Source: an uncultured Verrucomicrobiota bacterium (GTDB lineage Bacteria > Verrucomicrobiota > Verrucomicrobiia > Opitutales > Intestinicryptomonadaceae). Taken from it: 34,751 bases of DNA. Below the pieces are notes generated by a model that saw only the letters and a list, made by a program, of their open reading frames with translations, did not search any database and had not been told where the DNA came from. The position numbers and the translations under genes were made by a program. The DNA is taken from NCBI GenBank assembly GCA_949287395.1, contig CASEFZ010000050.1:1-34751 (forward strand), given 5' to 3'. This document shows positions 1 to 34,751 of the stretch, piece after piece (the stretch's first letter is position 1; each line of letters starts with the position of its first letter).

Positions 1-663
1 GCCGCTCTTGAGCGCCACCGGTATAACCGTATTGTGCGTGCCGTTCTTCGCATTCACCGGGCAAACATACCCGCAGCACGTCCGGTTGCGTATGCAGGCC
101 CCGCGCCCGTTGTACGGCACGGAATTCCTCAGCATCGGTATCGGATACGGATGCAGCCCCATGCGCTTTGCGGCGTCCCGTATCAATATGTCGTCGCTTG
201 AATACTCGAAAGCGGGCATCGGGAAACCCCTCTTGCGCGGCGGCGAAAAAGGATTCTCGCTCTGGTCTCCCGACACCCCAACTTCGTATTCGGCCTTCTC
301 GTAATACGGCTCAATGTCGTCGTAAGTTATAGGCCAATCCTCCAAGCTTGAGCCCTCGTAATACTTGCCGTATATGCTCTTTAGCTTAAAATCCTGGGGC
401 ATAAAGCGCCACCCCATGGCCCCGTAGGTGACCGTGCCAGACCCTACACAGTTGGCAATCTCCGCATACTTCCCATTGTAGCTGTGCAAAGACCCAATCA
501 CCTGGTGGCGCATATTGCGCAGTTCGTCATTTGGGCTGTCTTCGTAATCGGGCCATTTGCCAAGCTCAAACATAAGCGTTTTCATGCCGGACACCGCAAG
601 CTCTTTGGCCACCACACCGCCGCCTGCTCCAGCCCCAACAACTATAACATCAACCTTTTTCAT
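1..663 (-). CDS. GMC-family FAD-dependent oxidoreductase, N-terminal part
   Basis: This is the first 221 codons of a flavoprotein that continues past the left edge, so no stop is visible. Read from ATG 663-661, the product begins with MKKVDVIVVGAGAGGGVVAKE, a Rossmann FAD-binding glycine motif. Around residues 62-72 comes a CVGSGTVTYGAMGWR stretch, typical of the GMC family. Near residue 205 is a cysteine-rich CCGYVCPVNAKNGT segment like that of gluconate or sorbose dehydrogenase-type flavoprotein subunits, which oxidise sugars or sugar acids. GGGGG lies just before the ATG, and a TATAAAT element lies further upstream. There is no signal peptide; members of this subgroup are often exported by partners or stay cytoplasmic, which cannot be decided here. 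The substrate is unknown. The family call is firm, the subfamily is inference. Confidence 0.85.
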   Translation of the reverse strand, partial: MKKVDVIVVGAGAGGGVVAKELAVSGMKTLMFELGKWPDYEDSPNDELRNMRHQVIGSLHSYNGKYAEIANCVGSGTVTYGAMGWRFMPQDFKLKSIYGKYYEGSSLEDWPITYDDIEPYYEKAEYEVGVSGDQSENPFSPPRKRGFPMPAFEYSSDDILIRDAAKRMGLHPYPIPMLRNSVPYNGRGACIRNRTCCGYVCPVNAKNGTHNTVIPVALKSG

Positions 664-1021
664 CCCCCTGTATAATTTCGGTCGATGCTATTTGCATCGC
701 GCCACAACGCAACAAAAATATCCAATTTATAGCAAAACAGAAATAAATTTTCCGGCTTCTCCCAATAACAGAAACTCCATCTTTGCAAATCCGGCAGTCC
801 CGCCTCCACACCGCATTAAAAAATTTCTTCCGCTATAGAAATCGCACACCCTTGCGGGGGCAATCCACAATCTCCATGCAAAATCACCTTTGCGGCTCAA
901 CCTTGCACGCACAAAAAATCTTTTTTGCAAAAACTCCACCTTAAAAAAAGGAACCTTTCATTCTAATGAAAAGGTACCCACCCTACAAAAAAGAACCTAA
1001 CACGCGCGCGCCAGCGCATGC
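664..1021. other. Intergenic stretch between the GMC gene and hemL
   Basis: No convincing gene is present. The stretch holds the hemL terminator at 943-978 and presumably the promoter of the GMC gene. A 6-bp perfect inverted repeat, CGATGC-tattt-GCATCG, sits at 683-699, 20 bases upstream of the GMC start, and could be an operator. An AT-rich element reading TATAAAT on the minus strand near 730 could be a -10 box, but no good -35 partner is visible. Confidence 0.4.
943..978 (-). terminator. Intrinsic terminator after hemL
   Basis: On the minus strand a hairpin formed by 965-978 and 950-962 (GGTACC..CATT against AATG..GGTTCC, one bulge and one mismatch) is followed directly by a run of seven T (949-943). 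It lies about 45 bases past the hemL stop. The other strand has no T-run, so it acts on minus-strand transcripts. Confidence 0.75.
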
Positions 1022-2296
1022 CTATATCGCCTCTATCGATTTCTTCAAAATTTCCGAAGCTTTCTCAAGATGCTCCTGCGTATGCGCTGCCGATATAAAA
1101 CATATTTCAAAAGCCGACGGCGCCAAATATAAGCCCCTCGAGAGACATTCGTGAAAAAATTTTGCATACAGCTCGCGCGACGAATTCATCGCCTGCGCGC
1201 AATTTTCAACCTTTTCATCGTTAAAGAAGAAGGAGAACAACGACGCCGCTCTCGGCGCCTGTAGCCCAATTCCCTTTTTCTCAGCCGCCTCCAGCGCCGC
1301 CGACACCAGGAACTTCGCCTTTTTTTCAAGCTCTCCATACGGATTTGTCTGCTTTATCAGGTTTAGGGCGGCAACTCCGGCGGCCATCGCCAGCGGATTT
1401 CCGCTGAGAGTTCCCGCCTGGTAAACTTTTCCCAAAGGCGCAACATTCTCCATTATATCCGCCCTTCCGCAAAACGCCCCGACGGGCAAGCCGCCGCCTA
1501 TTATTTTTCCAAGCGCGCACAAGTCAGGCACAATTCCGCAATACTCCTGCGCGCCCCCTTTCGACATCCTGAAACCGGTTATAACCTCGTCGAAAACCAG
1601 CAGCGCTCCGTATTTATCGCAAAGCTGCCTTATTCTTTTTAAAAACCCGTCTTTTGGCACAATTAGGCCGACATTTGCCGGATAGGGCTCCAATATCACC
1701 CCCGCTATTTGCTCTCCGAATTTTGAAAAGCAATCCTCCAGGGCTTCAAAATCGTTAAAGGGCAGAACAGTAGTCAATTTGGCAAGATCGGCCGGGACTC
1801 CCGCGCTGTCGGGGTTGCCGAATGTCAAAGCTCCGCTTCCCGCCTTGACAAGCAGGCTGTCCGTATGCCCGTGGTAGCAGCCCTCAAACTTAACTATTCT
1901 ATCCCGCCCGGTAAATCCGCGCATTAGGCGCACGCACGACATCGTGGCCTCCGTTCCCGAATTAGTCATCCGCACCATCTGCGCGCACGGAACCATCTCG
2001 TTTATCAGCCGCGCCATTTCAAGTTCCGCAAACGACGGCGTCCCAAACGACGTCCCGTTGTCGAGAGCCGAACGTATTGCCTGCCTTATTGCGGGGTGGT
2101 TGTGCCCGAAAATTGCCGGCCCCCAAGAGCACACCATGTCAATCAACACATCCCCGTCGCAGGTCGTAAGTTCGCATCCTTCCGCCCGCGCCGTAAAGAA
2201 TGGGTTTCCCCCAACTCCTCTAAACGCCCGCACAGGAGAATTAACCCCGCCGGGCATTAACCTCTTAGACTCTTCAAACAATTCTTTTGAATTCAT
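1022..2296 (-). CDS. hemL: Glutamate-1-semialdehyde 2,1-aminomutase
   Basis: HemL converts glutamate-1-semialdehyde to 5-aminolevulinate, the last step of the C5 route to heme, using pyridoxal phosphate. The 424 residues match the family length. The start MNSKELFEESKRLMPGGVNSP is typical. NSGTEATM near 112-119 binds the cofactor phosphate, FDEVITGFR near 235-243 holds the PLP-ring aspartate, and the Schiff-base lysine is K264 in ALGKIIGGGLP. The usual EPVAGNMG-type segment reads LEPYPANVG here, a mild variation. It starts 24 bases after the nadE stop and has no clear Shine-Dalgarno sequence, so the two genes are probably co-transcribed. A terminator follows. Its presence implies that tetrapyrroles are made from glutamyl-tRNA, not from glycine and succinyl-CoA. 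Confidence 0.97.
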   Translation of the reverse strand: MNSKELFEESKRLMPGGVNSPVRAFRGVGGNPFFTARAEGCELTTCDGDVLIDMVCSWGPAIFGHNHPAIRQAIRSALDNGTSFGTPSFAELEMARLINEMVPCAQMVRMTNSGTEATMSCVRLMRGFTGRDRIVKFEGCYHGHTDSLLVKAGSGALTFGNPDSAGVPADLAKLTTVLPFNDFEALEDCFSKFGEQIAGVILEPYPANVGLIVPKDGFLKRIRQLCDKYGALLVFDEVITGFRMSKGGAQEYCGIVPDLCALGKIIGGGLPVGAFCGRADIMENVAPLGKVYQAGTLSGNPLAMAAGVAALNLIKQTNPYGELEKKAKFLVSAALEAAEKKGIGLQAPRAASLFSFFFNDEKVENCAQAMNSSRELYAKFFHECLSRGLYLAPSAFEICFISAAHTQEHLEKASEILKKSIEAI

Positions 2297-2320
2297 ATGA
2301 ATTAAAATATGTTAAAAATG

Positions 2321-4018
2321 TTATAAAATTCCACACTTTCCCGCCACCGGAACCCTTCTGTCCAAAGAATACGCCGTTTCAGAAATTTTTGGGCCCAACG
2401 GATATTGCCTTCTTTTATATTCGGCCCGCGCAACCTTTCCCAACACATCTTTGACAACTTCCCCGTCGAAGCCAGCAGCCTTTATCTCATCAGCCGACTT
2501 AAAGCCTTCAATATGCATGCGCAAAATTGCGTCCAAAATATCGTAGGGCGGCAGGCTGTCCTCGTCCTTCTGCCCCGGCCGAAGTTCCGCCGACGGAGGC
2601 TTCAATAAAGTGCTTTGCGGAATTATCTCCCGCCCGGCACGCCCGTTTATGAACCTCGACAGCCCGTAGACTTCCGTCTTATAAAGGTCCGATATCGGCG
2701 CATACGCCCCGCATGTGTCACCGTATAGAGTGCAATACCCAACCGAACATTCGCTCTTGTTTCCGGTCACCAGAACGGCGCCTCCAAACTTGTTTGAGAA
2801 TGCCATTAATGTCAGCCCGCGGGCCCTCGATTGGATATTTTCCTCCGTGACATCCTTGGGCCTATTTTTAAACGCCTCCGAAAGAGCCTCCTCCACCGCC
2901 GACACAATGCCCTCTATGCCCACGGTGTGAAATTCTATGCCCAAATTACGCGCCAAATCCTCCGCGTCTTTTTTGCTGTGCTGGCTTGAAACAACCGAAG
3001 GCATTGAAACCCCAAGCACGTTTTCAGATCCGAGCGCTGCAACCGCAAGCGCCGCCACAAGGGCGGAATCTATGCCCCCGCTGAGACCTATAAAGGCCTT
3101 TTTTATTCCGCACTTGCGCATAAAATCGCGTATGCCAAGCTCGATGGCAGCGCATACGTCGGCCTCCCCACGGAAATCGAAAGAATCCCCGTCGTATCCC
3201 TCAATCTCGTGCGCATCAACAACCGCGCATTCCTCAACAAATTTTTCCAGGCACTTAGATCTCTCCGAAACTATATTTCCCGCAGCGTCGCTCTCCACCC
3301 AAAAGAATCCGCTCCCGCCCGCAAAAATCAGGTTGTCTTCCCCGCCGACAAGGTTGCACCAAAGCACCGGAGCCTTTATTTTTTCTGAAACCTTCCACAA
3401 CAATTTTCCGCGCCCGCGCACATTGTCGTTTTTCCGCGAAAATATGCTTGCCGAAATATTTACCAATACATCAAGCCCTTTTTTTCCGCCCGCATTCAGC
3501 GACGCAAAAAAATCGAGCGGCAAATTCCGTCCCTCATATCGCTTTGCCGTCTCCACAAACGGGAGGGTCCATATGTCCTCGCAAATGCAAACCCCAACCT
3601 TGTGTCCCCCTATATTGGCCACCCCGAAAGATTGCGCCGCGTCAAAATTCCTTGCGTCGTTTAGCGCCCCGTAGTTTGGCAGAAGACATTTTCCGCAAAG
3701 CCTATCCACCCTGCCTTTGCAAAGCAGGAAGGCCGCATTTTCAAATCCAATGGCGCCGCCCTCGGCAAAATTTGGGCAACCCACTATTACGGGAATTGGG
3801 ACAATCTCAGCCAGCCTCTCCATTTCTGCGCGCGCCGCCGATACAAAACTCTCGTAGCAGACCAAATCCCCCAGTGGATATCCTGAAACGCTGCACTCCG
3901 GAAAAACTCCAAAATCTGCGCCAGCCGCGGCAAATTTTTCAGCCGCCAGCATTATCTTTTCCGCATTGCCGGAAAAATCTCCAACCTTCGTGTCTATCTG
4001 TCCAATACCTATCTTCAT
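2321..4018 (-). CDS. nadE: Glutamine-dependent NAD+ synthetase
   Basis: This enzyme of 565 residues amidates deamido-NAD to NAD+ with ammonia released from glutamine. The N-terminal half is a nitrilase-fold glutaminase with triad E41 (FPECSVSGYP), K110 (KCLLPNYG) and C146 (VGVCICEDIW). The C-terminal half is an N-type ATP pyrophosphatase with the SGGIDSA loop at 313-319 and the downstream NKSE motif. I placed the start at MKIGIGQIDTKVGDF (ATG 4018-4016). An in-frame extension to 4093 would add a non-homologous hydrophobic stretch and run into the terminator of the TPR gene. The gene likely begins an operon with hemL, 24 bases downstream. Confidence 0.95.
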   Translation of the reverse strand: MKIGIGQIDTKVGDFSGNAEKIMLAAEKFAAAGADFGVFPECSVSGYPLGDLVCYESFVSAARAEMERLAEIVPIPVIVGCPNFAEGGAIGFENAAFLLCKGRVDRLCGKCLLPNYGALNDARNFDAAQSFGVANIGGHKVGVCICEDIWTLPFVETAKRYEGRNLPLDFFASLNAGGKKGLDVLVNISASIFSRKNDNVRGRGKLLWKVSEKIKAPVLWCNLVGGEDNLIFAGGSGFFWVESDAAGNIVSERSKCLEKFVEECAVVDAHEIEGYDGDSFDFRGEADVCAAIELGIRDFMRKCGIKKAFIGLSGGIDSALVAALAVAALGSENVLGVSMPSVVSSQHSKKDAEDLARNLGIEFHTVGIEGIVSAVEEALSEAFKNRPKDVTEENIQSRARGLTLMAFSNKFGGAVLVTGNKSECSVGYCTLYGDTCGAYAPISDLYKTEVYGLSRFINGRAGREIIPQSTLLKPPSAELRPGQKDEDSLPPYDILDAILRMHIEGFKSADEIKAAGFDGEVVKDVLGKVARAEYKRRQYPLGPKISETAYSLDRRVPVAGKCGIL

Positions 4019-4068
4019 AAATTTAAAAGCTATCTTAAATCCCGCTCCGCTTGCGACAAACCAAAACC

Positions 4069-4104
4069 AAAAAAAAAGCGCGGAACCGTACACGGCCTCC
4101 GCGC
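4069..4104 (-). terminator. Strong intrinsic terminator after the TPR gene
   Basis: The perfect 7-bp arms GCGCGGA (4078-4084) and TCCGCGC (4098-4104), with extra inner CCGT/ACGG pairing, form a GC-rich hairpin. On the minus strand it is followed by nine T (4077-4069). It starts 19 bases past the stop of the TPR gene, so that gene is separated from nadE. Confidence 0.9.
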
Positions 4105-4122
4105 CCTTTAAATAAAAATAAA

Positions 4123-5565
4123 CTACGCCTTGTTCTTGTTTTCGTAGTACGCGTTTATCTTCGCGGAGACGTCCTTGTAGGATATGTCGGAGGAATATAT
4201 CTCCTTGTACTCGTTGAAGGCCTTGTCCGGCTCTCCCATCAACTCGTATGCGTGCGCCAATTCGTAGATTATCTCCTTCTTGGAGTCGTTCATCAACTTG
4301 GATTCGCGCTTGGCAGTCTCAAGCTGGTCAACAGCCAAGTCGTACTTTTTGCCCAAGACAAACGCCCGACCCAAGCCGAGAAGAGACTGCAGCCTCACAT
4401 TCGGATTGCGCTGGGAAAGCTGGAATTGCATTATTGCCTCGTCCAGCTGGCCGTCGTCCAACATCAGCTTGCCATATATGTAGCGGTTTCCAAAATCGTT
4501 CGGATAGCGCTCCACCATCAGGCGCGCCATCTCCACACGCTTTGAATGCTCTTCCTTGCGCAAGGTATCCAACTTCTCCTTCAGAGACGCATCGTTGGGA
4601 TTCGCCGCAACGGCCTCTTCCGCCTCGGCGATCTGGCGCTCCATTATGGACATCTCGAACTCCTGCTCGAGTTTCTCCAGAGTTGTATCCGCCGCGCCCA
4701 ATGGCTGTTTGCGCGCCTGCCTTACATAATCCAAAGCCTCTTCGTAGCGCTTCAACATCCTCAGAGATGCGCAAATGTCGCGGTACAAATTCACATTTTC
4801 CGGATCCTGCTTTATCTGCACGGCCAAGCGCTCCACAATTCTTGTAAGAGTCTCGGCGTCGTTCATCATGCCGCCCTGCTTCTCAAGATCTGCGGCCTCC
4901 CCGCTATCCTTGATGTTTTCGCGGAAGCTAGAGCTGCTCTCCTTCCACTTGTCCATCATCGTCTTCATCACGGACGCGCTGCGGACCAAAGACTGCGCAT
5001 CTCCATTGCCGCCGTTACGCCTAAGTATTGAGTCTCCGACAGCAAGCGCCTCCTCCGGATTTTTACTCTTCAAATAGGCGTTGCCCAAAAGAATCAAATT
5101 TGCGTCGTTTGTAGGCTCGAACACCGATATCGCCCTGTAGCACTCCGCAGCCGTCCCCCAATAGTGCAAAGACTGCGCCGCGTCCGCCATCGCGTTCAAA
5201 ACCAACGGATTTTCCGGGCAATCCGAAAGGATATCCTCGCCTTCGTTGAGAACTTCCAATCCGTTTCCGTTTTTTATCTGTTTCGAAGCCTTTAGCGCAA
5301 ATATCGCACCCTGTATTTTAGCCTTGGCCTTTGCCCCAAACCCTATCTTTCCGGCCTTCTTAAATTGGGCATCGCGCAGCATCTTGCGCACCTCCACGCA
5401 GGACGGATATTTCGACAGCACCGAACGGCAAACGTCCACCGCATACGCCGGCTCCCTATCCATGCTCTTCTTTGCATTCTCAAGCTGCCGAAGAAGGCGC
5501 TGGTCTATGTCCTTAAGGGACTGCTCTAATGATTCTTCGTTAAAATCAACGTTTTCGTCTGCCAT
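4123..5565 (-). CDS. Tetratricopeptide-repeat protein of unknown specific role
   Basis: The product has 480 residues and no signal peptide or membrane segment, so it is probably cytoplasmic. It is helical, with recognisable TPR units: one near 120-185 (LVLNAMADAAQSLHYWGTAA, then LILLGNAYLKSKNPEEALAV), one near 255-285 (NLYRDICASLRMLKRYEEAL), and several at the C-terminus (YIYGKLMLDDGQLDEAIMQF, LLGLGRAFVLGKKYDLAVDQ, ELAHAYELMGEPDKAFNEY). The middle (about 295-345) is charged and probably coiled-coil. Such proteins scaffold complexes; the partner is not evident. It is its own transcription unit or the tail of the glmM unit: 57 bases separate it from the glmM stop and its own terminator follows. 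A TTGTAG-17-TAGAAT pair lies at 5606-5578, but it is so close to the ATG that it would leave almost no leader. Confidence 0.85.
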   Translation of the reverse strand: MADENVDFNEESLEQSLKDIDQRLLRQLENAKKSMDREPAYAVDVCRSVLSKYPSCVEVRKMLRDAQFKKAGKIGFGAKAKAKIQGAIFALKASKQIKNGNGLEVLNEGEDILSDCPENPLVLNAMADAAQSLHYWGTAAECYRAISVFEPTNDANLILLGNAYLKSKNPEEALAVGDSILRRNGGNGDAQSLVRSASVMKTMMDKWKESSSSFRENIKDSGEAADLEKQGGMMNDAETLTRIVERLAVQIKQDPENVNLYRDICASLRMLKRYEEALDYVRQARKQPLGAADTTLEKLEQEFEMSIMERQIAEAEEAVAANPNDASLKEKLDTLRKEEHSKRVEMARLMVERYPNDFGNRYIYGKLMLDDGQLDEAIMQFQLSQRNPNVRLQSLLGLGRAFVLGKKYDLAVDQLETAKRESKLMNDSKKEIIYELAHAYELMGEPDKAFNEYKEIYSSDISYKDVSAKINAYYENKNKA

Positions 5566-5622
5566 AAAATTAACCTTATTCTATAAAGTGAAAACCAATC
5601 CTACAATATACCGACAATTTAC

Positions 5623-6975
5623 CTACTGCAAGTCTATTTGTACGGCATTTTTAAGTTTCTTCATGCAATCGCCCACAACACGGCTGTCGCGCCCCTCCAC
5701 CAAAAGCCGTATTTTATTCTCCGTTCCGGAATAGCGCACCAAGATGCGCCCTTTGCCGGAAAGCGCCTTATTGCATTCTTCCACGGCTTTTTTTAGTTCC
5801 GCTGTCTCCTCCAAGGGAATTTTTCGCGCCACTTCAATAGCGCAGCTTTCAACCGGCAACATGCGTATACCGCCCCTGAGCCGTGACAATTTTCCACCCT
5901 TTGACACCATCACCGACAATATTGAAAGCGCCGCCGCAAGGCCGTCCCCGCAGGGCGATATCTCGGAAAATATGTAGTGCCCGGAATTCTCCCCGCCTAT
6001 GCAACAGCCTTTTTCCCGCATCAGCTGCGCCACAAGCCTGTCGCCAACACCGCTTCTCCACACCGATATTCCCGCCTCGGCAAGGGATTCGTCAAGCCCC
6101 ATGTTGCTCTGGACGGTAGTCACTATCCCGCCCCCATCAAGCTTTCCGCGCTCCGCCGCGTCAACGGCCATCAGGCCAAGAACCTCTTCGCCCTCCAAAA
6201 GAGAGCAATTTTCGTCCGCCACAATCACCCTGTCCCCGTCTCCGTCATGCGCAAAACCAACATCGGCCCCAACGCGCCTGCACAACGCAAGAAGGCTCTC
6301 AGGATGCTGGCTGCCAACAGTATCGTTTATGTTGAAGCCGTCCGGGGTGTTTCCCGTCTCGAAAACCTCCGCGCCATAGTTTCTAAAGACGCGCGCCGAA
6401 ACTGTGCTTGTGGCGCCGTTTGCCGTATCCAAGGCTATCTTTATACCGCTAAGAAAACCCGGTTTAAATATTGAGGACATCTTCTCAGCGTACTCGCAAA
6501 GAGCAAATTCCCCGGGAAATATCGGCCGCGGGGAAAAATCCACGCCCGCGTACGAGGAAAAATCCAGCCCTTCCCTCTCTGCATCTATGGACTCCTCCAA
6601 AATTGCCTGGGTTTGATCCGAAATTTTCGCGGCATTCTCGTCGAAAAATTTTATCCCGTTGTCGGTGTACGGATTGTGCGAGGCCGTAATCATGGCCCCC
6701 ATTTTTGCGCCCCTTTTTAACACTGCGTAAGCCAGGGCCGGCGTCGGCAAAATTCCCACGTCCTCGTGCGGGCACCCGCAGGCCTTCAACCCCGCGCAAA
6801 ACGCCGCTTTCAAAGATTCCGTAGACGCCCTTGTGTCTCCGCCCACAACTATTTTTCCGCCGCCGTCGGCCAAAAGTTTCTCTCCTACAACCTTTCCCAA
6901 CAGCTTGTAAAAAGGCTCGCTGACGGCAAAATCCGCATATTTGCCCCTTATTCCGTCTGTCCCAAAATATTTCAT
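5623..6975 (-). CDS. glmM: Phosphoglucosamine mutase
   Basis: GlmM interconverts glucosamine-6-phosphate and glucosamine-1-phosphate, feeding UDP-GlcNAc for peptidoglycan and lipopolysaccharide. The 450 residues match the family. The start MKYFGTDGIRGKY is canonical. The phosphorylated serine is S99 in MITASHNP, the metal-binding loop is DGDGDR at 244-249, sugar recognition is by GGENSGH near 324, and the C-terminal phosphate-binding loop is RYSGTENKIR. It begins 23 bases after the stop of the 79-residue gene and is probably co-transcribed with it and scpA. Confidence 0.96.
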   Translation of the reverse strand: MKYFGTDGIRGKYADFAVSEPFYKLLGKVVGEKLLADGGGKIVVGGDTRASTESLKAAFCAGLKACGCPHEDVGILPTPALAYAVLKRGAKMGAMITASHNPYTDNGIKFFDENAAKISDQTQAILEESIDAEREGLDFSSYAGVDFSPRPIFPGEFALCEYAEKMSSIFKPGFLSGIKIALDTANGATSTVSARVFRNYGAEVFETGNTPDGFNINDTVGSQHPESLLALCRRVGADVGFAHDGDGDRVIVADENCSLLEGEEVLGLMAVDAAERGKLDGGGIVTTVQSNMGLDESLAEAGISVWRSGVGDRLVAQLMREKGCCIGGENSGHYIFSEISPCGDGLAAALSILSVMVSKGGKLSRLRGGIRMLPVESCAIEVARKIPLEETAELKKAVEECNKALSGKGRILVRYSGTENKIRLLVEGRDSRVVGDCMKKLKNAVQIDLQ

Positions 6976-6998
6976 ATAAAGTTTCGCCCCTTAGCCGC

Positions 6999-7238
6999 TC
7001 ATCTCCTGCGCGGCATGCTGTCGCGTATTATCTCTGAAAGCTCCTCTCCTGAGGTGTCCTCCAGCTCCTTTCCCTTGCGCTTGAGAGTCTCGAAAGTCTT
7101 GCTTGCCGTTTCGGTCATAAAATCGTGCGTTTCTTCAGTTCCTCCAACTATTAGGAACCTATCCGCTTCGGTTATGCGTTTGTGGCCGTCGCTGTCAAGC
7201 CCCACACCCAGTAAATGCGCCTTGGATTTTTTTCCCAT
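6999..7238 (-). CDS. Small conserved-looking protein of unknown function (79 aa)
   Basis: I do not recognise this family. The protein is soluble and charged: an N-terminal segment with HLLGVGLDSDGHKRITEAD and FLIVGGTEETH, then an amphipathic helix rich in K and E (TASKTFETLKRKGKELEDTS), then a basic tail ending MPRRR. No metal, redox or catalytic motif is obvious. It lies between scpA (55 bases upstream) and glmM (23 bases downstream) on the same strand, in a spacing expected of an operon, and it fills the gap almost completely, which supports it as a real gene. A role in chromosome organisation or envelope synthesis would be guesswork. Confidence 0.75.
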   Translation of the reverse strand: MGKKSKAHLLGVGLDSDGHKRITEADRFLIVGGTEETHDFMTETASKTFETLKRKGKELEDTSGEELSEIIRDSMPRRR

Positions 7239-7293
7239 ACTAAATAATCGCCTACTTGTTCAACATTGCAATATACCCGCCCAAAAGCCATAA

Positions 7294-8187
7294 TCAAGGC
7301 TCCTGCGCGCCTTCCGCATTTGCCGCGCCGTTGTGGAAACCGCCGTTTGCATCAGGCGCCGCGGCATGCCCCGCACCCGACTCGGATTCCTCCGACGAAT
7401 TTTCGCCGTTGCCTTCAGCCGGCTCGTCCACGCGTTCGCAATATATCTCGTCAAAAGACGCATTTTGCGAAAGCCGCAGCTTCATCAGGCGCGCCAATTC
7501 CAACAGGGCCAAAAACGTCGCAATTATTCCCGCAACGCTCGCCTTCTGGCCCTCGAAAAGCGACGTAAACGTGAAGCGCTTTTGCCTTATCGACAAAATG
7601 TACTCCATTCTGTCCGAAATTGTGACGCCCTCGGCGTTTATCCTGCCCTCTACAAGCTTCTCCGCCAAACGGCGCAACACGGTGTTGAAGGCAGTCCACA
7701 TCTCCATTTTATCGGAAGTTGCAAGGGGGCGTTCCAATGCGGGGGCGTCTTTGTCGAATATTCTGCGCTCGCCGTATCCCTGCCTTGAATCTATCATGTC
7801 TTCCAGCGCCTGCGACTGGGCCTTAACCCTCTTGTACTCCAACAATTGCTCCACCAGCTGCCAGCGCGGGTCAAGATCGGAATCGCCCTCGTCTTCCTCC
7901 CCCGGCGCGCGCTCGTCCACCGGCAGCAGCATTCTGCTTTTTATGTACATCAGGGTGGCCGCCATCACAAAGAATTCGCCCGCCACCTCAAGCGACATAT
8001 TTTCCATCGACCTAATAACGCCCATGTACTGCTCGGTCACCTCGGCAATAGGAATGTCGTATATGTCTATCTCATTTTTGCGTATTAAGAACAAAAGCAG
8101 ATCCAGAGGCCCCTCGAAAACTTCGAGCCTCACATTCATCTCGCGCGAACCCGCAAGAGCATCTATGATATTGTCCGTGTCTTCCAT
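7294..8187 (-). CDS. scpA: Segregation and condensation protein A
   Basis: ScpA is the kleisin subunit that bridges SMC heads and, with ScpB, compacts and segregates chromosomes. The family signature is LEVFEGPLDLLLFLIRKNEIDIYDIPI near the start, followed by EQYMGVIRSMENMSLEVAGEFFVMAATLMYIKSRMLLP, and by a C-terminal winged-helix segment (VTISDRMEYI..FTSLFEGQKASVAGIIATFLALLELARL). A Ser/Glu/Ala/Gly-rich disordered tail of about 40 residues follows. No start has a convincing Shine-Dalgarno. I chose ATG 8187 (MEDTDNII..), giving 297 residues; the open frame continues to 8319, and starts at 8193 and 8235 are possible. ScpB and Smc are not in the window. Confidence 0.92.
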   Translation of the reverse strand: MEDTDNIIDALAGSREMNVRLEVFEGPLDLLLFLIRKNEIDIYDIPIAEVTEQYMGVIRSMENMSLEVAGEFFVMAATLMYIKSRMLLPVDERAPGEEDEGDSDLDPRWQLVEQLLEYKRVKAQSQALEDMIDSRQGYGERRIFDKDAPALERPLATSDKMEMWTAFNTVLRRLAEKLVEGRINAEGVTISDRMEYILSIRQKRFTFTSLFEGQKASVAGIIATFLALLELARLMKLRLSQNASFDEIYCERVDEPAEGNGENSSEESESGAGHAAAPDANGGFHNGAANAEGAQEP

Positions 8188-8488
8188 CGGCATGCCGGCG
8201 CGCGCAAAACACCCGCGCGTACCCCAATTAAACATGCGTGAAATCAAACTCAATTCCAGCGGAAAACGCAACCAAAAACAAACTTTCCGCCCCTTGCGCC
8301 CGCCCGGGATTTTCGCCAATTAGCGTCCGCGAGCGGCGCGCGCCAACGCAAAAAAAATAATGTGCGCAAAAACGCAACAATCTTTCCAATGAATACCGCC
8401 CTTCCAGCATTGGCACTTTCTCCGCACAGCCGCGCAACGCCAGAACACGCCAAAAAAGGCCCCCAAGCTTCCGCAAAAGTGCAAAAGC
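8188..8488. other. Intergenic stretch upstream of scpA
   Basis: No gene is supported. The minus strand has a TTGAGT hexamer (8257-8252) with a poor TTAATT-like box 16 bases on, a possible scpA promoter, and GC-rich inverted repeats of GCGCGC type around 8193-8220. A weak terminator-like hairpin after the amidase gene lies at 8467-8488. Overlapping open frames here show no recognisable protein features. Confidence 0.35.
8452..8488 (-). terminator. Possible weak terminator after the nitrilase-fold gene
   Basis: On the minus strand GCTTTTGC (8488-8481) can pair with GCGGAAGC (8474-8467) using two G-U pairs. Six T follow only after nine further bases (8457-8452). The hairpin is weak and the spacing is poor, so read-through into scpA is possible. 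Confidence 0.3.
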
Positions 8489-9286
8489 CTAATATAAATC
8501 CTCCCTGCGGTCGGCCAAGGCGGGAATCTTTGCGCGTATAAAATCCACTTCGTCAAGGTTAATATCGGCCACCGCTATGTCGTCTGACGCGTCCTCTCCA
8601 CACTCGCACACAACCCCGCCCCAAGGGTCTATAACGGCCGAAAGCCCGAAATACTTTATCGGACCCGACGGCAAATCCTCCACTCCGCTCCTGTTGACCG
8701 CCAATATGAAGCACTGGTTTTCAATGGCCCTCGCCCTGCACAAGATGCGCCAATGCTCCGAACGCGGATGGGGGAACGCCGCGCTTACAATCACAAGCTT
8801 TACATTACGCTTGGTAAGCTCCACAAACATCTCCGGAAAGCGCAAATCGTAGCAAATAGCAAAACCAACCCTCCCAAAATCGGTATCCACCGAAACAATG
8901 GATCCCCCCGGCGTTATATATTTGTCCTCGTTAAAAACACTAAAGAGATGTATTTTGTCGTAGTGCGACAAAATTTCACCGCCCGCCGTGCAAAACAGGA
9001 AACGGTTCACCGGCGGCATGTCGTTTTTCAACAGATGCGGCACGCTCCCACAAATAGCGATTGAGAACTTCTTGGCTATTTTGCAAAGCTGCCTCTCCGC
9101 GAAATCTCCGTTCTCTCGCAGATACTCCAAATTCTTCTTGTAATTAAACCCGCACAAGAACATCTCCGGGAAAACCGCAATCGACGCCCCCATGGCTTTT
9201 GCCTTCCCGGCCAAGCGCTCAACCTTTTCCAGGTTGGCGTCAAAATTCCCCTGAATTATGTCCATCTGCACTATTGCAACTTTCAT
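8489..9286 (-). CDS. Nitrilase-fold (carbon-nitrogen hydrolase) amidase, omega-amidase-like
   Basis: The 265-residue protein spans the whole nitrilase fold with the triad E41 (FPEMFLCGF), K111 (YDKIHLF) and C145 (AICYDLRFPE). Family members hydrolyse small amides. The CYDLRFPE motif and overall length resemble omega-amidase/YafV-type enzymes, which clear alpha-ketoglutaramate or act on deaminated glutathione, but the substrate is inference. Its ATG overlaps the dciA stop in an ATGA (9286-9283), indicating translational coupling. It is distinct from the glutaminase domain of nadE elsewhere in the window. Confidence 0.9.
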   Translation of the reverse strand: MKVAIVQMDIIQGNFDANLEKVERLAGKAKAMGASIAVFPEMFLCGFNYKKNLEYLRENGDFAERQLCKIAKKFSIAICGSVPHLLKNDMPPVNRFLFCTAGGEILSHYDKIHLFSVFNEDKYITPGGSIVSVDTDFGRVGFAICYDLRFPEMFVELTKRNVKLVIVSAAFPHPRSEHWRILCRARAIENQCFILAVNRSGVEDLPSGPIKYFGLSAVIDPWGGVVCECGEDASDDIAVADINLDEVDFIRAKIPALADRREDLY

Positions 9287-9651
9287 AGTATCTTTATGTC
9301 CTTGATGTTTCCGCAGAGGGGAAACAGTCTTATTTTTTCAATCATTGCGCGCTTCAAAAACGACAGCTCCTGCTTAACCGCCGCGTTTTGCGCGCGCACG
9401 TACAACACTCCGGATCTGACGCGCTCGGGCACGCTCTTGTTTAGAAACCTTTTCGGAACTATAGTTCCCCAATTTTTAGCCAGCACACCGCGCTCTCCGC
9501 CGGCGCGCGCGGCAAGCTTCTTTATGAAGGCGTCGCCAATTTCCCCAATCCTGACAGGATTGCCGCGCGTCTGCCCGGGCTTTGAACGCTTTTTGTCGTA
9601 CGGTATCTGCCTAAAAAGGCCGAGAGCTTCGCTGTCGTCGCTCAAAGACAT
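9283..9651 (-). CDS. dciA: DciA-like (DUF721) replicative helicase loader/partner
   Basis: The 122-residue protein carries a basic N-terminal region and the DUF721 core: a helix (IGDAFIKKLAARAGG), the conserved NWGTIVP region where W marks the family, RVRSGVLYVRAQNAAVKQEL and the terminal helix FLKRAMIEKIR. DciA proteins bind DnaB and help it onto DNA in bacteria lacking DnaC or DnaI. I chose ATG 9651 (MSLSDDSEALGLFRQIP) because GGGGGG precedes it and the frame further upstream lies inside the Nudix gene. It overlaps the Nudix stop by 10 bases and the amidase start by 4, so all three are translated from one message. Confidence 0.8.
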   Translation of the reverse strand: MSLSDDSEALGLFRQIPYDKKRSKPGQTRGNPVRIGEIGDAFIKKLAARAGGERGVLAKNWGTIVPKRFLNKSVPERVRSGVLYVRAQNAAVKQELSFLKRAMIEKIRLFPLCGNIKDIKIL

Positions 9652-10304
9652 GGCGCCCCCCCGGTATTTCCAAGATCTGCACGCTCTTTTTCTGATACCG
9701 CCCCGCCAAAAGAGCTTTCCGTTCTCTGGCATGGGCGCTTCGAGAGTTCGCGCTTAAGGAAATATACCGAATTTATGGCTATCGAATGAAATATTTTTCC
9801 TTCCTGAACAAGCCTATCCAACTCCTCTACCGGAACTATGCCCACCGATATTTCCTCGTTTTCGTCCCAATTTAAGCCCGAAACTTTTTTGCAGCCTTCA
9901 AGCATCACGAAGTGCGCCTTATTGTTCTGCACCGCCGGATTCGGCGAGTACGACGCCACAAGCCTTGCGTTCCGCCCCGCATATCCCGTCTCTTCCCGAA
10001 GCTCGCGCTCGGCCGCCTCGAGCGGGGTTTCCCCCTCCTCCACAATTCCGCCCGGAAATTCCAGAGACAGCCTTTCAGCGCCAAAACGGAACTGGGTCTC
10101 CATCACAACCCCCAGTTTCCCGTTTTCCATTTCAACAAGAGCCGCACACTGCACCCAGTCGGGAGAATCGTTGACAAAAAATTCCGAACACCGCCCGTCG
10201 GGATGCCTAAAGGTCTCGGCCATTACCCTAAAAACGCGACAATCAGCCACCAACCTTTCGGAAAGTTTGCTCCAACACTTTGGGATCTCCGTCCCCGAAT
10301 CCAT
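9642..10304 (-). CDS. Nudix hydrolase, ADP-ribose pyrophosphatase-like
   Basis: The product has 220 residues. The Nudix box G-x5-E-x7-REUxEExGU is intact at residues 86-108 (GIVEEGE..R100-E101-L-R-E-E-T-G). The surrounding LSLEFPGGIVEEGE and the MFxFGAERLS-like strand resemble ADP-sugar pyrophosphatases, which cleave ADP-ribose or related sugar nucleotides to AMP and a sugar phosphate. Residues after about 190 (KRPCQRTESSFGG..) look disordered and unlike the family. The last 10 bases overlap dciA. It begins 34 bases after the LysM gene stop. The substrate is inferred only. Confidence 0.88.
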   Translation of the reverse strand: MDSGTEIPKCWSKLSERLVADCRVFRVMAETFRHPDGRCSEFFVNDSPDWVQCAALVEMENGKLGVVMETQFRFGAERLSLEFPGGIVEEGETPLEAAERELREETGYAGRNARLVASYSPNPAVQNNKAHFVMLEGCKKVSGLNWDENEEISVGIVPVEELDRLVQEGKIFHSIAINSVYFLKRELSKRPCQRTESSFGGAVSEKERADLGNTGGAPCL

Positions 10305-10338
10305 GTTTTTGACCGCGGTTGCCTACAGCTTTTCCGCC

Positions 10339-10959
10339 CTACTTCTTGGGGATTTTTATAACCTGGCCAACCCTCAACCTCGAGGGATTTACATCGGGAT
10401 TCGCCGACAATACCGCGTCCACCGACACACCAAATTTTGGCGCTATTTTCGATATCGTGTCTCCCGCCTGAATTTTATAGTCAACCGTTGCCTCGGAGGA
10501 AGCCCCCGATTCCGAAGAAGCCGGAGAAGAAGAATTGCCTGCAACCTGCACGGGGCCGGTTCTCACCGCCGCTCCGCCGGAACGCAGCCTTGCCACTTTC
10601 TCTATCGCCGACCTGTTTTCCTCTATGAGCTTCCTATTCTCGGAAATTATTGTGCCTATTTTTTCCACGGCCGCCTTCACCTGCGAAGAGAGGGCGTCCA
10701 CCCGCGAGTTGTCCCCGCCCTTTATCGCCTCTATCTGCGCCGCAAGCGCGTCTACCTTGTCGCCCATTTTCTTCATATCGAGGGCCAGCGCCGCAGTCTT
10801 TTCTATTCTGTCGGACATATCCTTAGATGCGTCCCCCACCTTTACCATGGCCGAAAGGCTGAGGGCTATCGCCGTCAGCCCGAAGATGAATCCAAGCACG
10901 CCAACCGCCATCAAAACGGTGGAAAGCTTCGCAGATTTTTCAATAGTTTCGTCTTCCAT
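10339..10959 (-). CDS. Membrane-anchored coiled-coil protein with C-terminal LysM domain
   Basis: The product has 206 residues. A short cytoplasmic N-terminus (MEDETIEKSAKLS) precedes one transmembrane helix (about 14-38: VLMAVGVLGFIFGLTAIALSLS). A long heptad-rich helix follows (about 45-125, with KMGDKVDALAAQIEAIK and IISENRKLIEENRSAIEKV), then a Ser-rich linker and a LysM domain (about 161-205: YKIQAGDTISKIAPKFGVS..LRVGQVIKIPK) that would bind peptidoglycan. It should tether the inner membrane to the wall from the periplasmic side. ATG 10959 is preferred; an upstream TTG at 10980 adds seven residues. It is first in the run toward the Nudix, dciA and amidase genes, and diverges from glnD with about 150 bases between. 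Confidence 0.85.
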   Translation of the reverse strand: MEDETIEKSAKLSTVLMAVGVLGFIFGLTAIALSLSAMVKVGDASKDMSDRIEKTAALALDMKKMGDKVDALAAQIEAIKGGDNSRVDALSSQVKAAVEKIGTIISENRKLIEENRSAIEKVARLRSGGAAVRTGPVQVAGNSSSPASSESGASSEATVDYKIQAGDTISKIAPKFGVSVDAVLSANPDVNPSRLRVGQVIKIPKK

Positions 10960-11115
10960 AACTTTAAAAGCTGCCGCCAATATGACATTTTTTTGGGTAA
11001 ACTCAACACTAATATTGCCCCTTGCAAGCAGCGCGACGCATGAAAGAATGGGCGAAAAGTAAAAATTTTAAATGTTGCAAGTTTTCTGCGCCCGTTCATG
11101 GTCGTCCAAGGTGCT

Positions 11116-13854
11116 ATGGGAAATTTGGAACAACTTTGCCGCGAATACGACTCAATCGTCAAGGATACGATGCAGCGTCCCGGCGGAGTTTCCGAATGCG
11201 CGACAAAAATGCTCGGGCTTGCCAGGCAAAAGCACGAGGCCGGAATGGGCGGAGCCTTTGTCTGCCGGGCAATATCCGCGGCGGCCGACAAAATCATAAC
11301 GGCACTGGCGGAAAGTTTTTTGAAAAGGAGAAGCAAATTTGGCTCCCGCGCGGAAGGCAATTTTTGCATAGTGGCGCTTGGGGGATACGGACGCGGAGAG
11401 CTTGCGCCAAAAAGCGACATAGACATAATGTTCCTGTATGGGGACTCTCTCGGGGAGGAGTTTAAAAAGCAGGTTGCCGACGCCGTAATGTACCCGCTTT
11501 GGAACACGCATTTTGCCCTTGGGCACTCAAGCAGGACAGTCCCCGAGGCGCTCGCCGCCGCTAAGTCCGACATATTGGCCAGAACTGCCATGATGGACGC
11601 CCGCCTCATTTTTGGTTCCAAGATAATTTTTTCGCGCTTTGAGCGCGGCATTTCGGCCATGTGCAGGCGAGACTGGAAAAGCCACATAGACGGCCTCATG
11701 CGCCTAAAGCGCGACAGGCACGAAAAATGCGGCTGGTCTCCGTATCTTCAGGAACCGAACCTTAAAAACGGCATAGGCGGGCTGCGCGACGCCCAAACGC
11801 TGGCGTGGAAAATACGCCTCAAATACGGCGGCGGCGATTACTCCGCCCTGGTAAGGAAGGGGATGCTGTCTTTGCCCGACTACAAACTTCTAAGGCGCGC
11901 CGTAGATTTCATAAAGCGCGTCCGCAACCAGATGCACCTGACAACCAACAGGGCAAGCGACCTTCTCGACCTGGAGCTTCAACCCGTAATCGCACAGAAC
12001 GTGGGATTCCGCGACACCGAAAATTCCGAGGGCGTTGAAGACTTCATGCAGAAGCTCTACTCGAGTTTTAGGATTGTCGACACCGCCGCAAGGGTTCTCA
12101 GGAAACGCATGGGCATAGCCCTAACCGACGACGTTCTGGCCTCCATGAGGCAGAGCGTAAAGGTAAAGTATTCAAAAAAGCGCCTGTACAGGGACGGCTT
12201 TGTGATATACAACGGCGTCATAAACGCCCAGCGTTCGGACGTTTTCAGGAAGGATCCGACGCGCCTGATACGCCTGTTTTGCCACATTCAAAATTACAGG
12301 GCCGTACCCAGCGAAACCCTAGAGCTTTTGATGCGCGATTCCATCGGACTAATAGACGATTCCCTGCGCTCGGACGAGGCCGCCAACGCCGCGTTTTTAT
12401 CGATTTTCAAGAACAGGGGAAGCGTTGCGCCCGTGCTTGAGATGATGCATTTTTGGGGAATACTTGGGGCATTTATTCCCGAATTTGGGGAGATAACGTG
12501 TTTTGTCCAGCACGAGTTCTACCACCGCTACACAGCCGATGTCCACACGCTCAACACCATAGCGTTTGCCGACAAAATATTCAAGGCCAGGGAGGGTGAA
12601 TATCCCTATTGGGACTACCACACCGCGCTCATGAGCGTGCGTTTTCCCGCGCATCTGATATACCTGATACTCTTTCTGCACGACATAGGCAAAAGCGACG
12701 GCATAAAGGGGCACGCCCAGGTTGGAGCCGAGATAGGCGGCCCCCTTCTGAGGCGACTTGGGGTTTTGGAAAGCGACATAGAGCCCGTGCTTTTCACTGT
12801 GAGAAACCACCTTGAGATGGCGCGCTTTTGGCAGTCCCACGACATCGACGACGAAAGGGCCGTGGACAAATTTCTCTCTTTGATTCCAAGTGAGGAGCAT
12901 TTAAAGTTTTTGTACGTTGCCACCTATTGCGACGCCATGGGCACAAGCGAAACTTTTTGGAATTCCTACAAACAGACGCTCCATTCCATGCTATACGCGG
13001 CGGCGCTTAGAAAGATGCGCACCGGAGACAGGTCTTCGGCAAAAGTTCTCCAACAGAGGAAGGAAAGGCTGGCGGCGGAACTTTTGGAGTTGGAAGATCT
13101 CCCGGAGCCCTCGCAGTTTGCGCTGGAACGCGTGGACACTTTTCCGCTGAATTATTTTGCCTTTCACAGCGCGGCCGACATGTCAATGCACGTGGGCATG
13201 ATAGGCAGGCTGTTCCGCAGGGCGCGCGCGGCCAATTCCGGGGAAAGCGTGCCGCCGGTAATAAAGTGGATTGAAGACCCAGACCATTCCGTGGTTCGCA
13301 TGTATGTTGTCTCAGACGACTCCAATGGCCTGTTTTCGCTCATGGCGGGGGTAATAACTATGTACGGGATGAAGATATTGAGTTCAAAGGCCTTCACGTG
13401 CTCGGACGGCGTGACAATAGACACGTTCTATCTGACGGGCATAGCCGGGGTTTCACAGAACAAATCGCTGAGGGCAAGGTTTGCGAATGAGGTTGTGCGG
13501 TATTATTCGGACCGTCCAATGCTCGACAAGATGATAGACGAAATTTTCTACTCGCCGTTGCTGCCCTCCCCCATTGTAAAGGAGATATTTGTGCGGCGCG
13601 AGGGCGGAAAGATAGTGCTTGAGTTCAGCGCCCCCGACCGCGCCGGGCTTCTGTACAAAATTTCCTCTGCAATAGCCCGCGCCGGCTACTCCATCGCCTT
13701 CGCCCGAATAAACACCGAAGGCAGCTGGGCTTTTGACTCTTTCCAGATAGCGCCGCTTCAAGAGGCGGCCTCGGTATCGGCTCTCTCCAAGACAATCAAA
13801 GCGGTCTTTGCGCCGCGCGGAGGCGACGGCGCGGAGAATCCAAAAAAGAATTGA
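11116..13854 (+). CDS. glnD: Bifunctional PII uridylyltransferase/uridylyl-removing enzyme
   Basis: GlnD senses glutamine and uridylylates or deuridylylates PII to control nitrogen metabolism. The 912 residues match the family and show its domain order. The nucleotidyltransferase motif GGYGRGELAPKSDID lies at 89-103. An LQEPNLKNGIGGLRD segment of the adjoining domain lies near 212. The HD phosphohydrolase domain has H522-D523 in FLHDIGKSDG. Two C-terminal ACT domains start near 723 (HSVVRMYVVSDDSNGLFSL) and near 835 (LEFSAPDRAGLLYKI). I chose ATG 11116 because AAGGTG stands just before it; an in-frame ATG at 11098 would add six residues. The PII gene itself is not nearby. purC follows after 33 bases. 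Confidence 0.96.
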   Translation: MGNLEQLCREYDSIVKDTMQRPGGVSECATKMLGLARQKHEAGMGGAFVCRAISAAADKIITALAESFLKRRSKFGSRAEGNFCIVALGGYGRGELAPKSDIDIMFLYGDSLGEEFKKQVADAVMYPLWNTHFALGHSSRTVPEALAAAKSDILARTAMMDARLIFGSKIIFSRFERGISAMCRRDWKSHIDGLMRLKRDRHEKCGWSPYLQEPNLKNGIGGLRDAQTLAWKIRLKYGGGDYSALVRKGMLSLPDYKLLRRAVDFIKRVRNQMHLTTNRASDLLDLELQPVIAQNVGFRDTENSEGVEDFMQKLYSSFRIVDTAARVLRKRMGIALTDDVLASMRQSVKVKYSKKRLYRDGFVIYNGVINAQRSDVFRKDPTRLIRLFCHIQNYRAVPSETLELLMRDSIGLIDDSLRSDEAANAAFLSIFKNRGSVAPVLEMMHFWGILGAFIPEFGEITCFVQHEFYHRYTADVHTLNTIAFADKIFKAREGEYPYWDYHTALMSVRFPAHLIYLILFLHDIGKSDGIKGHAQVGAEIGGPLLRRLGVLESDIEPVLFTVRNHLEMARFWQSHDIDDERAVDKFLSLIPSEEHLKFLYVATYCDAMGTSETFWNSYKQTLHSMLYAAALRKMRTGDRSSAKVLQQRKERLAAELLELEDLPEPSQFALERVDTFPLNYFAFHSAADMSMHVGMIGRLFRRARAANSGESVPPVIKWIEDPDHSVVRMYVVSDDSNGLFSLMAGVITMYGMKILSSKAFTCSDGVTIDTFYLTGIAGVSQNKSLRARFANEVVRYYSDRPMLDKMIDEIFYSPLLPSPIVKEIFVRREGGKIVLEFSAPDRAGLLYKISSAIARAGYSIAFARINTEGSWAFDSFQIAPLQEAASVSALSKTIKAVFAPRGGDGAENPKKN

Positions 13855-13887
13855 TTTTCGCACAGTCATGTATGCAATGGCGGCCTT

Positions 13888-14781
13888 ATGAAATACAATC
13901 TTCCTTCAGAGGCTTTGATGACTGTTGACGGGCTTCCCTTTAAAAAAGTTTCAAAGGGGAAAGTCCGCGAGAATTTCGATCTTGGCGACGAACTCTTGAT
14001 AGTTGCCACAGACCGCCTTTCCGCCTTCGACGTGATAATGCCAAACGGCGTTCCCGGCAAGGGTATACTGCTGACGCAAATAAGCCTTTGGTGGTTTAAA
14101 ATGGCCGCAAAGGTTATGCCCACGCATCTTGTCGAAAACCACGACGCGCGCCTTAGGGAGCTTTTGAAAGACTACCCGCAACTTATCGAGCGTTCAATGC
14201 TGGTAAAGAAGCTCAAGCCTATGCCTATCGAGGCCATCGTAAGGGGGTATCTCGCCGGCAGCGGCTGGAAGGAATACAAGCAGACAGGCAAGCTTTTCGA
14301 ATTTGATTTGCCCGACGGAATGCTGGAGAGCCAAAAGCTTCCGGAGCCGCTTTTCACCCCGACTACAAAGGCCTCCGAAGGGCACGACATGCCCATTACA
14401 AATTCGCAATGCTCCGACATTCTGGGAGCCGATCTCTTTAAAGCGATAAAGGATGCCAGCATTGCCCTCTACAAAATGGGGGCTGAAAAAGCGGCTGATT
14501 GCGGCATAATCTTGGCGGATACAAAATTTGAATTCGGCACCGACAACAGCGGGAAAGTCTATCTTATAGACGAGGTATTAACTCCGGATTCTTCGCGCTA
14601 TTGGCCTCTGGACGGCTACCAAGCGGGGAAGTCGCAGCCCTCCTACGACAAGCAATACGTGCGCGATTGGCTTGAATCAACCGGCTGGGACAAGCGTGAG
14701 CCGGGCCCGGTTCTGCCTCCGGACGTTGTGGCAAACACAATCGAGTGCTATTCAAAGGCTCTTGATAAATTGATGGGATAG
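13888..14781 (+). CDS. purC: Phosphoribosylaminoimidazole-succinocarboxamide synthase (SAICAR synthetase)
   Basis: PurC joins CAIR and aspartate with ATP to make SAICAR in purine synthesis. The 297 residues are of the longer family type. Visible motifs are KVSKGKVRENFDLGD with the ATP-binding loop, ATDRLSAFDVIMPNGVPGKG, IEAIVRGYLAGSGWKEY, the FTPTTKASEGHDMPI segment and the C-terminal LIDEVLTPDSSRYWP metal/phosphate site. It lies 33 bases after glnD on the same strand and ends at a strong terminator, so both are likely one unit, linking nitrogen sensing to a nitrogen-demanding pathway. Confidence 0.97.
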   Translation: MKYNLPSEALMTVDGLPFKKVSKGKVRENFDLGDELLIVATDRLSAFDVIMPNGVPGKGILLTQISLWWFKMAAKVMPTHLVENHDARLRELLKDYPQLIERSMLVKKLKPMPIEAIVRGYLAGSGWKEYKQTGKLFEFDLPDGMLESQKLPEPLFTPTTKASEGHDMPITNSQCSDILGADLFKAIKDASIALYKMGAEKAADCGIILADTKFEFGTDNSGKVYLIDEVLTPDSSRYWPLDGYQAGKSQPSYDKQYVRDWLESTGWDKREPGPVLPPDVVANTIECYSKALDKLMG

Positions 14782-14803
14782 CGCAACCGGCAGCTCTCAA
14801 GGT

Positions 14804-14837
14804 AACCGCCCCGCCCGTTTGGGCCGGGCGGTTTTTT
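14804..14837 (+). terminator. Strong intrinsic terminator after purC
   Basis: AACCGCCC(CGCCCG) and its complement ending GGGCGGTT form a long GC-rich hairpin with loop around TTTG, followed by six T (14832-14837). It lies 22 bases past the purC stop. Confidence 0.93.
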
Positions 14838-14926
14838 GCGTGTACGGAAAATTTGTGTCAGGCCTCGCAAATTGGCGGAAACGTTTGCGCACCGAATACA
14901 AAGCCGCAAATGCGACAAAATAATTT

Positions 14927-14955
14927 TTGTCCAACAAAAAGGGCCAACATACAAT
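14927..14955 (+). promoter_or_regulatory. Candidate sigma-70 promoter for the DoxX-like gene
   Basis: TTGTCC (14927-14932) and TACAAT (14950-14955) are separated by 17 bases. They match the consensus at four and five of six positions, in the gap between the purC terminator and the DoxX-like gene. Transcription would begin near 14962, giving a leader of about 48 bases. Confidence 0.45.
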
Positions 14956-15009
14956 CCCCAAATTATAACCGCTTGACCGGCCGTAAAATATCTATTATCT
15001 TGGAGGCAT

Positions 15010-15645
15010 ATGAAAAAGGTCTCCGTTTGGTTTTTTAAAAATCCTCCCGCGGGAGAGGATACAATGAACTTTGCGCTTCTCTTTTTGAGAATATTTGCAG
15101 GATTGATTATGATTCCTTACGGGTGGGGGAAAATAGTGCGCTACGACACTTTAAGGGAAAACTTTTTTGGAGATCCAATTGCGATAGGGCACGAAACAAG
15201 TCTAATAATTTGCATATTACAGCAGATATTTTGCTCTATAATGCTGGTGTTAGGGGTGCAGTCACGCTTCGCGGCGTTCATGCTCTTTACCAATATGGTT
15301 GTGGCTGTCAAATTCCACTTTTTCGACCCCTTCTGCGCAGTAAAGGCGCTGCCTACTGTTTTTATGGGGATATATTTGTTTCTCGTAATATCCGGCGGGG
15401 GCAGATTTTCGCTGGACAACCTGATTTTTAAGAATTTTAGGGAAGATCGATTGCCGGAAGCAAACAGGCACTATGCGCTCAGAGTGGCGTTGATGTCGCT
15501 GGTTTTTGCGGGCTCGTGGATTCTTATGGGAAACTTTTTGGGCATAGGAGGCCTGGCAAGCGCGCTGTGTTTTGTAGCCATATTTATGATTTTCATCATA
15601 TCGGTTTATGGGATTGCCCCGTGGAACACAACCCACGGCAGATAA
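15010..15645 (+). CDS. DoxX-like integral membrane protein
   Basis: The 211-residue product has about five hydrophobic helices: near 20-40 (FALLFLRIFAGLIMIPYGWG), 65-82, 88-100, 113-130 and 155-200. The LRxFAGLxMIPYGWGK motif at the start of the first helix and the LGVQSRFAAFMLFTNM region are typical of the DoxX/DoxD family. Some members act with redox enzymes; the function of most is unknown. GGAGG stands three bases before ATG 15010. A second in-frame ATG at 15064 has GGGAGAGG five bases before it and would start right at the first helix, so either start may be used. It appears to be a single-gene unit after the purC terminator. Confidence 0.82.
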   Translation: MKKVSVWFFKNPPAGEDTMNFALLFLRIFAGLIMIPYGWGKIVRYDTLRENFFGDPIAIGHETSLIICILQQIFCSIMLVLGVQSRFAAFMLFTNMVVAVKFHFFDPFCAVKALPTVFMGIYLFLVISGGGRFSLDNLIFKNFREDRLPEANRHYALRVALMSLVFAGSWILMGNFLGIGGLASALCFVAIFMIFIISVYGIAPWNTTHGR

Positions 15646-17020
15646 AAAGATTCAACCGCCAATTTGCGGCGCCATGCGAAACGCAGCGCGAACCAAGAGG
15701 CGCAAGCAAGCGCCCGCAAAATGGCTGTGCGCGCCTATAAAAAGCTTCCAGCGGCGCGGCATAAAATTTTCCCGCTGACGCGTTCGGAATGGTATTTTCT
15801 CCATTCGGCTGAAATTATGCGACCGCATGTGCCCGTTTTCTTAATATAAAAACGTGGGAGATCCATTTGTCATGCGGCATTTTTTAGCGCGCCTTGCAGG
15901 AACTATTAAACTGTTCCCGCGTTGGGCTAATACTATGCAAACTAAGAACAATAGCGCATAAAAGTTCCCAAGTCGATATATTGAAGAATTGCAGGGTATC
16001 ATTATTGCCGCTTTAACCTTCACGGAAACACCGAAAGTTTCTGCTTTCATTCCGCTTTAATGTTTTTCGGCGCGGCAAGTTTCCCTATGGGCTTCCATAT
16101 TATAAAGTATATCCGCCCCTTTCAAATAATTCCATACTGGCGCAATCAACCCTCCAAGATAAAGCCTGCCATAATAAACTTCACCAGCACAGTCTTGGAG
16201 ACAAAACTTTAACATGCGCAATGCCACCATATAGTTCCGCGCAGACCCCTATAAGATAAGCAAATCTTCCCCAAAATTCGTAAAAGCTCTGCAATTCATT
16301 GCGGATATTTTCACCCCGTCATGCAATTGAGGAAAAGGATTTATTTAACTAAAATTATTTTGATGAAACGCCCAATTCACGAGAATTTGCTTAAGAGCAA
16401 ATATTCTTGGTTTGAGGGCTAAGGCGTAAGGGGTTTTCTCGGCACTTGTCAGGCCCGCATATTTTCCAACCTTTATATTTTTGGGAAACAACAGCGAAAT
16501 AATGCCTCTACCACAACTCTTTTAGATATGGCGGTTTGTTATAAGAATAAAAATTCTTCCACCCCCGCAAATAGTATTAAATTTTTGCCAAACCTCTCCC
16601 GTCTATTTTATCCTACGCAAATACCTGCAAGTCCCGGCATTTATCTTGAACACGCAGTTTTGCCCAGCAAGACGCGTTCCGTCTATTGTTTTTTTTGGCA
16701 ATGCCTAACTGCGCTGCCAGAATATCCCGGGAAAGGACGGCCTGTAATTCCGCGTGAAGTTTAATCAAGCCGCATGAGCACCACAACAAGGAAGGACACA
16801 CGGAGTTTCCTTCCAAATAGAGACGGAATTTCACGCATCGGCGCATCAATAGCCGATTAAAGCCCAATATCATGCCTCTCAAAAAAAATGGAAAAATCAC
16901 GAATTTTTTTAAAGCAACTTTGGTGCAATACATTAGTGAAGCAAAGAATCCATCATGCGGACCGTTTCTAAAGGGCCAAAAAAGCCCACTCTGGCATTGT
17001 GGTTTGTAAGCCCCAGTAAA
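15646..17020. other. Gene-poor, AT-richer stretch with no supported gene
   Basis: About 1.4 kb on which neither strand carries a frame with recognisable protein features. Short frames here (up to 151 codons) have no plausible start signal, family motif or compositional support, and the longest runs through a terminator. Visible elements are a hairpin at 16382-16407 (AGAATTTGCT-taag-AGCAAATATTCT) and a small plus-strand hairpin with a T8 run at 16670-16696. It may be decayed sequence or host an undetected RNA. Confidence 0.5.
16670..16696 (+). terminator. Possible terminator-like hairpin with no gene upstream
   Basis: AGACG-cgttc-CGTCT (16670-16684) is followed by ATTG and eight T (16689-16696). 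The stem is only five base pairs, but the T-run is strong. No coding gene lies upstream on this strand for about 1 kb. Confidence 0.25.
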
Positions 17021-17056
17021 AACAAAAAGAGCCGTCGCTTGGACGGCTCTTTTCAT
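17021..17056 (-). terminator. Intrinsic terminator after the outer-membrane barrel gene
   Basis: The perfect 10-bp stem AAGAGCCGTC (17028-17037) and GACGGCTCTT (17043-17052) with a 5-base loop is followed on the minus strand by TTTGTTTTT-like sequence (down to 17020) and on the plus strand by only four T. It lies 28 bases past the barrel gene stop. Confidence 0.88.
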
Positions 17057-17079
17057 ATTAAAAAACAATCCTAAAAACC

Positions 17080-17948
17080 TTAGAACATAAACCTCAGGCT
17101 TGCTCCAACCTTGTCCTGGTCGAGATTGATGCCCAACCCAGACTGGCTCTTCCAGAATACGTGCGAATACTGGATTACAAACGCAAAATCATTGGTAAAT
17201 CTATATCCGATCTCAGCACTCAACTCATGCTCCGGAGTTATGAAATTGTCTATGCTTGTCATTTCTGCGCTGGAATCATTGTAGAGGTACTTGCCCTGCA
17301 CATAAAAATCCTTCATAATGCAGAATCTACGCCACCGCCAACAGCCCATGTAAAGGCAACTCCATCCATCCATGCGTCCATGTTGGGAACGCTGACGTCC
17401 ATGCGGGAATATCTACCGCCAACTCCTGCCTGCACGAAGGGTTTTACAATAAAGTCGGGGCTAATTTCCACAGCATAATAGGGGCGCACATAGGCCGGAA
17501 AAGTAAACATATTTATTTCTTCATTTGAATAGCCCGACGAAATATCAGCGTATGTGTATTCAAGCGGAACATACAAATCTACTCCAAAACCGGAATTGCC
17601 TGCGTCCTTGTAGAGATTCACATTAAAGCCGAGACGCGCATCAACCCCAGTTTTAGTCACACCAGACGACGTCAGAAAATCCGCAGCAGCCCCAACCTGC
17701 ACATAGTTGACGCCCAAAGAGGAGAAGTTTCCAATATTTCTCTTAGAAGGAGTCCTCCCAGAAGCCTTCGCTTCAGCTCTCTCCTGCTCGATGCGTTTTG
17801 ACTTTTCAAGTACTTCCTTGGTTGAAACATCACCGCTGCGAATATCTGCGGCAGAAACACCTTCCAAGGAACCCCTATCAGCCTGTCTCGCATAAGGGAG
17901 AGATAAGAAAGCGGGAATAGCCAACACAAGTATAAGATATTTTTTCAT
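17080..17948 (-). pseudogene. Outer-membrane beta-barrel protein gene, broken by a single-base frameshift
   Basis: The first frame (17948-17313) encodes a signal peptide (MKKYLILVLAIPAFLSLPYA), a Lys/Glu-rich linker, and barrel strands such as NYVQVGAAADFLTSS, YVPLEYTYADISSG and VKPFVQAGVGGRYS. It then ends at an early TGA right after AVGGGVD. The next frame continues the barrel (FCIMKDFYVQGKYLYNDSS, HELSAEIGYRFTNDF, QYSHVFW) and closes with the C-terminal aromatic strand GASLRFMF, as BAM-inserted proteins do. The 869-base length is one short of 290 codons, so one base is missing, most simply a T in the GATTCT run (minus strand, near 17324). No slippery heptamer is visible. The repaired product would have about 289 residues. 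It could be a true pseudogene or a sequencing error. Confidence 0.82.
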
Positions 17949-18745
17949 ATTTTTTAATAAATTAGGCTATCGTTCTTGGCATAACAATGATGTTTTGTCA
18001 ACATACTATTTGTAAATCTCTACCCATCTTACTGTTTTATATAGATCAAGATATTTGACTTTGTTAGCTTATATAAAATACATAATCCAAGAAACGCATA
18101 AATTTTCTCGGCACCACACGCGCCTTCTACAGGCGTAGAATTTAACCAACAACATCCTATGCGTCAATAGTATGCCGCCTTATACTGGGGTCACAAGGGC
18201 AATCCGGAACCTTCCGGCATGAATCATAAACGCGCCAAGACTCTTATAGTCGGCAAGCAGCCAGTGCCACCAACTACACCAATAACTGTATGACAATTTT
18301 ATAATTAAAGGTCCCCGTGCGTACATACGCGGCACGCGCACCCTTCCTCTAATATTTGCTTTCCATAAAAGACCAACATGCGCACAAAATTCCCTGTTAG
18401 ATTAAAACTCACCATGCCTTTGCTTCGCGCAAGACTCCGCCTTACGCCGGCATAAAACAAGCCAACGCATAAATTATCCCGTCAAGAAAAACCTTTTTCC
18501 CGGAACCAAACTTTCCTGTAGTCTTACAATGGGGGCGGAATATAGGCACTTTAACGCCACACATAAATCCCCCCGAGCGGATATATTTTCCGCGTGGAAC
18601 AACCCGCACATGATGCATAAAATGAACTCCATTTGCCGATTAAAAACCGGCGCGGCCTCCGGCCAGCCTGCCCGCAAGGCTTGCATCAACATTTTTCCAG
18701 AACCACAAAAAAACGCAACACCTACGCGATTGCCGATTGAAGCGG
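17949..18745. other. Gene-poor stretch between the barrel gene and tRNA-Leu
   Basis: No protein gene is supported. The barrel promoter must lie near 17949-18010; a consensus TTGACA occurs on the minus strand there (17999-17994) but has no good -10 partner at the right distance. Several short inverted repeats lie further on: TTCTAC-aggc-GTAGAA at 18125-18140, CCGGAA-cc-TTCCGG at 18204-18217 and a hairpin at 18317-18335. A plus-strand TTGACT-18-TACATA pair at 18055-18084 could drive a transcript through them. Confidence 0.4.
18642..18682 (-). terminator. Possible terminator after tRNA-Leu
   Basis: On the minus strand, GC-rich inverted repeats (AGCCT..AGGCT and GGCCggaGGCC, about 18682-18647) are followed by TTTTT (18646-18642). 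They lie 64 bases beyond the tRNA 3' end. The fold is ambiguous. Confidence 0.35.
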
Positions 18746-18829
18746 TGCTCAAGGGGGGACTCGAACCCCCATGCAAGCGAATGCACATGAACCTGAATCA
18801 TGCGTGTCTACCAATTTCACCACTTGAGC
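18746..18829 (-). tRNA. tRNA-Leu, anticodon CAG
   Basis: The 84-base gene folds as a class II tRNA. Acceptor arms GCTCAAG (18829-18823) and CTTGAGC pair fully. The D-loop carries AAATTGGTAGAC. The anticodon arm CATGA-TTCAGGT-TCATG places CAG at 18795-18793, reading CUG. A long variable arm TGCA-ttcgct-TGCA follows, then the T-arm GGGGG-TTCGAGT-CCCCC and discriminator A. The 3' CCA is not fully encoded (ACCG), so it would be added by a nucleotidyltransferase. The long variable arm and the A73 discriminator are as expected for leucine. Confidence 0.97.
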
Positions 18830-18932
18830 CCGTCGAGCGGTAAAAACCACTTTGGCAGATCGTGCCCTAATGTTTGTGAATTGCAATATTTATTATTTGA
18901 TTTTTGAAAAATTCACATAAAAACTTGATTAA

Positions 18933-19541
18933 ATGAAAACTTTTTCAGGCATATCTGACGAAATTCAAAAGGCGGCATGGGAGGTGGTGCGCCGAAACGA
19001 AATTGTGAAAGCCTGGGAAAAAATTGGCGCCAAAGTATGCGTTGTTGGGTCACTTGCTACAGGCCTGCTTGCGAAAAGACGAGATATAGACCTTCACGCA
19101 TACACCAGCCTGCTCGACGCAAAAAACGGATTTTCAGCCATGGCCGAAATCGCAAAAGGCGGCAACATAAAAAGCTGCTCCTTTCTTGATCTATCAAGCA
19201 CCCGCGAGGAATGCATGGAGTGGCACGCGGTTGTCCGTGGCCCCGACGATGCGGATTGGAGCATAGATATTATAAACATAAAAACAGCATCGCCTTTCGA
19301 CGGCTACTTTGAAGAAACTGCCCGAATCATAAAAAAATCCCTGACTGCCCAACTGCGTGAAACAATTTTACAATTGAAATTTTCAGAACCCGAAAATGAA
19401 AATATCCCGGGAATTTCCTATTGCCGCGCAGTTATAGAAGATTCCGTAAAAACCCCCGAAGAAATGTTGGATTGGCACCGAAACCATCCACTTGCCGGCA
19501 TTGATATGTGGCGCCCCGAGATTAAACCTGCAAAAGGTTAA
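18933..19541 (+). CDS. Predicted nucleotidyltransferase-fold protein, function unknown
   Basis: The product has 202 residues, soluble, without signal or membrane segments. The polymerase-beta-type nucleotidyltransferase motif is visible at about 38-55 as VGSLATGLLAKRRDIDLH: the GS pair, and the D-x-D metal ligands in DIDLH. A third acidic strand could be WSIDIINIK near 110. This is the minimal fold seen in stand-alone transferases such as aminoglycoside nucleotidyltransferases and MNT-type proteins. The rest (ETARIIKKSLTAQLRETILQLK and CRAVIEDSVKTPEEMLDWHRNHP) is helical. It stands alone beside the tRNA gene, downstream of an AT-rich leader, with no partner HEPN gene. Substrate and role are unknown. 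Confidence 0.75.
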   Translation: MKTFSGISDEIQKAAWEVVRRNEIVKAWEKIGAKVCVVGSLATGLLAKRRDIDLHAYTSLLDAKNGFSAMAEIAKGGNIKSCSFLDLSSTREECMEWHAVVRGPDDADWSIDIINIKTASPFDGYFEETARIIKKSLTAQLRETILQLKFSEPENENIPGISYCRAVIEDSVKTPEEMLDWHRNHPLAGIDMWRPEIKPAKG

Positions 19542-19771
19542 TGCCGCATTTTAAGGCCGAATTTCCCTGTAAAAAAACAAGCGGAAAAAACGCCGCCGAA
19601 AGGATATTTTTTCGTGCGGCAAATCGCGCATTAAGCCTGCATTTTAGTGCCGCAATTTTTTGCCAAACAACATAAATTTCCACGCATAAAACCGCTCTTT
19701 TCCGTCAAGCCTCCCACTTTTTGGCGCGCCGCACAAGCGCTACTTCCCGGCCTATTTCGGCATGGAAAAGC

Positions 19772-19800
19772 AAAAAAAAGCCCCGTTAAAAAAACGGGGC
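19772..19800 (-). terminator. Strong intrinsic terminator after fabF
   Basis: The 8-bp arms GCCCCGTT (19780-19787) and AACGGGGC (19793-19800) form a hairpin followed on the minus strand by eight T (19779-19772). It lies 19 bases past the fabF stop. Confidence 0.92.
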
Positions 19801-19818
19801 CCTTGAAAAAAGGAAAAA

Positions 19819-21066
19819 CTAACCCTTGAATTTTCTGAACAACAAGGCTCCGTTGTGCCCGCCAAAGCCCAAATTTGTGCTTACGGCAATATCGACATTG
19901 TGCTCTCTGGCGACATTCGGAACGCAGTCCAAATCGCAGTCAGGGTCGGGATGCTCATAATTTACGGTGGGAGGAACTATCCCCTCCTGTATAGTTTTGG
20001 CGCATACCGCGGCTTCTATGGCTCCGGCCGCGCCGAGCATGTGACCCGTCATTCCCTTGGTTGAGCTAACCATCAACTTGTCCGCGGCTGGCCCGAACAC
20101 TTTTCTGATTGCGGCAGTCTCAAACTTGTCGTTGTAGGGCGTGGAAGTTCCGTGCGCATTTATGTAGTCAACCTGGTCAACGGACACTCCCGCATCGGCA
20201 AGGACACGCTCTAAACAGTGTGAAAGGCCATTGCCCTCCACATCGGGACTCGTGATGTGGTAAGCGTCGCAAGTGGCGCCGTAGCCTGAAATCTCGCAAT
20301 ATATCTTGGCGCCGCGCTTGACTGCGTGTTCGTATCGCTCAAGCACAAGTATGCCCGCCCCTTCGCCCATTACAAAGCCGCAACGGTCTGCGTCAAACGG
20401 GCGCGAAGCGCGCTCAGGGGTGTCGTTAAAATTTGTCGCCATAGCTTTCATGGCGCAAAAGCCCGCAAAGCTAAGCGGGGTCACCGCGGCTTCGCTGCCG
20501 CCCGCCAATATAATGTCCTCGCGGCCGTTTTGGAGGTGCAGCATAGCCTCGCCTATGGCGTGGGTGCCCGTAGCGCACGCGCTGACAACGCTAAAGTTCA
20601 CCCCGCGCGCGCCAAGCTCTATTGCAACCACCCCCGACGACATGTTTGAAAGCAAATTGGGTATCATGAAAGGCGACACCCTTCTTGGGCCCCTATCAAA
20701 GAACGCATGGGACTGCTTCTCTATAGTATCCATTCCGCCGACGCCTGAACCTATCAAAACCCCCATTCTGTCCCTATTGACTTCGTCCATGTTTATGCCT
20801 GCGTCCGCAATGGCCAATTTAGCGGCGGCAACGGCAAAGTGGGTGTACCTGTCGCTCCTCTTCGCCTCTTTAGGATCCATATATTTTGTGGGATCAAAAT
20901 TCTTGCATTCGGCCGCAACCTGGCAGTTCAACTGGGAAGCGTCGAACAAACTAACCTTCCCTATTGCTATCTTTGAATTTTTAAGCGCGTCCCAAAAAAC
21001 TTCAACCCCGTCTCCAAACGGAGATATGACGCCCAAACCAGTCACAACAATCTTTTCTCTCGACAT
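19819..21066 (-). CDS. fabF: 3-oxoacyl-[acyl-carrier-protein] synthase II
   Basis: FabF condenses malonyl-ACP with acyl-ACP to extend fatty acids in the cytoplasm. The 415 residues match the family. The catalytic triad is C164 (VSACATGTHA), H305 (NAHGTSTPYND) and H342 (GMTGHMLGAAG); GFGGHN lies near the C-terminus. The start MSREKIVVTGLGVISPFG (ATG 21066) is preceded by GAGG at good spacing. An in-frame extension to 21174 adds unrelated sequence. acpP lies 174 bases upstream, separated by a terminator-like hairpin, so fabF is probably served by read-through or by its own promoter in that gap. Confidence 0.97.
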   Translation of the reverse strand: MSREKIVVTGLGVISPFGDGVEVFWDALKNSKIAIGKVSLFDASQLNCQVAAECKNFDPTKYMDPKEAKRSDRYTHFAVAAAKLAIADAGINMDEVNRDRMGVLIGSGVGGMDTIEKQSHAFFDRGPRRVSPFMIPNLLSNMSSGVVAIELGARGVNFSVVSACATGTHAIGEAMLHLQNGREDIILAGGSEAAVTPLSFAGFCAMKAMATNFNDTPERASRPFDADRCGFVMGEGAGILVLERYEHAVKRGAKIYCEISGYGATCDAYHITSPDVEGNGLSHCLERVLADAGVSVDQVDYINAHGTSTPYNDKFETAAIRKVFGPAADKLMVSSTKGMTGHMLGAAGAIEAAVCAKTIQEGIVPPTVNYEHPDPDCDLDCVPNVAREHNVDIAVSTNLGFGGHNGALLFRKFKG

Positions 21067-21176
21067 ACTACCAACCTCTTTCAGTTGCCCGGAGCCGTAA
21101 AAACCAATCTTCCCCGGTAATTTCACATCGTGCCAAACGCGCCCGCAACACAAAACCCGGCGTTGCTGCGCCACCT

Positions 21177-21213
21177 TAAAAAAACAACCCGAGAAGCCTC
21201 GGCTCCCGCGGGT
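21177..21213 (-). terminator. Terminator or attenuator between acpP and fabF
   Basis: On the minus strand ACCCG (21213-21209) pairs with CGGGT (21191-21187), with an inner AGCC/GGCT stem. TGTTTTTTT follows (T-run about 21184-21178). It starts 27 bases past the acpP stop and ends 110 bases before fabF. Confidence 0.75.
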
Positions 21214-21240
21214 CGTCGAAAAATCTACTGGGCTCGCGGC

Positions 21241-21498
21241 CTAAGCATTCCCAGACTTGGCCTTGATATAATCAATGACCTTGCCCACCGTAGTAAGCTT
21301 TTCAGCGTCGGACTCCGGAATTTCCTGTCCGCCCATCTGGTCTTTGAACTCTTCTTCGAACGCCATAATAAGCTCAACAGTGTCAAGCGAATCGGCACCG
21401 AGGTCATCAATGAAGCTGGCATCGGGGGTGATTTGCCCTTCCTGTACGTTGAGCTGCTTTACTATGATTTCTTTTACTCTTTGTTCTATGTCTGACAT
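21241..21498 (-). CDS. acpP: Acyl carrier protein
   Basis: The 85-residue acidic protein carries acyl chains on a 4'-phosphopantetheine arm attached to S37 in the [10 protein letters not shown] motif. It has the typical start ([18 protein letters not shown]) and C-terminal helix ([13 protein letters not shown]). Compared with the E. coli protein, several extra residues ([21 protein letters not shown]) lengthen the loop between helices II and III. AAGGAG stands upstream of the ATG. It is the first gene of an acpP-fabF pair; fabD and fabG are not in this window. Confidence 0.97.
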
Positions 21499-21915
21499 TA
21501 GTCCTACTCCTTATATGAAGGTTTAAACAGCTTAGAATAATCTGACGCGGCCGAAATTTGTAAAGCTTTTTTTACCGCGCCCATTTTTTTTAATTTTGCC
21601 AATATTCCAACACTTTGGCCTTTTTACCAATTTATTTTTCCGGACGCGCTGTTGAAAAAACAATGTCCAAAAACAAATATAAGCAAAATTTCCGCAAATA
21701 CAGATTCAGCCCTGTCAGGGCATACCCGCGCGGCAAGAGCCCTCCCCCGCGCCAATCATCAAGGCATAAAAAGCATGGAAACTCTCCGAACTAAAAAAAG
21801 AAATTCCACAAAAATACGCCCGCATTTGCCCCCTGCGCACACCCCACACGGCAAGGCTCTGGTATTCCCATTAGTTTGACAAGCCCCCATACTTCGGGCA
21901 TACCCACGCATTAAC
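21499..21915. other. Divergent intergenic region between acpP and the glycosidase
   Basis: No gene is supported on either strand. It holds the likely acpP promoter on the left. A consensus TTGACA at 21876-21881 lies 17 bases from a weak CATACC, near the glycosidase start. That start has no Shine-Dalgarno sequence, and the -10 would leave almost no leader. Confidence 0.4.
21534..21564 (-). promoter_or_regulatory. Candidate promoter of acpP
   Basis: On the minus strand TTTACA (21564-21559) is followed after 19 bases by TATTCT (21539-21534). These match five and four of the six consensus bases. The spacing is long. The leader would be about 30 bases and contains the AAGGAG ribosome site. Confidence 0.33.
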
Positions 21916-24900
21916 ATGAAGAAATTTTTGTTTTCAATCTTTGCCGTATCGATTCTCCGCTTCGCAACGGCAGGTGCGGAATTTGCCCCGGAAGCCGAAT
22001 ACAGCGTATCCGCATGGGGAAAGCGTTTAAATTCTTTTTCGTACAGCCTTCCAATAACGCCCGAAAACGCGAAAAGCTTTGAGTCTAAAAACCCGGAATA
22101 TGCAAGTGTGGAGTATTCTCCCAACGGCGGCATAAACGCGTCTCCGGCGCTGGTAATAAAATTTAGCAAAACCGGCGTCCCGGTTGAAATAACCGGGCCT
22201 GAAATTCCAATAAAAGCTTTTGAGAAAAGCGCCCCCATAACGGAACGCACTTTGGAACTGGGCATGCGCCTGTGCGCCAAAAGCGGAGAGAACTCTTCGC
22301 TGCAAGTACGCATACAGCAGGGCAAATGGTGGCAAACCGCAAAATCCCACCAGCCCACAAGAGCCGGCCACGACGCTTTTTTTGATTTGTACGCAGACCG
22401 CCAACGCGAGTGGGAAAATTTGACGTCAACCGGCAGAATGTCGCCCACCGCAAACCGCGTGCGCATTGTGTTCATCGCCGAGGCAAAGGCCCCGGAAGCC
22501 GAGTTTAGAATAGCATCGCTCTCCCTGCGCGACGAAGTTCAAATAAACCACCAAATAAAGACCCCCGCCGCCTTTAACACATTTTTTAGAGATGATGGAT
22601 GCGCCGAAATAAAATGGGCCTATCCCCAAAACATAATTTCGGCCAAGGTCAGGCTGTTCGATGAAGAAAAAAAACTCGTCTTAGAACAGCCCGCCGATAA
22701 ATTCGACACTTGCTTTAGAGTGGATTTAAGACGGCGCGGATTTTACCGCATAGAAGCCGATGCCACCTACAAAGACGCCTCCAAGATAGTCTCATCAGCC
22801 ACGGCTTTTGTTGCGGGGCGCCCGATGAACGAAAGCGCCAGGCGCAACTCCCCCTTCGGAATGGTCACCAGAAGGCTTCCGCCAAGCTTTGCAATGGATT
22901 TGGGCGTAAACCACAATTACAACCTTTACAGCCTTCAGCACGGCGTTGAGCGCGGAAAAACCGGTGCATACACATTTAAAAACAACACATTCAACTGGTA
23001 TTCAAAAGGCGACGACAGGCGTTTCACCAGCCATTTGTCGGGGCACCCCGACTACCCCTCATGGATAAAAGACCCCAAGCATACTACCGGCAATTTAAGG
23101 CCGCCAACCGAATGGGACGAATACGAGAAAATCGTGGAAGGATTCGTTCGCTCCCTCAAGGAAAAACCCTCGAGCTTCTGCTGGCAAAACGAGCCCGATA
23201 CCAGGCTATTTGACGATTCCATCATGGTTGAATCCCACAAACATTTTGCCAAGGCTGTAAAACGCGCATATCCCGAAGCCAAAATAGCTGCTTATTGCAG
23301 CTATGGCATATTTCCTGAGAAGATTGAAAAATACATATCAATGGGCATGTTTGACGGGGTTGATATTCTAAACACCCACAACTATGAAAGCGGAAGCATA
23401 CCCGAAGAGGGATTTATCTTGCGGGTTCGCGCGCTGAAGGCTGTTTTGAAAAAAAACGGCCTGAAAGATTTGCCAATAGTCATCAGCGAATTTGGTTGGA
23501 TGTCAAAGGGCATAGAGTCAAAGTACTCCGTCCATTCCGAATTGGACAAGGCAAGGTACGCAGCAAGGGCCATGCTTTTATCGGCCGCCGAGGGCGTATA
23601 CGGCATGTGCCTCTTTGACGGACAGGGCGGCGGAAGGGACTTCCCGGAATTTTCCTCATACAGATTCGACAACCAGCCGCTTCCACAGGCGGCCGCGTTT
23701 TCGACTCTCGCAAAAATTGCCGGAGCGGCAAAGAACGCAAAACTTATAAATTTCGCCCCCGACTTATATTGCGTATCTTTCAAGACGCCTGAAGGGTCTC
23801 TATGGGCCATGTGGACAACTGCGGAAAGCAGAAAAATAAAATTGCCGCAAAAGCCAATCTCCATTGTTTCGATGTGCGGAACGCCCAAAGAGGCCGCTGC
23901 GGAAACGGAGGTGTCGCCATCGCCCGTCTACTTGAGTTTCGACAATCCAAACTTGTCGAATATCGAGGTCTTAAGCTCGGAAGAGTTGTTCCAAACTTCG
24001 CCAGTCAAATTTAAAGATCCCGTTTTGGCTGTTCCAGAAATACTCGACGTGCAAAATCAAATAACTTTTACCAAGGCCAAACCCGGTTCTTACGAGGCGC
24101 TTTTTAAAACTTCCCAAGGAAAATTTTTTCTGAGAAAGTTCGGTGTGCTAAAGGGAATAGACGTTGAATTCAAAGGCGCCCAAACCCTTTCAGACAGGCC
24201 GTCTGTTAAGTTCTGCTACAATGTAAAATCGGATTATTCCGCCCCCATAAAGATGAAGGCTTGGATTGAAGACAAGCGCGGGAAAATCCTTTCCGAAAAA
24301 GTTGCGGATATACGCGGCGGCGACAATCCCGTGGAATTTACCCTTGCAGTAAAAAATGCCAAACGCATTTCAGGATCCGCCAAATTCAAAGTTTTCCAGC
24401 CGTTTGAATGGTCGCGCGAAATCCCCTACGACTTCACCGCCCTCTATTTCCCCTACTTTAAGAATAAGGAAATAAACTGGGAAAAAGTGCCTGCCGTCCG
24501 CATGGACAAGTGGCACACCGGGGCCGATCTAATCAAACTTGGAAGTTCAGCTCCTGATTTTTCCGTAAGTTTGCAGTGCGCCGCCGACGATTCCGGCATA
24601 GCTTTCAGAATTTCCGCCGCCGATTCAAAACATATCCAAAACGACCTTTGGCAAAACATGCACAGGCAAGACAGCCTGCAAATCCTTCTCGATATAGACG
24701 CCGACGCCCCGTGGGACGAAAACAACATTGGCGGCAACAAATACCAGGGCCACAGGCTTGTCTCATACGGCTTCGCAAGGAAACGCGACGGCGGCTGCAT
24801 GTCGTGGGTGTTCCGGGCATATTCCGACATTGTAAAGGGCGGGCCTGCAGCCTATTCCAAGGCAAAGGTTTTGCGGCTAGGCCCACCAAATTATAGAACC

Positions 24901-25095
24901 GTTTACCAGATATATTTGCCATGGAAGGCTCTGGGCTCAACGGAGGCGCCGGATATGAATTCCTCTATAGGCTTTGCGGCCGTTTTAAACGATTTTGACG
25001 GACAAAAGCGTACCCGGCTTCCTTTTTTCCACGGCGTGGACAACTTAAATGAGGCAAAAAGCGGCATGGGTAAAATTAAGTTTTATCTAAAATGA
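21916..25095 (+). CDS. Large secreted glycoside hydrolase with C-terminal carbohydrate-binding-like domain
   Basis: The product has 1059 residues. A signal peptide (MKKFLFSIFAVSILRFATAG) is followed by a beta-sandwich (about 25-210) and a fibronectin-like segment (about 225-305). A TIM-barrel of clan GH-A type spans about 310-610. The proposed acid/base is E426 in CWQNEPDTRL and the nucleophile E525 in VISEFGWMS; the 99-residue spacing is normal for the clan. Beta-rich linker domains follow. The last about 190 residues (from FPYFKNKEINWEKVP, with DSLQILLDIDADAPW and YQIYLPWKALG) resemble family-9-type carbohydrate-binding or DOMON-like domains. It is probably exported to the periplasm or surface to degrade a glycan whose identity is unknown. 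It stands alone: no transporter, sulfatase or regulator gene is adjacent. The exact GH family cannot be named from the sequence alone. Confidence 0.8.
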   Translation: MKKFLFSIFAVSILRFATAGAEFAPEAEYSVSAWGKRLNSFSYSLPITPENAKSFESKNPEYASVEYSPNGGINASPALVIKFSKTGVPVEITGPEIPIKAFEKSAPITERTLELGMRLCAKSGENSSLQVRIQQGKWWQTAKSHQPTRAGHDAFFDLYADRQREWENLTSTGRMSPTANRVRIVFIAEAKAPEAEFRIASLSLRDEVQINHQIKTPAAFNTFFRDDGCAEIKWAYPQNIISAKVRLFDEEKKLVLEQPADKFDTCFRVDLRRRGFYRIEADATYKDASKIVSSATAFVAGRPMNESARRNSPFGMVTRRLPPSFAMDLGVNHNYNLYSLQHGVERGKTGAYTFKNNTFNWYSKGDDRRFTSHLSGHPDYPSWIKDPKHTTGNLRPPTEWDEYEKIVEGFVRSLKEKPSSFCWQNEPDTRLFDDSIMVESHKHFAKAVKRAYPEAKIAAYCSYGIFPEKIEKYISMGMFDGVDILNTHNYESGSIPEEGFILRVRALKAVLKKNGLKDLPIVISEFGWMSKGIESKYSVHSELDKARYAARAMLLSAAEGVYGMCLFDGQGGGRDFPEFSSYRFDNQPLPQAAAFSTLAKIAGAAKNAKLINFAPDLYCVSFKTPEGSLWAMWTTAESRKIKLPQKPISIVSMCGTPKEAAAETEVSPSPVYLSFDNPNLSNIEVLSSEELFQTSPVKFKDPVLAVPEILDVQNQITFTKAKPGSYEALFKTSQGKFFLRKFGVLKGIDVEFKGAQTLSDRPSVKFCYNVKSDYSAPIKMKAWIEDKRGKILSEKVADIRGGDNPVEFTLAVKNAKRISGSAKFKVFQPFEWSREIPYDFTALYFPYFKNKEINWEKVPAVRMDKWHTGADLIKLGSSAPDFSVSLQCAADDSGIAFRISAADSKHIQNDLWQNMHRQDSLQILLDIDADAPWDENNIGGNKYQGHRLVSYGFARKRDGGCMSWVFRAYSDIVKGGPAAYSKAKVLRLGPPNYRTVYQIYLPWKALGSTEAPDMNSSIGFAAVLNDFDGQKRTRLPFFHGVDNLNEAKSGMGKIKFYLK

Positions 25096-25400
25096 GGCGG
25101 CTTACCTGCAACTCCCGGCAAACATGTGGTTCCGCCTTGTAAATTCAAAATAATATCCTGAAGCTTCCAAGCCCATGCCCAGCCGGCGCCAAAATTTTTC
25201 CAGCAAGCTTCAAAAGGCGCATCGACAACCATTCCGAAGCCTTTTGGGCAAAACCGAACGTGCAACCGCCCGACAAAATCCCAACAGGCGAATTAACCAT
25301 TCAATTTACACTTCCCCAAAAAAAGCACCGCGCAAATTTCACGCGCGGTGCAGATTTTCAGATATAAACAATTAAAAAACTCCGGGCGCCACACAAGCAA
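25096..25400. other. Convergent intergenic stretch
   Basis: Apart from the terminator of the protease gene at 25318-25351 I see nothing here. No terminator-like hairpin directly follows the glycosidase on the plus strand; the same hairpin, followed by only four T on that side, may serve weakly. Confidence 0.45.
25318..25351 (-). terminator. Intrinsic terminator after the Prc/CtpA-type protease gene
   Basis: The perfect 9-bp arms GCACCGCGC (25325-25333) and GCGCGGTGC (25343-25351) form a hairpin followed on the minus strand by seven T (25324-25318). It lies 50 bases past the stop. Confidence 0.92.
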
Positions 25401-27977
25401 CTATTCGCCCTTCGCAACCGGCTTCGGCGCTGGCGCTGGCGACGGCAAAGGAACCTTCGGCTGGTTGGATTGAAGCTGCAACACGTCTCCCATGATGCGC
25501 AAAGCCTCCCTCAACTGAACGTCGAAATCGGGTATTTCCTCGTCCGAATCGTCCACAAGAGACGCCCCGGATTTCTTGGACGACCTCTTTGACTTCGACG
25601 CCTTTTTAGACTTTGATTCGGCAGCTTTTTCCTGTTTGCCACCCGCTTCAGCGGCAAGTTTGTCGCCATTTTGCTGTTTTGCGCCGTCTTTAATGCCGGA
25701 TTGGGAAGCTGTTTCCGAACCAGTTTTAAGTTCGCTTCCATCGGAGCTTGCCTCCTTTTTCTTTTCCTCGGCCTCGGCCTTCTCAAGCTCCTCGCGGGCG
25801 CTATCCAAAAGAATTTCCTCCTTGGCAAAATTGAGCTTGGCCAGTTCTTTCTGCTTTTGCTTCATTTTTTCGGCAAAAGCTTCGTCGTCTTTAAGCTCGG
25901 CCTCGCGCTCCTTGAGGTTTATGCTCCAATCCTTTTTTTCCTGGAGCTTCTTAAACCTGTCTATGCGCTCATTCCAAACTTTGAATTCCTCAAGATTGGC
26001 GCGGCGCTGTTGCGAATTGCGCGTCAACTCGGCCATAAGTTTTTCGGCTTCGCCCTTTGGAAATCCGTACCCGTAAAGTTCTTCTATGGAATCAGGCGTT
26101 ATGCTATCCCACTTAAGCGCGTAGTCCTTATACTGCTCGCCTATCTCCATATAGTCGTATACCGACGGAAGCACTATGTCAGAATGCACACCCTTTACCT
26201 GGATGGACTCGCCGTTGGGTGCATACCACTTCTGCACCGTCACCTTAGCAGCCGACTTCTGCTCGGGATCAAAATTGTTCAGGTTGTAAACAGCCTGTAC
26301 GGTACCTTTGCCGTGGGTCGCCATATCGCCAACTATTATGGCCCTTTTATGGTCCTGCAAGGCTCCGGCCACAATCTCGGTGGCCGACGCCGAAAGACGG
26401 CTTACCAATATCATCAGCGGGCCGTCCCAGGCAATTTTCTCGTTTTCGTCGCGCAACTGGGAAACCCTGCCCGAGGCGTCGCGCACTTGGACAACGGGGC
26501 CCGTCTTTATAAACAAACCTGCCAAATCAACGGCCTCGTTTAGGAAGCCTCCGCCATTGCGCCTTAGGTCCAATATTATCCCCTTAACACCGCGCGCCTT
26601 AAGCTTCCCTATCAGTTCTTCCACGTCTCTGGTTGTGCTAAACCCTATTTTTCCGCTTGAATTTGCTCCAACGCCGTCGCCGTAAAATGCCGGCAAATCT
26701 ATCACGCCTACCGGAACCGTTTTGTCGCCCACCGGAACCGTGTAAATGTCGGCTTTGGCAAGCTTGGTGGTCAACTTGATCTCCTTGCGCACCAACACTA
26801 CAAGCTTCTGCGCGGAGGGATTCGACGCCGGCTGTATAAGCAGCCTTACCTTGCTCCCTTCGGGGCCGCGTATCATGTGCACAATCTTCCTCAACTTCAT
26901 TCCAACCGTATCCACTATTTCTCCGGTCTCCTGCCCCACCCCAACTATTTTATCTCCGGGTTTAAGCTGCCCGCATTCTTCCGCCGGTCCACCCACCATA
27001 AGCTCATTTATGACGCAGTAGCCGTCCTTATCCTGCAAAACCGCACCTATCCCAATAAGAGCGTTTCTCACGGAAATATCAAACTCCTCCAAAAAGTACT
27101 CGGACAAAAATGACGAATGCGGGTCGTATAAGTTTGAAAGCGTGTTCAAATATATTTCCTGAATTTCTATAGAATCGCTCTTCTTGTAGTTTTCTATGAT
27201 TCTTTCGTAGCGCGACAACACTTCCTCCTCGGCCTTGGCAAGTTTCTCCTCAAAAGTTTTTGGCGCGCTTTTTTCAAGTTTTTCAACCTCCGCCTCCCGG
27301 GCGTTTTCATCTGCCAATGTTTCGCCGGCGGAAACGCCCTTCCCGGAAGATTTGCCCTCAGATTTTTTCTTCGGAGGAACAGTAGCCTTGAGAGGATCCT
27401 CCTCGTCCAGCGAAGCCGCCGAAGAATCCTCGTCGTTATAGCCAAGTATCTGGTTTATTATGTCGTACTTTAAGCGCTGATTCCACAATGCGTTGGCTTC
27501 CTCCCAATCTTTGGGCCAATTTTCCTTGCTTCTGTCGGGCCGGAAAGTTTCCTTTGCAGAAAAATCAAATGGCTGCTTCATGCGCTTTTTTATCCAATCA
27601 AGGCGCTCTTGGGCGCGCTCTAAAAAGCGCTCGTATATGGTAAAGGCCGGCAGCAATGTGCCCTGCCGCAAAGTTATGTCTATCGACGGGGCAAACAGGT
27701 CCTGAAAATACTGGACGTCAGCAGCAGTAAAGAACAGCTTAAAGAAGTCTATGTTTTGCATGTATAGGCGTATAAACTCCCTTACGTCCAAATCCGTCAC
27801 GGCCGTTCTTTGGTAATGCGCGCGCTCGAGGCAAAATACCATGTAGCGCGTTTCGTTGCGCATTTTGCTGCTCGTTTGAAGCGTGTCGATTCCGCCGCCG
27901 GAAGCCCACAGAGACGCACACGCAACGCCAACCACAAAAAAAGCCAACAATTTAAAATACTTTTTCAGTCCATTCAT
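25401..27977 (-). CDS. Tail-specific (Prc/CtpA, S41) periplasmic protease
   Basis: The 858-residue protease degrades or trims periplasmic and envelope proteins from their C-termini. Order: signal peptide (MNGLKKYFKLLAFFVVGVACASLWA), N-terminal helical domain (about 35-160), an interruption rich in Lys, Glu and Ser (about 180-245), PDZ domain (GGPAEECGQLKPGDKIVGVG, about 315-390), S41 protease domain, then a Prc-type C-terminal domain with a long Lys/Glu/Ser-rich tail. The catalytic serine is S531 in SRLSASATEI and the lysine is K557 in ATHGKGTVQ, as in the Prc Ser-Lys dyad. GGAGGAG sits five bases before ATG 27977, which settles the start; an ATG 13 codons upstream is less likely. It follows the rhomboid gene by 76 bases. 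Confidence 0.93.
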   Translation of the reverse strand: MNGLKKYFKLLAFFVVGVACASLWASGGGIDTLQTSSKMRNETRYMVFCLERAHYQRTAVTDLDVREFIRLYMQNIDFFKLFFTAADVQYFQDLFAPSIDITLRQGTLLPAFTIYERFLERAQERLDWIKKRMKQPFDFSAKETFRPDRSKENWPKDWEEANALWNQRLKYDIINQILGYNDEDSSAASLDEEDPLKATVPPKKKSEGKSSGKGVSAGETLADENAREAEVEKLEKSAPKTFEEKLAKAEEEVLSRYERIIENYKKSDSIEIQEIYLNTLSNLYDPHSSFLSEYFLEEFDISVRNALIGIGAVLQDKDGYCVINELMVGGPAEECGQLKPGDKIVGVGQETGEIVDTVGMKLRKIVHMIRGPEGSKVRLLIQPASNPSAQKLVVLVRKEIKLTTKLAKADIYTVPVGDKTVPVGVIDLPAFYGDGVGANSSGKIGFSTTRDVEELIGKLKARGVKGIILDLRRNGGGFLNEAVDLAGLFIKTGPVVQVRDASGRVSQLRDENEKIAWDGPLMILVSRLSASATEIVAGALQDHKRAIIVGDMATHGKGTVQAVYNLNNFDPEQKSAAKVTVQKWYAPNGESIQVKGVHSDIVLPSVYDYMEIGEQYKDYALKWDSITPDSIEELYGYGFPKGEAEKLMAELTRNSQQRRANLEEFKVWNERIDRFKKLQEKKDWSINLKEREAELKDDEAFAEKMKQKQKELAKLNFAKEEILLDSAREELEKAEAEEKKKEASSDGSELKTGSETASQSGIKDGAKQQNGDKLAAEAGGKQEKAAESKSKKASKSKRSSKKSGASLVDDSDEEIPDFDVQLREALRIMGDVLQLQSNQPKVPLPSPAPAPKPVAKGE

Positions 27978-28053
27978 AAAACTCCTCCATAATAGGCAGC
28001 CGCTTTCCAAACTCAAGCCATTAACCCTTTCCAGAAAGCAGAAATCCAGTTTT

Positions 28054-29004
28054 CTATTTTGAGGCGTCGCGCGCCCTTCTTAAAAAATCCCTTTCCTCCT
28101 CGGTCAAAGAGGAAAACCCCCTCTCGTTTATTTTGTCCAAAATTTCGTCAACCCGGCGCGACATGGATGGGCCTTCTTCCTTCCCGCCTGAAACTCCGCG
28201 GCCGTCTCCCCTTATATCAACGCTGAATTTATAGTCGGCCGCCCTCTTTTGCCCGTTTTCCAAATCCGCCGTATGCGCAACTTTAAAGAACTTGCGCATT
28301 TTATCGGCAAATATGCCAACAAGCTTTATCCTACCCGAAAAAGCGCGCGCGGCCAATAATCCAGCTCCCATGCCTCCAAGGTGCGCCGAATATGCCACAA
28401 CACTCCCAGCCCCCCCGAAAGACGACACCAAGCCCAAAACCTCAATCAGCGCCGCTATTTTCAGCATCGTCATTGGCCTCATCGACACCGGCAACACGAA
28501 AAACAGTAAAAATGTAATGGGATAAGGCGGACAAACCGCGCAAAAGCACGCAAAAACCGACATAACCGCCGCCGAAGCCCCCACAAGGCCCTCTCTGTCA
28601 TTCCAAGACAGCGCCAGCCACAACAATCCGCCAAGGAGCGCCCCAAGAAAATACACCGCGCAAAAGCGGCGCGTCCCTATCATTTTTTCAAGCGGCGTCC
28701 CGATGAAGAACAGGCCCAGCATATTTGCAAATATGTGGAAAAAATCTGCATGCAGGAAAGAATACGTAAGAAGAGTCCACACCTTCCCAGACAACAGCGC
28801 CGGCACCGACAATTCAAACATGCCAAAAAACGCGCCATATCCGAATACGGAATCAAAAACTATCTCCAGCGCAAAACATATCGCGTTTATCAATATAAGC
28901 ACCTTCACCGCACCCAAAACCCTCAACTGGGAAAATACGCCGCCCGCGTCGGAGCGCGCATATCCCCCACGGTTCCTCATGTAGTCTCTATCGTAAAGCG
29001 ACAT
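28054..29004 (-). CDS. Rhomboid-family intramembrane serine protease
   Basis: The 316-residue membrane protein has six predicted helices. The catalytic serine is S144 in VGASAAVMS and the partner histidine is H208 in AYSAHLGGMGAG. The HADFFHIFANMLGLFFIG stretch (about 85-102) is the typical rhomboid HxxxHxxxN region. A cytoplasmic tail (about 225-316) ends in DEILDKINERGFSSLTEEERDFL, a helix pair common on rhomboids of this type. Rhomboids cleave membrane proteins within the bilayer; the substrate is unknown. A perfect 22-base palindrome lies upstream of its start. It precedes the Prc-type protease, so two envelope proteases may share a transcript. Confidence 0.93.
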   Translation of the reverse strand: MSLYDRDYMRNRGGYARSDAGGVFSQLRVLGAVKVLILINAICFALEIVFDSVFGYGAFFGMFELSVPALLSGKVWTLLTYSFLHADFFHIFANMLGLFFIGTPLEKMIGTRRFCAVYFLGALLGGLLWLALSWNDREGLVGASAAVMSVFACFCAVCPPYPITFLLFFVLPVSMRPMTMLKIAALIEVLGLVSSFGGAGSVVAYSAHLGGMGAGLLAARAFSGRIKLVGIFADKMRKFFKVAHTADLENGQKRAADYKFSVDIRGDGRGVSGGKEEGPSMSRRVDEILDKINERGFSSLTEEERDFLRRARDASK

Positions 29005-29026
29005 CTTCTATTCAAAAGTCCAAGCC

Positions 29027-29048
29027 TTCCCGAATTTATATTCGGGAA
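29027..29048. repeat. Perfect inverted repeat upstream of the rhomboid gene
   Basis: TTCCCGAAT-ttat-ATTCGGGAA, nine-base arms and a four-base loop, lies 23-44 bases before the rhomboid ATG. No T-run follows on either strand, so it is not a normal terminator. It contains a TATAAA box on the minus strand and may be an operator or a leader hairpin. Confidence 0.6.
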
Positions 29049-29104
29049 TGCGCAACCAAACTATTTGACAAACAAAACCCCATTTTGCTCAAAAATTTGT
29101 CCTT

Positions 29105-29863
29105 TTAATCGGAAAAAATCTCCGCCGTCTTAAAATTAGCCCCCCTTTCAAGCAGCGACAATATGGCCAAATTTGCCAAATTTAGGCCGAATGTCCCCGT
29201 CACAGTGGGAGTACTTGCCAACTTAGGCTTCCCCGTTCCTCCCTCAAGCTCAAAATGAGAACTTTCCGCAGGGGACTCGTCCGAATAGACACATTCAATG
29301 CTTCCCCTTTTTATTCCCGCAATTTTAAGCTGCCTTCTAAGCTGGGCCGCCAATGGGCATCCGCTTGTCCCGAACAAATCCGCAACTTTTACCTTCAGCG
29401 GATCTCTTCTCCTTGCCGCCCCCATACTTGAGACCACCGCCACCGGCGCCTTCGCGCAACATTCAAGCAGGCAAGCCTTTGAGCGCAGCGTGTCTATCGC
29501 ATCAACAACAACGTCCGCGCCCCATTCCAATATTTTTCCAACTGAATCCGCATCTATAAATCCGTCCCAAAGCTCCACATTTGAGGCCGGGTTTATATCC
29601 AAAATTCTCGATTTCACAACATCGGTTTTTTTCATTCCAAGGGTGCTTTCAAGCGCGCAAAGCTGCCTGTTCACATTCGACAATTCCACCCTGTCAAAAT
29701 CTACAAGAAGGAAATTTCCTATTCCAACCCTTGCCAGCGCCTCCGCCGCAAACGAGCCTACCGCCCCAAGTCCGCACACTGCAACCCTCGCCGACTGGAA
29801 CACCCGCCCGGCATCCGCCCCGTACAAAATATCGCTTCTATCGAACCTTTCCCTCACTTGCAT
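29105..29863 (-). CDS. tcdA: tRNA threonylcarbamoyladenosine dehydratase (TcdA/YgdL-type, ThiF fold)
   Basis: The enzyme cyclises t6A at position 37 of ANN-decoding tRNAs to ct6A using ATP. The 252 residues match TcdA. The ThiF/E1-like nucleotide-binding glycine loop is GLGAVG at 31-36; acidic residues VDFD lie near 54-57 and the NVNRQ signature at 63-67. DAIDT near 117 and the start RFDRSDILYG are also typical of TcdA. There is no ThiS- or MoaD-like partner gene nearby, which favours TcdA over sulphur-carrier E1 enzymes. It starts three bases after the tatD-like stop and ends the ribB-to-tcdA operon; the rhomboid gene is 100 bases further. Confidence 0.88.
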   Translation of the reverse strand: MQVRERFDRSDILYGADAGRVFQSARVAVCGLGAVGSFAAEALARVGIGNFLLVDFDRVELSNVNRQLCALESTLGMKKTDVVKSRILDINPASNVELWDGFIDADSVGKILEWGADVVVDAIDTLRSKACLLECCAKAPVAVVSSMGAARRRDPLKVKVADLFGTSGCPLAAQLRRQLKIAGIKRGSIECVYSDESPAESSHFELEGGTGKPKLASTPTVTGTFGLNLANLAILSLLERGANFKTAEIFSD

Positions 29864-29866
29864 TCC

Positions 29867-30616
29867 TCAAACAATCTCCAACCCAAAAAACCTCGCATAG
29901 TTTTCGCAAACGGTTCTTAAAATTTCAGGTTCCCGCACGCCCCTTAGCTCCCCGAGTTTCGAGAGAGTCTCAAGAACAATCTGTTCCGAAGGCGCAGAGT
30001 CGCTCTCCACCAACAGCCTGTCTGCCGGGGCGCAGCAGGCGGCTTCCTGTCCCCTTTTGCAAGACAGCTCTCTCAACCCGAAAGAAAAATACCCCCCCAG
30101 CTTCGCGAATCTTTCAACCATTTCTTTTGAACAGCGCGCCGCATGCAGCATAAAGTTTTTTCCTACTTTTTTTGCGGCGTCTTTTGCGCGCCAGATTTCA
30201 AGCATCTCGAGGGTTTTCCCAAACGCCCCAACGCAATGCACTATCACCGGTTTGCCAAACTTGTCGGCAATTTCAAGCTGCGCCTGGAAAACGTTTTTTT
30301 GAATATCCATAGCCACCCGATCCTTCAGCGACACATCAAGCCCGGCTTCGCCCACCGCAGCCGCACTGCGCGCCAGACCCTCCAACTCGCGCAACCGCCT
30401 CTCAAGATCCGCATGGAAGTTGCACGATTGCGCAGACAATCCAGACCCCTCCAAATCCGGATGTATCCCGAAAGCCTTCTCTACCGGAAAAGCATCGAAC
30501 TTTCTTAAAGCCTCCCATTTTCCGCAAAAGCAGGCATCGGCGCAAAGCCGGACCCCGTTCGCCGCGGCCGCCGAAAATTCCGCATGGCAATGCGCGTCTG
30601 TCGGGCATACCCGCAT
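29867..30616 (-). CDS. TatD-family metal-dependent hydrolase
   Basis: The 249-residue amidohydrolase-fold protein shows the metal-binding motifs of the TatD family in order: DAHCH at 7-11, VGEAGLD near 88-94, VHCVG with H127, H158, and VESDS at 203-207 with D206. Family members are Mg-dependent 3' exonucleases or deoxyribonucleases; others of this fold act on D-aminoacyl-tRNA or are uncharacterised. The sequence is rather diverged (only FGIHPDLEG where FGIHPHDAG is usual). Three-base gaps on both sides, to aroB and tcdA, place it firmly in the operon. Confidence 0.88.
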   Translation of the reverse strand: MRVCPTDAHCHAEFSAAAANGVRLCADACFCGKWEALRKFDAFPVEKAFGIHPDLEGSGLSAQSCNFHADLERRLRELEGLARSAAAVGEAGLDVSLKDRVAMDIQKNVFQAQLEIADKFGKPVIVHCVGAFGKTLEMLEIWRAKDAAKKVGKNFMLHAARCSKEMVERFAKLGGYFSFGLRELSCKRGQEAACCAPADRLLVESDSAPSEQIVLETLSKLGELRGVREPEILRTVCENYARFFGLEIV

Positions 30617-30619
30617 CGC

Positions 30620-31699
30620 TCAAGCAAAACTTTTAAGAAAATCCAGCACCTCGGCCGAATCGACCGGCTGAGTCTTAGCCTTTCCTATTTCGTCCATCAG
30701 CACAAATCTAAGAGACCCCGAAACCGCCTTCTTGTCGCGCTGCATTGCCTCCAGCAGGGCCTCCGCCGCTATGGGCCTTCTGAGCGATACCGGCAGCGAA
30801 TACCTCAGCAAAAGCTCCCTTATGCGCTCCGCATCCGATATTTTTAGGCCGCACATGCGCACCGAAAATTCGGCCGCCATAACCATGCCAATCGCCACGG
30901 CCTCGCCGTGCAGATAGGTTCCGTATCCGGCACATTTTTCTATTGCATGGCCGAATGTATGCCCCAAATTTAAAAGGCTGCGCCCGCCGTTCGGCGAATT
31001 TTCGCGCTCGTCACCGGAAACCACGCCGGCCTTCAACGCGCAGCACCTGCCGACGGCCTCCGCCATGCGGGGATGGCGCGGGTTCAGAGGCTCCTCAAGT
31101 GCATACATCATCTCGAAAAACTCCCTGTCGGCCAACAGCCCGTATTTTATCACCTCCGCCATTCCCGCGGCAAATTCGTTTTTTGGAAGGGTGTCTAAAA
31201 ACTCCATGTCGGCAAACACCGCGCGAGGCTGGTGAAACGCCCCCACAAGGTTCTTTCCCTCGTCTATATTTATGCCGGTCTTTCCTCCCACCGAACTGTC
31301 CACCATGGCCAAGAGTGTAGTGGGAACTTGGTAAAAATCTATTCCCCTCATGTACACCGCCGCCGCAAAGCCAACCAGATCGCCTATAACGCCGCCGCCT
31401 ACCGCAAACACCGCGCTTTTTCTATCCAAGCCCATTCCGGCAAAACGCGAGCACAAATCCTCAAGCTCGCCAAATGTCTTGCTCTTTTCGGTTCCGTCTT
31501 TTTCCATTCTGTCGCTTGGAGCGCCAAGCCTGGAAAGTTTCTCCGCGTGCAGGCGCGCAACCTTCGCGTCCGAAACCACCGCCGTCTTTATCTTTGAGCA
31601 AGACAGCCCTGCGCTCTCGCCGACCGCCAACTCAAACGCCCCACGCCCTATGTGAATCGAGTACGAACGCTCTCCCAGCAAAACTCTTTCCTCTATCAT
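30620..31699 (-). CDS. aroB: 3-dehydroquinate synthase
   Basis: AroB closes DAHP to 3-dehydroquinate, the second step of the shikimate pathway, with NAD and a divalent metal. The 359 residues match. The NAD-binding loop is GGGVIGDL near 101-108, and PTTLLAMVDSSVGGKTGIN near 126-144 is the family signature. The metal ligands are E182 (AEVIKYG), H247 (NLGHTFGH) and H264 (LHGEAVA). The start MIEERVLLGERSY (ATG 31699) has GGGAGG at good spacing; the frame open to 31801 overlaps ftsY and is not used. It follows ftsY by 10 bases and precedes the tatD-like gene by three. Confidence 0.97.
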   Translation of the reverse strand: MIEERVLLGERSYSIHIGRGAFELAVGESAGLSCSKIKTAVVSDAKVARLHAEKLSRLGAPSDRMEKDGTEKSKTFGELEDLCSRFAGMGLDRKSAVFAVGGGVIGDLVGFAAAVYMRGIDFYQVPTTLLAMVDSSVGGKTGINIDEGKNLVGAFHQPRAVFADMEFLDTLPKNEFAAGMAEVIKYGLLADREFFEMMYALEEPLNPRHPRMAEAVGRCCALKAGVVSGDERENSPNGGRSLLNLGHTFGHAIEKCAGYGTYLHGEAVAIGMVMAAEFSVRMCGLKISDAERIRELLLRYSLPVSLRRPIAAEALLEAMQRDKKAVSGSLRFVLMDEIGKAKTQPVDSAEVLDFLKSFA

Positions 31700-31709
31700 C
31701 GAAACCTCC

Positions 31710-32636
31710 CTACTCGTTTTTTTCCAGTCCGAAAACCCCCTCCGCATACGCCGCAGAATCGAATTTTTGCAAATCCTGCGCCTTTTCGCCAAGCCCCACA
31801 TAGGCTATCGGAAGCTTCAATTCCCTGTAAATACCGGCAAGCGCACCTCCCTTTGAGGTGCCGTCAAGCTTTGTGACAATCATCGAGGTCAACCCAAAGC
31901 TCTCGTTAAACGCCTTCGCCTGCTCTATGCTGTTAGACCCCAAACTTGCGTCCAAAACTATCACCGAATTGTGCGGGGATGTAGGGTCGTTTTTTGCGAG
32001 CACGCGCCTTATTTTTGCGAGCTCGCCCATCAAATTTTCCTTTGTATGCAGGCGCCCTGCCGTGTCTATTATCAGCCATTTTGCGCCGCGCGCCTTCGCC
32101 GCCTGCCACGCGTCCCACGCTGCAGCCGCGCTGTCCGCGCCCTGGCGGCTCTCCACTATGTCCACCCCAAGCTTTTTCGCCCAAACGCTTATTTGCTCGT
32201 TGGCAGCCGCCCTGAATGTGTCGCACGCGCCAAGCAAAACGCTCTCTCCGCAGTCCATGAACTTCTGGGCGAGCTTCGCGGCGGTCGTGGTCTTTCCAGC
32301 CCCGTTTACGCCGACAAGACACACGACAGTCGGAAGGCCGTCGGGCGCCCTCGCAAATTCGGCTTCGCTGCCGGAAAGTATGTCTTTCAAGACCGCCGCC
32401 CCTATCTCCGCCGCCTCGCGGCCGCGAAGCTCCTTATTGCGGGCATACTCTCGGCGTATCGCCCCTACTATCTGCTCTGTGGTCTCAAGCCCAAAATCCG
32501 CCCCGTACAGGGTCTCCTCTATGGACTCAATGTCCGCGTCGCTTATCCTTCTGCCGAAGAGCGCGCCCAATCCGCCCAACGCGGCCGCCGCCGTCTTCTT
32601 CAGGCCATCGCGAAATTTCTTAAAAACGGAAAACAT
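31710..32636 (-). CDS. ftsY: Signal recognition particle receptor FtsY
   Basis: FtsY is the membrane-associated GTPase that docks SRP-ribosome complexes for co-translational insertion. The 308 residues comprise the N and G domains only, lacking the long acidic A domain of the E. coli protein; the basic N-terminus (MFSVFKKFRDGLKKT) may bind membrane. The P-loop GVNGAGKTTT is at 109-118, DTFRAAANEQ near 139, DTAGRLHTKENL near 195 and TKLDGTSKGG near 260, all SRP-GTPase signatures. It follows nusB by 12 bases and is followed by aroB after 10. Confidence 0.97.
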   Translation of the reverse strand: MFSVFKKFRDGLKKTAAAALGGLGALFGRRISDADIESIEETLYGADFGLETTEQIVGAIRREYARNKELRGREAAEIGAAVLKDILSGSEAEFARAPDGLPTVVCLVGVNGAGKTTTAAKLAQKFMDCGESVLLGACDTFRAAANEQISVWAKKLGVDIVESRQGADSAAAAWDAWQAAKARGAKWLIIDTAGRLHTKENLMGELAKIRRVLAKNDPTSPHNSVIVLDASLGSNSIEQAKAFNESFGLTSMIVTKLDGTSKGGALAGIYRELKLPIAYVGLGEKAQDLQKFDSAAYAEGVFGLEKNE

Positions 32637-32648
32637 TCCAGCCGTCCC

Positions 32649-33104
32649 CTACTTCGACGCCGAGCGCAACGGCCTGTTAAGCTTCTCCTTTATATTGTCC
32701 AAAACCCCGTTTATAAACCTGCGGGAATCCGCACCCGCGTAAATCTTAGACAAATCTATGGCCTCGTTTATCGAAACAATGGGCGGTATGTCTGTCCTGA
32801 AGAGCAACTCAAAAACCGCCAGCCTCAATATTGCCAAATCCACGCGCGCAATTCTGTCCATTGTCCAATTCTTCGCGCTTTTGGATATCGCAGCGTCTAT
32901 ATCCGCAGAATTGGCCAGAAAGCCGGCTACAAGCTCCTCGGCAAAGGCGTAGTATTCGCGCGGATGCTCCAGCCCGGACAGAAATTCCGCAATGGCGGCG
33001 TTGGAATCGTCGCGCTTGTTCATGTCCAACATGTACAGAATCTGCATTGCCGCCGCGCGGTTCTCCCGGCGGTTCGAGTATTTTTGATTCTCTTTGTCCT
33101 GCAT
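32649..33104 (-). CDS. nusB: Transcription antitermination protein NusB
   Basis: NusB pairs with NusE (S10) on boxA of rRNA leaders to prevent early termination. The 151-residue protein has the RRENRAAAMQILYMLDM start, the central DRIARVDLAILRLAVFELLF helix and the INEAIDLSKIYAGADSRRFINGVLDNI C-terminal signature. It lies six bases after ribH and 12 before ftsY. The ribH-nusB pairing is found in many bacteria. Confidence 0.95.
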   Translation of the reverse strand: MQDKENQKYSNRRENRAAAMQILYMLDMNKRDDSNAAIAEFLSGLEHPREYYAFAEELVAGFLANSADIDAAISKSAKNWTMDRIARVDLAILRLAVFELLFRTDIPPIVSINEAIDLSKIYAGADSRRFINGVLDNIKEKLNRPLRSASK

Positions 33105-33110
33105 AGAAAT

Positions 33111-33758
33111 TTAACCCTTTCTCGGCTTTCTCGACCTCTTGGCTACGCGTTTTTTCTGCACTCCCTTTTCGTATATTTCGTCCTCCGGCAAAAGAACAAC
33201 ATCGTCGTCGCCATCCAAAAACTCGGCAACGCCTTCGCCAAAATCTTCGTCAAAAAAATCCCCGTTGTCCACGGAGTCCAAATACTCCGAAAAAACGTCC
33301 TCCGCCACATGGGCCATGTCCAGCGCCGATTCCCCAAACTCCACTCCGCGCCTTATCTTTCCCGTTGTGCGCGCCTCCGCCTGGGACCTGTCGTTGGTCA
33401 CAATTATCCCGTTTATTATCGGAACGCCGCTTTTAACCGCGGCATGCTGCAAGGCCACCGCAGTGCTGTTGCCTATAATTTCATGGTGGGGCGTCTGACC
33501 CTTTATAACCACGCCCAGCGCCACAACGGCGTCGTAATTGCCGGTGGAGGCCAAAAGCGAGGCCATTGCCGGTATCTCCGTCGCGCCCGGAACGCGCACA
33601 ACCCTGGTGTTTGCTCGCGCAACCCCCCCGTCGGAAAACACTTTCAACACATCATCCAAAAGCGCATCAACCAACTCTCCGTTGAAGCGCGACGCCACAA
33701 CCGCAAACGCGTATCCGCTTCCGTCTTTCGATAAATTCTTAGCCTTGTCAAAACTCAT
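33111..33758 (-). CDS. ribH: 6,7-dimethyl-8-ribityllumazine synthase with charged C-terminal tail
   Basis: RibH condenses the ribityl-aminouracil with dihydroxybutanone phosphate to make lumazine, the direct precursor of riboflavin. Visible motifs: VVASRFNGELVDALLDD near 20-36, VPGATEIP near 56-63, ALGVVIKGQTPHHE with catalytic-type H91, and PIINGIIVTNDRSQAEAR. The family core ends near residue 157. A tail of about 55 residues follows, acidic first (161-188) and then strongly basic, ending in KKRVAKRSRKPRKG. The start MSFDKAKNLS overlaps the ribB(A) stop as ATGA (33758-33755), so the two are translationally coupled. The frame open to 33950 is inside ribB(A) and is not used. Confidence 0.93.
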   Translation of the reverse strand: MSFDKAKNLSKDGSGYAFAVVASRFNGELVDALLDDVLKVFSDGGVARANTRVVRVPGATEIPAMASLLASTGNYDAVVALGVVIKGQTPHHEIIGNSTAVALQHAAVKSGVPIINGIIVTNDRSQAEARTTGKIRRGVEFGESALDMAHVAEDVFSEYLDSVDNGDFFDEDFGEGVAEFLDGDDDVVLLPEDEIYEKGVQKKRVAKRSRKPRKG

Positions 33759-34751
33759 TCTGCACCTCCAATCTTGACCTCCTCCACAATTTCCAATCCA
33801 AAGCCCTCGGGCAATCTGTGTTTTCCGGGATGGGTAGTCATCAGCCTGATTTTTTTGAACCCCAACACGCGCAAAATTTGGGCTCCAACTCCGTAGTCCC
33901 TCATCGTGGGCAGCAAAGCCTCGCCTTCCGGAACTTTTATTCCCCCGCACGGCTGGCTTATGTATATTGCCGCCCCGCAGCCCTGCCGCGATATAATCTT
34001 TAGCGCCTCGGCAAAATTTGACGCGCCAAGCACACCTCCAGCCTCACAGAACATGTCCTCAAACACGTTCTCAGAATGCACCCTCGCAAGGGTTGGTTCC
34101 CCGCTTATTTCGCCTTTGACAAGCGCGTAGTGCACCCTTCCGTCAACCGAGCTTAGCCCGACCAATTTAAAAGCGCCGAACTGCGTGTCAAAATCGCGCT
34201 CAAACAGCTTTTTTATGAGGGTGTCGCGTTTGAGCCTATACTCTATCAACGACGCCACCGTCATCAACTTCATGTTGTGGCGCCTCTTAAAATCTATCAA
34301 ATCCGGCAGCCGCGCCATTGTGCCGTCGTCGTTCATTATCTCGCATATTGCCGCGCAAGGGTACAAGCCGGCCAGCCGCGCCAAATCCACCGCAGCCTCC
34401 GTGTGGCCGGCGCGCTGAAGCACGCCGCCGGGCCGCGCCCTGAGCGGATTTACATGCCCGGGGCTGACAAAGTCAGCCGCAGAAGCGTTCCTGTCGGCCA
34501 TCAAACGTATGGTTCTGGCCCTGTCTGCGGCGCTTATGCCCGTGGTAACCCCGCTGGAGGCGTCAACTGTGACAGTAAACGCCGTTCCCTTGGCATCGCG
34601 GTTAAGGCGCACCATGTCGTCTATGCCAAGCTCTGTCAGGCGCTGGCTTGTTGTGGGAACGCAAACCAACCCGCGCGCAAACCTGACCATGGTATTGACT
34701 ATCTGCGGAGTTATCTTTTCGGCGGCAACTATCATATCGCCCTCGTTTTCG
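33755..34751 (-). CDS. ribB: RibBA-type protein: DHBP synthase with a degenerate GTP cyclohydrolase II-like domain, 5' end missing
   Basis: The gene runs off the right edge; the visible 331 residues begin in the conserved ENEGD..IVAAEKITP motif, about 25-30 residues into the protein. The N-terminal half is 3,4-dihydroxy-2-butanone-4-phosphate synthase, which makes the four-carbon unit of lumazine from ribulose 5-phosphate: TVDASSGVTTGISAADRA, FVSPGHVNPLRA and the catalytic RAGHTEAAVDL are intact. The C-terminal half aligns with GTP cyclohydrolase II at ARVHSENVFEDMF and AQILRVLGFKKIRLMT. It lacks the three zinc cysteines (the C-x10-CDC pattern after the HSE motif) and the GREEGRGIGL loop. I infer that this half is not a working cyclohydrolase. 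ribH follows with a 4-base overlap. Confidence 0.93.
   Translation of the reverse strand, partial: ENEGDMIVAAEKITPQIVNTMVRFARGLVCVPTTSQRLTELGIDDMVRLNRDAKGTAFTVTVDASSGVTTGISAADRARTIRLMADRNASAADFVSPGHVNPLRARPGGVLQRAGHTEAAVDLARLAGLYPCAAICEIMNDDGTMARLPDLIDFKRRHNMKLMTVASLIEYRLKRDTLIKKLFERDFDTQFGAFKLVGLSSVDGRVHYALVKGEISGEPTLARVHSENVFEDMFCEAGGVLGASNFAEALKIISRQGCGAAIYISQPCGGIKVPEGEALLPTMRDYGVGAQILRVLGFKKIRLMTTHPGKHRLPEGFGLEIVEEVKIGGAE

Follow-up and report, generated by a model that had tools for sequence, protein, structure and literature searches.

An outer-membrane barrel gene interrupted by a one-base frame break in an uncultured Opitutales bacterium

The barrel gene and its surroundings

The window analysed here, a stretch of 34,751 nucleotides, is an entire contig (C50) of an assembly that comprises 119 contigs and 1.93 Mb and is 92% complete. 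It carries an outer-membrane barrel gene on the minus strand that changes frame once (Table 1). The frame of the second piece is open over about 17412-17083, and the two frames overlap over about 17412-17313. By reading, the N-terminus of the first piece is hydrophobic and resembles a signal peptide (MKKYLILVLAIPAFLSLPYA); this start and the C-terminal aromatic residue in the final LRFMF are hallmarks of an outer-membrane barrel. The hairpin downstream of the gene has 15 pairs followed by T-rich sequence, and the 76 nt around it give a folding z of -3.33, in keeping with the preliminary description of this DNA, which had noted that a good terminator is retained.

The stretches flanking the barrel gene, 15646-17021 (about 1.4 kb) and 17949-18743 (0.8 kb), contain no ORF that we judged convincing. 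A blastn search of 15646-18930 against the comparison loci (E up to 1e-3) returned matches to the barrel homologue described below and to the tRNA-Leu gene at 18744-18829 only. Elsewhere in the window, the plus-strand ORF at 9838-11043 (401 aa) has no Pfam match above the curated cut-off; the plus-strand ORF at 21916-25095 (1059 aa) has none above the cut-off either, and shows only a weak match to CBM9_1.

Table 1. Features of the barrel locus in the window (positions are those of the window)
Feature	Position (nt)	Strand	Description
Barrel gene, whole	17948 to 17080	minus	single frame change, between 17328 and 17325
First piece	17313-17948	minus	ATG start at 17948, 211 codons, TGA stop at 17315-17313; covers roughly the N-terminal two thirds
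Second piece	17080-17325	minus	next frame; C-terminal part ending LRFMF, then stop codon
Frame break	17323-17330	minus	one base net short compared with homologues
ATGA	17313-17316	minus	first-frame TGA stop sharing bases with a second-frame ATG
Intrinsic terminator	17022-17056	minus	downstream of the barrel gene

Homologues, distribution and age of the break

A second genus of the family has an intact homologue, on contig G014:C24 (the source of loci L002, L009 and L016), which fits CALXLX010000024.1 of 'uncultured Opitutales bacterium isolate E27__bin309'. It occupies L009:9640-10557 as one uninterrupted frame of 306 aa. In single BLASTP comparisons the first piece of the window gene aligns to residues 16-227 of this protein (133 of 213 aligned positions identical, 62%; E 3e-93) and the second piece to residues 224-306 (56 of 83, 67%; E 5e-41). 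That both pieces match one protein is far beyond chance, and the window carries one ancestral gene in two frames, not two genes, as the preliminary description had proposed. Where the homologue reads GGGVEFCI, the window has GGGV in one frame and goes on with FCI in the next, so the interval from the V codon (17330-17328) to the F codon (17325-17323) is one base net short. The earlier placement of a missing base near 17324 was thus right to within a few bases.

The homologue matches the Pfam profile PF13505 (OMP_b-brl) with 39.2 bits, passing the cut-off of 28.7. The first piece of the window gene (P0001) matches the same profile with 21.6 bits, and the score was 25.0 bits when the barrel gene was read through its stop in a profile search of its own genome; the split copy is therefore below the cut-off in both cases. 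Matches in an NCBIfam profile search were all far under the cut-offs. Against solved structures, P0001 had no match at E up to 1, and alignment A1 gave four weak matches only, to a porin, a hypothetical protein, LptD and OmpA (best E 0.037). An AlphaFold2 model of the homologue, made from an alignment of only four rows, had a mean pLDDT of 36.8, which is too low for the model to be informative on the fold. Like the window gene, the homologue is followed by a terminator-like hairpin (by reading); unlike the window copy, it lies in a single frame and has other neighbour genes within the 19.5 kb seen (by reading). It is flanked on one side by 1.7 kb without a listed 120-aa ORF, and on the other side by a 127-aa ORF as the only one within 1.2 kb.

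We searched 19 genomes of the family, including that of the window, for further homologues. Of the 18 other genomes, 10 contained 11 homologous places between them and 8 gave no match; the window's own genome contained one more place. Identity is mostly 28-34%, indicating distant relatives. The match extends beyond the break position in 10 of the 11 places, and in the remaining one, G016:C3, it stops at the contig end. Homologues whose frame ends naturally at the break, which the preliminary description had named as counter-evidence, were looked for among the 10 places that pass this position, and there are none. None of the 11 places contains a stop inside the match, and neither does the paralogue in the genome of the window; among all the places found in the 19 genomes, only the window copy is split. 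The window's genome and G001 belong to the same genus. Among the 13 other genomes of this genus, two match the first piece and six match the full homologue, none with more than 35% identity; the relative with 64% identity belongs to another genus and has different neighbours (by reading). The barrel gene is patchily distributed. From this distribution we infer that it is probably dispensable, which would fit a tolerated loss.

The paralogue in the window's own genome (L098:957-1718, contig C76) is distant and has an intact ORF of 253 aa. It adjoins a gene for an iron-containing alcohol dehydrogenase, as does the second copy in G014. Scanning genome contigs, among which records of the window's genome or of a very near one may be missing, with P0001 yielded no confirmed relative among 198 pattern-matching stretches, scanning them with alignment A2 yielded two loci from 276 stretches, both of them relatives already found, and in a scan of viral contigs none of 273 stretches was confirmed. 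In the literature, titles and the openings of abstracts contained nothing on this gene.

The sequence behind the break bears on its age. Compared with the intact homologue, the first piece (206 codons) has a dN of 0.269 and the second (81 codons) one of 0.205; synonymous sites are saturated (dS 3.1 in the first piece, whereas no value could be computed in the second). Identity of the second piece to the homologue is 72, 91 and 48% at codon positions 1, 2 and 3, respectively, and this piece contains no further stop. Such a pattern indicates that, during most of the time since the two genes diverged, selection has acted on the protein encoded behind the break. In a simple simulation of decay with an assumed rate of 0.1 indel per substitution, a neutral divergence of 5% gave a chance of 19% of finding no further stop or indel, and one of 10% gave a chance of 3%. 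Because the second piece retains the substitution pattern of a coding sequence, any loss would be recent, as the preliminary description had suspected from the retained terminator. Judged by these comparisons, the break is either recent or not real, with 'recent' loosely bounded given the saturation of dS.

Frame breaks elsewhere in the assembly

We compared 262 kb of the assembly (the window and up to 20 kb from each of 20 other contigs) with stretches of G001, G004, G008 and G014 that total about 1.2 Mb. A first pass covered 144 reference queries and flagged four, including the barrel, and the reverse comparison covered 126 and flagged two. A second pass, in which genes were chosen greedily, used 877 reference genes as queries; their matches covered 50 distinct loci of the assembly (19,828 codons). 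Four of these 50 loci were multi-frame, and the barrel was the only break that remained after inspection.

The other candidates were rejected for the following reasons. The apparent break at L034:10583-11978 (+) lies opposite two genes of the minus strand that match MetW and alpha/beta-hydrolase profiles, and the G001 ORF that matches it is likewise antisense to the counterparts of these genes. The one at 33313-34345 (+) of the window is antisense to minus-strand genes that match DHBP_synthase/GTP_cyclohydro2 and DMRL_synthase profiles; again, the matching ORF, in L073, is antisense to the counterparts. At L025:3677-6507 one query fell on two tandem similar genes with another ORF between them. 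A flag raised in the first pass only, at 32307-30629 (-) of the window, covers two overlapping genes with SRP54-type GTPase and 3-dehydroquinate synthase profiles, and the matching ORF in L055 reads the SRP54-type GTPase gene out of frame. The two flags of the reverse comparison, at 31971-33734 (+) of the window and at L025:1190-2275 (+), come from long query ORFs that are antisense to minus-strand ORFs.

In these genomes, long open frames often lie antisense to genes or longer ORFs, as at the last two positions and at L041:2278-3681 (+), and such antisense frames produce false frame-break calls in six-frame comparisons.

With every other candidate explained, indels are not generally abundant in the assembly. 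The lack of another break among the 50 loci mildly favours a real allele, with the caveat that the barrel gene was selected for its being broken.

Interpretation of the break

Three mechanisms would keep a gene of this layout working, and the evidence speaks against each of them. In a two-cistron gene, translation would re-start at the ATG that overlaps the first stop, and a C-terminal piece of 78 residues would join the first piece in the membrane. Both pieces are conserved and the ATGA lies exactly where the first frame exits, but simulated one-base losses in 20 ORFs of the window produced an ATGA exit in 640 of 7751 cases (8.3%), which puts the observed one not clearly beyond chance, and a resumed-frame ATG within 15 nt of the stop in 2133 of 7751 (27.5%). 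Given these frequencies in simulated losses, the overlap is weak evidence for re-starting. No homologue that we found is split at the break position, no convincing Shine-Dalgarno sequence precedes the ATG (by reading), and we regard a split barrel as improbable. Phase variation through a reversible indel, one of three explanations offered in the preliminary description, could be imagined for a one-base change in a predicted surface protein. The break, however, coincides with neither a repeat tract nor a long homopolymer, and the only runs of at least five in the gene, an A6 at 17945 in the region of the start codon and a T5 at 17308, are not at the break site, so that this explanation falls away almost entirely. 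Programmed ribosomal -1 frameshifting is the least probable of the three, despite the overlap of the two frames. The overlap contains no XXXYYYZ heptamer (three occur in the first piece outside it, at 17945, 17718 and 17444), and a 96-nt stretch spanning the break and the sequence behind it has a folding z of +1.05, with 172 of 200 shuffles folding at least as well in a calculation that leaves pseudoknots aside. Nor is the two-frame layout conserved: with no stop inside the match in any of the 11 homologous places, the homologues need no shift. The earlier statement that slippery heptamer and stimulatory hairpin are both lacking therefore holds.

The remaining choice is between a real loss and an error in the assembled consensus, the two other explanations that had been offered, and both are consistent with homologues in one frame and an undecayed second piece. 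An error, whether a sequencing indel or one arising from the mixing of strains, would mean that the organism's gene is intact and encodes an ordinary barrel. In favour of an error are the fragmentation of the assembly (119 contigs, at 92% completeness), the size of the break, which amounts to a single base, and the conservation of both pieces, which equals that of a working gene; a lone consensus error within 1.9 Mb would be indistinguishable from a null allele. Conversely, the site is not in a long homopolymer, and the break is the sole one among 50 comparable loci (19,828 codons) in 262 kb, the other three multi-frame calls being two antisense ORFs and one tandem pair of similar genes. On balance a real allele is slightly favoured, and an error is a possibility to be taken seriously, at roughly one chance in three.

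The explanation that we consider best, with moderate confidence, is that this Opitutales bacterium carries a recent null allele of an accessory barrel gene of the OMP_b-brl type whose distribution is patchy. Single-base frameshift pseudogenes are a common kind in bacterial genomes, and the window gene shares with them a single indel, pieces that can still be aligned and a retained terminator; homologues in one frame together with a downstream piece free of decay are what a recent case would present. In the sampled strain the frame would have been lost recently through the net loss of one base. Ribosomes would then stop after 211 residues, and the truncated product would lack its final strands as well as the aromatic residue at the C-terminus. 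This residue of a barrel is recognised by the BAM machinery. The truncated product would probably be degraded, leaving the strain without the surface protein. The explanation is an ordinary one, and there is no sign of a special mechanism.

In the case of an error, the locus should be annotated as a single intact barrel gene; if the break is real, the locus should be recorded as one broken gene, not as two proteins. A real break would be a routine event, adding to the recent losses of surface proteins with patchy distribution, here in an Opitutales lineage.
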